Part shown: piece by piece, positions 1-64,000 of the stretch
How the letters are laid out: each line of letters starts with the position of its first letter
How positions within the stretch are numbered: position 1 is the stretch's first letter
NCBI GenBank assembly: GCA_002706085.1
Contig: PAJO01000054.1
Location: 1 to 64,000, forward strand
Length of the DNA stretch: 64,000 nucleotides
Reading direction: 5' to 3'
Origin: Alcanivoracaceae bacterium
GTDB taxonomy: Bacteria > Pseudomonadota > Gammaproteobacteria > Pseudomonadales > Alcanivoracaceae
Made by a program: the position numbers and the translations under genes
The notes under the pieces: model-generated
The model's database searches: none
Seen by the model: the letters and a program-made list of their open reading frames with translations, nothing else
Told to the model about the DNA's origin: nothing

Positions 1-536
1 GGCATGTGCTTGCGCAGTTCGCGCAGCTCGTTGCCCACCAGCGGCCCACCGTAATAGGCGCGCACTGCCACCAGCTGTACCCGGCCACCGGCGAAGTTCA
101 CCACCTGCAGGGCGCCAGGATGTTCAATCAGGCGCTTGATGTAGTCAGTCACTACCTGTTCAGGGCTGATGATCACATCAATGGGCAGGGCGTTTTCGTT
201 GAACAGCTTTTCCGATCGGCTGGTGTAGTGGGCGGTGCGGATACGGGCAATCTTGGAGGGGGTGCGGAACAGGGAGTAAGCCACCTGACAGGCGATCATG
301 TTCACCTCGTCAGAGTTGGTTACGGCGATCAGCATGTCGGCGTCTTCGGCGCCGGCCTCTTTCAATACCGCCGGGTAGCAGCCCATGCCGCGCACGGTGC
401 CGATGTCGAGCCGGTCGCCGAGCTCACGCAGACGCTCCGCATCGGTGTCGATGACGGTGATGTCGTTGCGCTCGTTGGCCAGGTTTTCCGCCAGGGTACC
501 CCCCACCTGACCGGCACCGAGAATAATGATCTTCAT
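1..536 (-). CDS. trkA: Trk potassium uptake regulatory protein TrkA (partial, N-terminal part)
   Basis: Peripheral NAD-binding subunit of the Trk K+ uptake system, which gates the membrane channel TrkH/TrkG. The reading frame starts at the ATG at 536 and runs off the left edge, leaving about 178 residues. It opens with [20 protein letters not shown], a Rossmann GxGxxG nucleotide-binding fold, followed by ITVIDTD, where an acidic residue would bind the ribose; this is typical RCK-N. The start overlaps the rsmB stop by 4 bp, implying translational coupling in an fmt-rsmB-trkA transcript, the usual arrangement in Pseudomonas relatives. The second RCK domain is outside the window. Confidence 0.95.
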
Positions 537-1849
537 GTATCCTGCTGAGCCCCCTTGCGCAGGCAAGCCAGATAAAAGCCATCCGGTCCGTCTTGCTGCG
601 GAAACAACTGCCATCCCGCGTCGACCATTGTGGCCTGTTCCGGCCGCGGCGTCACATCCCGGGCTTGTGGCTGGCGCTGCAGGAAGGCGCTGATCTGGTG
701 ATCATTCTCTTCGCGCAGTACCGAGCAGGTGGCATACACCAGCATGCCGCCGGGTTTGAGCAGCGGCCATAGTGCATCCAGCATGCGGGCTTGTAAATCG
801 GCCAGTACCGGAATGTCCGACGACTTTCGGTGCCACTTTACATCCGGTTGGCGGCGCAGGATGCCGGTGGCGGAACAGGGGGCGTCCAGCAGGATGGCAT
901 CGAACGGCTTGCCGTCCCACCAGCTGTCGGGCTGGCTGGCATCGCCCTGCAACAGGGTGGCGGTGGCGTTGAGGCGGGCCAGATTCTCTTCGATACGGCG
1001 TAGCCGTTTGTCTTCCAGCTCCAGCGCGACCAGCTCGGCGTTGGGGAATTTCTCGCGCAGCTGGCCAGTCTTGCCGCCGGGGGCCGCGCAGGCATCGAGA
1101 ATGCGGCCAGTGGGCGGTGCCTGCAGTAATTCTGCGGGCAGTTGGGCGGCTTCATCCTGTACCGACAGGGCGCCTTCGTCAAAGCCGGGCAGATCGAACA
1201 CCGGCCGGGCCGGCGTCACATAAATGCTCCAGGGGGACAGTTCACCGGGGCGAGCGCCCTCACCCAGGGCGGCAATGGCGCCGGCGCGCTGTTGCTGCTG
1301 ACGATTGACCCGCAAGGTAAAGGGGGGCGTGTGCAGGTTGGCCTGGGCGATCGCGTCGGCTTGATCCGGCCAGTCCTGGCGCCAGCGTTTGTATAGCCAG
1401 TCCGGCAGGCTCAGGCGGATATTCGGGGTGGCGTCGGCAAGCGCTTGCTCAGCACGTAGCTGGCTGGCTTTACGTAACACGGCGTTGCTGAGCCCGGCGG
1501 CCCAGGGGGCTTTCAGCTTGCGGCACAGGGCCGGGTACGCGTTGACGATGGCATGGGCCGGGCGTTCGGTGAACCACAGCTCGTACAGTCCGGCCAGCAG
1601 GGCGAGGCGCACGGGTTGGGCGCTGGCTTTGAGGGGCTTGGATAATTGCTGGTTGAGCCAGTGGTTGAGGGGGCGCAAATGGCGGCAGACCCCAAAGCTG
1701 ATGTCGCGCATCAGGCCGCCGTCGCTGCCAGCCAGGGGGAAGTCCCGCAGCACCTCGCGCAGGCTTTCCCCGTCGCCCTTGCCGGGAATCACCCGGTCAA
1801 GGACACGCACGGCGCTGAGCCGCGGGTCAGGCGTCGCCACGGTCTGCAT
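533..1849 (-). CDS. rsmB: 16S rRNA m5C967 methyltransferase RsmB
   Basis: SAM-dependent enzyme that methylates C967 of 16S rRNA (Sun/Fmu family). An N-terminal NusB-like domain spans about residues 10-140 and a class I methyltransferase domain follows. SAM motif I is [10 protein letters not shown]. The two catalytic cysteines lie in DAPCSATG and YATCSV. I chose the ATG at 1849 because it puts these cysteines at 325 and 375, the E. coli positions; a TTG at 1864 would add five residues. The product is 438 aa, a normal length. The gene overlaps the fmt 3' end by 23 bp and trkA by 4 bp, so it is in the middle of a coupled operon. Confidence 0.95.
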
Positions 1850-2807
1850 CCAGCGGATCACCAAGAGGCTCGCCCACCTGGAACAGGTCGGGGTTGCCGC
1901 GCAACAGGTCGGCCACGGCCATGCGCCGTTTGCCGGGCAGTTGCAGCTCTTCCAGCGTCAGGATGCCATCACCTGTGGCCACCTGAATGCCGTTGTCATC
2001 CACGTTGAGGATATGGCCGGGTTCGTCGTCATCCTTGCCGGGCAGGGGGCTTTCGCTGGCTTTCCAGATGCGCATGGGTTGGCCTTTCAAAGGCACCCAC
2101 GCGACAGGAAAGGGGTTGAAGGCACGAATGCGGTTATACAGGGCGCGGGTGGGCAGGCGGAAATCCAGCAGCCCCTCGGCCTTGCTGAGTTTGTGGGCGT
2201 AGGTGACACCGTCGTCAGGCTGCACGGTGGCGTTGGCCAGATACGGCTCCAGATCATTCAGTACGGTGACCAGCAGGCGAGCGCCCTGGGCGGCCAGCCG
2301 GTCGTGCAGCTCGCCGCCGGTCTCGCTGTCACCGATGGGTAGCGCTTCGCTGAGCAGCATGGGGCCGGTATCAAGCCCGGCTTCCATCTGCATGATGGTG
2401 TTGCCGGTTTCGGTGTCGCCCACGCTGATGGCGCGCTGGATTGGCGCTGCCCCACGCCAGCGGGGCAGCAGGGAGCCGTGCACGTTCAGGCAGCCAAGCC
2501 GTGGGATGTCCAGCACGGCCTGGGGAATGATCAGGCCGTAGGCGACCACCACCAGGGCATCCAGATTCAGGTCGCGCAGCTGTTGGCGAATGGCCTCGCC
2601 CTTGAGGTTTTCCGGTTGCAGTACGTCTATGTGATGGGCCTGGGCCAGCTGTTTGACCGGGCTCATCTGGACCTTCTTGCCGCGACCGGCAGCGCGGTCC
2701 GGCTGGGTGAGTACGGCTACCACTTCATGCGGGCTGTCGAGTACGGCCTGCAGGCTGGCGGCGGCGAAATCCGGGGTGCCGGCGAAGGCGAGACGTAGGG
2801 GTTTCAA
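1827..2807 (-). CDS. fmt: Methionyl-tRNA formyltransferase
   Basis: Formylates initiator Met-tRNA using 10-formyl-THF. The 326 aa protein begins MKPLRLAFAGTPDFAAASL, the family signature. The catalytic triad is visible as N108 and H110 in LNVHGSLLPRWRGAAP and D146 in GLDTGPML. The C-terminal OB-like domain is complete. The start is a TTG at 2807; there is no in-frame ATG upstream, and the alignment to the family start supports it. It is the first gene of the leftward fmt-rsmB-trkA group and lies next to def, which encodes the enzyme that removes the formyl group it adds. A repeat element separates the two. Confidence 0.95.
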   Translation of the reverse strand: MKPLRLAFAGTPDFAAASLQAVLDSPHEVVAVLTQPDRAAGRGKKVQMSPVKQLAQAHHIDVLQPENLKGEAIRQQLRDLNLDALVVVAYGLIIPQAVLDIPRLGCLNVHGSLLPRWRGAAPIQRAISVGDTETGNTIMQMEAGLDTGPMLLSEALPIGDSETGGELHDRLAAQGARLLVTVLNDLEPYLANATVQPDDGVTYAHKLSKAEGLLDFRLPTRALYNRIRAFNPFPVAWVPLKGQPMRIWKASESPLPGKDDDEPGHILNVDDNGIQVATGDGILTLEELQLPGKRRMAVADLLRGNPDLFQVGEPLGDPLDADRGDA

Positions 2808-2850
2808 TGAACGGCCTCTGGGTTGGTGATGGTGGGGGAGGGAGATTAGC

Positions 2851-3006
2851 TGAAAGTTTAAAGTTGAAAGTTCAAACGCGGATCACTGTTGCAGCCAGCG
2901 AATGGACGCTTTCCCCGCGCCGCAACGCTTCGGCGCGGGTGATGGGCTTGAAGCTGGCACCGTCTGTGCTCGCGCTTTTCAACTTTACACTTTGAACTTT
3001 CAACTC
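2851..3006. repeat. Heptad-arm inverted element between fmt and def
   Basis: Left arm 2851-2880 is a run of degenerate 7-mers (TGAAAGT, TTAAAGT, TGAAAGT, TCAAACG). Right arm 2971-3006 is the inverted counterpart and ends at the def stop codon. The interior has a GC-rich hairpin around 2916-2942. The arms can pair imperfectly, giving a cruciform or a long RNA hairpin. It belongs to a dispersed family seen at about ten places in this window (see findings). Seen directly; function unknown. Confidence 0.6.
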
Positions 3007-3511
3007 ACCCCTGCAGCCGGTGCACTTTTTCCAGCTTCTTCTTGATCCGGTCGCGCTTCAGGCGTGAGACGTAGTCCACGAACAGCTTGCCTTCCAGGTG
3101 ATCAATTTCATGCTGGATACAGGTGGCCAGTAGCTCGTCGGCCTCTTCCTCGAAAACATTACCGTCCCGGTCCAGCGCCTTGATCTTCACCCGTGCCGGG
3201 CGCTTGACCTTCTCATAGAAGCCGGGGACCGACAGGCAGCCTTCCTCGTAGGGGGCAAGATCGTCGGTGAGCGGGGTGATTTCCGGGTTGATGAACACCC
3301 GTGGCTCGGACTTGTCTTCGGACAGGTCCATGACGATGACACGCTTGTGTACGTTCACCTGGGTGGCGGCCAGGCCAATCCCGGGGGCGTCGTACATGGT
3401 TTCGAACATGTCGTCGATCAGTTTGCGAAGCTCGTCATCCACCTTTTCCACCGGCTTTGCTACGGTTCGTAGCCGGGGGTCAGGGAATTCCAGTATTTCC
3501 AGTTTGGCCAT
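3005..3511 (-). CDS. def: Peptide deformylase
   Basis: Metalloenzyme that removes the N-formyl group from new proteins. The start is the ATG at 3511 ([15 protein letters not shown]), giving 168 aa; upstream in-frame codons do not resemble the family. All three motifs are present: GIGLAATQ (44-51), EGCLSVP with metal ligand C92, and QHEIDH with H134, E135 and H138. It is divergent from the LysM-dprA genes, with about 145 bp between them that must hold both promoters. Family member with complete active site. Confidence 0.97.
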
Positions 3512-3655
3512 GTACGTTCTCGGCAGTTGCGATAGCACTCGAAATTTGGTTGCTAAATATATGATCGCATTGCTAATATCCAAAAGAAACCGTGCCTGCC
3601 TCAAGGACGCACGGCAGCTCTTGGGGATGAGTCCAATAATGATAAAAGGAATCCG

Positions 3656-4729
3656 ATGATGATGAAATCGGTCCAGCGCGCCTTCACTGTCGGGTTGATG
3701 CTATCGGTTGCCACTTTGGCCTCCGCCGCCGTCACCCTGAAAGAGGGGCATCCCAACAAATATTACGTGAAAAACGGTGACACCCTGTGGGATATCAGTG
3801 GCCGTTTTCTCGAAGAACCCTGGCAATGGCCGGAAATTTGGCAGATCAACGAGGAGATCAGCAATCCTCACCTGATCTACCCCGGCGATGAGATCCGCCT
3901 GTCCTACGTTAACGGTGAGCCCCGGCTGAGCGTTGAGCGCGGCGTGCAGGAGCAGGTCATGGACAACGGTGTGGTCAAGCTCACCCCCAAGGTGCGTGAG
4001 ATTGCCAACGACGAAGCGATCCCGGCGATTCCTGCCAGTGCCATTGCGGCCTACCTGAAGGAAGGCCTGGTGGTTACCCGTCAGGAAATCCAGGAAGCCC
4101 CCTACATTGTCGGTGGGCGTGACCGCCGCGTGGTGTTTGGTGAAGGCGATACGGTCTATGCCCGTGACAGCCGTACCCAGTGGGAAGAGCTGGATCAGGG
4201 CTACGGCATTTACCGTACCGGTGAGCAGTATGTGGACCCTGACACCAATGAAGTGCTGGGCTACGAAGCCCGCCAGGTAGGCCTGAGCCGCGTATCCAAC
4301 CACGAAGGCGAGATGCTGAGCCTGCGGGTCACCAGCTCGACCGAAGACATTCGCATCGATGACCGCATCTTCTCCACGGAAGATCGTCGCGTGCGCGCAG
4401 TGCTGTATCCGTCTGCACCGGATACCAAGGTAGAAGCCAAGATCATCCGCTTCTTCGACCGTATCAACAGTGTGGCCCGTAACGACGTGGTAGTGCTGAA
4501 CAAGGGCTTGCGCGATGGCCTGAAGGAAGGCAACGTGCTGGACGTGTTTGGTGCCGGCGAAGTGGTGCGTGACCGTCAGCTTGGCGATAACGTTCAGCTG
4601 CCCCGCGAGAAGACCGGGTCGCTGGTGATCTTCCGGGTGTTCGACAAGGTCAGCTACGGCTTGATTATGGAATCCACTCGTCCTATTTATATGAACGACG
4701 CTGCTGAAAGCCCGGCAGGAAGCTACTGA
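3656..4729 (+). CDS. Exported LysM-domain protein
   Basis: 357 aa with a Sec signal peptide (about residues 1-24, cleavage after ASA) and one LysM domain at about 36-84 ([16 protein letters not shown] ... [10 protein letters not shown]), which should bind peptidoglycan glycan strands in the periplasm. The rest is a long unannotated region without transmembrane segments. Three consecutive ATGs occur at the start; the AAGGA at 3646-3650 fits the second or third best. The gene lies just upstream of dprA, a conserved neighbourhood in pseudomonads. It has no hydrolase motif, so an envelope-binding or adaptor role is likelier than lysis. Confidence 0.85.
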
Positions 4730-4801
4730 TACCGTAAACCGGCGTCTGCGCTCTCCTGCTTTCAGTCCTGATAACCGTCAACGCACACAAGGAGGTGGGC
4801 G

Positions 4802-5872
4802 ATGGACGGACAATTCAAACGCCTGCTGTTGCAGGCGTTGTTTTCCCCGTCATCAGCGGCCTTGGGCCGCGCCTTGAAACAACACCGTATCGGGTCCGCA
4901 CCGGTCTCCGATTTTCTGCCCATGTTGCCCGCTGGCCTGAAAGAACGGGCTCGCTTGCTGGACAACACCGGCACTCTGTCTGCCCATTACGAGAACCTGC
5001 GAGAGCAGGGTTGGCGCTGGGTCGCCCTGGGCGATGCGGACTACCCGTCGTTGCTGGCGGATATTCAGGATGCTCCCGGCGTGCTGGCCGTGCGGGGCGA
5101 CGTCGGCATCCTCAATGCGCCGGGGTTGGCCATCGTCGGTGCCCGCAACGCCTCTGCCGATGGGCTCGATAACAGCCGCCGGTTTGCCCGCCAGCTGGCT
5201 GGCGCCGGTTTTGTGGTGGTTAGCGGTCTGGCGCTGGGCGTGGATGCCGCAGCCCATCGCGGCGCGCTGGCTACCGGCAAGACCGTAGCGGTGCTCGGGA
5301 GTGGTCCTGACCGGATTTACCCGCCCCGCAATGCCATGCTGGCGGGTCAGATCGTCGAGGGTGGCGGGGCCGTGGTGACAGAATTCTCACCGGGCTCGGC
5401 TCCGCTACCGTCCCAGTTTCCCATGCGTAATCGTATTATCAGTGGGTTGTCGCTGGGGACGATCGTGGTGGAAGCCGCGTTGCGCAGTGGTTCGTTGATC
5501 ACTGCCCGCACAGCCTTGTCTCAGGGCCGTGAGGTCTTTGCCATCCCGGGCAGCATTCATAATCCGCTCAGCAAGGGGTGCCACCAACTGTTGCGTGATG
5601 GGGCCAGCTGGCTGGAATCCGTGGACGATATCTTTCAGGCCTTTGGGGATTTCCGGCGCAGTGTGGAGGCCAGCGGTGTCCGCGAAGACGCGGCGCAGCC
5701 CGCCTTGCTGCAGCATCTGACCTCGGGGCTCAATTCCATGGATGTGCTGCAGGCGCGTACCGGCCTGCCCATGCAGGAGCTGGCCGGGCAGTTGTCGGAT
5801 CTGGAGCTGGAAGGCTGGGTGGAGCGGGTGTCCGGTGGTTACCTGAAGCGCTCTGCCAGCCATACGTCTTGA
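4802..5872 (+). CDS. dprA: DNA-processing protein DprA (Smf)
   Basis: Binds incoming single-stranded DNA during natural transformation and loads RecA. 356 aa: a helical N-terminal domain, then the Rossmann fold with IVGAR (111-115), [12 protein letters not shown] (141-152), [11 protein letters not shown] and GSLITA, and a C-terminal winged-helix domain (about 300-350). A near-perfect Shine-Dalgarno AAGGAGGTG precedes the ATG. The adjacent downstream gene is tsaC, as in many gammaproteobacteria. DprA is present in many non-competent species, so competence cannot be concluded. Confidence 0.95.
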
Positions 5873-5922
5873 GTCAGGCCTGCGGGCAGGGTAAGTTCGC
5901 GTTTTTCCCTGCAGGGCCTGGC

Positions 5923-6471
5923 ATGTATCAGCATCTTCTCAGTGCCGCACACATCATCCAGTCGGGTGGTGTGGTGGCTTACCCCACCGAATCCGTCTAC
6001 GGGCTCGGTTGTGACCCCTTCAGCCGGACGGCGGTCATGCGCCTGCTGGCGATCAAGCAACGCCCGGAGCACAAGGGGCTGATTCTGATCGGCGCGGATC
6101 TGGAGCAGCTGGCGCCCCATGTGGTACTGGATGCACGCCAGTGCGAGCAGCTGGGCCGTGAATGGCCGGCACCCCGTACCTACCTGGTAGAAGCGGGTCC
6201 CAGTGTACCAGCGTGGGTGACCGGCAAGCATCGCAAGGTGGCGATCCGGGTGCCGGATCACCCGCTGGCACGGGAGTTGTGTCGGCTGGTTGGGCACCCG
6301 ATCATTTCTACCAGTGCCAACCTGTCCGGGCGTCCGTCTACCCGAAACCGGTTTCAGGTGGCGCGCCAGCTTGGGGATCGGCTGGACTTTATTGTGTCCG
6401 GCGCCTGTGACCGCGCGAGCAAACCCTCTACCATTATCGATCTGGAAAGCGGCCAGACCCTGCGCGCCTGA
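5923..6471 (+). CDS. tsaC: Threonylcarbamoyl-AMP synthase TsaC (YrdC domain)
   Basis: Makes threonylcarbamoyl-AMP from threonine, bicarbonate and ATP for t6A37 modification of tRNA. Family motifs: [15 protein letters not shown], the KxR pair in [10 protein letters not shown], and STSAN. The ATG at 5923 gives 182 aa and matches the E. coli N-terminus (short helix, then the GGVVAYPTE strand). An in-frame TTG at 5869, touching the dprA stop, would give 200 aa; its extra residues do not look conserved. The gene lies between dprA and hemF. Confidence 0.93.
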
Positions 6472-8231
<1,760 letters not shown>

Positions 8232-8245
8232 CAGAAGGTGGGGTG

Positions 8246-8677
8246 ATGTATGAGGTGATCTATGCCTCTGTGGTCTCGCTGGGCATGGTGCTGATTACCG
8301 TCACCCTGCATTTCTGGACGTTGGCCGGCCTGTCCGTATTGCTCAAACGCTGGAAACAGCAAGTACGGGGTGAAATTCTGGTGGTGGTGATCGTCATGTT
8401 TGCCGCCCATATGGTTGAAATTTCGCTCTACGGCCTCACCTATTTGTGGATCGACAATAACGATACCGCCATGAATCTGGGAGGTGCCGTGGATGGCAGT
8501 TTCCTGGATCACCTGTATTTCTCGGCTGCCTGTTATACCTCTCTGGGGCTCGGGGATCTCTATCCCATGGGCACCTTGCGGTTAGTGGCAGGGGTGGAAG
8601 CTCTCAATGGATTGATCTTGATTACCTGGTCGGCATCGTTTGCCTTCCTGGTCATGCAGCGGCGCTGGCGTTTCTGA
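8246..8677 (+). CDS. Small two-TM ion channel-like membrane protein
   Basis: 143 aa membrane protein with a hydrophobic N-terminal helix, a second helix (ILVVVIVMFAAHMVEISLYG), a pore-loop-like segment ACYTSLGLGDLYPMG and a C-terminal helix. The pore loop resembles the TVGYGD filter of potassium channels, but reads TSLGLGD, so selectivity is uncertain. The ATG at 8246 has the good ribosome site GAAGGTGGGG; an ATG at 8228 overlapping the aroE stop is possible. It is cotranscribed with aroE by position. No cytoplasmic RCK domain is attached. Confidence 0.75.
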   Translation: MYEVIYASVVSLGMVLITVTLHFWTLAGLSVLLKRWKQQVRGEILVVVIVMFAAHMVEISLYGLTYLWIDNNDTAMNLGGAVDGSFLDHLYFSAACYTSLGLGDLYPMGTLRLVAGVEALNGLILITWSASFAFLVMQRRWRF

Positions 8678-8734
8678 CATCGCTGCCGGGGTGTGTTTTC
8701 GGGGGACAACCACAAAATCTGTTGAGAGAAGGTT

Positions 8735-9730
8735 ATGTCCTCGCCGCTGTTGGCCCGTTTGTCGGGCTTGAGTCTTTTTATTATCGCGTTGCCGGCCATG
8801 GCGATGGGATCCACGCTGGGGTTTTCCTGGGATAACGATCTGTTCGTCGGTTCCGATGGGCAATATACCAATGGTGTGCGCCTTAGCTGGGTAGGGGATG
8901 GCCACGATTGCGAACAGGCGGACTCGGTAACCTGTACGTTGGCAAGCGGACTGTCGCCCTTGCCGGGTGTGGGGCTGACCGATCGGCAAAATGCAGTGAC
9001 CCTGAGCCTGGAGCAGGTCATGATCACCCCCTCCGATATCAGCCGTCGTACGCCGGATTATCAGGACCTGCCCTACATCGGCTACAGCAACCTGGAAGCC
9101 GGCCTGTTCAGCTGGGGGGCAGACAGTCTTACCGGGTATGGCGTGCGCATCGGTGTGGTCGGAGAAGACTCCGGTTCGGAGCAGAGCCAGAAAATGGTGC
9201 ATCGCATCACCGGTTCTACCGAGCCGCAGGGCTGGGAACACCAGCTTGGGCCGGGTGTGATTGGTGGCGCGTACGTTATCCATGCACGCAGGGCCTGGCA
9301 GCGGGTTTCTGACAGTGGCTGGCAGACCGAGTTGGGATATGCCGCTGGCGTGGATGCCAATAATTTCCATGCCACCGCCTCGGCGGGGGGCTTCCTGCGC
9401 TTTGGCAGAAACCTGCCGCGTAATTTCATACCGGATTATGCGGGTATCGGCACGGCGGGTTCATTGGTGGGGTTGTTCGACGGACACGGTTTTGGCTGGG
9501 AAGCCTTTGTTGCCACGTTTGGGGAATATATCGGTTATTCCTATCTGGAAGAGCACAGTGGGCCCTATCAGGTAGAAACCCGCGACGGCATTCTCGGTCT
9601 GGTGATTGGCGGCGGCGTTCGCTGGGACCGCTTTTCTTTCACCCTGACATTGCAAGGTTCCAGCTCACCACTGCGTGACAGCAATGAACCGCTGAGCTTT
9701 GGCAACATGTCGTTCATGTGGCAGATCTGA
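8735..9730 (+). CDS. LpxR-family outer membrane lipid A 3'-O-deacylase-like protein
   Basis: 331 aa with a signal peptide (to about residue 25, AMA/MG) and the DUF2219/LpxR pattern: FSWDNDLFVGSDGQYTNGV holds the Asn-Asp and the YTNG turn used by LpxR, and later HRITGSTEPQGW carries the catalytic-type His. LpxR removes the 3'-acyloxyacyl chain of lipid A at the outer membrane. The sequence ends in an aromatic residue pattern (SFMWQI) typical of a beta-barrel end. Ribosome site GAGAAGG. I infer lipid A remodelling; family members of unproven activity are common. Confidence 0.8.
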   Translation: MSSPLLARLSGLSLFIIALPAMAMGSTLGFSWDNDLFVGSDGQYTNGVRLSWVGDGHDCEQADSVTCTLASGLSPLPGVGLTDRQNAVTLSLEQVMITPSDISRRTPDYQDLPYIGYSNLEAGLFSWGADSLTGYGVRIGVVGEDSGSEQSQKMVHRITGSTEPQGWEHQLGPGVIGGAYVIHARRAWQRVSDSGWQTELGYAAGVDANNFHATASAGGFLRFGRNLPRNFIPDYAGIGTAGSLVGLFDGHGFGWEAFVATFGEYIGYSYLEEHSGPYQVETRDGILGLVIGGGVRWDRFSFTLTLQGSSSPLRDSNEPLSFGNMSFMWQI

Positions 9731-9830
9731 TTGTCCTTGTGGGCGATGGTTCCACTGCGAAAACCCCAACAGTTCCGGGCTCGGCAGGTTTCTAAAGTGG
9801 TTCTTCGCGGACTAGCAGAAAAGTTGGCGG

Positions 9831-9937
9831 GTCAGAGGTCTGAAGTCGGACGTCTGACACGAAAGGCTGAAAAGCTGGGCCTGGAATGGGCTTGGCTTGA
9901 GCGTCAGACTTCTGACGTCCGACCTCCGACCCGATGC
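9831..9937. repeat. Heptad-arm inverted element downstream of the LpxR gene
   Basis: The 280 bp gap between 9730 and 10010 contains no gene. It holds an inverted pair: arm 9831-9860 (GTCAGAG, GTCTGAA, GTCGGAC, GTCTGAC) and arm 9901-9937 reading back as the complement, with about 40 bp between. The words differ from those of the other copies, but the 7-base period and inverted layout are the same. It may also act as a terminator-like hairpin between the two converging genes. Confidence 0.55.
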
Positions 9938-10009
9938 GCGCCCTCCATCAAACCTCTTAAGAGCCCACTGCCGTCTCACATTACATAGCTCGCCTCTCAA
10001 ACGAGCCCC

Positions 10010-10552
10010 CTACACATGCCCCCCTTCTTCCAGATAACGATCCTTCAGGCGCACATAATTCCCCGCCACATAGGTCAGAAACTGCCGTTCTTCCCCGGTC
10101 AACGGGCGCGCCTGCCGGGCGGGCTGGCCGCGGTACAGATAGCCACTTTCCAGTCGCTTGCCCGGGCCCACCAGAGAACCGGCCGCCACGATCACCTCGT
10201 CTTCCACCACCGCACCATCCATGATAATTGCCTGCATGCCCACCATGACCCGGTTGCCCAGTGTGCAGCCGTGCAGCATGGCCTGATGAGCAATGGTGAC
10301 ATCGTCGCCGATCTTCAGCCCGTAGCCACCGGGATTGAAGGTGGAGGCATGGGTGATGTGCAGCACGGCGTTATCCTGAATGCTGACCCGCGCGCCAATC
10401 TCGATGCGATGCATGTCGCCCCGGATCACCGCCCGGGGCCACACCGAACAGTCATCGCCCAGGTGCACCTCCCCGATGATGGTGGCATCCCTGTCCACAA
10501 ATACCCGTTCACCCAACTGCGGGGCCTTGTCTTCAAAGCGGCGAATCCCCAT
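10010..10552 (-). CDS. Gamma-class carbonic anhydrase family protein (YrdA-like)
   Basis: 180 aa left-handed beta-helix protein with hexapeptide repeats. The ATG at 10552 starts MGIRRFEDKAPQLGERVFVD, typical of YrdA/PaaY relatives. Metal and structural residues are visible in VWPRAVIRGDMHRIEIG, SIQDNAVLHITH and IAHQAMLHGCTLG, which supply the three His ligands. The family includes active Zn or Fe carbonic anhydrases and members with other or no known activity. It is divergent from the small membrane ORF and prlC, with 43 bp between starts. Confidence 0.88.
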   Translation of the reverse strand: MGIRRFEDKAPQLGERVFVDRDATIIGEVHLGDDCSVWPRAVIRGDMHRIEIGARVSIQDNAVLHITHASTFNPGGYGLKIGDDVTIAHQAMLHGCTLGNRVMVGMQAIIMDGAVVEDEVIVAAGSLVGPGKRLESGYLYRGQPARQARPLTGEERQFLTYVAGNYVRLKDRYLEEGGHV

Positions 10553-10595
10553 CACTGATACACTCGATAGTTCAAATTCATGGTCAGGGAGGCAC

Positions 10596-10778
10596 ATGCG
10601 CAAGCCGCCCACCCCTATACTGATGATAGTACTGATCTTGCTTGGCGTTTTTCTGCTGAGCAAGTGGCTGATATTCCAGACGGTGCTGCAGCCGGATGAC
10701 ACTGCCCGTCACCGTGTATCTGTAGTACCCACCGAGGCAGGACCCAAACTCCATGAGCAACAACAATCCGCTGATTGA
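10596..10778 (+). CDS. Small single-pass membrane protein upstream of prlC
   Basis: 60 aa ORF preceded by a strong ribosome site (AGGGAGG at 10586-10592). The N-terminus MRKPPTP is followed by a hydrophobic helix (ILMIVLILLGVFLLSKWLIF) and a polar tail. Its last 26 bp overlap the start of prlC in another frame, so it may couple translation of prlC. I do not recognise a family. The good start signal, one clear membrane helix and position argue that it is a real gene; conservation would decide. Confidence 0.55.
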   Translation: MRKPPTPILMIVLILLGVFLLSKWLIFQTVLQPDDTARHRVSVVPTEAGPKLHEQQQSAD

Positions 10779-12789
10779 TTACACCGACCTTCCGCCCTTC
10801 TCCGAGATCAAGCCGGAGCATGTGCTGCCCGCTGTCGAGCAGCTGGTCGCGCAGGGGCGTGCCCGTATCGAGCAGGTGCTGGCGGCGGGACAATTTGATT
10901 ACGCCAGTCTGGTGCAGGCGCTGGATGAGGAAGATGACCGTCTCGGCAAGGCCTTCGGCCCGGCCGGGCACCTCAACGCCGTTGCCCAGAATGAGGCCCT
11001 GCGTAATGCCTACAATAGTTGTCTGCCCCTGCTCAGCGAATACGGCACCGAAGTGGGACAGAACGCGGCTTTGTGTGCCGCCTATCAGTCCCTGCGCGAC
11101 AGTGCGCAATGGGATTCGCTGACCGAGGCCCAGCAGAAAGATATCGACAATACCCTGCGGGATTTTCGTTTGTCCGGGGTGGACCTGCCGGAAGACAAGA
11201 AAGCCGAGTACATGGCCAATTCCAAACGGTTGTCCGAGCTCACCAGCACCTTTTCAGACAACGTGCTGGATGCCACCCAGGCCTGGAGCAAGCACGTGAC
11301 CGATGAGGCCGAGCTGGAGGGGTTGCCTGAAAGCGCCCGTGCCGGGGCAGCCGATCGCGCCAACGCGGAAGGCAAGGAAGGCTGGTTGCTGACACTGGAT
11401 GCGCCGGTGTTCATCGCGGTGATGAGCCATTGCAGGAACGCTGCGTTGCGAGAGGAAATGTACACCGCCTGGACCACCAAGGCGTCGGACCAGGGCCCCC
11501 ATGCCGGCAAGTTCGACAATGCCGCGATCATGGATGAAATTCTGGCGCTGCGGCATCAGCAGGCCCAGCTGCTGGGGTTTGCCAACTATGGCGAAAAATC
11601 CCTGGCGACAAAAATGGCCCGCGATGTACAGGAAGTCATGACCTTCCTGGAAGACCTGGCGAAACGGGCCAAGCCGCAGGCAGAACAGGAACTGGCTGAA
11701 CTGAAAGCGTACGCCGCAGAGCAGGGGGCGGATGACCTGCAGCCCTGGGATATCGGTTTCTGGAGCGAGCGTCTGCGAGAGGAACGCTACAGTATTTCCG
11801 AAGAAGAACTGCGTCCGTGGTTCCCGGCAGATACCGTGATCAACGGCATGTTTGCGATTGTCGGCAAACTGTTCGGTATTCAGTTCCGGGCTCGCCAGGA
11901 CGTGGAAACCTGGCATGACGATGTGCGTTTCTATGAGCTGGTGGATGATGACGGCAGTGTTCGTGCGGCCTTCTATCTGGACATGTACGCCCGCACCGGC
12001 AAGCGCGGTGGCGCCTGGATGGATGATGCGCGCATTCGCCGCCGCCTGGCGGATGGATCGGTACAAACGCCGGTGGCCTACCTGACCTGTAATTTTGCGC
12101 CGCCCGCGGGAGGCAAGCCGGGCCTGCTGACGCACGATGAAGTGGTCACCCTGTTCCACGAATTCGGTCACGGGCTGCATCACATGCTGACCGAGCAGGA
12201 TGTGTCCGGAATTTCCGGTATCAATGGTGTCGCCTGGGATGCGGTGGAACTGCCCAGCCAGTTTCTGGAGAACTGGTGCTGGACCGAAGAAGGCATTGCC
12301 CTGATTTCCGGTCACTTCGAAAGCGGTGAACCGCTGCCGAAGGAAAAACTGGAAAAAATGCTCGCCGCCAAAAATTTCCAGAGCGCCATGCAGATGGTGC
12401 GTCAGCTGGAGTTTTCGTTGTTCGACATGCGGATTCATGCTGAGTACCAGCCGGGCATGAACCTGTATGACGTGTTGAAGGATGTGCGTGAACAGGTATC
12501 GGTGATTCAGCCGCCGGCGTTTAACCGCTTCCCCAACAGCTTTGGCCATATCTTTGCGGGCGGCTATGCGGCGGGGTATTACAGCTACAAGTGGGCGGAA
12601 GTGTTGTCTGCCGATGCCTACTCGCGCTTTGAAGAAGACGGTGAGTTCAACGAACAAACTGGCCGCGCTTTCCGTAGCGAAATTCTTGCCAAGGGCGGTA
12701 GCCGCGAACCCATGGAACTGTTCAAGGCCTTCCGGGGCCGCGAGCCCAGTGTGGAACCGCTGCTGCGTCATTCCGGTATCAACGGCTAG
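10753..12789 (+). CDS. prlC: Oligopeptidase A (M3 zinc metallopeptidase)
   Basis: Cytoplasmic oligopeptidase of the thimet family that degrades signal peptides and short peptides. 678 aa, close to the 680 aa of E. coli OpdA/PrlC. The zinc motif is LFHEFGHGLHH with H469, E470 and H473, and the downstream Glu ligand lies in the WDAVELPSQFLENWCW segment. The C-terminal substrate region FGHIFAGGYAAGYYSYKWAE is also typical. A small zinc-ribbon gene follows 56 bp downstream. Confidence 0.97.
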   Translation: MSNNNPLIDYTDLPPFSEIKPEHVLPAVEQLVAQGRARIEQVLAAGQFDYASLVQALDEEDDRLGKAFGPAGHLNAVAQNEALRNAYNSCLPLLSEYGTEVGQNAALCAAYQSLRDSAQWDSLTEAQQKDIDNTLRDFRLSGVDLPEDKKAEYMANSKRLSELTSTFSDNVLDATQAWSKHVTDEAELEGLPESARAGAADRANAEGKEGWLLTLDAPVFIAVMSHCRNAALREEMYTAWTTKASDQGPHAGKFDNAAIMDEILALRHQQAQLLGFANYGEKSLATKMARDVQEVMTFLEDLAKRAKPQAEQELAELKAYAAEQGADDLQPWDIGFWSERLREERYSISEEELRPWFPADTVINGMFAIVGKLFGIQFRARQDVETWHDDVRFYELVDDDGSVRAAFYLDMYARTGKRGGAWMDDARIRRRLADGSVQTPVAYLTCNFAPPAGGKPGLLTHDEVVTLFHEFGHGLHHMLTEQDVSGISGINGVAWDAVELPSQFLENWCWTEEGIALISGHFESGEPLPKEKLEKMLAAKNFQSAMQMVRQLEFSLFDMRIHAEYQPGMNLYDVLKDVREQVSVIQPPAFNRFPNSFGHIFAGGYAAGYYSYKWAEVLSADAYSRFEEDGEFNEQTGRAFRSEILAKGGSREPMELFKAFRGREPSVEPLLRHSGING

Positions 12790-12799
12790 GGAGCCTCAC

Positions 12800-12827
12800 C
12801 GCAGGAGCGGCGCTTGCGCCGCCCCTG
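12800..12827. repeat. GC-rich hairpin, degenerate REP-like
   Basis: GCGGCGC-TT-GCGCCGC forms a 7 bp stem in the short prlC to yheV gap. With the flanking CAGGAGC it resembles the REP class GTGGGAGCGG...CCGC found elsewhere in the window. There is no T-run, so an intrinsic terminator is less likely than a REP remnant or mRNA-stabilising hairpin. Confidence 0.4.
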
Positions 12828-12845
12828 TGTAAGAGGGGGAGCAAC

Positions 12846-13040
12846 ATGAAACGTCAGTTTATTGCCGGGGCCACGTGCCCGGAGTGTGGTCAGCAGGACA
12901 AGATTCAGCGCGTCATCGAAGGCGATCGCCAGTGGATGGAGTGTGTGTCCTGTGGTGCCAGCAAGGACCTGGATGCCAAGCCACCTGAAGCGAGCGATGC
13001 CCTGGCCAGGCCGGTCACCCTGTTGCCGCCCAAGCAATAA
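12846..13040 (+). CDS. yheV: YheV-family putative zinc-ribbon protein
   Basis: 64 aa protein with two CxxC pairs (C11PECG and C33VSCG) about 19 residues apart, a zinc ribbon. It starts at ATG 12846 after GGGGGAG. This small family (DUF2387) is commonly found next to prlC in gammaproteobacteria; its function is unknown, and nucleic acid or protein binding is only a guess from the fold. It converges with the phosphatase-like gene, with 7 bp between the stops. Confidence 0.85.
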   Translation: MKRQFIAGATCPECGQQDKIQRVIEGDRQWMECVSCGASKDLDAKPPEASDALARPVTLLPPKQ

Positions 13041-13047
13041 TGCTTCG

Positions 13048-13641
13048 TCAGCGGCCTGACCGGAACTCTGTTGTACCGGTCCCGGTTCGCTCAATGAAGG
13101 TTTTCCATTCCCCGAAAGGGGTCCAGATGCGGAGCAGGTCGGCGGCGGCCTGTTCCCTGCCCGTTCCCAGCTTCTCGATCCGGTAACGATACACAAAGGC
13201 CGACACGCGCATGTTGGCGGCGCAGTGCACCCACACCGGTAACGTTCCTACTTCTTTCATGGCAAAACAGAAACGCAGATAGTCCCATTCCGCCGGGTTT
13301 TTGAAGTCCACCGGGATATGCACGTAGCGCATGCCGAGTCGGCTGACCACGGTCGCTTCATCTTCCAGGGCGTTTTCTGCGCCGTGGGGAGCAAGATTGA
13401 TCACGGTGGCGAAGCCGGCTTCGGCAATGCGCGTGAACTGGGCCACGGTGGGCTGGCCAGAACTCGACAACGTGGAGCTGATTGGAAGGTAGTTGAAGAT
13501 CTGCTCCAGCCGCACGGCACGGGGCCCCGGCCGAAACAGGGTACGGGTAAAGCCCAGGCTGCTGCGCAGACTGTTGAAGCCGTTGAAGTAGCGGACATCA
13601 AACAGCTTGATCAGGGTTCTGATTTTGCCTGGCCTTGCCAT
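13048..13641 (-). CDS. Protein-tyrosine-phosphatase-like protein (DSP/DUF442 type)
   Basis: About 197 aa if the start is the ATG at 13641; the exact start is uncertain. The core resembles dual-specificity-like phosphatases: YLPISSTLSSSGQP, then FATVINLAPHG, YVHIPVDF and the active-site-like loop WVHCAANMRVSAF. The loop has Cys followed by Arg after four residues, not the five of a classical CX5R phosphatase, but this HCAANxRVS form recurs in the family as I recall it. Substrate unknown. Confidence 0.75.
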   Translation of the reverse strand: MARPGKIRTLIKLFDVRYFNGFNSLRSSLGFTRTLFRPGPRAVRLEQIFNYLPISSTLSSSGQPTVAQFTRIAEAGFATVINLAPHGAENALEDEATVVSRLGMRYVHIPVDFKNPAEWDYLRFCFAMKEVGTLPVWVHCAANMRVSAFVYRYRIEKLGTGREQAAADLLRIWTPFGEWKTFIERTGTGTTEFRSGR

Positions 13642-13816
13642 GGATCGGGCTCTCTGCGGTGGCGGCGAATAGGCACAGTGTTGGGGCAGTGGCAGGTTCC
13701 AGCAATGACCAATATTGCACCGCGTATACATAAACAGCCATTGCATGCCGCTCGCAGAAAGGCGGATGTTGAGTTGGGCAAGAGGGGGGGCCTCTTGCTC
13801 TCAGGGTCGAACGGTA

Positions 13817-15370
13817 TTACGTCAGCTCGGCAATGATGTTCTCCATCATCCTCTCGGCATTGGCGCCAATGGTCAGCGACGGGTTGGCTGCGCCGCTGGA
13901 ACCGGGGATGCAGGCGCCGTCCACGACGAACAGGTTATCGGTGCCGAACACCTTGCCGTTGTGATCGCACGCCACCCCCATGGCCGCGCCGCCCAGCGGA
14001 TGCCAGGTGCCCATGATGCCCAGATCCAGTAACGAGCCGCCGCCGCTGTCGAGTATCTTGTCCATGGTGTGGACCAGCGCCTGATGTGAGGGCTGGTTGG
14101 CGCCGGTATCCCAGTTGAAATCGATGCGATCGGTAAAGCGGTTGTAGCTGGCGGTGCTCATTTGGTCAGACACACACATGCCCATTTGCAGCTGGGTGCC
14201 ATCGCCACTGGTGGGGGAAGGCGAGTGCATGAAGCCGGTCGGTTTGATCGGATTGTGCATGTCGAATGCGGCAATGCTGGGCGGGCCGCCCTGAACGTCG
14301 CCGGTGCTGGCATCAATATCGTTGCGGCCCATCAGCTCATCGCCGTTGGTACCCCACTGCTGACCGATACCCTCATTGAGCGGCACGTCACCCAGAGCTT
14401 TTGCCTTGAGCAGCAGTTTGGTGGTGTTGATGGAGCCGGCGGCCATGAACAGCGACTGGCACTCGATGATGTGATTGCCCACGATGTAGCCCTTGTCGTT
14501 CACCACGTCGCAGTGGACTTCATAGGTCTTGTTCCAGCGATCACGGCGGATGTGCGACACGTTGTGCAAGGTTTCGATGGTGACGTTGCCGGTGGCCTGG
14601 GCTGCGGCCAGGTAATTACGGTCCAGGGTGTTTTTGGCGCCGCTGTTACAGCCAAATACGTACTCCCCGATGGAGGCAAACGCGGTACGTTTGCCCTGCA
14701 CTTCTTCGCGAATCACGTTCCAGTCGAAGCCCACTTCGCTACGCACCACGTCGAGCCCGGCCCGGGTGGCGTTATCGATAAAGGTGCGCATGGAAGTGTA
14801 ATTCGGCGTATTGAGGATGTCGTCGGGGATTGGGCCGCCGCTGACGTTTGCCAACAGGCGCGGGTAGTAAATCTGGTCCATGTCGTCATAAGACAGGAAG
14901 GGAAGCGCCTGTTCGAACACCTCCCGTCGAGGCTGCAGCAGAACCCCACCATACACCAGTGAACCGCCACCCAGGCCGGCCCCCACGCCGACGCCGATGG
15001 AGCCGCCGAGATGGTACTGCAGCATGCCGGTGGAGCCGGGGATGATGTGGCCCGGCTCCTGCCAGAGCATGTCGTAGCGCAGTTCATGTAGCCCCAGCCC
15101 GCCCAGGGTGGGGTAGCTGTCTTCGCCCTGGTACTGCCAGTATCGGCCGCGTTCGACCAGGGTGACGGGGATGCCGGCCTCGGCCAGCCGCAGAGTGGCG
15201 ACCGAGCCGCCAAACCCTGAGCCGATCACCACCGCTTTCTGTCGGCTGCGCCGGGTCGGGGTGAACAGCCCGGCGTGGCTGGCCGGGCTGAGACTGGCGA
15301 TGCTGGCGGCGGCACCGGCGGTGGCGCTGCGGCTCAGAAAGCGTCGGCGAGTGACCTTGTTGTTCTTCAT
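13817..15370 (-). CDS. Tat-exported GMC-family oxidoreductase (cholesterol-oxidase-like)
   Basis: 517 aa flavoprotein. The N-terminus has a twin-arginine signal (KVTRRRFLS, then a hydrophobic stretch to SHA). FAD-binding GSGFGGSVATLRLAEAG follows at about residue 50. The C-terminal GMC segments WHPLGGAAMG and GSSGAANPSLTIGANAERM are present. It starts at ATG 15370. It probably oxidises an alcohol or sterol-like substrate in the periplasm; the substrate cannot be told. It lies about 100 bp downstream of, and on the same strand as, the CocE-type hydrolase, suggesting a two-step pathway. Confidence 0.85.
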   Translation of the reverse strand: MKNNKVTRRRFLSRSATAGAAASIASLSPASHAGLFTPTRRSRQKAVVIGSGFGGSVATLRLAEAGIPVTLVERGRYWQYQGEDSYPTLGGLGLHELRYDMLWQEPGHIIPGSTGMLQYHLGGSIGVGVGAGLGGGSLVYGGVLLQPRREVFEQALPFLSYDDMDQIYYPRLLANVSGGPIPDDILNTPNYTSMRTFIDNATRAGLDVVRSEVGFDWNVIREEVQGKRTAFASIGEYVFGCNSGAKNTLDRNYLAAAQATGNVTIETLHNVSHIRRDRWNKTYEVHCDVVNDKGYIVGNHIIECQSLFMAAGSINTTKLLLKAKALGDVPLNEGIGQQWGTNGDELMGRNDIDASTGDVQGGPPSIAAFDMHNPIKPTGFMHSPSPTSGDGTQLQMGMCVSDQMSTASYNRFTDRIDFNWDTGANQPSHQALVHTMDKILDSGGGSLLDLGIMGTWHPLGGAAMGVACDHNGKVFGTDNLFVVDGACIPGSSGAANPSLTIGANAERMMENIIAELT

Positions 15371-15473
15371 GGGATTGCCTCTATATGTGCCGCTAACCTG
15401 TGGTTGAGGCTTGCGGGGTGGGGAACGCAAATGGATGAGGTGGGCGCAGGGCGCCCACCAAGGCCTTATGTGA

Positions 15474-17522
15474 TCAGTCCAGTTCGCGGGTGGGCACCAC
15501 CGGGAACACCACACTGGAAGGCAGGTCCGTCTGGTTATAGAGGGTGGTGACATTGCCGCTGACTTGCGCCTGTTGCGGCAGGGACCAGATGCCCTGCACC
15601 TGATTGCTGGGCGCGATGGAAACGCGCAGGCGCTCACCTTTCTTGACCAGTGCGGCGGCCGGGAAAATTTCCACCGGCACCAGTACCGGCTGGTTCGGAA
15701 TCAGGGGCTGCATGGAGTCACGGGTGAAGGGGTGCCAGGGCTGCATCATCACCCCGTCGATAAAGCGCGAGCGCTGTTCGTCCACGGCGCGGAAGGCGGC
15801 GGACTGAATACCGGTGGACACCGGTGTGGCCTTGCCATCCTTGCCCACCACGGACACGCGGATGGCCAGCGCCGCATGGGGCTGGGTGGCCGACATCCAG
15901 ATGTCGGCCTGCATGGGGCCGTTGATGTAGGTGTCGGATTTCAGTTTGCCGGTCTCGAAGATCAGTGCATTCTGGGCCTCTTCCACCGTGCGGTTGTCCT
16001 TGTGGCAGGCCTTGGGCAGCAACCCGTCGAGCCCCAGTGACCACTGTACAGCGCTGGCGGAGCATTCGCTGTAATCGGCAAATTCCACCGTACCATCGAC
16101 CAGATCGCCGTTGCGCTGGATATCCACATGGGGAGCCTGCGGTTCATGCATTTCGTGGCTCGCTTCGTTGTTGCCCGGCATGTCACGGGTCAGTGAACCA
16201 TCCCCGCGCAGGTACAGCCGCTGCGGTTGCAGTTTCGGGTGGGGCCAGTCGCTGGACACGTCAAAACGCGGGTTGCCGAACACCTCATGACCTTCCACGT
16301 ACTGGGTCACGTTGGGCAGGTTTTCGGCTCCGTTGTTCATGCCCTTTAGGTATTTGTCGAACCATTTCAACAACAGGGCCTGGGAGCCGGGGGCGCCGCG
16401 GGAAAAATAATTGTCGTGGCCAACAATGCCATCAAGGATGGCTTGAATATGGGCGCCCGGCAGGATCAGCAGCTTGGTGTTGACGCGATTTTTCAGGCGC
16501 TCGTACAGCAGTGGCTGATCGCGCTGAAAGATGTCGTTGCTGCCGCCAATGATGAAGGTTGGTACGTTGATCTGGTCCACGTCTTCCAGGGCAGAGCGCA
16601 CGGCCCAGAAGTCCCCGTCGTCCGTGGCGATACCGTCGTCGCCCTCCAGCCCGCCGTTGATCGTGGGCAGATACCATTCATCAATGGCGGCCACATGGTC
16701 GGCGGTGGCCTGATTGATCTGGTCCTTGTGATCCGGGTACGACAGTAGGGCGGCATCGTTGCTGACACTGAGCGTGTGGGTCAGGGTCAACCAGGTGTTG
16801 ATGAAATTGGCATTCAGCAAGCCGCCCGGTGCCACCGTGGCGCGATAGGGGTCGCCCATGGGCACTTCGGCAAAGGCCGCCTTCACCGCGGGGTGGCGTT
16901 GCTCGGCGGTGAGCAGGGTGGCAATCCCCAGATAAGAGGTGCCCGCCAGGCCCAGGTTGCCATCGAACCAGGGCTGTTCGGTAATCCAGTCGACGGTATC
17001 GCTGTAGGCTTGCTGTTCTTCCTCGCCCAGCAGCTTGCTGACACCGCTGGACATGCCAGTGCCATACACATCCACCGCTACACTGATGTAGCCGCGACGG
17101 ATCATGGCCTTGTCCTTGCCGCCGATCAGCAGGGTGGTTTGCGAGGGCAGAATGCTGCCCAGCAGCGAGCCCAGATCAATGCGGTAAGCCGTCTGGGTCA
17201 GGATCACCGGAAACGGCCCCGGAATCGGGTTGCCAAAAATGTCGGCGGGCACCGATACCAGCACCGCGATTTTTTTGCCGGACTGGGTGGGGATGAACTG
17301 CAGTGGCAGGGTGACGGCGCGGGGGTATTGCAGCGGCCGCCAGTAGCCGTCCCAGCGGGCATTGGCATTGTCGGTGAGGGGTGGGTTGGCGTCGCTCAGG
17401 GCGGTGCGGGTACCCAGGGTTGTGGTGTTGGCTGAGGCGACGCCGGCCAGCATTAGCAGTATCAACATCATCAGCAGCAAACCGAGATGGTGTGGCGCAA
17501 TACGGTGTTGTGGGTATGACAT
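15474..17522 (-). CDS. Exported CocE/NonD-family (X-Pro dipeptidyl-peptidase S15-like) hydrolase
   Basis: 682 aa. The ATG at 17522 follows AGGAGAG. A signal peptide covers about residues 1-36 (hydrophobic LLLMMLILLMLAGVASA). The alpha/beta-hydrolase nucleophile is in GLAGTSYLGI (GxSYxG), with the acid in a GGSNDIFQRDQ-type segment and His in ILPGAHIQAI. A C-terminal jelly-roll domain (from about 480) is typical of CocE esterases and S15 peptidases. The substrate may be an ester or acyl compound. It is divergent from the AraC-type regulator, which probably controls it. Confidence 0.87.
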   Translation of the reverse strand: MSYPQHRIAPHHLGLLLMMLILLMLAGVASANTTTLGTRTALSDANPPLTDNANARWDGYWRPLQYPRAVTLPLQFIPTQSGKKIAVLVSVPADIFGNPIPGPFPVILTQTAYRIDLGSLLGSILPSQTTLLIGGKDKAMIRRGYISVAVDVYGTGMSSGVSKLLGEEEQQAYSDTVDWITEQPWFDGNLGLAGTSYLGIATLLTAEQRHPAVKAAFAEVPMGDPYRATVAPGGLLNANFINTWLTLTHTLSVSNDAALLSYPDHKDQINQATADHVAAIDEWYLPTINGGLEGDDGIATDDGDFWAVRSALEDVDQINVPTFIIGGSNDIFQRDQPLLYERLKNRVNTKLLILPGAHIQAILDGIVGHDNYFSRGAPGSQALLLKWFDKYLKGMNNGAENLPNVTQYVEGHEVFGNPRFDVSSDWPHPKLQPQRLYLRGDGSLTRDMPGNNEASHEMHEPQAPHVDIQRNGDLVDGTVEFADYSECSASAVQWSLGLDGLLPKACHKDNRTVEEAQNALIFETGKLKSDTYINGPMQADIWMSATQPHAALAIRVSVVGKDGKATPVSTGIQSAAFRAVDEQRSRFIDGVMMQPWHPFTRDSMQPLIPNQPVLVPVEIFPAAALVKKGERLRVSIAPSNQVQGIWSLPQQAQVSGNVTTLYNQTDLPSSVVFPVVPTRELD

Positions 17523-17624
17523 GGTTGAGCTCTCCTGAAATCCTTTTCTCTGGCAGGGCCAGAAAGGGGTGTTGTTATTAGCGCCGGGAGAGCATGTCAC
17601 TGGCCGACAGGGTCGATAACCCCG

Positions 17625-17676
17625 AAAAGTGACACAAGTGGCATCAAATAGTGCCTAACTGCGTTAAAAGTGACGC
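17625..17676. promoter_or_regulatory. Candidate AraC-type operator: direct repeats in the divergent promoter region
   Basis: In the 283 bp gap between the hydrolase and the AraC gene, AAAAGTGACAC (17625-17635) is repeated as AAAAGTGACGC (17666-17676), 41 bp apart, close to four helical turns; a weaker CAAGTGGCA lies at 17635-17643. Same-face direct repeats near a divergent AraC gene are what such regulators bind. The rest of the gap shows no other clear signal. Prediction only. Confidence 0.35.
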
Positions 17677-17805
17677 TATTGTTCGTGTTTGTGAAAGGAT
17701 GTCGAAAGCCGACTAAGAGAGTTTTCGTAATGCCAACTGGCTGATTTTTCGACAATAAGGCAGAGAACTGCCGGACAACAAGAAATCAGAAAGTCAGGAA
17801 AAAGA

Positions 17806-18870
17806 ATGAGAAAGGATGCGAATTTGGACGCCCGGGCAGGGGAGTGCCTGGCGGTGTCCACACCCGGTCGGGTGCGTGCGGAGATTATCGATCTCTATCT
17901 GCAGATCTGTGAGCGCTTTGGCCACCCTCGTGAGCATACGCTGGCAGCCACCGGTCTGCGCGAGCGCCATGTGAATCCGGTGGATGGCTGGGTTAGCCAG
18001 GGCACCGTGGAAGCCTTGTTTCAATACCGGATCGGACACCCTTCGCAGCCGATTCACGGTCTCAGCATCATGGGCCTGCTGGACCCGGCGAATACCGGGT
18101 TGCTCGGGTATCTGTGCCTGAGTTGCCTCAACGTCAACGACCTGTTCCATTCACTGGAGACGTTCGGGCCGCTGGTCAGCAACCTGTTTCAGCCGCGCAG
18201 TGAACACCATCCCGGCAAGCTGCTATGGCAGGTGGATCTGGGTTACCGCGATCCGGTGTTGCATCAGGACAGTACCGAAATGGTGTTGGGCGCCATGGCG
18301 ATTCTGATCCAGAAGATGAATCCGGCGGCTTTGCGGCAGGTGAGCTTTCGGCACCAGCCGGTGCAAATCAATGGGACCATCAGTCGCGCGTATCAGGAGG
18401 TGTTCCACTGCCCGGTGTATTTCGGCCGGCCCTGTTCGGCGCTGGAGCTGGATCCGCAATCGGTGCAGCGAAAGACCTTCAGTGGCAGCTCGGTGGTGTT
18501 TCGCGCGCTCACCCAGCAAGCCAGCCGGATGCTTCAACGCATCAGCAGCCCGGATCTGGTTGCCCGGGTAAAACAGGAAGTGGACGGAATGCTGTCGGAA
18601 GGCATGATCAGCCGTGAAGCGCTGTGTGAAAGATTGGGCATCAGCTACCGCAACCTGCACCGTAAACTGAAAAGTCGGCAAACCTCTTACCAGCAATTAC
18701 TGGACGAAGTGCGTGCCGAACGTGCGGTCGCAGCATTGAGCGACGGTCATGCCAATCTTGAAGCGTTGGCGGATTCGCTGGCGTTCAGCAGTGCGAAGTC
18801 CTTTTCGCGGTGGTTCGTCAGCCAGTTTGGTGTGTCCCCCTGCCGTTTCCAGCAACAGAACGGAGCGTGA
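17806..18870 (+). CDS. AraC-family transcriptional regulator with arabinose-binding-type N-terminal domain
   Basis: 354 aa. Residues about 20-210 form the ligand-binding domain of the OruR/ArgR-like group (PF12625 type); residues about 255-350 are the double helix-turn-helix (ALCERLGISYRNLHRKLKS and LADSLAFSSAKSFSRWF). The start is ATG 17806 after AGGAAAA. It is divergent from the hydrolase/oxidoreductase pair, so a local activator responding to the pathway substrate is the natural inference. Confidence 0.9.
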   Translation: MRKDANLDARAGECLAVSTPGRVRAEIIDLYLQICERFGHPREHTLAATGLRERHVNPVDGWVSQGTVEALFQYRIGHPSQPIHGLSIMGLLDPANTGLLGYLCLSCLNVNDLFHSLETFGPLVSNLFQPRSEHHPGKLLWQVDLGYRDPVLHQDSTEMVLGAMAILIQKMNPAALRQVSFRHQPVQINGTISRAYQEVFHCPVYFGRPCSALELDPQSVQRKTFSGSSVVFRALTQQASRMLQRISSPDLVARVKQEVDGMLSEGMISREALCERLGISYRNLHRKLKSRQTSYQQLLDEVRAERAVAALSDGHANLEALADSLAFSSAKSFSRWFVSQFGVSPCRFQQQNGA

Positions 18871-19065
18871 CAGGCGGTGCATCCACCCGTGAGAGGCGAT
18901 CATCGTTGTTTGCTACAGGTTTATCGACAGCGCAAGGCCGAGGGAGCGAAGACGGTTTTTCTCTGTGATCTCAGAATTCTCTGTGGTGAAAACGCTTTTG
19001 ATCCAGGCCTGGAATCGCGCCGATAGCGACGCTCTTACAGCAAACCGGGACTAGATAAAGAGCCA

Positions 19066-19095
19066 TAAAAAAGGGCCGCAATGCGGCCCTTTTTC
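19066..19095. terminator. Bidirectional intrinsic terminator between the AraC gene and fpr
   Basis: AAAAAAGGGCCGC-AAT-GCGGCCCTTTTT: a 7-8 bp GC stem with an A-run before and a T-run after, so it works on both strands. It serves the leftward fpr transcript (stop at 19123) and could stop rightward read-through. The remaining stretch from 18871 to 19065 shows no gene or other recognised element. Confidence 0.85.
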
Positions 19096-19122
19096 TTGGC
19101 GTGTTGTCGTGACGCGTGCTGT

Positions 19123-19899
19123 CTACTTCTCTACAAACGCCCGCTCGATCACGTACTCACCCAGTTCGCCGCCACGGGTTTCCTTGAACCCCCAGTCGTC
19201 GAGGATGGCGGTGGTGTCCTTGAGCATGGCCGGGCTGCCGCACAGCATGAAGCGGTCGTTTTCCAGGCTTGGCTTGGAAAGGCCCAAGTCCTCGAAGAGT
19301 TTGCCGCTGGTCATCAGGTCGGTGAGGCGGCCTTGGTTGCGGAACGGCTCACGGGTGACCGTGGGGTAGTACAGCAGCTTGCCTTTCAGGAATTCACCAA
19401 AGAACTCATTGTTGGGCAGTTCGTTTTCGATGGTGTCCTGGTAGGCCAGTTCGGAGACATGACGCACACCGTGGGTCAGGATCACGCGGTCGAACTGGTC
19501 GTAAATCTCCGGGTCACGGATGATGCTCATGAACGGGGCCAGGCCGGTGCCGGTGGACAGCAACCACAGGTTCTTGCCGGGCAGCAGGTGGTCTGCCACC
19601 AGGGTGCCTGTGGGCTTGCGGCTCACATAGATCTTGTCGCCCGGCTGGATTTTCTGCAGCTGTGACGTCAGTGGGCCGTCCTGCACCTTGATGCTGAAGA
19701 ACTCCAGTTCTTCTTCATAGTTGGCGCTGGCAATGGAGTAGGCGCGCAGCAGCGGGCGGCCATTGTCCTGCTCCAGACCAATCATGGTGAAATGCCCGTT
19801 CTTGAAACGGAAACCCGGGTCCCGGCTGGTAGTAAAGCTGAACAGGGTATCGTTCCAGTGACGAACGCTTGTGACGGTTTCAGTATTCAGATTAGACAT
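19123..19899 (-). CDS. fpr: Ferredoxin/flavodoxin-NADP+ reductase
   Basis: 258 aa FAD enzyme that transfers electrons between NADPH and ferredoxin or flavodoxin. FAD motif RAYSIAS and the NADP-side segment STGTGLAPFMSIIRD are present; the C-terminus ends FVEK, the bacterial subclass I ending. The gene is divergent from a LysR regulator, as fpr and finR are in Pseudomonas, where oxidative and osmotic stress induce fpr through FinR. A bidirectional terminator follows it. Confidence 0.95.
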   Translation of the reverse strand: MSNLNTETVTSVRHWNDTLFSFTTSRDPGFRFKNGHFTMIGLEQDNGRPLLRAYSIASANYEEELEFFSIKVQDGPLTSQLQKIQPGDKIYVSRKPTGTLVADHLLPGKNLWLLSTGTGLAPFMSIIRDPEIYDQFDRVILTHGVRHVSELAYQDTIENELPNNEFFGEFLKGKLLYYPTVTREPFRNQGRLTDLMTSGKLFEDLGLSKPSLENDRFMLCGSPAMLKDTTAILDDWGFKETRGGELGEYVIERAFVEK

Positions 19900-19929
19900 A
19901 GTTAAATCAGCGCTTATTCCAAAATTCCA

Positions 19930-20033
19930 GTTGGTGGAAATTTAATCGAAATGGATTTATCGGTAAAATGGGTTGTTTCGATATTTGATATCGGCAAAAT
20001 CGATATCCATTAACGATAACGATTATCATTTAA
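19930..20033. promoter_or_regulatory. fpr-finR intergenic control region with a Fur-box-like site
   Basis: The 149 bp between the divergent starts is AT-rich and full of dyads, including CGATAT-tt-GATATCG near 19980-19993, a possible LysR (T-N11-A type) site. GATAACGATTATCATTTAA at 20015-20033 matches 14 of 19 positions of the Fur consensus and lies 15 bp upstream of the regulator ATG. Binding by FinR and by Fur is inferred from sequence only. Confidence 0.4.
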
Positions 20034-20048
20034 TCACGGAAAGCAATC

Positions 20049-20933
20049 ATGCGCTACACCCTCAGGCAGCTGGAAGTGTTTCTGGCCATTGCGCATTTAG
20101 AGAATGTGAGCCATGCGGCCAGCCATCTGAATATGTCCCAGTCTGCGGCGTCCGGTGCGCTCAAGGAGTTGGAAAGCCTCTACGAGGTGAAGTTTTTCGA
20201 GCGTGCCGGCAAGCGCCTCAAGCTCAATGAGCTGGGCCGCCAGTTCTGGCCACGGGCAGAGGCGCTACTGGCCCAGGCCCGGGAACTGGAGTCGGACTTG
20301 CAGTCTCACCGGGATTTGGGGCGCTTGAATGTGGGGGCGACCCTGACGATCGGTAACTATCTGGCGGTGGCCATCATGGCCGAATACATGGCAGAGCAAC
20401 CGGGCGCACGGGTACATCTGGAGGTGGCCAATACCCGCGCCATCGTCGACCGGGTGCTTACCTTCGAGCTGGATCTGGGCCTGATTGAGGGGGAGTTGAA
20501 TCACCCGGATCTGGAATTGCTGCCCTGGTGTGATGATGAGTTGGTGGTGTTTTGTAGCCCGGATCATGCGTTAGCGGGTAAGGGAGCGCTTACAGACGAC
20601 GACCTCAGAGCGGCCCACTGGATTGTGCGCGAATCCGGCTCTGGCACCCGGCAGACCTTCGAGCGGGCGCTGCACGGGCTGGTGCCAGAGCTGGATCTGG
20701 CCCTGGAGCTGGAGCATACCGAGGCCATCAAACGGGCGGTGGAGGCCGGGCTGGGGGTCAGCTGCCTGTCGCGGGTTTGCCTCAAGGAAGCGTTTAAACG
20801 GGGCTCGCTGGTGGAGTTGCCGGTGCCGCACCGGGACTTCAGCCGGGAGTTCTACTTTGTCCTGCACCGGCAGAAATACCGTAGCCCGGGCATTGAACGG
20901 TGGTTGGAACTGTGTCGCGATTCCGTACGGTAA
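20049..20933 (+). CDS. finR: LysR-family regulator, FinR-like (activator of fpr)
   Basis: 294 aa with an N-terminal winged helix-turn-helix (LRQLEVFLAIAHLENVSHAA ... SQSAASGALKELE) and a periplasmic-binding-protein-like effector domain from about residue 90. The symbol rests on its divergent position with fpr, the known Pseudomonas arrangement, and general resemblance; other LysR regulators of the CysB/Cbl type would look similar. Its 3' end overlaps the possible start of the peptidase gene downstream. Confidence 0.85.
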   Translation: MRYTLRQLEVFLAIAHLENVSHAASHLNMSQSAASGALKELESLYEVKFFERAGKRLKLNELGRQFWPRAEALLAQARELESDLQSHRDLGRLNVGATLTIGNYLAVAIMAEYMAEQPGARVHLEVANTRAIVDRVLTFELDLGLIEGELNHPDLELLPWCDDELVVFCSPDHALAGKGALTDDDLRAAHWIVRESGSGTRQTFERALHGLVPELDLALELEHTEAIKRAVEAGLGVSCLSRVCLKEAFKRGSLVELPVPHRDFSREFYFVLHRQKYRSPGIERWLELCRDSVR

Positions 20934-21445
20934 GCCGGCGCGGCCTGTGGGGGCTGCTGGCCTTGCTGATCATCGGGCTGTTGCTGCCAGAGGGGCGGCA
21001 TATTCCCGTGCAGGGGGCGGGCCGTCACGATTGGCATCCGCAAACCTTCTGGTACCACCCCTGGGGGAAATCCGGGGTCCACAAGGGCGTGGATATCTTT
21101 GCCCCGGCGGGTACCCCGGTGGTCGCCAGCAGTGGCGGTCTGGTGCTGTATCGCGGTGACTTGTCCCGCGGTGGCAAGGTGGTGCTGATACTGGGGCCGA
21201 AATGGCGCCTGCATTACTACGCCCACTTGCAGAGCATTGCTGACAGTGGGGTGTGGTTGGCAGCGGGTGAGCCGGTGGGTTCGGTGGGGGACAGTGGCAA
21301 TGCGGCGGGTAAGCCGCCGCACCTCCACTATTCCCTGCTCAGCCTGTTGCCGATGCCGTGGCGGCTGGATGCTGAGGCTCCGCAGGGTTGGAAGAAGATG
21401 TTCTTCCTGGACCCAACGCGCTACTTTCGGCGCAGCGATGACTAA
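20900..21445 (+). CDS. M23-family (LytM/lysostaphin-type) metallopeptidase
   Basis: About 181 aa with an N-terminal membrane anchor or signal (GLWGLLALLIIGLLLPEG). The zinc site is complete: VHKGVDIFAP (His and Asp), HYYAHL and HLHYS. Such enzymes cut peptidoglycan cross-bridges in the periplasm. The start is uncertain: GTG at 20900 or 20912, both inside the end of the LysR gene. cobS begins 15 bp downstream of the stop. No EnvC/NlpD coiled coil or LysM domain is attached. Confidence 0.85.
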   Translation: MVGTVSRFRTVSRRGLWGLLALLIIGLLLPEGRHIPVQGAGRHDWHPQTFWYHPWGKSGVHKGVDIFAPAGTPVVASSGGLVLYRGDLSRGGKVVLILGPKWRLHYYAHLQSIADSGVWLAAGEPVGSVGDSGNAAGKPPHLHYSLLSLLPMPWRLDAEAPQGWKKMFFLDPTRYFRRSDD

Positions 21446-21460
21446 ACGACAGGAAAGACG

Positions 21461-22234
21461 GTGACGCATTCTTCTTTTTCCCTGCGCCGGGAATGGCAGG
21501 CGTTCTGGTTGGCGATGGGCTTTCTTACCCGGATCCCGGTGCCGGTGACAGTGGATTACAGTCAGCGGTTGATGAACCAGTGCAGTGTCTATTTTCCGCT
21601 GGTAGGGCTGTTGTTGGGTGGGCTGTATGCGGCGCTCTATACGCTGCTGGCCGGGTTCTGGTCGCCGCTGGTGTGTGTGCTGCTAGTGTTGGGCTTTCAC
21701 CTGTGGATTACCGGCGCCTTCCATGAAGATGGCATGGCTGATTGTGCTGATGGGCTGGGCGGTGCCTATACCGTGGCGCGGCGGCTGGAGATCATGAAGG
21801 ATAGCCGGATCGGCACCTACGGGGCGGCTGCGCTGGGGCTGACACTGGCATTAAAGGTCGCCTTGCTGACCGACACGCAGCCGGTGTGGCTTGCCCTGCT
21901 GCTGACCCCGGCTATCAGTCGCCTGACGCCGTTGTGCCTGATGCGAGCACTGGTCTATGTCAGTGACCCGGACACCAGCAAGAGCAAGCCTGTGGCAGAA
22001 GGCTTCAGTGGCCAGCGGCTGGGGGTGGCGGTGGCCGGTGTGGCGGCGCTGGCACTGGTGGCCGGCGTGGCGTTGGAAGCACTGGTGGCGGTGGTATCCG
22101 TTGTGCTGGTGTGGGGCGTCATGTTGCGTCGCAGCCTGGGCGGTTACACCGGCGATGCGCTCGGCGCCAGTGTGATTCTGTCAGAGCTGGTTTTCCTGCT
22201 GATGCTGGCGCAGGGCCAGGAAGGACGGTTCTAG
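21461..22234 (+). CDS. cobS: Adenosylcobinamide-GDP ribazoletransferase (cobalamin synthase)
   Basis: Integral membrane enzyme for the last assembly step of coenzyme B12. 257 aa with several transmembrane helices; signatures are FLTRIPVP near the N-terminus, FHEDGMADCADGLGG and IMKDSRIGTYGAAAL. It starts with a GTG at 21461 after AGGAAAG. No cobU, cobT or cobC is nearby in the window, so this is an orphan copy here, perhaps serving cobinamide salvage. I saw no cobalamin riboswitch upstream, where the DNA is coding. Confidence 0.95.
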   Translation: MTHSSFSLRREWQAFWLAMGFLTRIPVPVTVDYSQRLMNQCSVYFPLVGLLLGGLYAALYTLLAGFWSPLVCVLLVLGFHLWITGAFHEDGMADCADGLGGAYTVARRLEIMKDSRIGTYGAAALGLTLALKVALLTDTQPVWLALLLTPAISRLTPLCLMRALVYVSDPDTSKSKPVAEGFSGQRLGVAVAGVAALALVAGVALEALVAVVSVVLVWGVMLRRSLGGYTGDALGASVILSELVFLLMLAQGQEGRF

Positions 22235-22278
22235 GGCGCCTTGCAGGTGATTCTACGCCCACAAGCGGGGCAATGAGA

Positions 22279-22442
22279 GTGGGAGCGGCCGTCTGACCGC
22301 GATGGCCTTGCCCGGTTTTTTATTCCCGGTGGAACCACCGCTCCCACAGTGTGTGGCGGCCTGCAGTGGGAGCTTGCTTGCAAGCGAATCGAGCGCCAGC
22401 GAGTTCTGTCTTGAAACCTTTCGCGTGCAAGCACGCTCCCAC
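22279..22442. repeat. REP cluster (BIME) downstream of cobS: four palindromes of two classes
   Basis: Copies: 22279-22303 forward (GTGGGAGCGG...CCGCGAT class), 22322-22347 inverted (same class), 22366-22389 forward (GTGGGAGCTTGC...GCAAGCGA class), 22421-22442 inverted. Each is a short hairpin, and forward and inverted copies are paired. The same two-class arrangement recurs at 29274-29429. This gap between cobS and a convergent lipoprotein gene holds no gene. Confidence 0.85.
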
Positions 22443-22472
22443 CGGCTGGTTCTTGTCCTGAACCCGGCAAGG

Positions 22473-23264
22473 TCAAGGCAGATATGTGTCTCGGATCACG
22501 CCTTCCAGTGCGTCGTAGCGCAGCGTCAGCTCCGGTTGCCCCATGGCGTAGGGCGCGATGTGGTAGACGTTATAGAGCAGCACCAGTCCCTGTTCGCTGA
22601 AGTACGCTTGGTCGGTCTGGTCAAACGGCCAGCTGTCGCGGAAGTTCTGGTCCAGTTTCTGTTGGTCCAGCCATTGAGTGTGGGCGTCACGGGCCAGTGC
22701 CCAGAAGGTGTCCTGCTGACCGGGGACGATCAGATCGTCGAGGGCGAGCCGTTGCTGGCGGGCCAGATCCCAGTGGAAAAAAGTGACGGCCGGGTTGCCG
22801 TGGGCGCCGCCGGTGTATTCATGGCTTTCGATGCGCAGGGTGAGCAGGTCGCCACGTCGGGATTCCTTGCTTAGCCTGGCGGACAGGCTCCAGCCCTGGG
22901 AGCCCATGGCCATGTCGGCGGCATCGGCCAGGAAGGCCTCGGCCAGTCCTTCAATGGTCCCGTCATGGGTGGCGTTGCCTTCCTGTTGCACCAGCACGGC
23001 GACTAGACGGTTTTCGATCGCCTGGTTCAGCTCGGGCTGGTCTTCGAAGGTGATCCATTCGATGCTGACGCGAGCGCAATGCTCACCATCGCACTGAGGG
23101 TCGGTACGGTCCAGGTTGTGCAGTACCCGCACCAGCTTGTCCGGGGCTTTTGCCGCAGCAGAGGGGCTGGCCGTGTCGCCAGTGGTCGTCGGTGATGGAT
23201 CATTATTGCTGTCGCACCCCGCCAGCAGTATTACGCTTAGCAGGAGCACAATTGTCATACGCAT
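22473..23264 (-). CDS. Lipoprotein with RsiV/PdaC-like domains (DUF4163/DUF3298 type)
   Basis: 263 aa. Lipobox LLSVILLAGC at the N-terminus indicates lipidation at C17, followed by a low-complexity Ser/Thr/Ala linker. The mature part resembles RsiV-type proteins: VSIEWITFED, then SHEYTGGAHGNPAV, a hallmark loop of DUF3298. The family includes periplasmic domains that bind lysozyme or process peptidoglycan; no anti-sigma region is present here. Anchored probably in the outer membrane; function unproven. Confidence 0.75.
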   Translation of the reverse strand: MRMTIVLLLSVILLAGCDSNNDPSPTTTGDTASPSAAAKAPDKLVRVLHNLDRTDPQCDGEHCARVSIEWITFEDQPELNQAIENRLVAVLVQQEGNATHDGTIEGLAEAFLADAADMAMGSQGWSLSARLSKESRRGDLLTLRIESHEYTGGAHGNPAVTFFHWDLARQQRLALDDLIVPGQQDTFWALARDAHTQWLDQQKLDQNFRDSWPFDQTDQAYFSEQGLVLLYNVYHIAPYAMGQPELTLRYDALEGVIRDTYLP

Positions 23265-23398
23265 GGGGCACCCTTCTTCCTACCCGATAAACCTGCTGGC
23301 ATTTAACGGCAGCCACCGGGCGGGTTCAAGGGGCGTTTTGCAACCCCGGGCGGCTGTCACTATGCTGCCTCGCACTGAAACCCATGGGAGAAACCGCG

Positions 23399-23845
23399 AT
23401 GAGCTTCTGGACTGTTTATCTTTCCGGCGAAATTCATACCGACTGGCGTGAGCGTATCATTCAGGGCTGTGCTGACAAGGAGCTGGATATTGAGTTCAGC
23501 AGTCCGGTGACGGATCACGAAGCCAGTGACAAGGTAGGCGTGAATATCCTGGGCGCCGAAGAGAAGCGCTTCTGGGAAGACCGGTTGGGCGCAGGTATCA
23601 ACGGTATCCGCACCCGCAAACTGATTGATGAAGCGGACCTGGTGGTAGTGCGCTTTGGGCCCAAGTACAAGCAGTGGAATGCGGCGTTTGACGCAGGCTA
23701 CACCGCAGCGCTGGGCACCCCGATGATTATCCTGCATGACGAAGAGCACGATCACCCTCTCAAGGAGGTAGACGCCGCGGCGGATGCAGTGGCTCGCACA
23801 CCGGAACAGGTCGTGGAGATGCTTGCCTACATCCTTAACGCCTGA
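23399..23845 (+). CDS. ytoQ: YtoQ-family protein
   Basis: 148 aa soluble protein starting MSFWTVYLSGEIHTDW at ATG 23399 after GGGAG. The family resembles nucleoside 2-deoxyribosyltransferase folds: YLSGEIH at the N-terminus, later LIDEADLVVVRFG and FDAGYTAALGTPMIIL. No biochemical function is known to me. It is a single gene with its own upstream gap. Confidence 0.8.
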   Translation: MSFWTVYLSGEIHTDWRERIIQGCADKELDIEFSSPVTDHEASDKVGVNILGAEEKRFWEDRLGAGINGIRTRKLIDEADLVVVRFGPKYKQWNAAFDAGYTAALGTPMIILHDEEHDHPLKEVDAAADAVARTPEQVVEMLAYILNA

Positions 23846-23999
23846 TTGTTTGCCTTTCTGTCGCCCCGCAGGCCAGTGTCTGCGGGGTGTTGCACGGGCA
23901 CGGACCGGTTCCTTTAACCTGGTTTTGCAACTTCCCGGGAGTCATCTTCGCCTTTTGTCTGTCACAGTGAAGACAAGCGAAGAATCAAGGAGAGCTCCC

Positions 24000-24461
24000 A
24001 TGACCCACAAGATTCTGGCCGCCGCCACCCTGATGCTAGTGACTACGGCCGCTGCCTGGGCGGACAGCACCGAAGGTGTGCCCAATATCAAGACGCCGGA
24101 ACCGGAGAAAGTGGAAGTCCAGATGGAAGAGTCCATGGAGGACATCCGCGAGTATTCTGTTGAGCAGAAAAATGAGGCCATGCAGGTGGCCCGCCATGCG
24201 CTGGATGACCTTCACCAGCAGATGACCCTGCTGCAGGCTGATATCGACAGCCAGTGGCAGGAACTCTCCCAGGATGCCAGACTGCAAAAGCAGGAAGCTC
24301 TGTCGGCATTGAAGCAGGAGCAGAAGGAACTGGAAGCGAGCTATCAGTCCATGCAGGAAGCCGGCAAGGAAAACTGGGATGCGGCCAAGCAGCAATTTCA
24401 GGAAAGCTGGGCGGCGGCCAAACAAAACTGGCGAGCCCTGACGGCAGACAACGAATCCTGA
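24000..24461 (+). CDS. Periplasmic coiled-coil protein of unknown function
   Basis: 153 aa starting at ATG 24000 after AAGGAGAG. A signal peptide (to AWA, about residue 21) is followed by a highly charged Glu/Gln/Lys-rich helical region (about 40-145) that should form a long coiled coil, with repeated aromatic positions (NWDAAKQQF, SWAAAKQNW). It resembles small stress-type coiled-coil proteins. The next gene is a SpoIIAA-like protein 39 bp away on the same strand. Confidence 0.7.
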   Translation: MTHKILAAATLMLVTTAAAWADSTEGVPNIKTPEPEKVEVQMEESMEDIREYSVEQKNEAMQVARHALDDLHQQMTLLQADIDSQWQELSQDARLQKQEALSALKQEQKELEASYQSMQEAGKENWDAAKQQFQESWAAAKQNWRALTADNES

Positions 24462-24500
24462 TGGGGTGATCGCCACGACAGTTACGCCAGGGAGGCATGC

Positions 24501-24863
24501 ATGCTGACGCTGATTCCCTTCGACGATAGCCGGGTGGTAGGTGCGCGGATTTCCGGAAAAATTACCCGCCCGGAATTCGAAACGGTGGCTGCCGCACTGG
24601 AGGCGGCGCTGGAAAAGCACGACAAGGTGCGGTTTTACGCAGAAATGGAAACCTTCGGTGGTGTGGCCATGGACGCCCTCTTTGAAGACCTGAAGTTTGG
24701 TCTTCGCCACTGGAAGCAGTTTGAGCGTGAGGCCGTGGTCACCGAATCAGACTGGCTGCGTCGGCTGGGCGTGCTGGCCGACAAGCTGCTGCCGGGCATC
24801 GACGTTCAGGTGTTTCCCCGCGACCAGCAGGATGCCGCCAAGCACTGGATTTGCGAGGGCTGA
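24501..24863 (+). CDS. SpoIIAA-like (STAS/SEC14-related) protein
   Basis: 120 aa soluble protein with the PF11964-type pattern: MLTLIPFDDSRVVGARISGK, then KVRFYAEMETFGG and a C-terminal FPRDQQDAAKHWI. The fold is that of anti-sigma-factor antagonists, but the canonical phosphorylated Ser of SpoIIAA is not obvious. Role unknown; often next to small stress proteins. It may share a transcript with the coiled-coil gene. Confidence 0.75.
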   Translation: MLTLIPFDDSRVVGARISGKITRPEFETVAAALEAALEKHDKVRFYAEMETFGGVAMDALFEDLKFGLRHWKQFEREAVVTESDWLRRLGVLADKLLPGIDVQVFPRDQQDAAKHWICEG

Positions 24864-24882
24864 ATCAGGCCCTAATGAGGGA

Positions 24883-25320
24883 TTATTCCCCGTCCAGCAA
24901 GCCCGCCAGGTGTGACAGGCAAAAACGGTACATTTGCTCGGCGCCCTGGCGGGCTTTTTCTACCTTGTCTGCCGGGGCGTTGCCGGCCCGGAAATCGGCC
25001 TGCCAGGTGACCTTGCAGCCACCGTCGGTGGCACCCAATACGGTGACCGTGGCGACAAAATCGGCACTGGCGCTGACCCCCGGGGCCCTGAGGATACGGT
25101 AGGAAAACTGCCGTGCATCGTCGTCATACCCCACCAGTTCCTCCACCACCTCATCCCCGGTGGCCGTGGCCACTGTGCGGATCGCGCCGACACCTTCCCC
25201 TTCTACAGTGCAGCCGGTAACGCCGGGCAACCAGCTCTGCAGATCGGCAAAATCGTGGATGCGCTGCCACACGGTGTTGGCGCTCTGCGGGTAGCGGTGT
25301 TCAGCATGAATGGCAGGCAT
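24883..25320 (-). CDS. SRPBCC-family (START/polyketide-cyclase-like) protein
   Basis: 145 aa from ATG 25320. Pattern: HRYPQSANTVWQRIHDFADL, then WLPGVTGCTVEGEG and a C-terminal helix (VEKARQGAEQMYRFCL), as in polyketide cyclase/dehydrase family proteins that bind hydrophobic ligands. It lies 19 bp downstream of the truncated NmrA-like gene on the same strand and probably shared its transcript. Ligand unknown. Confidence 0.8.
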   Translation of the reverse strand: MPAIHAEHRYPQSANTVWQRIHDFADLQSWLPGVTGCTVEGEGVGAIRTVATATGDEVVEELVGYDDDARQFSYRILRAPGVSASADFVATVTVLGATDGGCKVTWQADFRAGNAPADKVEKARQGAEQMYRFCLSHLAGLLDGE

Positions 25321-25339
25321 GGCGGTCTCCGTTATGTGA

Positions 25340-25902
25340 TCAGGCCGGCGTGTCAAGGCGCTGGCGCAGGAAAGATTCGAACGAGGTCAGGAACGGGAAT
25401 TGCTGTTGCAGTGGCGCCAGCGGGAAGCGCCAGCGTACCTCGTTATTCCAGACATATTGCCGTGCGGCTTCTGCGTTGTTCAGGCGCAGGGCCCACAACG
25501 GAACCTTGATCGGCAGCGGTCGCTTGCCGGTAACATTGCGGTAGATGGCTTTCATGTCCGCCACGGTCAGCACATCGCTGGCCAGGTCCAGTTTCTGGCC
25601 AAGCCAGGTCTCTGGCGCGGCGAAAATCGCGGCGCTGACGCGGGCAATGTCTTCCACGGTCACCATGTGGAATGGCACATCCTTGTTCAGGCAGCCGTCC
25701 AGAGTGGCCAGCACCAGGGCCGGGTTTATGGCTTTTTTGCCCTTGTTGCCCATCACCGGTTCGAAAAAGTTTTCCATGAAGAACACTTCGCGGAGCATGG
25801 TGAAGGGGAGTGACAGGGATTCGATGTGCTGCTCGATTTCCCACTTGCTGGCGAAGTGCAGCACGTTGCCGGCTTCTTCGCAGCCGGCTGCCCATAACGC
25901 AC
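25340..25902 (-). pseudogene. NmrA-family NAD(P)-binding protein, 5'-truncated
   Basis: The frame encodes only the C-terminal part of an NmrA-type atypical SDR: HFASKWEIEQHIESL, LPFTMLREVFFMENF and MVTVEDIARVSAAIF are recognisable, followed by a normal C-terminus. The N-terminal Rossmann strand with GxxGxxG, always present in the family, is missing. Upstream the frame runs into unrelated sequence at about 25900, where a hairpin and another reading frame take over. The open frame extends to 26026, but that part is not NmrA-like. I read it as a gene remnant after a deletion, not a functional enzyme. Confidence 0.65.
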
Positions 25903-26090
25903 GAAGGGCCTTTCGGCCCTTCGATATCGTCGCTGTGCAGGGGAGCCTGCCAGTCATCGAATTCGTCCAGAGCCTGACGCCAGTCCAGTCGCGGGCGCAG
26001 TTGTTCGCGGGGTGCCTGATGGGCACCCCCCTTGCGCATCAATGGGTCCATTGCCGCCCAGTTGCGCAGGGGTTTCGGGCCTTTGGCCAT
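25443..26090 (-). CDS. Small ORF of unknown function reading without a stop into the NmrA remnant
   Basis: ATG 26090 is preceded by a perfect AGGAGGT. The first about 56 residues (MAKGPKPLRNWAAMDPLMRK ...) look like a genuine small basic-to-acidic protein. A hairpin at 25903-25922 follows, and the frame then continues through the NmrA remnant in the wrong frame to 25443. The natural stop seems to have been lost with the deletion. I do not recognise the family. Coordinates give the full open frame; the meaningful part is probably 25900-26090. Confidence 0.4.
   Translation of the reverse strand: MAKGPKPLRNWAAMDPLMRKGGAHQAPREQLRPRLDWRQALDEFDDWQAPLHSDDIEGPKGPSCVMGSRLRRSRQRAALRQQVGNRAAHRIPVTPLHHAPRSVLHGKLFRTGDGQQGQKSHKPGPGAGHSGRLPEQGCAIPHGDRGRHCPRQRRDFRRARDLAWPETGPGQRCADRGGHESHLPQCYRQATAADQGSVVGPAPEQRRSRTAICLE
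25903..25922 (-). terminator. Hairpin at the small-ORF/NmrA junction
   Basis: GAAGGGCC-TTTC-GGCCCTTC gives a perfect 8 bp stem. It may be the original terminator of the small upstream gene, now lacking a T-run, or an in-frame hairpin. It sits exactly where recognisable NmrA homology begins, so it marks the likely deletion point. Confidence 0.4.
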
Positions 26091-26182
26091 GGGGAGTACC
26101 TCCTGAAGATGAATGAAACCCGCCAGCCAGTCTGGCGAGGGCGCGCGATCATACGCTTGCCCCGCACCCCGTGCCAGTGAAA

Positions 26183-27028
26183 TCAGTGTGTCCAGGACAA
26201 GTAAAAGTGTGCCCCGCTTAAACGGTTGTCGTAGCGGAATTTGTAGTCATTTGTGGTTTCGGTAACGATCAGGCTATCGGTGGCCAGTCCGATCCCCGCG
26301 CCGAGGCCTTGCCATACCCTGTATTCCATGCCGACCTCAAGATCGGTAAACATTCCACGCCAATCGTCGTACTCCAGATAGAACCCTTCCCCGCGCAGGT
26401 ACCAGTGTAGTTTGGGACTGACCTGGTAGTTTAGACCAAAGCCCAGAGTGGGTAGCGGGAGGGTTGTTGCAGCATTCTCAGTGCGCTGGGTCGCAGGACT
26501 GCCTGCGGGGGTGTTCAGTACATCCAGGTCAATAGCAAACCGGGATACATGCAGCCCGGCCCCCGCCATAAGTTCCACTTTCTCATTATGGTAAAAAGAC
26601 CAGTAGTAACTGGCTTTGGAAATTTCATACTGAAGTGAACTGCTTACCCGGCTTCCTGCGGAAATGGTGATATCGTTTCCGTCCGGGTCGACCCATTCCA
26701 CATCGGATTCAAGATGGCGGTTCGCGCTGGAGTCCACCTTGAACCAGGATAGAACCACCTGGGATTTGGGGTTGAATCGATAACGACCATTCACTTTGAG
26801 AACGGTGTTTTCCAGATCCAGTCCGAGGGTGTCCGCCGGTCGTATTGCCGCCCCTGCGCCAGCATTTCGGCTGACCAGCGAGAGGGTGGTGTCAGCGCGA
26901 AACACGTGATATCCCCCGGCGGTGATAGAGAAAGTTTCGTCATTGGGCAGGCTGTCGGCCAGGGTGTTGGCGGAAAGCAGCAGAGGCGGAAGTGACAGAA
27001 TGAGCTTTGGGTTGAGCGTCGCGCGCAT
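26183..27028 (-). CDS. Outer membrane beta-barrel protein of unknown function
   Basis: 281 aa from ATG 27028 (AAGGA upstream). A signal peptide ends near NTLA/DS. The mature part has alternating polar/hydrophobic strands with aromatic girdle residues (YRFNPKSQVVLSWF, ASYYWSFYHNEKVELMAG, LHWYLRGEGFYLEY) and ends HFYLSW-T-H, like an OmpA/OmpW-sized porin barrel. No specific family is recognised. The 285 bp upstream to the next divergent start shows no other gene. Confidence 0.7.
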   Translation of the reverse strand: MRATLNPKLILSLPPLLLSANTLADSLPNDETFSITAGGYHVFRADTTLSLVSRNAGAGAAIRPADTLGLDLENTVLKVNGRYRFNPKSQVVLSWFKVDSSANRHLESDVEWVDPDGNDITISAGSRVSSSLQYEISKASYYWSFYHNEKVELMAGAGLHVSRFAIDLDVLNTPAGSPATQRTENAATTLPLPTLGFGLNYQVSPKLHWYLRGEGFYLEYDDWRGMFTDLEVGMEYRVWQGLGAGIGLATDSLIVTETTNDYKFRYDNRLSGAHFYLSWTH

Positions 27029-27313
27029 GAACAAATCCTTTTTTTGCGTACTCCAATCCCGACATCCTGAACGAGAAGAATAAAAATGGGCAGAAAAAAT
27101 TCAAATAATTGCATTGTTTGCCCCTCTCGGAGGGTGCGACTATCACGGGAAACAAGCACCAGCCTTGGGGTGCATACCGTGACGCGACATGGACAGTATC
27201 TCTGCGGGATTTTCTCGATGCCACAGACCGTCACAGGTACGCTGCCAAGCAACTGGGCAGAAACCGGGTGGCCAACACGCCACTGACAGGCTAAAAACTT
27301 TCGGGGGAATGTT

Positions 27314-28453
27314 TTGAATCTGACAGCGACAAGAGTGCCGTTGATACAGCGATGGCGGATTGGTCTTGGGGCGATTGCAGGGTTCGTTTTGCTGGCAAGT
27401 TTTCTGATCAGCATGCCGGTGCTGGTGGTGTGGTCCGCCTGGGTAGGGGTGGCGGTGTTTGTGCTCGCCTTATTACTGGCGCTGGTTTGGGGCGCATTGA
27501 TGGCGATGTTGCGCGGTCGCAGGCTGTGGCGGCATGGCTTGCGCAACACCGTCATCGCATTCGCCCTGTTGACGGTGTTACTGGCGCTGCCAGTGTATTT
27601 TCTGGTGTACAAGGTGCAGGCCGACCCGCCGTTGTTACCCACCGTTGTGCTGGCCAATGGTGAGCGCACCGTGGTGTATCAGGGGATGGTGCATGTGGGG
27701 ATGGAAAGCTTCTACAAGTCGGTGGTATACGACCTGGAAGCGGCGCTGGCAGAGGGTTATACCTTGTATTATGAAGGGGTGCAGCCGTCTCCTGGCGAGG
27801 GGGATGAATGGTTTTCCGAACACCTGGCTGGCGGTGGGGATCTGGCCGAGAATTACCATATGCTGGCTGAGGCCTGCGGGGTCAAATTCCAGAACGATTA
27901 TTTTGAATTGCTGGCGGCGGATGCCGGCGTGCATCCGGATCAACATGTGGCCGCGGATGTCACCAGTCTGGAAATGAAGCAGGAATACGATCGCTTGATG
28001 GCCTCGGATGCGGAATTTGCCCGGGCGGTACAGGCGCAGGAAGAACAGGATTTTGCGGACAGTGCAGAGGGTGGCGAGGACGGCATCGACTTGCTGCTGG
28101 CGCACTATCAGGACGCCACGGATTCCCAGAAGACAATGTTGGGGGTGTTGTGTCGTGGGGTGTTTGCGCTGGCTCTGGGTGACGGAGCGGAAAAATCGTC
28201 GCGGCCACTGGATCGTGTGGTGCTGGATTTCCGCAACCGCAAACTGGTGGAGCGGATTCTGGCCGACAGCAGCGATCGTATTTATATCACCTATGGGGCC
28301 GCCCACTTGCCGGGCGTGGTGGCCCTGCTGCAGGAAGCCGATGCCGGCTGGCATGTAAAAAGCATCAAGTGGATGCGTGGCCTGGCAGCACCAGAGAAGC
28401 TGGAAGGCAGCATGGTGTTGCCGGGTATGGATTTTGTCGAGAGCAATCACTAA
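27314..28453 (+). CDS. Membrane-anchored TraB/TIKI (GumN-like) family protein
   Basis: 379 aa with a TTG start at 27314 after GGGGGA. Three hydrophobic segments lie in the first 100 residues. The soluble domain has VVYQGMVHVGMESFYKSV, LYYEGV, and near the C-terminus RIYITYGAAHLPGVVALLQ; the H-G/GAAHLPG pattern is the metal-dependent protease-like TIKI/TraB/GumN signature. Catalysis is not shown. A solute-binding lipoprotein starts 9 bp downstream of its stop, so they form an operon. Confidence 0.65.
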   Translation: MNLTATRVPLIQRWRIGLGAIAGFVLLASFLISMPVLVVWSAWVGVAVFVLALLLALVWGALMAMLRGRRLWRHGLRNTVIAFALLTVLLALPVYFLVYKVQADPPLLPTVVLANGERTVVYQGMVHVGMESFYKSVVYDLEAALAEGYTLYYEGVQPSPGEGDEWFSEHLAGGGDLAENYHMLAEACGVKFQNDYFELLAADAGVHPDQHVAADVTSLEMKQEYDRLMASDAEFARAVQAQEEQDFADSAEGGEDGIDLLLAHYQDATDSQKTMLGVLCRGVFALALGDGAEKSSRPLDRVVLDFRNRKLVERILADSSDRIYITYGAAHLPGVVALLQEADAGWHVKSIKWMRGLAAPEKLEGSMVLPGMDFVESNH

Positions 28454-28462
28454 GGAGCAGTA

Positions 28463-29233
28463 ATGCGTCTATTCGCCGTGGTAATGGTGGCCCTGTCGGT
28501 GCTGCTGAGCGGGTGTTCAGGCAAGGGCGGGCTACAGGGTGAGCCATTGCGTGTGGGGGTGATGGCGGATTATCCGCCGCTGGTCTTTCATCAGGATGGC
28601 CAACTGGCCGGTCTTGAGGTCGATTTCGCCCGTCAGTTGGGTGAGGACCTTGGGCGCCCGGTGACGTTTCAGGAATACGGTTTTGCCGGGCTGTTCCGGG
28701 CACTGGATAGCGGTGAGATCGATATCATCATGTCCGGGGTGTCGGTGACGGCCGAGCGTCAGCGTCATTACCTGTTCAGTCTGCCTTATACGACTATTGG
28801 CCAGATGGCGATGATTCGCCTGGACGATGCGGCTCGGCTGTCCACCCCGGGTGCGCTGTTCCATAGCCAGTACCGGGTAGGTTACAAGAGCGGTACCACC
28901 GGTGAGGCTTTTGTGTTGTCGCGGGTGGATGGCAAAACCGTGGGCTTTGACAGTAATGATGAGGCGACCGAGGCCCTGGTGGAAGGCGACATTGATGTCT
29001 ACATCCACGATGCCCCGACGGTGTGGAACCTGGCCAATCGCCATGAGTACCCGGTGAAGTTGTTGGGGCTGTACAAGCCGCTGACCCAGGAACCGCTGGC
29101 ATGGGTGATGCGCAAGGACAACATGAAACTGAAGAGCGATGTGGACGAGGTGCTCAAGGCATGGATGAACAACGGTGAGCTGATGCGCATGAAGCATCAG
29201 TGGATACCGGTGAAGATTCTTTCCGGGGAATGA
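28463..29233 (+). CDS. Family 3 extracellular solute-binding lipoprotein
   Basis: 256 aa. Lipobox VALSVLLSGC (C18), then the SBP_bac_3 fold: LRVGVMADYPPLVFHQDGQ, GLEVDFARQLGEDL, IDIIMSGVSVTAERQR and YKSGTTGEAFV. Such proteins bind amino acids or related small molecules for ABC import or signalling. No permease or ATPase gene is adjacent; its partner is the TraB/TIKI-like protein upstream. Transport or a sensing role are both possible. Confidence 0.85.
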   Translation: MRLFAVVMVALSVLLSGCSGKGGLQGEPLRVGVMADYPPLVFHQDGQLAGLEVDFARQLGEDLGRPVTFQEYGFAGLFRALDSGEIDIIMSGVSVTAERQRHYLFSLPYTTIGQMAMIRLDDAARLSTPGALFHSQYRVGYKSGTTGEAFVLSRVDGKTVGFDSNDEATEALVEGDIDVYIHDAPTVWNLANRHEYPVKLLGLYKPLTQEPLAWVMRKDNMKLKSDVDEVLKAWMNNGELMRMKHQWIPVKILSGE

Positions 29234-29273
29234 ATGAAGGCCGGGGACTTCAAATCTGGCAGGGCCTTCTGCT

Positions 29274-29429
29274 GTGGGAGCCAGCCTGCTGGCGATTGAG
29301 TTTGGGGGAGGGCGCATCGCTTGCAGGCAAGCTCCTACAGGGCGGTGATAGGCCCGAACTGTGGGAGCGGTGGTTCCACCGCGAATAAAGTGCCGGGCAT
29401 GACCATCGCGGTCGGACGACCGCTCCCAC
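29274..29429. repeat. REP cluster (BIME) downstream of the solute-binding gene
   Basis: Four palindromes: 29274-29296 forward and 29316-29338 inverted (GTGGGAGC...GCGAT with TTGC/CAGC-type stems), then 29361-29385 forward and 29405-29429 inverted (GTGGGAGCGG...CCGCGA class). It fills the gap between convergent genes and repeats the two-class, paired layout seen at 22279-22442. Confidence 0.85.
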
Positions 29430-29437
29430 TCTCTTGT

Positions 29438-31537
29438 CTAAATATCCGCGTAATCCTGGCCGCCCTTGAGCCAGCGCCGCAGGAGTGGGTCGACCAGCGA
29501 GGGGCACTCCTGCAGTAGTCGGTCGGCCACCTCGCGGGCCGGTTCCATCAGCGCTTCGTCACGCACCAGATCGGCAATCCGGAACGCCAGGTCACCGGTC
29601 TGGCGGGTGCCCAGCCACTCGCCGGGACCTCGCAGTTTCAAATCTTCTTCAGCGATCACGAAGCCATCGGTGGTGTCACGCATGACCGCCAGGCGTTGTT
29701 TGCCCGTCAGCGATAGCGGGCTCTTGTAGAGCAGCAGGCAGTAACTCTGTTCGCCCCCCCGGCCTACACGACCCCGTAGCTGGTGCAGTTGTGCCAGTCC
29801 CAGCCGTTCGGCATTTTCCATCACCATCAGGGTAGCGTTGGGCACATCCACGCCGACCTCGATCACGGTGGTGGCGATCAGTAACTGGGCCTGGCCGGAG
29901 GAGAAGCGCGCCATGCGTTCCGCCTTTTCCTTGGCCTTCATGCGTCCGTGCACCAGTTCCACGGTCAGCTCAGGCAGCGCCGCCTGTAATTCCTCGTAGG
30001 TGGCCTCCGCGGCCTGGGCTTGGAGTTCTTCGGATTCCTCGATCAGAGTGCAAACCCAATACGCTTGTGTGCCGGCCTGACAGGCATCATTGATGCGTTC
30101 AATCACCTGGGGGCGACGCCCTTCCGGCAGCACCAGCGTATCGATGGGTTTGCGCCCCGGCGGCATTTCGTCGATCACCGAGGTATCCAGATCCCCGTAC
30201 ACACTCATGGCCAGGGTGCGGGGAATGGGGGTGGCGGTGAGTACCAGCTGATGGGGCACCTGTACCCCGTGGCGGGTATCGAAGCGGCCTTTTTCCCGCA
30301 GGGCAAGACGCTGCTGGACGCCGAAGCGATGCTGTTCATCAATGATGGTCAGGCCCAGGCGATGAAACTGTACGGCATCCTGAAACAGGGCATGGGTGCC
30401 GACCACGATATTGGCGCTGCCATCGGCAAGGGCGGCGTTGGTCTCGCGGCGTGCCTTTGCCCCCAGGCTGCCGGCCAGCCAGTGCACCTCGATGCCCAGC
30501 GGCGAGAGCCACTGGCGGAAGTTGTCACGGTGCTGTTCGGCCAGCAGTTCGGTGGGGGCCATCAGTGCCACCTGGTAGCCGGCCTCAATGGCGGCCAGTG
30601 CGGCGGCGGCGGCCACCAGTGTCTTGCCGGAGCCCACGTCCCCTTGCACCAGCCGTAACATGGGATGAGGCTGTCCCATGTCTTTCATCAGTTCGGCGAT
30701 GACCCGTTGTTGCGCCCCGGTCAGAGCGAAGGGCAGGCTGCCTTGCAAGCGATCGAACAGGGTGGTGCCGGTGAGCCGGGGGGCATGGAAGGCTTTCTGC
30801 CCGGCCCGTTTTTGCAGCATGCCGAGTTGGTGGGCCACCATCTCTTCCATCACCAGGCGCTGCACTGCCGGGTGCTGGCCTTCCAGCAGCAGATTGACCG
30901 GGTCATCCGGGCGCGGGTTGTGCAGCTTGGTCAAGGCGTCGGTGAGGCTGGGCAGGCCGCTCTGATCCAGCAGGGAGGAAGGAATCAGCTCGCGGGGCGG
31001 GTGTGCCTGCAAATACGCCAGAGCCTGGGTGGTGAGGTTGCGCAGGGTTTTCTGGCTGACGCCATCGGTAGTGGGATATACCGGTGTCAACGCTTTTTCC
31101 AGCGGCGGTAGCGGCTGGTGGCCATGGGCGATCTGGTATTCGGGGTGATAGAACTCCAGGCCGGCGGCTCCCGGGCGGGGTTCGCCGTATACCCGGATCG
31201 GCCGACCCCGTTCCAGATTGTTCTTCTGTGCGGCAGTAAAGTGATAGAAGCGCAGCGTGACCATGCCGGTGCCGTCTGCCACCTTGCAGAGCAGGGAGCG
31301 GCGGCGGCCGAAGACCACATCGGCGGCCATGACTTCCCCTTCAATGACCACCCCGGTTTCCGGTCGCAGGCTGCCAATGGGGGTAATGCGGGTGCGGTCC
31401 TCGTAGCGAAAGGGCAGATGGAAGAGCAGGTCTTCCAGATTATGCAGCCCCAGCTTGGTCAGTTTCTCGGCCGCAGCCGGTCCCACGCCCTTGAGGCGAT
31501 TCAGTGGGAGGCTGGAGAGAGAATCACTGGCCATCAA
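29438..31537 (-). CDS. recG: ATP-dependent DNA helicase RecG
   Basis: Branch-migrating helicase that reverses stalled forks and processes Holliday junctions. 699 aa. N-terminal wedge/OB domain (FRYEDRTRI); helicase motif I GDVGSGKTLVAAAA, motif II IIDEQHRFGVQQR, motif III LTATPIPRTLAM, motif VI LHQLRGRVGRGG. Two ATGs open the gene (31537, 31534). It follows oxyR on the same strand, the Pseudomonas order, with a repeat element between them. Confidence 0.97.
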   Translation of the reverse strand: MMASDSLSSLPLNRLKGVGPAAAEKLTKLGLHNLEDLLFHLPFRYEDRTRITPIGSLRPETGVVIEGEVMAADVVFGRRRSLLCKVADGTGMVTLRFYHFTAAQKNNLERGRPIRVYGEPRPGAAGLEFYHPEYQIAHGHQPLPPLEKALTPVYPTTDGVSQKTLRNLTTQALAYLQAHPPRELIPSSLLDQSGLPSLTDALTKLHNPRPDDPVNLLLEGQHPAVQRLVMEEMVAHQLGMLQKRAGQKAFHAPRLTGTTLFDRLQGSLPFALTGAQQRVIAELMKDMGQPHPMLRLVQGDVGSGKTLVAAAAALAAIEAGYQVALMAPTELLAEQHRDNFRQWLSPLGIEVHWLAGSLGAKARRETNAALADGSANIVVGTHALFQDAVQFHRLGLTIIDEQHRFGVQQRLALREKGRFDTRHGVQVPHQLVLTATPIPRTLAMSVYGDLDTSVIDEMPPGRKPIDTLVLPEGRRPQVIERINDACQAGTQAYWVCTLIEESEELQAQAAEATYEELQAALPELTVELVHGRMKAKEKAERMARFSSGQAQLLIATTVIEVGVDVPNATLMVMENAERLGLAQLHQLRGRVGRGGEQSYCLLLYKSPLSLTGKQRLAVMRDTTDGFVIAEEDLKLRGPGEWLGTRQTGDLAFRIADLVRDEALMEPAREVADRLLQECPSLVDPLLRRWLKGGQDYADI

Positions 31538-31553
31538 TAATGCGTTCCGTCAG

Positions 31554-31628
31554 CGAGTTGCGAGGAGCGAGTGTCGAAAGGCAAAACCGCTTTTGCACTT
31601 CGTCACCCGTCACTCGCGTGTCGACACG
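31554..31628. repeat. Heptad-arm inverted element between oxyR and recG
   Basis: Arm 31554-31583 reads GAGTTGC, GAGGAGC, GAGTGTC, GAAAGGC; arm 31596-31628 is its inverted imperfect counterpart. It forms a compact stem-loop between the oxyR stop and recG start. A near copy with the same words lies at 36588-36642. Confidence 0.55.
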
Positions 31629-31629
31629 T

Positions 31630-32532
31630 TTACCCCGACAGTCCTTCCTTGGGCACGGCCTGGCGCAGTACCTCGATGGCCTTGGGACGCGGGAAGCTGT
31701 CACGCCAGACCAGCGCAATGGTTCGTGACGGGACCGGCTCCTCGAAGGGGCGAACGGTGAAGGTGTCTTTGTCATAGCCGTGCTGATAGAGCGCGGTGTT
31801 GGGCAACACCGTGACCCCGAGACCGCCGGCCACCATGTGGCGCAGGGTTTCCAGGGAGCCACCTTCGATCTGCACCAGGTTTTTCTGGCTTTGAGAATCG
31901 ATGGCCGGGCACAGCTCCAGCACCTGATCCCGGAAACAATGGCCTTCGCCCAGCAGCAGCAGGGTTTCGTTGAGCAGCTGTTCCGGGGCGATTTTCTTTT
32001 GCGAGGACCAGGCATGGTCCTTGGGCAGCAATACCGAGAACGACTCCTCGTACATGCGTGCCCGCACCAGACCACCACCGGAGAACGGCAGCGCCACAAT
32101 GATGGCATCCAGCTCGCCGTGTTCCAGCTTGCGGCGCAGTACGTGGGTGTAGTTTTCCTCGATGAACAGGGGCATGTCCGGGGCCGCCTTGCGTACCTGT
32201 GGCACCATGGCCGGGAACAGATACGGTGCCACGGTAAAGATCGCGCCAACACGCAGCGGTGAGCCCAGCTGGTCACGCTGACTCAGGGCCATTTGCGACA
32301 GCAGGTCAGCTTGCTCCAATACCCGCTGTGCCTGGGTGACGATGGGCTCCGCCTGCGGGGTCACCACCACTTCTCGGGGACGGCGCTCGAACAGGGGCAT
32401 GCCGAGCTGTTCTTCCAGCTTCTTGATGGCGGCACTGAGGGTGGGCTGGCTGACGTTGCAGGCCTGGGCGGCGTGGCCGAAATGGCGTTCACGGGCCAGG
32501 GCGACTAGATAGCGAAGTTCTGTTAATGTCAT
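31630..32532 (-). CDS. oxyR: Hydrogen peroxide-sensing regulator OxyR
   Basis: LysR-type activator of catalase and peroxidase genes. From ATG 32532 it is 300 aa, and the redox cysteines fall exactly at C199 and C208 (GEGHCFRDQVLELC), as in E. coli OxyR. HTH LVALARERHFGHAAQACNVS at the N-terminus. Located before recG as in Pseudomonas. Oxidation to the disulfide activates the family; no target promoter is visible next to it. Confidence 0.97.
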   Translation of the reverse strand: MTLTELRYLVALARERHFGHAAQACNVSQPTLSAAIKKLEEQLGMPLFERRPREVVVTPQAEPIVTQAQRVLEQADLLSQMALSQRDQLGSPLRVGAIFTVAPYLFPAMVPQVRKAAPDMPLFIEENYTHVLRRKLEHGELDAIIVALPFSGGGLVRARMYEESFSVLLPKDHAWSSQKKIAPEQLLNETLLLLGEGHCFRDQVLELCPAIDSQSQKNLVQIEGGSLETLRHMVAGGLGVTVLPNTALYQHGYDKDTFTVRPFEEPVPSRTIALVWRDSFPRPKAIEVLRQAVPKEGLSG

Positions 32533-32599
32533 GGCGTCGATATGTTTAGTCGATGATGGCCCATTGTGCACCTCGTAGAACCTCGATGCTAGAGGGTCA

Positions 32600-32640
32600 G
32601 GCAGTTAACAGTTAACAGTGAATAGTTAACAGCTCGCGGA
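32600..32640. repeat. Heptad repeat arm upstream of oxyR
   Basis: AGTTAAC, AGTTAAC, AGTGAAT, AGTTAAC followed by AGCTCGCGG: four 7-mers in tandem and the GC-rich inner edge seen in other copies. Only one arm is visible, so this may be a half element. It lies in the 203 bp gap between the divergent oxyR and yeeZ-like genes. Confidence 0.55.
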
Positions 32641-32735
32641 GCGGGTGTGGTAGCAGATTTTGGACTGTTGTGCCGCGGTTGCAGAATGTCTTGTGGCCAG
32701 CGGTCGTTAAAAGCGCGTTTTAAATTTGGAGCGAT

Positions 32736-33575
32736 ATGTCTCATATCTTGATTGCGGGTCTTGGGGATTTGGGCTCGGGGCTGGCGCAAGTGTTGTTGGC
32801 CGAGGGGCATCGGGTCAGTGCCATCCGCCGCGGGCAGCAGTGTCCGGTAGGGGTGGAGTTGTATAGCCAGGACCTCACTGAGGGCGCGGTCATGTTGCCG
32901 CCGGATCAGGTGGATCTGCTGGTGATCATCATGACGCCGTCCGAGTACAGCGAAGCGGGTTACCTGAAGGCGTTCGTGCGGGCGCCGCTGACCTTGCTGG
33001 ATGCCCTGGCCCAACAACAACCCCTGCCGCCGGTGGTGTTTGTGTCCAGCAGTGCCGTCTTCGGTGAACTGGCCGGCGAGGTGGATGAGCTAACGTCGCC
33101 CAGGCCGTCCCGCTATAACGGCAAGGTATTGCTGGCAGCGGAAGAGGAAATCAGCGCCCGCAGCATGGCCACGGTGGTACGTTTCACCGGTATCTATGGT
33201 CCTGGCCGCTATCGCCAGATCGACAAGGCGGCGCGGTTGGCCAGGGGCGAAGAGGCCCTGCCAGCGTCTCAATGGACCAACCGTATCCACCGCGATGACT
33301 GCGTGGGTCTGCTGCACAGTGTGGTGAGCGGCTGGCTGAAGGGGCAGGAAATGCCGCCGCTGGTGGTGGGCACGGACTCTGTGGGTGGCCGTAATCTGGA
33401 TGTGTTGCAGTGGTTGGCACAGCAGCAGGGGCTAAGCCTGGAGGTTCCCGGCGATACGCTCGACGCCCCCCCCGCCGGCAAACAGGTCAGAAGTCGGTAT
33501 ATCTCTCAAGGTCACTACACCCTCAAGTATCCCGGTTACCGGGAAGGGTATGCTCAGGTGCTGGCGGAGAGGTGA
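32736..33575 (+). CDS. YeeZ-like NAD-dependent epimerase/dehydratase family protein
   Basis: 279 aa extended SDR. N-terminal nucleotide motif is IAGLGDLGSGLA, then FVSSSAVFGELAGEV and RFTGIYGPGRY. The catalytic Tyr region is SRYNGKVLLAAEEE (YxxxK). It starts at ATG 32736. Related to E. coli YeeZ; the substrate is unknown. The gap downstream to purE is 446 bp and rich in repeats. Confidence 0.8.
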   Translation: MSHILIAGLGDLGSGLAQVLLAEGHRVSAIRRGQQCPVGVELYSQDLTEGAVMLPPDQVDLLVIIMTPSEYSEAGYLKAFVRAPLTLLDALAQQQPLPPVVFVSSSAVFGELAGEVDELTSPRPSRYNGKVLLAAEEEISARSMATVVRFTGIYGPGRYRQIDKAARLARGEEALPASQWTNRIHRDDCVGLLHSVVSGWLKGQEMPPLVVGTDSVGGRNLDVLQWLAQQQGLSLEVPGDTLDAPPAGKQVRSRYISQGHYTLKYPGYREGYAQVLAER

Positions 33576-33816
33576 GCGACAAGCTCCAAGCTGCAAGCTA
33601 CAAGGCGCGGATGGGGCCCGAGTGAATCCAGCGCCCTGCCCGCGCTCCAGGTTTCAGTTAGACGAGCGGCCAACCCAGCCTTGAAGGGAGCTCAATCGCC
33701 AGCAGACTGGCTCCTACGCCGGGAAACACTGCCACCCGCGTTGATCGCGGGCACAACATGTCAGTGCACATCCAGTCCAACCCGCGCCTTGTAGCTTGCA
33801 GCTTGAAGCTTGTCGC
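33576..33816. repeat. Heptad-arm inverted element downstream of yeeZ-like gene, with a REP inside
   Basis: Left arm 33576-33610 (ACAAGCT, CCAAGCT, GCAAGCT, ACAAGGC, then GCGG) and right arm 33782-33816, which is its near-perfect reverse complement. The core holds GCCCTGCCCGCG (33633-33644), AGACGAGCGGCC (33660-33671) and CGCGGGCA, shared in order with the element at 49145-49330. A REP (33695-33717) sits within the core. Confidence 0.65.
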
Positions 33817-34021
33817 TGCCTTCAAAGCGCATTTCCGGCGTTTTCACGCTAAAATCGCCCTCCTGTCGGGCAATGACGTCCTCGTTGGTCGTTTTTTCGC
33901 CGTCAGACTTGCCTCCGGCGCTGGCATTAGTAAAGTGTGCGCCTCAAATTTTATCCGTGGCGGTGCCAGACCCTCCTGAAGCGCCGCAAAGGCCCGTGGT
34001 GGGCGCAATGGAGAGATGTGC
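33817..34021. other. purE upstream region
   Basis: 205 bp without a gene on the plus strand; it must carry the purE-purK promoter. I see AT-rich stretches (AAATCGCC, CTCAAATTTTATCC near 33946-33960) but no operator I can name with confidence. A PurR-type palindrome was not found. Confidence 0.3.
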
Positions 34022-34513
34022 ATGAGTACACCGGTTGCCGTGGTAATGGGCTCCCAATCCGATTGGGAAACCATGAAAGAAGCCTGTGACGCCCTGACCC
34101 AGTTCGGTGTTGGCTGGAAAGCCGAGGTGGTCTCTGCCCACCGCACCCCCCAGCGCATGTACGACTTCGCCAAAAGTGCCCATGAAAACGGCTACAAGGT
34201 CATCATCGCCGGTGCCGGTGGTGCGGCTCACCTGCCGGGCATGATCGCCGCCCTGACCCCGCTGCCAGTGCTCGGTGTGCCGGTGAAAAGCCGGACCCTG
34301 TCTGGCTGGGACAGCCTGTTGTCCATCGTGCAGATGCCCAAGGGCGTGGCGGTGGGTACCCTGGCGATCGGCGCGGCCGGGGCCTGGAATGCCGGGCTGC
34401 TGGCGTCGCAGATGCTGGCAGCGGAGAATCCCGAGCTGCTGAACAAGATTGCTGAATGGAAAGCCTCGCGTGCTGACGAGGTGCTGGCCAACGCGGAGCT
34501 GGGCCAGGGCTAG
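34022..34513 (+). CDS. purE: N5-carboxyaminoimidazole ribonucleotide mutase
   Basis: Converts N5-CAIR to CAIR in purine synthesis. 163 aa from ATG 34022 (GGAG upstream). Signatures: [30 protein letters not shown] with the catalytic His, [12 protein letters not shown] and [14 protein letters not shown]. It is followed 44 bp later by purK, its partner enzyme. Confidence 0.97.
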
Positions 34514-34557
34514 GCCCGACCCTCAATTCGCCCCTGCTTGTGACTAACGGATCTGCT

Positions 34558-35664
34558 ATGAATCGCGTACTCGTTCTTGGTGGTGGCCAGCTTGGCCTGA
34601 TGATGGCGGAGGCCGCAGCCCGGCTGGGGCTGGTGGTGGACCGTTACGATCCGGAGCGAGCGCTGCTGCTGCCAGGCACCTCTGATCTGGCGGTACCGAT
34701 CAGCTGGGAAGAATGCCAGGAGCGTTACCCGGTGATTACCGTGGAGCGCGAAGCGTTCCCGGAAGAGGGCCTGTCGGCGGATCTGGCCAGAAGCGACCGC
34801 TGCGTGGCCCGCGGTGCCCTGCAGGTGATCCCGGATCGCTTCACCCAGAAAGCCATGCTCGACAAGCTGGGCATCCCCACCGCGCCCTGGGTCACCCTGG
34901 ACAAGGCAGAGGATCTGCAGGCGGCTGTCGCGCAGTTTGGCGGTGTGGTGGTGAAAGCCCGCACCGGCGGCTATGACGGTCGTGGCACCTGGATTGTGGG
35001 CGAAGGGGGCGATCTGTCTTCCGTGCCTGCGGCAGAGCTGGCCGGCAAAGCCATCATCGAGCAAAAGATTCCCTTCCGCCGTGAACTGTCCATCGTGGGG
35101 GCTCGCAGTATTAGCGGCGAAACCCTGTTCTACCCGCTGACCCGCAACTGGCATGTGGACGGTATCCTGCGCCTGAGTCTGGCACCAGCCAATGCCTGTA
35201 GCGATCTGCAGAAGCCAGCGGAACAGATGCTCAAGGGCATCATGGAGGAACTGGATTACGCCGGTGTCATGGCGGTGGAGTTCTTCGAAGTGGATGGCCA
35301 GCTGATGGTCAACGAAATTGCCCCGCGGGTGCACAACTCCGGTCACTGGACCCACGAAGGCGCGGACTGGTCCCAGTTCGACCTGCACGTCCATGCCTTG
35401 GCCGGTGTGCCGCTGCACGCGCTCAACGTCCATGGCCCCTCTGCCATGGTTAACCTGATCGGCACGCCTTTCGAGAGCGCCTGGTTGCAACACCCGGGTG
35501 TGGTGCACTGGTACGGCAAGAGCGTGCGACCGGGCCGCAAGGTGGGTCATGCCAACCTGGTGGCGGGTACTCTGGAAGGGTTACGAAAGGGCCTGGATGC
35601 CTGGGCCGACGTGCTTCCGGAAGGCTATCAGGCGGTCCTGGATTCCGAGCTGGGGCTGGGCTGA
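34558..35664 (+). CDS. purK: N5-carboxyaminoimidazole ribonucleotide synthase
   Basis: ATP-grasp enzyme that makes N5-CAIR from AIR, bicarbonate and ATP. 368 aa from ATG 34558 (a GTG at 34540 would add six residues). N-terminal VLVLGGGQLGLMMAEAA; ATP-grasp segments VVVKARTGGYDGRGTW and MAVEFFEV; NEIAPRVHNSGHWT near the end. Forms a two-gene operon with purE. Confidence 0.97.
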   Translation: MNRVLVLGGGQLGLMMAEAAARLGLVVDRYDPERALLLPGTSDLAVPISWEECQERYPVITVEREAFPEEGLSADLARSDRCVARGALQVIPDRFTQKAMLDKLGIPTAPWVTLDKAEDLQAAVAQFGGVVVKARTGGYDGRGTWIVGEGGDLSSVPAAELAGKAIIEQKIPFRRELSIVGARSISGETLFYPLTRNWHVDGILRLSLAPANACSDLQKPAEQMLKGIMEELDYAGVMAVEFFEVDGQLMVNEIAPRVHNSGHWTHEGADWSQFDLHVHALAGVPLHALNVHGPSAMVNLIGTPFESAWLQHPGVVHWYGKSVRPGRKVGHANLVAGTLEGLRKGLDAWADVLPEGYQAVLDSELGLG

Positions 35665-35705
35665 TCGCCTGGCTTTTGCCTTGCGGCAGCTGGCTCAACA
35701 CTTTA

Positions 35706-35728
35706 ATCGCTTGCAGGCAAGCTCCCAC
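35706..35728. repeat. Single REP palindrome (inverted orientation) downstream of purK
   Basis: ATCGCTTGCAGG...CTCCCAC, the reverse complement of the GTGGGAGCTTGCCTGCAAGCGAT class. It lies 41 bp after the purK stop in a 150 bp gap with no other feature. Confidence 0.8.
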
Positions 35729-35869
35729 AGGGGGCAGGTTGCCCTGCCTGTAGGCGACGGGGGCTGACTGAGGCGCTGTCAGTGACAGGGTCATGCTGCC
35801 TTCACATTCTCTCCCGTGGCCAATGGGGTACACTCACGGCTGACTGCAATCAGGATGCTTGTCGTGCCC

Positions 35870-36451
35870 ATGTCACTCTCTTCACTCACGCTCACGCGCT
35901 ATCGTCGATTGATCATGCTCGTCATGATCGTGGCACTGGTGCTGATCACGGTTGAGCTTAGCGGCCTGCGGGAGCAGATGTCGGTATCCTTTCTGCGTGC
36001 CCAGCTTGAAGCCAATCCGGTCACGGGTGTGCTCGCCTTTGTGCTGGTGTTTGTGATCGGTAACCTGATTCAGCTGCCCGGCTGGATTTTCCTTGTGGCG
36101 GCGATCCTTGCGCTGGGTACCGTGATGGGGGGGCTGGTTACCTATCTGGCGGCGGTTACGTCATGCCTGGTCACCTTCACGCTGGTGCGTGGGCTGGGTG
36201 GTAATGCCCTGAGAGAAATCAACAATCCCTGGGCGAAGAGTATTCTGGCCCGGCTGGATACCCACCCGATTCGCAGCGTGGCACTGCTGCGGATCCTGCT
36301 TCAGACCATGCCCGCGTTGAATTATACCCTGGGGCTCAGCGGTGTGCCTCTGCGCCCCTATCTTGTCGGTACCCTGATTGGGTTACCGATACCTATTGCG
36401 TTGTACTGCCTGTTTTTCGACAGAGTTCTATTGTTGCTGCCGATCGGGTAG
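35870..36451 (+). CDS. VTT-domain (TVP38/TMEM64, DedA-like) membrane protein
   Basis: About 193 aa, mostly transmembrane: helix RLIMLVMIVALVLITVEL, then the VTT-type re-entrant region GNLIQLPGWIFLVAAILALG, and LLRILLQTMPALNYTLGLSGV with P-L-R-P-Y, typical of the TVP38 family. The start is uncertain: ATG 35870, GTG 35864 or ATG 35855, since no ribosome site is decisive. Family members influence membrane lipid distribution; the specific role is unknown. Confidence 0.75.
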   Translation: MSLSSLTLTRYRRLIMLVMIVALVLITVELSGLREQMSVSFLRAQLEANPVTGVLAFVLVFVIGNLIQLPGWIFLVAAILALGTVMGGLVTYLAAVTSCLVTFTLVRGLGGNALREINNPWAKSILARLDTHPIRSVALLRILLQTMPALNYTLGLSGVPLRPYLVGTLIGLPIPIALYCLFFDRVLLLLPIG

Positions 36452-36452
36452 A

Positions 36453-36483
36453 TACAAGCTTCAAGTTTCAAGCTGCAACGCGA
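36453..36483. repeat. Heptad repeat arm after the VTT gene
   Basis: TACAAGC, TTCAAGT, TTCAAGC, TGCAACG, CG: 7-base tandem arm right after the stop codon of the VTT gene. No clear inverted partner; a loosely related AAAGCTGAAAGCTGC stretch lies at 36707-36722. Confidence 0.5.
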
Positions 36484-36543
36484 ATTGAGGCTGTGCCACG
36501 CAAAACAAGACAGTGCTCGCGCACCCACTTCGGGGCTGCCTCT

Positions 36544-36691
36544 GTAGGAGCTTGCCTGCAAGCGATCCGAGCGATAGCGAGGTTTGCAGTTGAGTTGCGA
36601 GTGTTTTGCCTTTCGAAACCCGCTACTCATCACTCGTTTCTGGAATCTTTACCTTCGCCAAGGCTCGGATCGCTTGCAGGCAAGCTCCCAC
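36544..36691. repeat. REP inverted pair enclosing a heptad element (36588-36642)
   Basis: REP 36544-36566 (GTAGGAGCTTGC...GCGAT) and inverted REP 36669-36691 flank a heptad-arm stem-loop: arm 36588-36610 (GTTGCGA, GTGTTTT words) and arm 36619-36642 (CTACTCA, TCACTCG). The heptad words match those between oxyR and recG. The whole 275 bp gap before the DUF2789 gene is repeat DNA. Confidence 0.65.
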
Positions 36692-36726
36692 AGCGGGGAT
36701 GCTTTTGAAAGCTGAAAGCTGCCCCT

Positions 36727-36963
36727 TCAATGTCTTAACAGGGCGCTGAGCGAGTCCACCACTTCTGCCCAATCCGCATCTTCGCGCACGGCCTCTGCCA
36801 GGAATTTCGACTGGGAGGGGTTCCAGAATGGGGCTTGATGAAGGTGCATGCTGTCAGCCAGCTGGCCACCGTGTTGGTGGATGAAGTCTTCGATATCGTC
36901 GTCGCTGTTGGCCAGCCCGAGCTGGGCAAACAGGGTGTTGAGGTCGTGGGTGGCGGTATCCAT
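36727..36963 (-). CDS. DUF2789 family protein
   Basis: 78 aa acidic soluble protein: DLNTLFAQLGLANSDDDIED, QHGGQLADSMHLHQAPFW and AEAVREDADWAEVVDSL are the family pattern. It starts at ATG 36963. Function unknown; the family is confined to gammaproteobacteria as far as I know. It lies downstream of ridA on the same strand, separated by a terminator. Confidence 0.85.
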   Translation of the reverse strand: MDTATHDLNTLFAQLGLANSDDDIEDFIHQHGGQLADSMHLHQAPFWNPSQSKFLAEAVREDADWAEVVDSLSALLRH

Positions 36964-37090
36964 ATCGCTCTCCCGTCAGGTGATTGTGAAGGACGCTTGT
37001 CCCGTAAAACCGTCTCCTGTCGATCTGCGTCTGATAGTGCGCCTTTTCAACCGGTCTGTCTCCCCTGCGAAAGTAGGGGGGGGTATAAAA

Positions 37091-37119
37091 CAGGACGCCC
37101 GCAAGGTGCGGGCGTCCTG
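37091..37119 (-). terminator. Intrinsic terminator after ridA
   Basis: CAGGACGCCCGC-AAGGT-GCGGGCGTCCTG is a perfect 12 bp stem; on the minus strand it is followed by TTTTATA. It lies 17 bp past the ridA stop. Strong Rho-independent terminator. Confidence 0.9.
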
Positions 37120-37135
37120 ATGTGGCCTGGGGGGC

Positions 37136-37522
37136 TTAGGCGATATCCATGATCCCGTCCATTTCCACCTGGGCTCCCTTGGGCAGCGCGGCGACGCCGA
37201 TGGCGGCACGGGCCGGGTAGGGCTGTTTGAAATGGCGAGCCATGACTTCGTTCACCAGGGCGAAGTGGCCCAGATCGGTGAGGAAGATATTCAGTTTCAC
37301 GATGTCCTGCAGGTTGCCACCAGCGGCTTCGCAGACAGCTGTCAGGTTGCTGAAGACCTGCTCGATCTGCGCTTCCATGTCGCCTTCCACCAGTTCCATG
37401 GTGTCCGGAACCAGGGGGATCTGGCCCGACAGATAAACGGTAGAGCCGGCCTTGATGGCCTGGGAATAGGTGCCAATGGCTTGCGGCGCCTTGTCGGTGC
37501 TGATGACGGAATGGTTAGACAT
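37136..37522 (-). CDS. ridA: Reactive intermediate/imine deaminase RidA
   Basis: Hydrolyses enamine/imine intermediates made by PLP enzymes. 128 aa from ATG 37522. Signatures: [26 protein letters not shown], and the C-terminal [20 protein letters not shown] with the catalytic Arg. In related genomes it sits next to spoT; here a RAYT gene and REPs are inserted between the two. Confidence 0.95.
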
Positions 37523-37630
37523 GATGCGTTCTTCGTCGGTTGAGCCCCGGCCATGGCCGTCAGGCGAAATAAGGAAGCGGCTATGCTGGCATGCCGCCCG
37601 CCGGCACGCAACACCGCCAACATCCATGCT

Positions 37631-37697
37631 GTGGGAGCTTGCCTGCAAGCGATTTGCCGTATTGGATGTATGACATCGCTTGCAGGCAAGCTCCCAC
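37631..37697. repeat. REP inverted pair upstream of RAYT 1
   Basis: 37631-37653 forward GTGGGAGCTTGCCTGCAAGC-GAT and 37675-37697 its exact reverse complement, 21 bp between. The tetranucleotide GTGG at the outer edge is the kind of mark RAYT enzymes recognise. These copies match those on the other side of the transposase gene. Confidence 0.9.
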
Positions 37698-37754
37698 ATA
37701 AAACAAGGTGAGAGGCCTACCCTTGACCCGGTGGGGGTGCGATACGCTTTCGGT

Positions 37755-38213
37755 ATGTTTCTCCCACCGCACAGCAACAGCCTGAGAAAGGGTCGCTACA
37801 GTGAGCCCTGGAGGATGTATCTGATTACCTCCGTCACGGTAGATCGGCAGCCGTGTTTTGCCTCCTTGTTACCGGCCAGGGTGCTGATTCAGCAGTTTAT
37901 GCGGTGTCAAAACGCAGGGCTCGCAACAACTCAGGCCTTCGTGGTCATGCCTGATCATTTCCATTGGCTGATGCAGCTTGGGGAAAGAGAGGCCTTGTCG
38001 TCGGTGGTGCAGCGCGTTAAATCCTGCACAGCACGCCATTTAAGGACCGACGGATATGGCTGCGAATGGCAAAAGGGATTCCATGATCATGCAGTAAGGC
38101 GGGAGGAAGACCTTAAGCAACTTGCCCGCTATGTTGTGGCGAATCCTCTTCGCGCGGGTCTGGTGGGCAGTATCAGGGACTACCCGCATTGGGATTGTGT
38201 GTGGTTGGATTAA
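37755..38213 (+). mobile_element. REP-associated tyrosine transposase (RAYT 1)
   Basis: 152 aa Y1/HUH-type single-strand transposase (TnpA_REP). The HUH pair is in VVMPDHFHWLMQ (HxH) and the catalytic Tyr in LARYVVANPLRAGLV. The start is ATG 37755; upstream codons are part of the REP region. Flanked on both sides by copies of one REP class, the classical layout in which the enzyme mobilised or spread those REPs. Inserted between ridA and spoT. The frame is intact, so it may be active. Confidence 0.88.
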
Positions 38214-38223
38214 AGGGTCGCAG

Positions 38224-38400
38224 ACGCTTGCCTGCAAGCGATACGGCGCAGAGTTGAACTCTGTCGCCAGCAGACGGGCTTCCTCTCTGCTTCGGGGGCG
38301 TATCTCATTGCTATGCTGCGGCAGAAGACTCTGTGGGAGCTTGCCTGCAAGCGATTTGGGCTTTGATCAAGAACGTAATCGCTTGCAGGCAAGCTCCCAC
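38224..38400. repeat. REP group downstream of RAYT 1
   Basis: A 5'-shortened REP at 38224-38242 (CGCTTGCCTGCAAGCGAT), then a full forward copy 38333-38355 and an exact inverted copy 38378-38400. The last lies 22 bp from the spoT stop, so it may also form a 3' hairpin on the spoT mRNA. Confidence 0.85.
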
Positions 38401-38422
38401 AGGGGCACAGGATTCAGCGACC

Positions 38423-40534
38423 TCAAAGGCGATGAATGCGGACGATGCTGTCCAGGGTTCTCAGCTTCTTGATGATGCGGGCCAGGTGGATACGGTCTTT
38501 CACTGTCATGGACACGTTCAGGGTGGTAAGGGTGGGGTCTTTTTCTGCCATGTCGATGGTGTCGATGTTGGAGCCCAGTTCGGACACGCTGTTGGCCAGG
38601 GTGGCAAGTACCCCCCGTTTGTTGATCAGCTCGATGCGCAGCGCCGCCGTGAATTCCTGCTCCACGTCCTTGTCCCAGCTCAGCGCAATGCATTTTTCCG
38701 GGGCGTTACGCATTTCGGCCAGCAGGTTCTTGCAGGTGTCGCGGTGGACCACGATGCCTCGGCCTGCACTGAGGTGGCCGATAATGGTGTCGCCGGGCAG
38801 TGGATAACAGCACTTGGCATAGCTGACCATCAGGCCTTCGCTGCCGCGGATAGCGAGAGGGCGGCGATCGTCTTCGTGCTGGCGTTCGTCGTCGTCGCGG
38901 GCGCCCGCCAGCTTGCGGGCCACCAGCGGTGCCAGTCGGTTACCGATACCGATATCTTCCAGCAGGTCGTCCAGCTCCACATAGCCGTTGCCGGCCAGTT
39001 CGCTCACCACCCGTTCGATGGGCAGATCATCCAGGCCCATGTCGTAGCTGTGCAGGGCTTTTTCCAGTAGCCGCTGCCCCAGCTCCACGGCATCTTCGCG
39101 TTGCTGGTGCTTGAGGAAGTGACGAATGTTGGTGCGCGCCTTGCCGGTGACGACAAAGTTGAGCCAGGCCGGGTTGGGGGTGGCATTGGGGGCGGTGATG
39201 ATCTTGACGGTCTGGCCCGATTCCAGTGGTGTGGACAGCGCGGCGAGCTTGCCGTCGATACGGGCGGCTACGCACTTGTTGCCCACCTTGGTGTGCACGG
39301 CGTAGGCAAAATCCACCGCGGTGGCGCCGCCGGGCAGCTCCTTGATGTCCCCCTTGGGGGTGAACACATAGGCTTCGTCCGGGAACAGGTCCACCTTCAC
39401 ATTCTCGATAAACTCCATGGAGTTACCGGTCTTCTGCTGCAGTTCCAGCAGGCGCTGCATCCAGCTCTGGGTGCGGCTGTGGGTGGGCGTGCCCGGTTCG
39501 CCGTCGGACTTGTACAGCCAGTGGGCGGCGATGCCGTTGTTGGCCATGGCCTCCATTTCCTCGGTGCGGATCTGCATTTCCAGCGGAATGCCGGAACGCG
39601 CCTTGAGGGTGGTGTGCAGGCTCTGATAGCCGTTGGCTTTGGGGATGGCGATGTAATCCTTGAAGCGACCGGGGATCGGCGTGAAGTAATTGTGCACCGC
39701 CCCCAGTACCCGGTAGCAGGTGTCTACCCGGTCGACGATGATGCGGAAACCGAACACATCCATGATGTCCGCGAACGGTTTGTGCTGTTCTTTCATCTTT
39801 GAATAGATGCTGAACAGGTGCTTCTCGCGACCCAGGACTCGGGCTTCGATGCCTTCTTCTTCCAGGCAGTGCTCGAGGCTGGTCTTGATGGTGGTGAGGA
39901 TTTCCTTGCGATTGCCGCGGGCCTTCTTCACCGCCTGGCCAATCAGCTTGGCGCGCATGGGGTGAATGGCATGGAACGCCAGGTCCTCGTACTCCACGCG
40001 CATGTTGTACATGCCCAGCCGGAAGGCGATGGGGGCGTAGATTTCCAGGGTTTCTGTGGCGATACGGCGGCGTTTTTCAGCACGCATGACATGCAGGGTG
40101 CGCATGTTGTGCAGACGATCGGCCAGCTTGATCAGAATGACCCGGATATCCCGGGTCATGGCCAGCATCATCTTGCGCAGGTTTTCCGCTTGCTGTTCGG
40201 CCTTCGATTCGAACTTGATCTGGGCAATCTTGGAGACGCCATCGACCAGCTCGGCCACTTCTTCGCTGAATTCCTCGGCCAGTTGTTCCTTGCTGATGCC
40301 GGTATCTTCGATCACATCGTGCAGCATGGCCGCCATGAGCGAGGCATGGTCCATGTGCATGTCCGTGAGAATGTTGGCCACGGCCAGAGGGTGGGTGATG
40401 TAAGGGTCCCCGGTGCGCCGGTACTGGCCTTCATGGGCCTGCTCGGCGAAATGGTAGGCGCGTACGACCTGGGCGATCTGCTCGTCGTCCAGATAACTGC
40501 GTAACCGTTTTTCCAGGTTATGAATCGTGGGCAA
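38423..40534 (-). CDS. spoT: Bifunctional (p)ppGpp synthetase/hydrolase SpoT
   Basis: 703 aa. HD hydrolase domain intact (H48 in YITHPLAV, H72-D73 in MLHDVIEDT). Synthetase domain: GREKHLFSIYSKMKEQHK and DVFGFRIIVD...YQSLHTTL. TGS domain about residues 385-445 (VFTPKGDIKELPGGATAVDFAY) and C-terminal ACT domain. Start is a TTG at 40534, consistent with the family N-terminus (LRSYLDDEQIAQVVRAYHFA). Order spoT-rpoZ-gmk as in E. coli and Pseudomonas. Stringent response to carbon, iron or fatty-acid stress. Confidence 0.97.
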   Translation of the reverse strand: MPTIHNLEKRLRSYLDDEQIAQVVRAYHFAEQAHEGQYRRTGDPYITHPLAVANILTDMHMDHASLMAAMLHDVIEDTGISKEQLAEEFSEEVAELVDGVSKIAQIKFESKAEQQAENLRKMMLAMTRDIRVILIKLADRLHNMRTLHVMRAEKRRRIATETLEIYAPIAFRLGMYNMRVEYEDLAFHAIHPMRAKLIGQAVKKARGNRKEILTTIKTSLEHCLEEEGIEARVLGREKHLFSIYSKMKEQHKPFADIMDVFGFRIIVDRVDTCYRVLGAVHNYFTPIPGRFKDYIAIPKANGYQSLHTTLKARSGIPLEMQIRTEEMEAMANNGIAAHWLYKSDGEPGTPTHSRTQSWMQRLLELQQKTGNSMEFIENVKVDLFPDEAYVFTPKGDIKELPGGATAVDFAYAVHTKVGNKCVAARIDGKLAALSTPLESGQTVKIITAPNATPNPAWLNFVVTGKARTNIRHFLKHQQREDAVELGQRLLEKALHSYDMGLDDLPIERVVSELAGNGYVELDDLLEDIGIGNRLAPLVARKLAGARDDDERQHEDDRRPLAIRGSEGLMVSYAKCCYPLPGDTIIGHLSAGRGIVVHRDTCKNLLAEMRNAPEKCIALSWDKDVEQEFTAALRIELINKRGVLATLANSVSELGSNIDTIDMAEKDPTLTTLNVSMTVKDRIHLARIIKKLRTLDSIVRIHRL

Positions 40535-40554
40535 AAGGCCTCGTCACGCCCTTG

Positions 40555-40588
40555 GCGAGTAGCAAGTAAGAAGTAACTGTTAGCTTAG
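40555..40588. repeat. Heptad repeat arm upstream of spoT
   Basis: GCGAGTA, GCAAGTA, AGAAGTA, ACTGTTA: a 7-base tandem arm without clear inverted partner, in the 208 bp between rpoZ and spoT. Confidence 0.45.
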
Positions 40589-40678
40589 ATTTGAGGGCAG
40601 GTTTTGTCTATGACAAGGAGGCATGCAACGGGTGATAACCCGAAGAGGGAAAAACTATCAGGGAAATGCAGGCATCGG

Positions 40679-40726
40679 GAAGGCGAATGGCCTTCCGGTT
40701 TCCGCTCCTGCGCGGGTGCGCAGGAG
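40679..40726 (-). terminator. Two consecutive hairpins downstream of rpoZ
   Basis: GGAAGGC-GAAT-GGCCTTCC (40679-40697) and CTCCTGCGC-GGGT-GCGCAGGAG (40705-40726). Neither has a T-run on the minus strand, so attenuation or mRNA protection between rpoZ and spoT is as likely as termination. Confidence 0.4.
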
Positions 40727-40742
40727 GGCAAAGACGGCGGGT

Positions 40743-41006
40743 TTATTCGCCGAAAGACTGGGTCAGCAGTGCCAGCTCGTCCACGTCGGCGCTGCGGTCA
40801 GCCATGGGGCTGTCCACGGATTCGGCCGTGACGTGACCTTCAGCAATTTCACGCAGGGCCACTACGGTGGGCTTGTCGTTTTCCCAGGCGACGCGGGGCT
40901 CTTTGCCACCGGTCTGCAGTTGGCGGGCACGTTTGCCTGCCACCAGCACCAGCTCGAAGCGGTTATCCAGTTGTTCCAGGCAATCTTCAACGGTTACACG
41001 GGCCAT
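40743..41006 (-). CDS. rpoZ: RNA polymerase omega subunit
   Basis: 87 aa; [20 protein letters not shown] and [10 protein letters not shown] are the invariant N-terminal part that clamps beta-prime. AGGAG precedes the ATG at 41006. Omega also forms a (p)ppGpp-binding site of RNA polymerase, fitting its place beside spoT. Confidence 0.97.
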
Positions 41007-41116
41007 GCTGTTCTCCTACAGGCGGGTGCCACCACCGGGCAACACCAACTCAAATTCGCAAGGCGGGGATTTTAATGGCGAAAGCTTGATCAGTCCAGTC
41101 TCGCAGGCCCGCAGCC

Positions 41117-42851
<1,735 letters not shown>

Positions 42852-43041
42852 AGGGTGTCCTCCATTGATTCGCCTCAGGCTAATCAAGCAGAACTTGCCA
42901 GTTTTGATGCAGATCAACTTTTCTGTCTCAAGGCGGCTGGCGGATACAGATTTCGTCATCGTGATGACAGCCAAACCCGGTGAAAGTAAACATGGAAAGG
43001 CGCAATATGGCGACACTGTCCAGTAACGGGTGTCCTTCTGC

Positions 43042-44034
43042 ATGAGCAACAGTCCCCTCAGCGCCACTGTGGAATTCCAGCGTGATGGCATTCAGCACGG
43101 CTTTCTGAAACTGCCCTATTCCCATGATGGCTCGGCCTGGGGGCATGTGATGACGCCCATCACGGTAGTGCGCAATGGCGATGGGCCAACCGCACTGTTG
43201 ACCGGGGGCAATCACGGTGATGAATACGAGGGCATTACCGCGCTGATCAAGTTGGCCAATCGTCTGCGGCCGGAGCAGATTCGTGGCCGGGTGATCATTC
43301 TTCCCATGCTCAATCACCCGGCGGTGGTCAATGGTAGCCGCACCTCGCCGCTGGATGGCGGTAACCTGAATCGCTGTTTTCCCGGCAATCCCGCCGGGAC
43401 GCTGACAGAAAAACTGGCGGATTACCTGACCCGTTATCTGGTGCCGCTGGCGGATGTGGTGCTGGATATCCATTCCGGGGGCCGCACCCTGGATCTGCTG
43501 CCCTTCGCGGCGACCCATCGCATGGACGACAAGGCCTTCGAGGCGCGCTGTCTGGGGGGGGCCACAGCCTTCGGCGCGCCCTACACCCTGTTCATGGCCG
43601 AACTGGAAGGGGAGGTACTGTTCGACAGTGTGGTGGAAGCCCAGGGCAAGGTGTTTATCAGTACCGAACTGCGTGGCGGCGGCACCACCACGCCGGAGAC
43701 GGTCGCGTTGGCGGAGCAGGGGGTGGACAACGTGCTGCGCTTTGCCGGGATCCTGCCTGGCGAGCCCGTGGAGGCGGTCTCGCAAGCGCTGGAAATTCCG
43801 GATGGCGACGCCTACCGGGTCAGCGAGCATGCGGGCATTCTTGAATTCACCGTGACGCTGGGCCAGTGGCTGCAGCAGGGTGAGGTGATTGCCCGGGTGT
43901 ATTCACTGGAGCGGACTGGCCAACCCCCGGTGGAGTATCGTGCTCCCTATGACGCCATGCTGCTGGGGCGTCGGCATCCTGCCCAGGTAAATATTGGCGA
44001 TACCTTTGCGGTGCTGGCGGTGCCGCGGGTTTAA
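43042..44034 (+). CDS. Succinylglutamate desuccinylase/aspartoacylase family (M14-type, DoeB-like) deacylase
   Basis: 330 aa from ATG 43042. The zinc site is TGGNHGDEYEG (H and E) plus VLDIHSGGRT (His). MLNHPAVVNGSRTSPLDGGNLNRCFPG is shared with N-acetyl-diaminobutyrate deacetylases (DoeB) of ectoine breakdown. No other doe gene is adjacent, so the ectoine link is only a family hint. Divergent from the DUF2236 gene, with starts 190 bp apart. Confidence 0.8.
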   Translation: MSNSPLSATVEFQRDGIQHGFLKLPYSHDGSAWGHVMTPITVVRNGDGPTALLTGGNHGDEYEGITALIKLANRLRPEQIRGRVIILPMLNHPAVVNGSRTSPLDGGNLNRCFPGNPAGTLTEKLADYLTRYLVPLADVVLDIHSGGRTLDLLPFAATHRMDDKAFEARCLGGATAFGAPYTLFMAELEGEVLFDSVVEAQGKVFISTELRGGGTTTPETVALAEQGVDNVLRFAGILPGEPVEAVSQALEIPDGDAYRVSEHAGILEFTVTLGQWLQQGEVIARVYSLERTGQPPVEYRAPYDAMLLGRRHPAQVNIGDTFAVLAVPRV

Positions 44035-44077
44035 TGGAGCCCGACGTGACTGATAGCAACGCGATTCCTTTCTCTTG

Positions 44078-44938
44078 ATGACTTCAGCAAACAGGTCCGA
44101 CATCCCGGTGGACTGGTCTTCCGTGATTCTGGACCCGGCATTTCTTGCCGGGCTCGACCGTATGGCGGCAAAGCGGTTTGTCCAGCCGGCACTGGCGGAA
44201 GAGGCCGCTGCGGCCATGCTGGACGCACTTAGCGAAGCGGATTGGCAGCGTTTACGTGCTTTTGGTGGAAAAAGCGCACCGGCCACGTATGCCTATGCGG
44301 TCGCTGGCCGAGCCATGGAAGATTTTGCCCGTCGCCGTTTTGGGCGGCCCCGGCCCCCGCAATGGCTGCAGGAGAAGGGACAGGCCTGGGTTCGGTTATG
44401 GCGGATGCTGTGCCTGGAGCGTCAGTGGCCGGAAACCCTTATGCAGGTGTTGGGTAAAGAGTTTGTCGACGGACTGGTACGTGAGGCGATTGCGGTGATC
44501 AAGCAGCGTATTCCGCGCTGTGGTGAACCGGGATTCTCGGAATGTTGTGTGACAGAGCTGGGGCTGGAGCAGTTGCCTGACGATGCCGGAGACAGCGTGG
44601 ACCAGGCACTGGCCCGCACGCAACATAAGCACGCGTTGGCCGTGCTGGGTCGCTTGCTGAATCCTGCTGATGCAACCGTGGGGTCGGGTCCGTCTGATGA
44701 AGAAGACGTGCTGAACGAGCTGATCAGGCGTTTGGCTTTGACGGCAGACGATCGTTTGTTGCTGTCGCTCAGTTACGAAGACGGCCTCTCCAGTCGCAAG
44801 ATTGCCACGCTGCTGGAAACCAGTGCGGCAACGGTGCAGCGCCGTCTGGCGGGCTTGCACCATCAACTTGAGCAGGCCCTGCGTGTGATGGGGCTGGCCG
44901 ACACTACCGCTGCCGGGGAGGTGAACCTTGAATCCTGA
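44078..44938 (+). CDS. Sigma-70 family (ECF-like) RNA polymerase sigma factor
   Basis: 286 aa, longer than most ECF sigmas. Region-2-like part: SEADWQRLRAFGGKSAPATY followed by VAGRAMEDFARRRFGRPRPP. Region 4 (about 220-275): LLSLSYEDGLSSRKIATLLE, then TSAATVQRRLAGL, a clear helix-turn-helix. The middle (100-200) is a Cys-containing insert (CLERQW, RCGEPGFSECCV). First gene of a four-gene operon with a membrane protein, vWA lipoprotein and exported protein; it probably responds to an envelope signal through the next gene product. Confidence 0.7.
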   Translation: MTSANRSDIPVDWSSVILDPAFLAGLDRMAAKRFVQPALAEEAAAAMLDALSEADWQRLRAFGGKSAPATYAYAVAGRAMEDFARRRFGRPRPPQWLQEKGQAWVRLWRMLCLERQWPETLMQVLGKEFVDGLVREAIAVIKQRIPRCGEPGFSECCVTELGLEQLPDDAGDSVDQALARTQHKHALAVLGRLLNPADATVGSGPSDEEDVLNELIRRLALTADDRLLLSLSYEDGLSSRKIATLLETSAATVQRRLAGLHHQLEQALRVMGLADTTAAGEVNLES

Positions 44939-45701
44939 AACAGAAAAAAGCCTGTTCAGGGCATTGCGGTATCAGGATCAGCCGTCCCTGCTGTCGAGGC
45001 CGGAGTTTGAGGGCTTTGCCACCACGGATGAGATTCTCGCCGCTCATGCCGACGGCCGGCTGACGTCGGCGCAGCAGGAGTGGCTGACGGTTGCGTTGGC
45101 CAACAGCAATATACTTCGGCAGCAGTGGGTGGCCTTGCTGGAGTCCCGGGAGACGGTGGCGGCACGACAGGGTGTCTGGCGGCGTTTCGCCATGGCCGGG
45201 GCGGCGGCCAGTGTGCTGCTGGCGGGTGTGTTGGTGTTTGTGAATGACCCGCCCCAGGAGTTCTCTCCGCCGGCGTCGCCCATGGCAGAATCCCACCCAG
45301 CCCCACAGGCAAGGGCGCAGGTGGACGCCCCGATGCGCAAGCAATCGTCTGCCGATCAGTCGTTCGCGTTCGAAGACAGGGCTGAGCCGCCACAACGCCC
45401 GGCGGCGGCTCTGGCGATGCCCGTTCCGGATTGGAATGGGTTCATGGCCGTGTATGCCGGTGATCAGGCGCATCTTTCTGATAGCCCGGAGGGGCGTTTC
45501 CAGGCATTGGCGCTATCGCTTCGGCACTTGCAGCAAGAGGACTGTTCTGTGGCGGCGGCGCAGACGTTTCTGCAACGGCTTACACTGTCCCGCCAGGATT
45601 ATCCCGCCCCATTATCGCCGCTGGAGCCGGGCTTGACCGCAGACGCATGTGCTCTGGGGGAACAGCTGATACAGATGGCACGGCAGGCCGTGGGGCAATA
45701 G
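44928..45701 (+). CDS. Single-pass membrane protein, candidate anti-sigma factor
   Basis: 257 aa; TTG start at 44928 overlapping the sigma gene by 11 bp (translational coupling). The cytoplasmic N-terminal about 85 residues (TTDEILAAHADGRLTSAQQE resembles an anti-sigma N-terminal helix bundle) are followed by one TM helix (FAMAGAAASVLLAGVLVFV) and a Pro/Ala-rich periplasmic part. No ZAS Cys-His motif. Function inferred from topology and coupling to the sigma gene. Confidence 0.6.
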   Translation: MNPETEKSLFRALRYQDQPSLLSRPEFEGFATTDEILAAHADGRLTSAQQEWLTVALANSNILRQQWVALLESRETVAARQGVWRRFAMAGAAASVLLAGVLVFVNDPPQEFSPPASPMAESHPAPQARAQVDAPMRKQSSADQSFAFEDRAEPPQRPAAALAMPVPDWNGFMAVYAGDQAHLSDSPEGRFQALALSLRHLQQEDCSVAAAQTFLQRLTLSRQDYPAPLSPLEPGLTADACALGEQLIQMARQAVGQ

Positions 45702-45817
45702 CAATCGCAGGGTAACGTCTTGTTGTCGCAGGTTCCTTCGAAAACGGGTCAGGGTTCCTGAAGCAATTGTCCAGGCTGTCCGTCTCATTAAGGAAACCGA
45801 CCTTGATGGAGATCGAC

Positions 45818-47503
45818 ATGAGCCTTACCCGTCCCATTGCAACGCTGCAACGTTACCGTTCCCTGATGCCCTCTGGTCCACTGGCTGTGGGCTTGTGTAC
45901 GGGGGCCCTGACGCTGTTGAGCGCGGGTTGCCAAAACGGCGGCCAGGAAACGCTGGCGGACATTCAGACGGGCCAACCGGCCCAACGAGAGCAGCTGCTG
46001 GTGGATGCCATGGCCTCACCGGCGCGGATGCAGCCGCAGGCCAAAATGATGGCGATGCCGGCGCCGCAGCCCCTGCCGCAGCCGTCCCGTGACCGCTTTG
46101 AGGCGGTTGAAGAAAACACCGTCAAGCAGGCTTCTGTTGATCCGGTGTCGACGTTTTCCATTGATGTGGATACCGCGTCCTACAGCTTCTCCCGGCGGAT
46201 GATCAACGAGGGGCGGCTGCCGACTCCGGACGCAGTGCGCCTGGAGGAGTGGGTCAACTATTTCGATTATGACTACACCGCCCCGGCCAGCCCGGATACA
46301 CCGTTCAGCACCGGGGTGACAGTGGTGGAATCACCCTGGACTGCAGGCAACAAGCTGGTGCATATCGGCATCAAGGGTTATCAGGTGGACGCCTCCAGCC
46401 GTCCCCGCGCCAATCTGGTTTTCCTGCTTGATGTCTCCGGCAGCATGGGCGCGCCGGACAAGCTGCCACTGCTACAGCAATCGTTATCGATGATGGTCAA
46501 GGACATGCACCCCGAGGATAGCGTGGCCATTGTGGTGTATGCCGGGGCCTCCGGGGTGGTACTGCCGCCCACGGCCGTGAAAGACCGTACGGCGATTACC
46601 CAGGCCCTGAGCCGCTTGCAGGCGGGCGGCTCTACCGCTGGAGGGGAGGGTATCCAGCTGGCGTATCAGCTGGCAGAACAACACTTTGATGAGAAGGCCA
46701 TCAATCGAGTGATTCTTGCCACCGATGGTGATTTCAATGTTGGCGTTACAGACCCGCGGTCACTGGAGGCCCTGGTCAGTCGCCAGCGCGAGAAGGGCAT
46801 TTACCTGTCTGTCCTGGGGTTTGGCCAGGGCAACTATAACGATCATTTGATGCAGACTCTGGCCCAGAACGGCAACGGGGTGGCGGCCTATATCGATAAC
46901 CTCAACGAAGTGCGCAAGGTGCTGGTAACAGAATCAACCTCGTCGCTGTTCACCATTGCTGAAGACGTGAAAATTCAGGTGGAGTTCAACCCGGCCACGG
47001 TGCAGGAATACCGCCTGTTGGGGTACGAAACCCGCGCGCTGCAACGTGAAGACTTTAACAATGACAGCGTAGATGCAGGGGAGATCGGCGCCGGGCATAC
47101 CGTCACCGCGCTTTACGAAATTACCCCGGTGGGTGAGCCCCCGCTGATAGATGCTTCTCGCTATGGCAAGCAGAGTGAGGCCGGGGCTGAGGGGGGCGGC
47201 CATGATGAGTATGCCTTCATTAAACTGCGCTACAAGCGTCCGGGAGAATCCCGCTCTCAACGGTTGCAGACGCCGGTGCCGGTGAGTCAGCGCAGTGTTG
47301 ATGGGGAGGCCCGCCAGGAGGTGGAGTTTGCGGTGGCAGTGGCCGGTGCAGCCCAGCTGATCAGAGGAAGCAAGTTCAGCGGCGGCTGGTCACTGCAAGA
47401 TGCTATTGCGTTAGCCCAGAAAAACCGGGGAGAAGATCCCTATGGATATCGCAGCGAATTTGTTCAGTTGCTGCGTCAGGCGTCAGTCAGTCGCGACATT
47501 TGA
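45818..47503 (+). CDS. von Willebrand factor A domain lipoprotein (YfbK-like)
   Basis: 561 aa from ATG 45818 (GGAG spaced 6). Lipobox LTLLSAGC. An N-terminal vWF-N segment (DPVSTFSIDVDTASYSFSRR) precedes the vWA domain with the metal-site LLDVSGSMGAPDKLP and later ATDGDFNVGVTD. The C-terminal DUF3520 region (GAGHTVTALYEITPVG, EYAFIKLRYKRPGE) matches E. coli YfbK. Anchored in the outer or inner membrane facing the periplasm. Its ligand and role are unknown; the sigma/anti-sigma pair upstream suggests envelope-stress control. Confidence 0.85.
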   Translation: MSLTRPIATLQRYRSLMPSGPLAVGLCTGALTLLSAGCQNGGQETLADIQTGQPAQREQLLVDAMASPARMQPQAKMMAMPAPQPLPQPSRDRFEAVEENTVKQASVDPVSTFSIDVDTASYSFSRRMINEGRLPTPDAVRLEEWVNYFDYDYTAPASPDTPFSTGVTVVESPWTAGNKLVHIGIKGYQVDASSRPRANLVFLLDVSGSMGAPDKLPLLQQSLSMMVKDMHPEDSVAIVVYAGASGVVLPPTAVKDRTAITQALSRLQAGGSTAGGEGIQLAYQLAEQHFDEKAINRVILATDGDFNVGVTDPRSLEALVSRQREKGIYLSVLGFGQGNYNDHLMQTLAQNGNGVAAYIDNLNEVRKVLVTESTSSLFTIAEDVKIQVEFNPATVQEYRLLGYETRALQREDFNNDSVDAGEIGAGHTVTALYEITPVGEPPLIDASRYGKQSEAGAEGGGHDEYAFIKLRYKRPGESRSQRLQTPVPVSQRSVDGEARQEVEFAVAVAGAAQLIRGSKFSGGWSLQDAIALAQKNRGEDPYGYRSEFVQLLRQASVSRDI

Positions 47504-47521
47504 TAATGACAGGGGGTAAAT

Positions 47522-48334
47522 ATGCATCATGCACTGAGAGCGCTGTGCATTGCCGTCATTGTGTTACCGGGCTGGCTACAGGCCCAGTCTCCCGCCTCGG
47601 TAGTGGTGCAAACGGCATTTCTGGTGTTGTTGGGAGAGGAGAAGGAGGAGCAATGGGTGTTACTCGACCTGGAGCATGGATTGGTGGCGGAACCTGATGG
47701 CGTTGGCGTGATTCTGCCGACCCTGGATACGGAAGCTGACGTGGTACGTTTTGCCGTACCCGATGAGGTGAATCCTTTGGACATTACCCTGATGCTGGCA
47801 GCGCAGGGTAATGGGCCAGAGCAGTATGTTGCTCACTTGCGGATGCGTGATACAGGGCGCGAAGCCCATTTTCCTGCTTTTGCAATGCAACGGTTGGATG
47901 AGGCGTTTTTTCGTGATGACAGGGCGGGACAGCGTGAGGGCAAGCTGTTGCTCAGGCCGGCCAGTCAGGCGAGTGATACGGCAGGGTGTGAAAGGGAAAT
48001 CCAGCCCGGCCGGCGGCTGGGTGTCGTGCAGTGGTTGGGAGAGGGGGCCGGTTGGGTGGAAAAGGATCTCACCCAGCAAGGGGATGTGATGGTACTGAGG
48101 GAGCGAAGCCGCTCGGTCGATTCGGCTGATCCACAATACGAAGTACATTATGCGTTGGCAGGCAACCCCGGGGTACGCTTTGCGGTCGTGCTTCCCGATC
48201 CGGATCTGGCAGCATTGGGTTGGGCAGACAGTGAGGGCATGCTGGTCCGCATGGCGTCATGCGACGTACAGGTGGGTGGCGACCACCAACCGTCCGGTCT
48301 CTATTCGGCCTGGAGAGAGGGGCTGTCGCGGTGA
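47522..48334 (+). CDS. Exported protein of unknown function in the vWA operon
   Basis: 270 aa with a signal peptide (cleavage near LQA/QSP). No domain recognised. It has several Asp/Glu-rich beta-like segments and two cysteines (TAGCEREIQ, MASCDVQV) that could form a disulfide. It starts 18 bp after the vWA gene stop, so it is cotranscribed with it; a periplasmic partner of the vWA protein is a reasonable guess. Confidence 0.65.
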   Translation: MHHALRALCIAVIVLPGWLQAQSPASVVVQTAFLVLLGEEKEEQWVLLDLEHGLVAEPDGVGVILPTLDTEADVVRFAVPDEVNPLDITLMLAAQGNGPEQYVAHLRMRDTGREAHFPAFAMQRLDEAFFRDDRAGQREGKLLLRPASQASDTAGCEREIQPGRRLGVVQWLGEGAGWVEKDLTQQGDVMVLRERSRSVDSADPQYEVHYALAGNPGVRFAVVLPDPDLAALGWADSEGMLVRMASCDVQVGGDHQPSGLYSAWREGLSR

Positions 48335-48380
48335 GCGGCCTGGAAAGCGCCCGGCAGGAGCAGGGCGCCCGTGGGCAGGT

Positions 48381-48965
48381 TCAGCGGAACAGAGTGGGAG
48401 CCAGTAGCTCCCATTGGGCGGGCCAGTCCTGGCTGGGTTTCTGTTTGAAGCTGGAGCGAACGAACTGGGCAATGCGGCCTTCCACCGCGGCCAGTAGCAA
48501 GTTGGCGGTAATTGTGGGTGTGGCCTGGGTGCGAAGCCCTTCCTTGAATTCCGCGTCACGTAATATCTGCTTGAGCTGGGCCTCCACGCGGTCGTAGAAC
48601 TGCTGGATACGCTGGTGCAGGCGCTCGTTTTCACCGGCAAGGGCGTCACCGGTGAGCAATCGGGTAATGCCCGGGTTGCGCTCGGTGAAGGCCAGCATCA
48701 GTGCGAGAATCTGCTCTACCTGACTGGCGGCACTGCCGTCTTCGGTGATGCGATTGATCCGCGAGAAAATCGCTTCTTCAATGAAGCTGATCAGCCCTTC
48801 GAACATTTTCGCCTTGCTGGGAAAATGCCGGTACAGGGCCGCCTCGGAGACACCCACTTCGCGGGCCAGCCCGGCGGTGGTAATCCGCCCTCCGGGTTCG
48901 GCTTCCAGCATGTGGGCGAGCGACTGCAGGATCTGCTCTTTGCGAGACGGTTTCTTGTCGGTCAT
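48381..48965 (-). CDS. slmA: Nucleoid occlusion factor SlmA (TetR family)
   Basis: 194 aa from ATG 48965. DNA-binding helix-turn-helix ITTAGLAREVGVSEAALYRH; body segments AKMFEGLISFIEEAIFSRI and RLLTGDALAGENERLHQRI are typical SlmA. It binds SBS sites and blocks FtsZ over the nucleoid. Located next to argB-algC-dut-coaBC as in other gammaproteobacteria. Confidence 0.95.
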   Translation of the reverse strand: MTDKKPSRKEQILQSLAHMLEAEPGGRITTAGLAREVGVSEAALYRHFPSKAKMFEGLISFIEEAIFSRINRITEDGSAASQVEQILALMLAFTERNPGITRLLTGDALAGENERLHQRIQQFYDRVEAQLKQILRDAEFKEGLRTQATPTITANLLLAAVEGRIAQFVRSSFKQKPSQDWPAQWELLAPTLFR

Positions 48966-48984
48966 GAATCGTCGTTCCCGTTTT

Positions 48985-49085
48985 AAGCGGCAAGCAACAA
49001 GTTTCAAGCTGCACGCGAGTGTGGCTGAGAGGTATATCACATGCCGTGCTCGCGCCCAACGCCCCTTGGCTTGTTGCTGCGGTTT
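48985..49085. repeat. Heptad element upstream of slmA
   Basis: Arm 48985-49018 (GCAAGCA, ACAAGTT, TCAAGCT, GCACGCG) and a partial inverted arm near 49062-49082 (TTGGCTTGTTGCTGC). It lies in the 366 bp gap between slmA and argB, which contains no gene and two elements of the family. Confidence 0.5.
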
Positions 49086-49144
49086 GTTGTGTGTGTTGTA
49101 GCGGCTCTTTGCCTGTCATCAAGCGGCAATCCCCTTTGCCGCAG

Positions 49145-49330
49145 AAAAAGCTGCAAGCTTCAAGCTACAAGGCGCGGGCCCGGTGTTTTGTTTTTCCACC
49201 GCCCTGCCCGCGGCTGAACTATTAATCGCGGGCAGGGCGCGAATCAGACGAGAGGCCCTTATCCGCGTTGTAGCTTGAAGCTTGTAGCTGCTTTTCCTCA
49301 CAGCTGACAGCTCAAAGCTCGCAGCTGCTT
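49145..49330. repeat. Heptad-arm inverted element downstream of argB
   Basis: Left arm 49145-49178 (CTGCAAG, CTTCAAG, CTACAAG words, then GCGCGGG) and right arm 49263-49330 reading TAGCTTG, AAGCTTG, TAGCTGC and further AGCT words up to the argB stop. The core contains a GCCCTGCCCGCG...CGCGGGCAGGGC hairpin (49201-49238) and AGACGAGAGGCC (49246-49257), shared with the element at 33576-33816. Confidence 0.65.
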
Positions 49331-49331
49331 T

Positions 49332-50309
<978 letters not shown>

Positions 50310-50354
50310 TTATACGGGAAAAACCGCAGTTTCGCGTTGCCCGGAACGGTGCCT

Positions 50355-52754
50355 CTAGAACGGCACATCCAGGCTGTCGTCAACGGCTTTCAGGTGGTTG
50401 CGGAATTGGGTCTTGACCCGTTGCAGGGCTTCCTCATCGCGACCTTCAAAGCGGGCGACCAGTGAGGCAGTGGTGTTGGAGGCTCGCACCAGGCCCCAGC
50501 CATCCGGGAAGTCCACGCGAAGTCCATCAATGGTAGTGGGGCGGCCGCCGGCAAATTGTTCGGCGCGGGCGCTAAGCGCATCCACGAGCTTGAACTTGTT
50601 GTCTTCCGACACCTCGATGTAGAGGGCGGGCGTGGTGATCCCGGTCTTCAGGCCGGCAAAGACCTGGCTGGCAGAGTCATCGAGTAGCGACAGGATTTCC
50701 AGCAAGCGACAGCCGGCATACATGCCGTCATCGCAGCCAAACCAGCGATCCGCAAAAAAGATGTGGCCGCTGATTTCACCGGCCAGTGGGGCGCCGGTTT
50801 CTTTCATCTTGGCCTTGATCAGGGAATGTCCGGTCTTGTACATCATCGGACGGCCGCCGCTCTTGCGGATGATAGCCGGCAGGGCGCGGCTGCATTTCAC
50901 GTCGAACAGGATGTCGGCGCCCGGGGTGCGACCGAGCAGGTCGCGGGCGAACAACATCAGCAGGCGGTCAGGCCAGATAATCTCGCCCCGGTTGGTGACC
51001 ACGGCAACCCGGTCGCCATCGCCATCGAAGGCCAGGCCGAGATCCAGCTGTTCCTGTTGAACAATGCGCACCAGATCTTGCAGGTTGTCCGGGTTGCCCG
51101 GGTCCGGGGCGTGGTTGGGGAAGTTGCCGTCGATATCGGTGTATAGCGGCGTGACTTCGCAGCCCAGCTGGGTGAACAGGCGCGGCGCCAGCTCGCCGGT
51201 GGCGCCATTACCGCAATCGATGGCGATCTTCAGTGGTCGGGCCAGCACGATGTCGTTGACCACGTCGTTCAGGTAGCGGTCGGTAATGTCGCGTTGTTCT
51301 TCCTTGCCGCGGCCCTCCGAGAAGTCCCCTGACCTGATGCGTTCCTTGATCGCCTGAATACGGTCGCCAAACAGGGTTTCGCCATTGATGACGATTTTCA
51401 TGCCGTTGTGGGACGGGGGGTTATGACTGCCGGTGACCATGATGCCAGTCTGGGTTTCCAGCACCTCGGTGGCGTAGTAGAGCACCGGGCTGGGCACCAG
51501 GCCCAGATCGATGACGTCACGACCGGCTTCCAGCAACCCCTTGATCAGGGAACGGGTCAGCTCCGGGCTGGACAGGCGGCCATCGCGAGCCACCAGCACG
51601 GTTTGCTGGCCAGCGTCACTGGCTTCGGTGCCGATAGCCCGGCCCAGCAGATAGGCGGCCTGGGCGGTAAGGGTGACGCCAGCGACACCGCGGATGTCGT
51701 AAGCGCGGAAAATTTCCTCCGGCAGGGCATCGGTTTGCTGGTCGTCGGTGAGCAGGATGCCGTCGTCCACCTCTTCGGCGATCTCCATGGCGGCGGCCTC
51801 GGGAGCCTTACGGGCCTTGCGTACCCCGGCGCGCTCGCGCACTTTCTCTACGGTCTTGGCGTGGGCGGCATTGACGGTCTGGAAGATGCCGAAATGGAAA
51901 TGGTTTCGGGCGGTGACGCCGGGCTGGCGGGCCAACTCATCGCTGTAGCGAATCAGCTCGGCGGCATCCTGGCGCAAGGCGCGGGCCAGTAACCGGTTGA
52001 CGACCAGTGTGGCGACCAGAAGCAGTACTACCGACAGTGCAATAGCGCCGGTGGCCAGCACAATCAATTGGCTGTCAGCCCGTGGCAGGGTCACGGTGGC
52101 GCTGATGGTGCCCGCAGACGCGGTGCTGCGAGCGCCCCCTGCTGTCTGGTGGTTGCTAAAAATTTGTGTGTTGCCGAACTTGATGTCCAACTGTGAACCG
52201 TCAGGCAGGGCGGCACCGACCAGCGTCGCCAGCGATTTCAGGGAGCGGGTCAGCAGCAGGGTGCCGTTCTGGTTCTTGGTTGCACGGGCGATGACCAGTT
52301 CCGGGGGCTGCCCGGCGATGACCACGGGTGCCGGTTGCTGGCCAAGACGTACTTCCTTGAGAAGTTCCTGGGCGGTATAGCTGAACTGGCTGGTGTCAGC
52401 GCCCCGGCGGGGAACCAGCACCAGGGTAGCGTCCGGCTGCCAGAGATGGGGGGAGGCATTGAATTGCTTCAGGGTGTTGTTCGCCAGGGCGTTTTCGACT
52501 TCCGGTCGCTCGGCGAGCAGATCGAGCTGGGTGCTGGCCTCGTTAACTACCCCCTGTACCTGATTGGCGATGGCGGCGGCCAGGGCAGTGGCCTGGCTTT
52601 GTTCCAGGGCCTGTTTTTCGTTGCCACTCTGGTAGACGAACAGGCCGCCGATGCTCAGCACGATGACCACCACGCCGGTGATCATCAGCGGCAAGATATG
52701 TTTCATGGCGCTGACCACCATCGGTTTGTCGTCGTTATTCTTCTTTTTTCCCAT
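50355..52754 (-). CDS. algC: Phosphomannomutase/phosphoglucomutase AlgC with membrane-anchored N-terminal extension
   Basis: 799 aa. Residues about 345-799 are the mutase: EIFRAYDIRGVAG, TGSHNPPSHNGMK with phospho-Ser S443, metal loop FDGDGDR, sugar-binding GEISGHIFF and phosphate-binding RASNTTASL. Residues 1-340 add a cytoplasmic stub, TM helix 20-40, a periplasmic domain (about 45-225), TM helix 230-253 and a HAMP/linker-like part. Such long forms occur in Pseudomonas and relatives. Makes Man-1-P and Glc-1-P for LPS and exopolysaccharide; the periplasmic domain may sense something. Confidence 0.93.
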   Translation of the reverse strand: MGKKKNNDDKPMVVSAMKHILPLMITGVVVIVLSIGGLFVYQSGNEKQALEQSQATALAAAIANQVQGVVNEASTQLDLLAERPEVENALANNTLKQFNASPHLWQPDATLVLVPRRGADTSQFSYTAQELLKEVRLGQQPAPVVIAGQPPELVIARATKNQNGTLLLTRSLKSLATLVGAALPDGSQLDIKFGNTQIFSNHQTAGGARSTASAGTISATVTLPRADSQLIVLATGAIALSVVLLLVATLVVNRLLARALRQDAAELIRYSDELARQPGVTARNHFHFGIFQTVNAAHAKTVEKVRERAGVRKARKAPEAAAMEIAEEVDDGILLTDDQQTDALPEEIFRAYDIRGVAGVTLTAQAAYLLGRAIGTEASDAGQQTVLVARDGRLSSPELTRSLIKGLLEAGRDVIDLGLVPSPVLYYATEVLETQTGIMVTGSHNPPSHNGMKIVINGETLFGDRIQAIKERIRSGDFSEGRGKEEQRDITDRYLNDVVNDIVLARPLKIAIDCGNGATGELAPRLFTQLGCEVTPLYTDIDGNFPNHAPDPGNPDNLQDLVRIVQQEQLDLGLAFDGDGDRVAVVTNRGEIIWPDRLLMLFARDLLGRTPGADILFDVKCSRALPAIIRKSGGRPMMYKTGHSLIKAKMKETGAPLAGEISGHIFFADRWFGCDDGMYAGCRLLEILSLLDDSASQVFAGLKTGITTPALYIEVSEDNKFKLVDALSARAEQFAGGRPTTIDGLRVDFPDGWGLVRASNTTASLVARFEGRDEEALQRVKTQFRNHLKAVDDSLDVPF

Positions 52755-52792
52755 TATCCCCTCCGCAAACCCGTCTCTTATGGACGTTGTTT

Positions 52793-53245
52793 TTAATGGC
52801 GGCCGCTGTGGCCAAAGCCCCCGCTTCCCCTTTCGCTGGAGCTGAAATTGTCGACCTGTTCGAGCTCAACTTGCATGACCGGGACGATCACCAATTGGGC
52901 AATACGCTCACCGGGCTCGATGGTGAAGGGCTGCTGCCCGCGATTCCAGCAGGATACCATCAGTTCGCCCTGATAATCGGAGTCGATCAGCCCTACCAGA
53001 TTGCCAAGCACAATGCCGTGTTTGTGGCCCAGCCCGGAGCGAGGCAGGATCATGCCGGCGAAGCCCGGGTCACTGATATGGATGGACATGCCGGTAGGCA
53101 GCAGCTGGGTATCGCCGGGGGCCAGTGTCAGGGGTTCCTTGACCATGGCACGCAGGTCCAGGCCGGCCGAGCCGTCGGTGGCGTAATGAGGCAAAGGGAT
53201 GCTGTCGCCAAGGCGGGGGTCCAGAACCCGGTACTGCAGTTTCAT
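52793..53245 (-). CDS. dut: dUTP diphosphatase
   Basis: 150 aa homotrimer subunit hydrolysing dUTP to dUMP. All five motifs are visible: [39 protein letters not shown] and the flexible C-terminal RGSGGFG that closes the active site. Start ATG 53245. Between coaBC and algC on the same strand. Confidence 0.97.
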
Positions 53246-53267
53246 TGGTGTGTCCTTGTGGTTGGAT

Positions 53268-54467
53268 TCAGTCTTTATACCGGATCGCAATCAGTTCAAT
53301 AAGCTGTTTGGCGATTTGTGTCTTGGACGCCAGTGGCAGCACCTTGTGGCCGCCGGGCCAGATTACTGTGAGGGCATTGTTGTCGCTGTTGAATCCCACG
53401 TTGCTGCCAGAGACGTCGTTGGTGGCAATCATGTCCAGTTTCTTGTTGACCAGCTTGCCCTGGGCATAGGCCATGACATCCTGGGTCTCGGCGGCAAACC
53501 CGACGGTAAAGGGGCGCTGATCGTGCTCAGCCACAGAGGCAACGATGTCCGGGTTTTTCACCAGCGTCAGGTGAATTTCTTCGGTGGATTTCTTGATCTT
53601 GTGATCGGCCGTTACGGTGGGGCGGTAGTCGGCTACGGCGGCGGTGGCGATAAAGACGTCGCAGCCGGTTTCGACTACCTTCATGCAGGTCTCGTACATA
53701 TCCACTGCGCGTACCACATCAATGCGGTCCACCCGGTTGGGTGTGGGCAGATTGACCGGGCCGGCAATCAGGGTCACGCGAGCGCCAGCTTCGGCGGCGG
53801 CCTCTGCCAGCGCAAAGCCCATTTTTCCTGAGCTCTTGTTGGTGATATAGCGCACCGGGTCGATGGCTTCCCGGGTGGGGCCGGCGGTAATGACCACGTG
53901 CTTGCCAGTGAGCAGGGAGTAATCGAATACCTCGGCGGCCTGCTGGATGATCTCCAGAGGTTCCAGCATGCGCCCTGCGCCCACATCACCACAGGCCTGG
54001 CTGCCGGAACCGGGGCCGAAAACGTGAATACCTTTCTCTTGCAGGATCAGCAGGTTCTTCTGGGTGCTGGTGTCTGCCCACATTTGCTGGTTCATGGCCG
54101 GAGCGATGGCAATGGGGGCGCCCGTCGCCAGGCAGAGCGTGGAGAGCAGGTCGTTACCGTGGCCATGGGCAAGGCGCGCCATGAAGTTGGCGGAGGCCGG
54201 AGCGATCAGTACCAGGTCGGCCCAGCGGGCCAGCTCGATATGGCCCATGGCGGCCTCGGCGGCCGGGTCCAGCAGGGTAGTGTGGACCGGGTGGCCGGAC
54301 AGGGCCTGCATGGTCAGCGGGGTAATGAACTCGCAGGCGCCCTGGGTCATCACAACCCGGACCTGGGCGCCCGCGTCCTGCAGGCGGCGAACCAGATCGG
54401 CGGCCTTGTAGGCGGCGATGCCACCGGTGACTCCCAGAAGGATGCGCTTGTTGACCAGACGTTGCAT
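53268..54467 (-). CDS. coaBC: Bifunctional phosphopantothenoylcysteine decarboxylase/synthetase
   Basis: 399 aa CoA biosynthesis enzyme from ATG 54467. N-terminal flavin decarboxylase (CoaC): [37 protein letters not shown] and PAMNQQMW. C-terminal synthetase (CoaB) from about residue 190: [20 protein letters not shown] and [10 protein letters not shown]. 22 bp upstream of dut, same operon. Confidence 0.96.
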
Positions 54468-54563
54468 GCAAAAACCCTTAATGGCTGACGGCAATCATGG
54501 CAAATCTCTCCTGCCACGGAGCCCGCGGACGGCGAATAATTCAGGCGCATAGGGTAGCACTAA

Positions 54564-54586
54564 GGGGAGTCCTAAGGGACTCCCCG
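54564..54586 (-). terminator. Hairpin downstream of the PilJ-N gene
   Basis: GGGGAGTCC-TAAG-GGACTCCCC, 9 bp stem, placed just after the stop at 54601. No T-run on either side, so a Rho-independent terminator is only possible, not certain. Confidence 0.45.
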
Positions 54587-54600
54587 CAAAACCGGTCAGT

Positions 54601-55386
54601 TCAGCGTGGCTTCTGCTGCATGAGATCCTGGTACTGAAAGGTAATGGCATCCATACGCGAGAGGATGGAATCGGTGGTCACCGCGATCACAGTGGGGACA
54701 TAACGGCCGCTGTCTTCCAGCTGGAAGCCGGTGCGCGAGAAATCCCATTGATTGCGTACTCGCTGCAGGGCGTCGCGCAGGGCAGCGGTATTGCTGGGGT
54801 AGGTTTCCAGCTCGTTCAGGGAGCGGTCGAACAGGGTGATGGCGTCATCCAGTTCCTGTTTCAGGTTGTCAGAGCGGACCCGCCAGGCGCGGGCGACATA
54901 CACCTTGGCGATCTTCTGCGACAGCATGCGCTGGCGGCCGGAGAGGTTGACCAGCCGGGCGCTGTCGATCCCGGAGTGGGCTTCGATGGCCTTGACCACG
55001 TCGTCGCAGGCTTTCAGTAGCGCCAGGTTGTCTTCCATCAGCAGGGAGGCACTGGTCTTGCTGGGCGCGCTGATGATGCGCAGCCGGTGCGGCAGCCACA
55101 GGGCTTCCACCGTATCCAGTTTGCTGTCGATGGCCGCTGTGGGGCTGTAGTCCCGCAGTGTGATCAGCTGTTCTTCAAACAAGGCAACGGCTTCGTCCAG
55201 TTGCCGTTGGGCCTTGTCGGTCTGGATCTCGGCGCCGATCAGCAGGTGATTCTTCATCATGCGCTGGGTCAGCATGCGTTGACGGCCGGAAATGTTTACC
55301 GCTTCGGCGTCGCTGAGTGCCATGACTGGCACAGGCGTAAGCAAGGGCAAGAGCAAGGCAACAAGCGGAAGGATCAGGCGTTTCAT
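54601..55386 (-). CDS. Periplasmic protein with two PilJ-type N-terminal sensor repeats
   Basis: 261 aa with a signal peptide (to about residue 23, MALS). Two copies of the type IV pili methyl-accepting transducer N-terminal motif: NISGRQRMLTQRMMKNHLL (about 31-50) and NLSGRQRMLSQKIAKVYVA (about 145-165), each starting a long helix. No membrane, HAMP or signalling domain follows, unlike PilJ or NarX-type sensors. It would be a free periplasmic helical sensor or binding protein; ligand unknown. Confidence 0.8.
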   Translation of the reverse strand: MKRLILPLVALLLPLLTPVPVMALSDAEAVNISGRQRMLTQRMMKNHLLIGAEIQTDKAQRQLDEAVALFEEQLITLRDYSPTAAIDSKLDTVEALWLPHRLRIISAPSKTSASLLMEDNLALLKACDDVVKAIEAHSGIDSARLVNLSGRQRMLSQKIAKVYVARAWRVRSDNLKQELDDAITLFDRSLNELETYPSNTAALRDALQRVRNQWDFSRTGFQLEDSGRYVPTVIAVTTDSILSRMDAITFQYQDLMQQKPR

Positions 55387-55576
55387 GGCGGTGTCTCGTG
55401 CTGTTGTTGTTGGGACGGTGATTGCGGGTCAGGGAGCAAAGACTGGGCCAGCAGCTGTTTGCATTAGAAATCAATAGGTTGCTGAATTGTCAGGGGCTGG
55501 GCGTACGGTTTTGGCGCGCTCGGGGTGCTCTCGTCTGGTGCAAAAGGTTTCATTTTGATCAATTCAGGGGAGTGCG

Positions 55577-56251
55577 ATGGCGATTACCGACTGGCCGGCG
55601 GATGAGCGGCCCAGAGAGAAACTGCTGAGCCGGGGGGCCGAGTCGTTGAGTGATGCCGAGCTGCTGGCGATCTTTCTGCGTACCGGGCAGCAGGGCATAA
55701 CGGCGGTGGACCTGGCCCGCCAGCAGCTGGCGGCAGGTGGTGGCTTGCGGGCAATGCTGGACAGCAGTCCGGAAGTGATGGCGCGGCTGCCGGGCATGGG
55801 CTCGGCCCGGCGTGCACTGCTACTGGCGGCGCTGGAGCTGGGGCGACGTTATCTGGCCGAGCCACTGGAGCGTGGCATGCCACTGGATAATCCGGACAAG
55901 GCGGGGCAGTTGCTGACGGCTCGCCTGCGTGGTTTGCCCTATGAGGTCTTTGCTTGCCTGTTTCTCGATAACAAGCATCGCCTGATTGCCTTCGAAAAGC
56001 TGTTTCAGGGCACCATTGATGCCGCGGCGGTGTATCCCCGTGAAGTGGTGCGCCGTGCCATGGAACTCAACGCCGCGGCGGTGATCCTGTCGCACAACCA
56101 CCCTTCCGGGGTCGCCGAACCGAGCCAGGCGGACCACGCCATTACCAGGCGGTTGGTCGACGCTCTGGGGCTGGTGGATATCCGCGTGCTGGATCATCTG
56201 GTGATCGGGGATGGCGGCTGGGTCTCGCTGGCCTCCCGGGGAGCGGTGTAG
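55577..56251 (+). CDS. radC: RadC family JAMM/MPN-type protein
   Basis: 224 aa. UPF0758 N-terminal helix-hairpin part ([33 protein letters not shown]) and the metal-binding JAMM motif [19 protein letters not shown]. Despite the name its role in repair is unproven. In related genomes it is near rpmB; here a RAYT gene with REPs separates the two. Confidence 0.95.
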
Positions 56252-56274
56252 GCAGGTGGTGAGCGGCGGAGATC

Positions 56275-56339
56275 GGCTTACGCCGATTTCCGCCCTACAC
56301 GCCCGGCACAAGCCCGTAGGGCGGAAATCGGCGTAAGCC
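56275..56339. repeat. REP inverted pair of a second class upstream of RAYT 2
   Basis: GGCTTACGCCGATTTCCGCCC-TAC (56275-56298) and its exact reverse complement at 56316-56339, each able to fold on itself (GGCGGAnATCGGC). The outer word GTAG is the known RAYT recognition type. This class shares no sequence with the GTGGGAGC REPs elsewhere in the window. Confidence 0.85.
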
Positions 56340-56374
56340 AATCTCCGCCATTCAAAAGCAATTAGGAGGCAAGG

Positions 56375-56851
56375 ATGCCCAATTATCGTAGAAACTATGT
56401 GCCTGGAGGGTGCTACTTCTTTACCGTGAATCTGGCTGACCGCAGCCAAGACCTGCTGATTCGCCACTGGCCGCTCTTGCGGCAAACTATACAGGCTGTG
56501 CGAGTCGACCGGCCCTTCCGGTTGGATGCTCTGGTGGTCATGCCCGATCACCTGCATGCCGTATGGACCTTGCCGGAGCATGATGCGGATTTCTCTAGCC
56601 GTTGGCGCGCCATCAAAAGCCGTTTCAGCAAGGCGCTGAGGGTTGAGGAGGCTGTTTGGCAGCGCCGCTTCAGGGAGCATACCTTGAAGGATGAAGCCAG
56701 TTATCGCCGGCATGTGGATTATGTGCACCTGAATCCGGTGAAACATGGATATGTGAGCAAGATACAGGATTGGCACTTCTCCACGTTTCATCAGTATGTA
56801 GAGAAAGGACTCTATGCGCCGGATTGGATGGGGAGGCATCCGCTGGGGTAG
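56375..56851 (+). mobile_element. REP-associated tyrosine transposase (RAYT 2)
   Basis: 158 aa Y1/HUH transposase. N-terminus PNYRRNYVPGGCYFFTVNL; HUH pair in VMPDHLHAVWTLP; catalytic Tyr in HVDYVHLNPVKHGYV. It starts at ATG 56375 after TTAGGAGG. Different subgroup from RAYT 1 by sequence, with its own REP pair upstream. Intact frame. Lies between radC and rpmB. Confidence 0.9.
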
Positions 56852-57076
56852 GGCAGGGATTGCTCTCTGCACTCACCCCTTTGGGGCAAGCCCTGCGGCC
56901 CTGCGCTTCGCTTTGGATCTCCGCCGGGTTTGTGGCGGCTATCGTAACCCATTGAATGTTGGTGAATCCGGGCGCGAATCCAAGATAGCGCTTGAATCCT
57001 GACCAGCGTACTGGTATAAAACGCGCCTTTTCCGGGGCTCTACCGTCCCCCGCAAGAAGATTTACGGAGCAAGACA

Positions 57077-57313
57077 ATGTCCAAAGTTTGCCAGGTGACC
57101 GGTAAGCGCCCTGTAACGGGCAACAACATTTCGCATTCGCACATCAAAACCAAGCGTCGTTTTGAGCCGAATCTGCATCATCACCGTTTCTGGGTTGAGT
57201 CCGAGAAGCGTTTCGTTCGCCTGCGCGTCAGCTCCAAGGGCATGCGCATTATCGACAAGAAAGGCATCGATTCCGTTCTGGCGGAAATCCGTGCCCGCGG
57301 CGAACGCGTTTAA
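57077..57313 (+). CDS. rpmB: 50S ribosomal protein L28
   Basis: 78 aa, standard length: [20 protein letters not shown] and [19 protein letters not shown] are invariant. GGAG precedes the ATG. Followed by rpmG 22 bp later. The 225 bp upstream carry its promoter and no other gene. Confidence 0.98.
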
Positions 57314-57335
57314 GACTGAATTAAGGAGTTAACCC

Positions 57336-57503
57336 ATGGCTGGTCCGATTCGCGAAAAGATTCGTCTGGTGTCCTCTGCGGGCACTGGTCATTTCTACAC
57401 CACCACCAAGAACAAGCGTCTCCATCCCGAAAAGATGGAAACCAAGAAGTACGATCCGGTTGTGCGCAAGCACGTTGCCTACAAGGAAGCCAAGATCAAG
57501 TAA
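57336..57503 (+). CDS. rpmG: 50S ribosomal protein L33
   Basis: 55 aa ([20 protein letters not shown] ... [11 protein letters not shown]), found by reading downstream of rpmB. AAGGAG lies before the ATG at 57336. It has no CxxC pairs, so it is the zinc-free (C-minus) paralogue. Operon rpmB-rpmG ends at the terminator 35 bp later. Confidence 0.98.
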
Positions 57504-57538
57504 CTTGATCGTTGGTGTTCCACCTGGCATACGGACGG

Positions 57539-57567
57539 AAAAACCCGGGCAGCGCCCGGGTTTTTTT
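57539..57567 (+). terminator. Intrinsic terminator after rpmG
   Basis: AACCCGGGC-AGC-GCCCGGGTT followed by seven T: strong Rho-independent terminator closing the rpmBG operon. Confidence 0.95.
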
Positions 57568-57649
57568 ATGTCTTAATTCCTGCCTTTCCTTTCTTTGTCT
57601 ATTGCCGTTGTTTCCCTGCCTGCTAAATCGCTGACACCGCTTGATGAAA

Positions 57650-57671
57650 AATGTGACATGTGTCACATTTT
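57650..57671. promoter_or_regulatory. Perfect CRP/Vfr-type palindrome upstream of the Tad locus
   Basis: AATGTGACATGTGTCACATT contains TGTGA-N6-TCACA (57652-57667) with further A/T symmetry outside, identical at all ten core positions to the cAMP receptor protein consensus. It lies between the rpmG terminator and flp, about 220 bp before the flp ATG. The rest of the 383 bp gap shows no gene. Binding by a Vfr/CRP protein is a prediction. Confidence 0.65.
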
Positions 57672-57886
57672 GAAATGCTACCGCTTGTCGCCAAGATGCC
57701 TCCAATTAGCGCCAGGTTGCCCATGACACTTGAGATTGGGGGCGGTTAGGCGTGTTATTGATTCAGCTACATAAAGTAAACGGACTGTTGCTTGTAGCTT
57801 TCACGATACGCGAATAGCATTCGTTTGTGGGTTCATATTTGCGCATATGGCGCGTGGTTTCATAGGGAAATGACGGGAGAGTAGTT

Positions 57887-58114
57887 ATGAACAGCCTCAA
57901 CACGTTTTGTCAGGGCCTGATGGCCCGTTTGTATGCCCGCTCCAGTGGTGGTGCGCGTAAACAGCGCGGTGCCAGCGCCCTAGAATATATTGTGCTGGCA
58001 GCAGCACTGATCATCATCATTGGGGTTGCTGTTGCGAATGGGGCAGGCGATGCCTTGACGGGCGCTTTCACGGACTTGTTCTCCGATGCAGCGGCCGGGG
58101 GCGGCGAAGGCTGA
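57887..58114 (+). CDS. flp: Flp-type type IVb pilin
   Basis: 75 aa major pilin of the Tad pilus. A basic leader ends at G28; the mature protein would start ASALEYIVLAAALIIIIGVA, with the Glu at +5 and Tyr at +6 of Flp pilins, followed by the hydrophobic helix. Ribosome site GGGAGAG. First gene of the Tad cluster, with its own promoter region. The prepilin peptidase (TadV) is not in the window. Confidence 0.92.
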   Translation: MNSLNTFCQGLMARLYARSSGGARKQRGASALEYIVLAAALIIIIGVAVANGAGDALTGAFTDLFSDAAAGGGEG

Positions 58115-58136
58115 TCCATCAGCCGGGCGTCTTCCC

Positions 58137-58586
58137 ATGAATGGCCGTCAACGACAGGTCGGTGCCGTTGCACTGGAATTCCTCATGCTGTTCCCGTTTG
58201 TGGTGGCCATGCTCTATGGCTCGGCGGTGTACGGCCTGACCTTTTTTGCCCAATACCGGATGCAGAGCGCGGTGGACGATGCCGTGGAAACCGCGCTGTA
58301 CCTTGACCGTTCCCGATTTGAAGACAACCTCGGCGGTGCCGTGACCACCCGTGCCAACAGTGCGTTGGCGGCGCTGGTGGCGCGGTTGCCGCCCAGTCTT
58401 CGTGGTCTGGATACCAGTGCCGCTTGTGCGCTGGAGACTCTGGGCGGGATCGAAATGTTGCACTGCCGTCTGGTCTATCCGAATTATCGGTCCAATCCGG
58501 TTGTGCCGGCGTTGGATTTTGGCATGCTGGGGGCATTCCCGCCGCTGCCTGCGCAGCTGGATGTGGATGCAAGGGCCGCTTTCTAA
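58137..58586 (+). CDS. TadE/TadG-like pseudopilin
   Basis: 149 aa from ATG 58137. The prepilin-like site is VG/AVALEFLMLFPFVVAML (cleavage after G9, Glu at +5), then a periplasmic domain with two cysteines (SAACALETL, MLHCRLVYP). Typical TadE/F-like minor pseudopilin. It lies 22 bp after flp, before cpaB. Confidence 0.8.
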   Translation: MNGRQRQVGAVALEFLMLFPFVVAMLYGSAVYGLTFFAQYRMQSAVDDAVETALYLDRSRFEDNLGGAVTTRANSALAALVARLPPSLRGLDTSAACALETLGGIEMLHCRLVYPNYRSNPVVPALDFGMLGAFPPLPAQLDVDARAAF

Positions 58587-58646
58587 CCGAAGGCAAGAAC
58601 GGCCCGGCATAACAAACAGAACAGACACGGATGTTCCGGAGCGAAC

Positions 58647-59480
58647 ATGGGTTCTAGATTGCTGTATATGTTGCCGGCGCTGGTTGTGGCGCTGGTGGCA
58701 CTGATTCTTGCCTTCGCGGGTCTAAGCCGTGACCCTGCTCCCGCATTGAACGTGGAGCAGCAGAGCGAGGGGGATGCCCAGCCGCAGGCCCCGGCCTATC
58801 GGTATTGGGTTGTGACCGAAAGCCTCAACGTGGGCGATACCCTGGAAGAGGATTCTCTGGCCGTGGTCTCCTCGCCTGCCCCTATCGCCAACGTACTCAA
58901 CGCCGATGAAAAAGTGGTCGGCAAGCCGTTGCTTCAATATGCCCGTCCGGGCGAACTGTTATCGCGCAATCATCTTGAGCCTGGTGGCACGCTGCCAGGC
59001 AATGTGCCCGCCGGATTCCGTGCCGTGGCCGTGGCCGTGGATGATGTGGTGATGGCCGGTGGGCTGCTGCAACCCGGCGATCTGGTCGATGTAGTGGTCG
59101 CATTCCGCAAGGGCATGGAGCGGGATAACCCCGCGGCCATGATCCTGCTTAATCATGTTCAGGTGCTGGCGGTAAAAGGGGCCATGGGGGTGGCGGATTC
59201 CGACGCTGCCCGGGAAGCCCAGCGCCGCAATAATACCGTGGTGCTGGCAGTGCCTGGGGACAAGGTGCCTTCACTGTTGCTGGCGGCGGAAGAAGGGGTG
59301 TTGAGACTGGCGGTGGTGGCCAGTGAAGACAAAGCTGTGGCAGACGTTTCAAAGACCGGCAAGCCGGTCTACTTCCGGGATCTGTTCCCGGCGGGCAAGA
59401 AGCCAGCGCCAAAGGCGGCACCGGGGCAACGGGTGGAAGTCTACGAAGGATCGGATTCAAGGAGCACCTATGTACGTTAG
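58647..59480 (+). CDS. cpaB: Flp pilus assembly protein RcpC/CpaB
   Basis: 277 aa, one N-terminal TM helix (MLPALVVALVALILAFAGL) and a SAF domain (WVVTESLNVGDTLEEDSLAVV), then the RcpC/CpaB domain (GFRAVAVAVDDVVMAGGLLQ-PGDLVDVVV). Periplasmic partner of the outer-membrane secretin encoded next. Overlaps cpaC by 11 bp. Confidence 0.92.
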   Translation: MGSRLLYMLPALVVALVALILAFAGLSRDPAPALNVEQQSEGDAQPQAPAYRYWVVTESLNVGDTLEEDSLAVVSSPAPIANVLNADEKVVGKPLLQYARPGELLSRNHLEPGGTLPGNVPAGFRAVAVAVDDVVMAGGLLQPGDLVDVVVAFRKGMERDNPAAMILLNHVQVLAVKGAMGVADSDAAREAQRRNNTVVLAVPGDKVPSLLLAAEEGVLRLAVVASEDKAVADVSKTGKPVYFRDLFPAGKKPAPKAAPGQRVEVYEGSDSRSTYVR

Positions 59481-60630
59481 AGCATGGAGTCGCGCGCTGG
59501 TGCTACTGCTGGCGGGTTGTGTGAGTATGGCGGGCTGGGCGGAAAGTTTCAGCGGGTCTATGCGGGTGGCGCCGGGAGACCAGAAAGTCCTCACGTTCCC
59601 TGCGGCGGTGGCGAAGGTGGCCACGTCTGACCCGGCGGTAGCCGCGCTGACGGTGACTGGTAGCCAGGAATTGTTGCTGACGGCCAAGGACGAAGGCTCT
59701 GCCGTGTTGTCGATATGGCTGCGCGGCGAAAGCAAGCCGTTGCGTAGCACCGTGGTGGTGGCAACGACGCTGGGTTCATCGTTGCCCTTTGGGACGCAGG
59801 TCCAGACCGATATTCGTGTGCTGGAGGTCAGTCGCTCTGAGTTGAACCAGATGGGGATCAGCTACAGCAATGTCTGGGACGGCGGCGCCTCCGGTGCCGG
59901 CATTGCCGTGCCGGGGACCGGGTTCCAGGCGCCGGGAGCTGCGCCAGTACCGCTCAACTCGGAAGGCTTCAACCTGTTCAAGTTTGGTTCCAACTCTGTG
60001 GTGGCCATTAATGCGTTGGAAGCCGGCGGTTTTGCCTACACCCTGGCAGAGCCCTCACTCACCAGCTTGTCAGGCCAGAGCGCCAGCTTTCTTTCTGGCG
60101 GGGAATTCCCGGTGCCGACGCGCAGTACCACTGATGGTGTGCAAATCGAATTCAAGGAATTTGGTATCGGCCTGAGCCTGACGCCAACCGTGATTGATGA
60201 GTCGCAAATTATCCTCAAAGTGGCGCCGGAAGTGTCCGAGCTGGATTTTTCCGCCGGGGTGGAAACGGGCGGGGTTGCGGTGCCGGGTCTGAGGGTGCGA
60301 CGGGCAGAAACCACGGTATCGCTGGCGCCGGGAGAAACGTTCATTATCAGCGGCCTGGTCAGTCGCAACACCATCAACAACAGCGACCGGCTGCCGGGGA
60401 TTGGTAACATCCCGTTGCTGGGCGCGTTCTTCCGCTCCTCCCGTATCGAGAAAAATGACAAGGAGCTGGTTATGGTGGTGACGCCACACCTGGTGACACC
60501 GCAGAACAGCACCGAGCCGCCGGTTACCTTGCCGGGTGCGGGCTATCACAACAGCAGCATGGGGTGGCTGGACATGGCCACAGAAAGTCGCCGCGGGTCG
60601 CAACCGATCCGTCATGGTCTGAGCTGGTGA
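59470..60630 (+). CDS. cpaC: Tad secretin RcpA/CpaC
   Basis: 386 aa from ATG 59470 (GGAG at 59461). Signal peptide to about AGWA; N-terminal domain (FSGSMRVAPGDQKVLTFPAA, a BON-like pilus-secretin part); secretin core: TDIRVLEVSRSELNQMGISY, then SGGEFPVPT and the C-terminal LPGIGNIPLLGAFFRS and ELVMVVTPHLV. Forms the outer-membrane pore for the Flp pilus. A little short for the family but complete. Confidence 0.92.
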   Translation: MYVRAWSRALVLLLAGCVSMAGWAESFSGSMRVAPGDQKVLTFPAAVAKVATSDPAVAALTVTGSQELLLTAKDEGSAVLSIWLRGESKPLRSTVVVATTLGSSLPFGTQVQTDIRVLEVSRSELNQMGISYSNVWDGGASGAGIAVPGTGFQAPGAAPVPLNSEGFNLFKFGSNSVVAINALEAGGFAYTLAEPSLTSLSGQSASFLSGGEFPVPTRSTTDGVQIEFKEFGIGLSLTPTVIDESQIILKVAPEVSELDFSAGVETGGVAVPGLRVRRAETTVSLAPGETFIISGLVSRNTINNSDRLPGIGNIPLLGAFFRSSRIEKNDKELVMVVTPHLVTPQNSTEPPVTLPGAGYHNSSMGWLDMATESRRGSQPIRHGLSW

Positions 60631-60634
60631 TGCC

Positions 60635-61825
60635 ATGAGTGACCACGACATTGTTCTTTCGGTGGTGGACGACACGGGCCTGGAGACCTGGCTCGAGCGG
60701 GTGGTGGAAGAACCGTTCCGTCTGGAGCAGGTGAGCCGGACAGACCTGACGCGTGTCTTGCGGTTATTGGAAGCGACCACGGCCCATGTGGTGATGGTGG
60801 AAATTTCCGAAGCCGATATGGATCAGTCTCTGGCCATCATTACTGCCCTGACCAGCGCCCGCCCCTGGGTGACCGTGATTACGGTGTGCTCCCGTGCGAA
60901 TCAGGAGCTGCTGCTACAGTCCATGCGTGCGGGTGCCCGGGACTGTTTTGTGGCGGGCAGTGATGCGTCTGACGTGCGCGAACGCTTGCGGCGGCACCAG
61001 TTGCTGCGGGTCGGTCATTACGATGATCAGGTACGCGCGGCCAACAGCAACCTGGTACTGGTGGCCTCTGCCAGTGATACCGTGGATACCCGGTTTCTGG
61101 CGCAGAATGTGGCGCTGGGCCTCAATCGTCTGTTCCCCGAACAGCGGTGCCTCGCCATCGATACCCAGCCCAGCGGGCGCAGTCTCTTTTATCTGGATGT
61201 CCACAACGAATACACCCTGGAAAACCTGCTCGCCAGCCCGGAAACCCTGGACGAAACCCTGATTGGGACCGCACTGGAAGAATACCGCCCTGGGCTGCGT
61301 TTGCTGGCGGGCGGGTTGCGCCGGGATGAGCTGGAAGGGGATCGCAGTGCAGACCTCTTCATTGCCCTGAATCACTTGATGCAGATGTTTGATCGCATTG
61401 TCATCAATGTCGGCACGTTGCAGAGCCGCCACTGGGTGCGTGCACTCGGGATTCATGCCCGCCACCTTTTGATTGCCATGCACCCGCTGGTGGATCAGGC
61501 CCATGTGGTGCGCAGTCTGGGTAGCGAGTGGCGCGCGCATCTGGGCAAGGATAGCCAGGTCAGCCTGGTAGTGGATGGTCTGGATACCCGTGTACCGCCG
61601 TCACTGGATGAACTGTCCGAGACGGCGGGGATGCCCGTTCTGGCGGGGTTGCCCATGGATTGGCGCCACCGGTTGCTGGCCATGAACACCGGCCTGCCGG
61701 TACAGGAGCAGGCGCCGCGTAGTCGTTATGCCCGTTCCCTGCAGGCATTGGTGGGCAAACTGGAGCTGGGCCAGGGTGACGTGGCCGAGCAAAGCTGGTG
61801 GCAGCGTTTGCGCAGCAAGGGTTAG
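60635..61825 (+). CDS. tadZ: TadZ/CpaE pilus-localising ATPase-like protein
   Basis: 396 aa. N-terminal receiver-like domain (about 5-120) and a MinD/ParA-like domain from 130. The place of the deviant Walker A reads LVLVASASDTVDTRFLAQ, with no KGGxGKT lysines, so ATP hydrolysis is doubtful. CpaE/TadZ directs the pilus machine to a cell pole. ATG 60635 is 4 bp after the cpaC stop. Confidence 0.88.
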   Translation: MSDHDIVLSVVDDTGLETWLERVVEEPFRLEQVSRTDLTRVLRLLEATTAHVVMVEISEADMDQSLAIITALTSARPWVTVITVCSRANQELLLQSMRAGARDCFVAGSDASDVRERLRRHQLLRVGHYDDQVRAANSNLVLVASASDTVDTRFLAQNVALGLNRLFPEQRCLAIDTQPSGRSLFYLDVHNEYTLENLLASPETLDETLIGTALEEYRPGLRLLAGGLRRDELEGDRSADLFIALNHLMQMFDRIVINVGTLQSRHWVRALGIHARHLLIAMHPLVDQAHVVRSLGSEWRAHLGKDSQVSLVVDGLDTRVPPSLDELSETAGMPVLAGLPMDWRHRLLAMNTGLPVQEQAPRSRYARSLQALVGKLELGQGDVAEQSWWQRLRSKG

Positions 61826-61852
61826 CCGCGCAAGAGATAACAGGAGCCGGAT

Positions 61853-63013
61853 GTGGCTGGGCGGATAGACGCAGAATACCAACAGCTCAAGGACCGTACC
61901 CATCGCTGGGTGGTGGAGCGCCTCGACGAAGAAGGTGTCGAAGTGAGCCAGGCCAACAGCGATGTGCTGGTGGAATTTGTGCGTAATGCGGTTGGCCAGC
62001 ACATCGCCCTGAACCGGGTGCCACTGTCGACCCAGGACCTGAACCAGTTATCGCGGGACACGCTGGACGAAGTGATGGGCTTTGGCCCGCTGGAACCGTT
62101 ACTGGCCGACCCCAAGGTGAACGACATCCTGGTGAATGGCCCCGATAGCGTGTTTATCGAGGTGGCGGGGGTTCTGCAGAAGGCGCCGGTGAGGTTCATC
62201 AATGATGATCATGTGATCCGGGTGATTCGCCGCATGCTGGCCCCGTTGGGGCGGCGGTTGGATGAGTCCAGCCCGATGGTAGATGCGCGTCTGCCGGATG
62301 GGTCGCGGGTCAACGCCATCATCCCGCCGCTGGCCCTTGATGGGCCCAGTATCAGTGTTCGTAAATTCACCCGAAATCATTTAAGTGCCGAGGCATTGAT
62401 CGAAAGTGGCTCACTGACCCAGGCCTGTCTCGATACCCTGATCAAGGCGGTGGAATCGCGGCGCAATATCATCGTCAGTGGTGGTACCGGTACCGGCAAG
62501 ACCACCATGTTAAACCTGATCAGTCAGCACATTCCCCGTGAAGAGCGGATTCTGACCATCGAGGATTCCGCTGAGCTGGTACTGCACCATCCCCATGTGG
62601 TGCGTCTGGAAACCCGCCCAGCCAACACCGAAGGCAAGGGGCGTATCAGTGCCCGTGAGTTGGTCGTCAATGCACTACGGATGCGCCCGGACCGGATTAT
62701 TCTGGGTGAGGTGCGTTCCAGCGAAATCATTGAACTCTTGCAGGCCATGAACACCGGCCACGAAGGCTCCATGAGTACGATCCACTCCAACAGTACCCGT
62801 GATGCCCTGGTGAGGATCGAAACCCTGCTGGCGGTGAGTGGCTATGACGCCAGCGAGCAGGCCATTTCACGGCTGATCGGCTCAGCACTGGATGTGATCA
62901 TCCAGTTGCAGCGATTGCCTGATGGCCGACGGCGGGTCAGTGAAGTGGTTGCCCTCACCCCTACCGAACAGGATCCCTATCATCTGGATTACCTGTACCG
63001 GAGCGAGCCATGA
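61853..63013 (+). CDS. tadA: Tad secretion ATPase TadA/CpaF
   Basis: 386 aa hexameric pilus ATPase; GTG start at 61853. Walker A SGGTGTGKTTMLN (about 208-220), Asp box LTIEDSAEL, Walker B MRPDRIILGEVR and His box GHEGSMSTIHSN. Drives assembly and perhaps retraction. Overlaps tadB by 4 bp. Confidence 0.95.
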   Translation: MAGRIDAEYQQLKDRTHRWVVERLDEEGVEVSQANSDVLVEFVRNAVGQHIALNRVPLSTQDLNQLSRDTLDEVMGFGPLEPLLADPKVNDILVNGPDSVFIEVAGVLQKAPVRFINDDHVIRVIRRMLAPLGRRLDESSPMVDARLPDGSRVNAIIPPLALDGPSISVRKFTRNHLSAEALIESGSLTQACLDTLIKAVESRRNIIVSGGTGTGKTTMLNLISQHIPREERILTIEDSAELVLHHPHVVRLETRPANTEGKGRISARELVVNALRMRPDRIILGEVRSSEIIELLQAMNTGHEGSMSTIHSNSTRDALVRIETLLAVSGYDASEQAISRLIGSALDVIIQLQRLPDGRRRVSEVVALTPTEQDPYHLDYLYRSEP

Positions 63014-63930
63014 GTGCGGTGCAGCTGCTCGGCATGGCGCAGACACTCGGCATTATTGCCGTGCTGACAGTGCTGGTGCAGTTGCTGTGGTTTCGTCGTC
63101 GACAAAGCCACGTATTGAAAAGCCGGATTCGTCAGCGACTCGAGCAGCGATCGGAGCTGGCATCCGAAGCCTTGCCGGGACGTGTGGCCGCGGGGCCGTT
63201 GGAGCGGTTTCTGCTGCGCGCGGATATCCAGTTGGGGCGCGGTCAGTTGGGCGGGCTGGCAGTACTGGTGTTTTTTATTCTGGTGATGGTCATCGTGAGC
63301 TCCGGTTGGATTCCGGCCATTTCCGTGTTTGCCCTGATGTTGGCCAGTGCCTGGCTGTATTGGCGTTATCGATTTCAACAGCAGCGTCGCATGATCTTTG
63401 AATCTTTACCGGGGATCATGGATTCGGTGCTGCGTTACATGGATGCCGGCCGCTCATTGGAAGCGTCGCTGCAGGAAGCCTTTCACGATGCTCCACCGGT
63501 TTTTGCGCCGCTCACGTTTCGGCTGCGCAGTGCCATTGAATCCGGGCGTGACTTTACGGGCCTGTTTGATGAGTTCGCCCGGCTCTATCAGGTTGCCTCT
63601 CTGGTATTGGTATCGATTGCCTTGCGTACATCGGCCCGTTTTGGCTCGTCGGTTCGACCGGTATTGCAACAGGTGGCCAATTCACTGCGTTCCCAGCAGG
63701 AGTTACGGCGGGAGTTTTTGGCATCCACCGCAGAAACGCGCTTTACCGCTGGGGCCTTTACCCTCCTGCCTCTCGGCATGGCGGTCTACATGATGCTGAT
63801 CAACGAGAAATATGCGGAGGTCCTGCTGGATACCGCGACCGGTCACAACATGTTGATGATTGCCGGCGTGCTGCAGACGTTGGGGGTCATCGTGATCTGG
63901 CGGATGGTGCAGGGGGTGGGCCGTGAATAA
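63010..63930 (+). CDS. tadB: Tad inner membrane platform protein TadB
   Basis: 306 aa. N-terminal TM, two helices at about 75-120 (AVLVFFILVMVIVSSGWI, ISVFALMLASAWLYW), T2SSF domain (LPGIMDSVLRYMDAGRSLEA ... FARLYQVASLVLVSIALRTS) and two C-terminal helices. Overlaps tadA (ATGA) and is overlapped by tadC. Confidence 0.93.
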   Translation: MSAVQLLGMAQTLGIIAVLTVLVQLLWFRRRQSHVLKSRIRQRLEQRSELASEALPGRVAAGPLERFLLRADIQLGRGQLGGLAVLVFFILVMVIVSSGWIPAISVFALMLASAWLYWRYRFQQQRRMIFESLPGIMDSVLRYMDAGRSLEASLQEAFHDAPPVFAPLTFRLRSAIESGRDFTGLFDEFARLYQVASLVLVSIALRTSARFGSSVRPVLQQVANSLRSQQELRREFLASTAETRFTAGAFTLLPLGMAVYMMLINEKYAEVLLDTATGHNMLMIAGVLQTLGVIVIWRMVQGVGRE

Positions 63931-64000
63931 TGCCTTGCTGGTGATGGCCCTGTTGTTGTCTCTGCTGTCGTTGTGGCTGCTGGTCAAGGCGCATCATTGG
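63923..64000 (+). CDS. tadC: Tad inner membrane protein TadC (partial, first 26 codons)
   Basis: GTG at 63923 overlaps the tadB stop; MNNALLVMALLLSLLSLWLL is a membrane helix and the frame stays open to the right edge. Position after tadB and the hydrophobic start fit TadC; the rest is outside the window. Confidence 0.7.
   Translation, partial: MNNALLVMALLLSLLSLWLLVKAHHW

Follow-up and report, generated by a model that had tools for sequence, protein, structure and literature searches.

Operators for CRP in Escherichia coli follow the consensus AAATGTGA-N6-TCACATTT. In class I and class II activation the centre of such a site lies near −41.5 or at −61.5 to −92.5, and CRP centred at about −27, over the −35 element and the spacer, would block the polymerase, making this a repressor position. 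How bacteria that own both type IVa and Tad pili choose between them is not well known, and pilus control is of interest in oil-degrading bacteria, which must attach to droplets. In Pseudomonas aeruginosa, Vfr and AlgR bind together at the fimU promoter according to the accessible part of PMC8787478, and CCGTTCGTC and CCGTTTGTC are AlgR sequences of that species in the available sections of PMC4064291. A P. aeruginosa pilY1 mutant has lowered tad, flp and pprAB mRNA (excerpts of PMC13001225). In Alcanivorax borkumensis, RNA-seq of cells on cork sorbent versus none showed rcpA, tadZ and tadB down two- to threefold, along with 12 type IVa pilus genes (excerpts of PMC8417381). Among titles and abstracts that join Tad/Flp with CRP, cAMP or Vfr, we recognised no CRP/Vfr control of a Tad locus; in the available portions of two Vibrio papers, CRP was confined to reference lists or a table.

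A conserved palindrome between rpmG and flp

The window, a stretch of 64,000 nt (contig G000:C54), belongs to a genome of the marine oil degrader Alcanivorax, 3.78 Mb in size and with A. profundi as its best named relative (91% in RcpC), which corrects the Pseudomonas frame of an earlier sequence-only reading. All of the genes of the locus lie on the forward strand. The ribosomal protein genes rpmB (L28; 57077–57313) and rpmG (L33; 57336–57503), both named by eye from their translations, are followed by a strong terminator hairpin at 57539–57567, recognised from sequence and folding, and then by flp (57887–58114; a Flp/Fap profile match under the curated cut-off), a tadE-like pseudopilin gene (58137–58586, with the start picked by eye in a frame open from 58086), rcpC/cpaB (58647–59480), the secretin gene rcpA/cpaC (59470–60630), tadZ/cpaE (60635–61825), the ATPase gene tadA/cpaF (61853–63013) and tadB (63010–63930). 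An Rfam search up to E 0.1 gave nothing beyond two leucine-leader matches below threshold, both at the rpmG terminator, and a search of a plasmid collection in distant mode gave no match. Ten open reading frames were tested in the 20 kb past the window, and those adjoining the tad genes gave no regulator match; a gene of TetR type follows ∼8.5 kb on. Upstream of rpmB, a 158-residue open reading frame (56375–56851, forward strand) resembles REP-associated transposases by eye and had no Pfam match at E 0.001. Elsewhere in the same genome (G000:C28, about 31291–34923) there is another locus with distant similarity to TadA and RcpC, and in locus L038 a 617-residue open reading frame without a Pfam match (1679–3532) lies downstream of the T2SSF and TPR genes of the tad locus.

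The 383 bp gap between rpmG and flp contains AAATGTGACATGTGTCACATTT, with the 22 bp CRP/Vfr-like operator AAA-TGTGA-CATGTG-TCACA-TTT at 57649–57670 and its core TGTGACATGTGTCACA at 57652–57667; we assign it no strand. The perfect core with A/T flanks that the sequence-only reading had claimed, 3′ of the rpmG terminator and 5′ of flp, is thus confirmed in both sequence and placing. The description of it as the best possible CRP site slightly overstates the match, because within the inner six bases, CATGTG, symmetry is confined to the outermost pair. Judged by eye, the site agrees with 14 of the 18 letters specified in the P. aeruginosa Vfr consensus, as it appears in the accessible part of PMC8787478. 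The perfect pattern TGTGA-N6-TCACA occurs once in the window, while cores with at most one mismatch number two against 1.5 expected; therefore only the perfect match is informative. It exceeds chance: in 20,000 dinucleotide shuffles of the gap a perfect core appeared in 0.04% and a one-mismatch core in 1%, and the whole genome holds seven perfect cores against one for the reversed control pattern.

Comparison with relatives marks the palindrome as a conserved regulatory element. Our genus set comprised 17 genomes, in all of which rpmG lies upstream of the tad genes with flp between them. The best core in these 17 gaps is perfect in nine, has one mismatch in seven and two mismatches in one (17/17 with at most two, 16/17 with at most one), whereas dinucleotide shuffles average 0.013 (perfect), 0.25 (one mismatch or fewer) and 2.9 (two or fewer) of 17. 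Altered patterns allowed one mismatch gave 0/17 each for N5, N7, reversed and rotated forms and 1/17 each for N4 and N8. Within the family, 38 genomes had an RcpC match, of which 37 were examined (17, 13 and 7 from three genera), the weak match in G044 being left out. A perfect core stands in all 13 loci of the sister genus, about 70–95 bp 5′ of the likely flp start. The third genus has a core in four of seven loci (one perfect, ∼250 bp upstream, and three with one mismatch close to flp) and none in the other three, although Vfr is present. The tie between a CRP/Vfr site and the Tad operon is accordingly kept before flp in three genera, at differing positions, and is missing from three of the seven third-genus loci. 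A TadA search of 145 genomes from the order matched 34 that lie outside the family; 20 of those loci were fetched and 12 had an flp recognised by motif, and within 450 bp of these a one-mismatch core was seen in 2/12 and a perfect core in 0/12. In 26 proximal sites the half-sites are near-invariant, an impression favoured by choosing the sites by motif, with the last A the most variable letter (75%) and the inner six bases in 19 forms.

The regulator and its other predicted targets

The sequence-only reading had proposed looking for crp or vfr in the genome. Three Crp-type helix-turn-helix genes were found, one of which adjoins trpC; vfr likewise lies beside trpC in Pseudomonas. The best solved relatives of the trpC-linked protein are P. 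aeruginosa Vfr structures, and its helix-turn-helix stretch has the same letters as that of P. aeruginosa Vfr. By these sequence features the gene is the Vfr/CRP orthologue, and the objection that the genome might hold no CRP/Vfr homologue therefore falls away. Vfr is 97–100% identical in 16 of the 17 genus genomes and was found in 45 of 46 family genomes; none was seen in G011, a draft genome of the genus (93% complete) that carries the site. For cAMP synthesis, the genome gave two matches to class III adenylate cyclase and none to class I, so that a cognate regulator and candidate cyclase genes are both present. The 400 bp 5′ of vfr hold no core with fewer than three mismatches.

Of the other six perfect cores in the genome, one falls within purD, one precedes fimU-pilV, one is at the start of a MASE2-class III cyclase gene, one is close to a metallo-hydrolase gene, and two precede genes for endonuclease I and a DUF11 protein; these last two are at 1501–1516 of the fetched loci L008 and L010, respectively. 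The gene fimU was matched in 16 of the 17 genus genomes (none in G016), and scanning 400 bp upstream showed a core before these type IVa minor pilin genes in 15 of the 16, of which 14 were perfect and one had a single mismatch; L122 had none. All 17 genus genomes carry a core where the MASE2-class III cyclase gene begins, two perfect and 15 with one mismatch. In L006 (1501–1516) the core adjoins the likely start codon of this gene, a predicted site placed as for feedback repression. Separate conservation before fimU and the cyclase gene supports the prediction that type IVa pilus genes belong to a Vfr regulon. Because the same core stands before flp, fimU-pilV and the cyclase gene, the Tad operon probably belongs to this cAMP–Vfr regulon together with type IVa pili; the predicted sites suggest that one cAMP signal would coordinate the Tad pilus, a second pilus type and the cAMP-making enzyme.

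Position relative to the predicted flp promoter

All promoter positions given here are predictions. On the forward strand of the window we place the −35 element of flp at TTGTAG (57792–57797) and the −10 element at TAGCAT (57815–57820). The arrangement TTGnnn-17-TAGCAT or TAGGAT is kept 5′ of flp in all 17 genus gaps, and TTGTGA-18-TAnnAT in all 13 sister-genus loci. In ten genus loci and the 13 of the sister genus, the palindrome is centred at about −27 and extends over the predicted −35 element and spacer, its first half forming part of the predicted −35 element itself. In seven genus loci, including the window, this proximal palindrome is gone and the core lies about 168–175 bp 5′ of the predicted start, the window site being centred at about −168. 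Three loci (L013, L026 and L027) have both a proximal core, perfect or with one or two mismatches, and a one-mismatch core 82 bp farther up. In an RcpC tree of 31 rows, the distal type takes two changes, and a single origin is compatible with the tree; L025–L027 branch there with two third-genus rows, so the tree departs from the genus labels. The distal position in the window species is unusual and probably derived.

Neither about −168 in the window nor about −27 in relatives corresponds to class I or II spacing from the predicted promoters. We also considered a class I or II promoter just 3′ of the window site and rejected it, since inspection of the seven distal-type loci by eye gave no conserved, suitably spaced −10 element. 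Simple class I or II activation by the window site is not supported by the sequence. With the window site at about −168 and that of relatives on the core promoter, activation is therefore not to be assumed: of the earlier proposal of cAMP control of Flp pilus formation the conserved site stands, while flp has its predicted promoter a long way 3′ of it. Farther down, TTCATATTTGCGCATATG at 57832–57849 in the flp leader is kept in several genus genomes. In the gap of L019, 5′ of the predicted flp promoter, there are conserved blocks GTGCTACGTTTACAG and CGCAACAAAA, followed by TACGCAG, which are perhaps sites of another regulator.

Thirteen nucleotides past the operator core there is a putative AlgR-like box on the forward strand at 57681–57689, CCGCTTGTC, with two mismatches to CCGTTCGTC; it is part of a further block conserved in the genus. 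Five of the 17 genus gaps, all from one cluster of near relatives, have exact CCGTTCGTC and three have CCGTTTGTC, with weaker forms in most others; counting both strands, exact CCGTTYGTC occurs in 8/17 gaps, where shuffles give 0.1. Upstream of fimU, the exact form occurs in 1/16 and a form with at most one mismatch in 8/16 (shuffle means of 0.05 and 1.0). Searched by motif, neither the fetched loci nor a 300 kb portion of one relative showed algR; in that relative, the closed 3.12 Mb genome G001, neither argH nor algR was seen in the 20 kb pieces, whose placing was guessed from accession order and at whose borders cut frames can be missed. AlgR is a candidate partner at the window gap.

Proposed mechanism, alternatives and known systems

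The window site is most likely a Vfr operator of the Tad operon, as predicted from its sequence and conservation. In the full reading, to which we give a probability of about 0.72, cAMP–Vfr would set flp-tad transcription through 57649–57670 and share this control with fimU-pilV and the cyclase gene. Adenylate cyclases would raise cAMP, and Vfr with bound cAMP would then set transcription of the flp-tad operon; Vfr is predicted to bind also before fimU-pilV and the MASE2-class III cyclase gene, so that one cAMP circuit would join both pilus systems. In the presumably older arrangement (10/17 genus and 13/13 sister-genus loci), with the operator over the flp −35 element and spacer, Vfr should block RNA polymerase; in the seven genus genomes including the window, with the operator at about −168 to −175 by the AlgR-like box, Vfr would be likelier to help than to block. 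Joined into a single account of a cAMP–Vfr switch rewired by a moved operator, in which the proximal site, present in most of the Alcanivoracaceae tad loci examined, would turn Tad off as type IVa pili come on and the window's, ∼140 bp farther up and by the AlgR-like box, would lead to co-expression of both, these steps make a doubtful proposal. A conserved cAMP-type operator before flp, minor pilin and cyclase genes would be a direct link between pilus systems, and the natural species differences in operator position offer a ready comparison of repression with activation.

Vfr might instead repress flp-tad throughout, in the window lineage too (for example from −168 by bending or through a partner protein), and high cAMP would therefore mean type IVa pili on and Tad off. 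The sites at about −27 over TTGnnn-17-TAG[CG]AT in ten genus loci and TTGTGA-18-TAnnAT in 13 sister loci favour this reading; we regard it as unlikely, though worth keeping in mind, as the site of the window lineage is no longer over the predicted promoter and the tad and type IVa genes of A. borkumensis fell together in the excerpts of PMC8417381. That joint fall fits shared control, with other causes possible, and speaks against a simple either-or switch; a qualifier is that, if G001 is, as we infer, A. borkumensis, the proximal site of this species has two mismatches.

The palindrome could also act as RNA, as a second terminator or a leader hairpin past rpmG: it folds into a 10 bp hairpin of −11.3 kcal/mol (z −3.5; 1/200 shuffles as good), and the pair adjoining the half-sites can form in 10/17 best cores, including 7/7 of the distal type. 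The far stronger rpmG terminator (−25.1 kcal/mol) ends 85 nt upstream, however, the inner pair forms in just 3/10 of the other gaps, and the exact 6 bp spacing, like the recurrence of the core 5′ of fimU and the cyclase gene, suits a protein dimer, leaving a role as RNA improbable. Equally improbable is that the site is read by another CRP/FNR-family protein, either the FNR-like one or a 231-residue paralogue; the genome does offer three Crp-type genes, but by eye the recognition helices of the other two (VETVSR and RQGVHR) differ from REMVGR of Vfr, and an FNR site, TTGAT-N4-ATCAA, differs from the window core. A chance match without function would be in keeping with the weak genome-wide excess of cores with at most one mismatch (60 against 34 for the reversed pattern) and with the one perfect core inside purD; set against conservation in 17/17 and 13/13 loci, compared with shuffles and altered patterns, it is very improbable.

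The Vfr reading, which we prefer, can be compared with three known systems. The window site shares its layout with the E. coli CRP operator and differs in lying at neither a class I nor a class II distance from the predicted promoter. PprAB control of P. aeruginosa flp-tad likewise ties regulation of a Tad operon to type IVa pili; unlike in Alcanivorax, no Vfr site before flp is mentioned in the available excerpts of PMC13001225. As far as the accessible part of PMC8787478 describes it, the P. aeruginosa fimU-pilVWXY1E system is like the present one in having a Vfr orthologue, AlgR or AlgR-like boxes and a pilus operon as the target, and its Vfr site, at −142 to −102 from the ATG, lies well 5′ of the start codon, as does that of the window. 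The Alcanivorax system differs in that AlgR is a candidate here, the core is perfect and the target includes the Tad operon.
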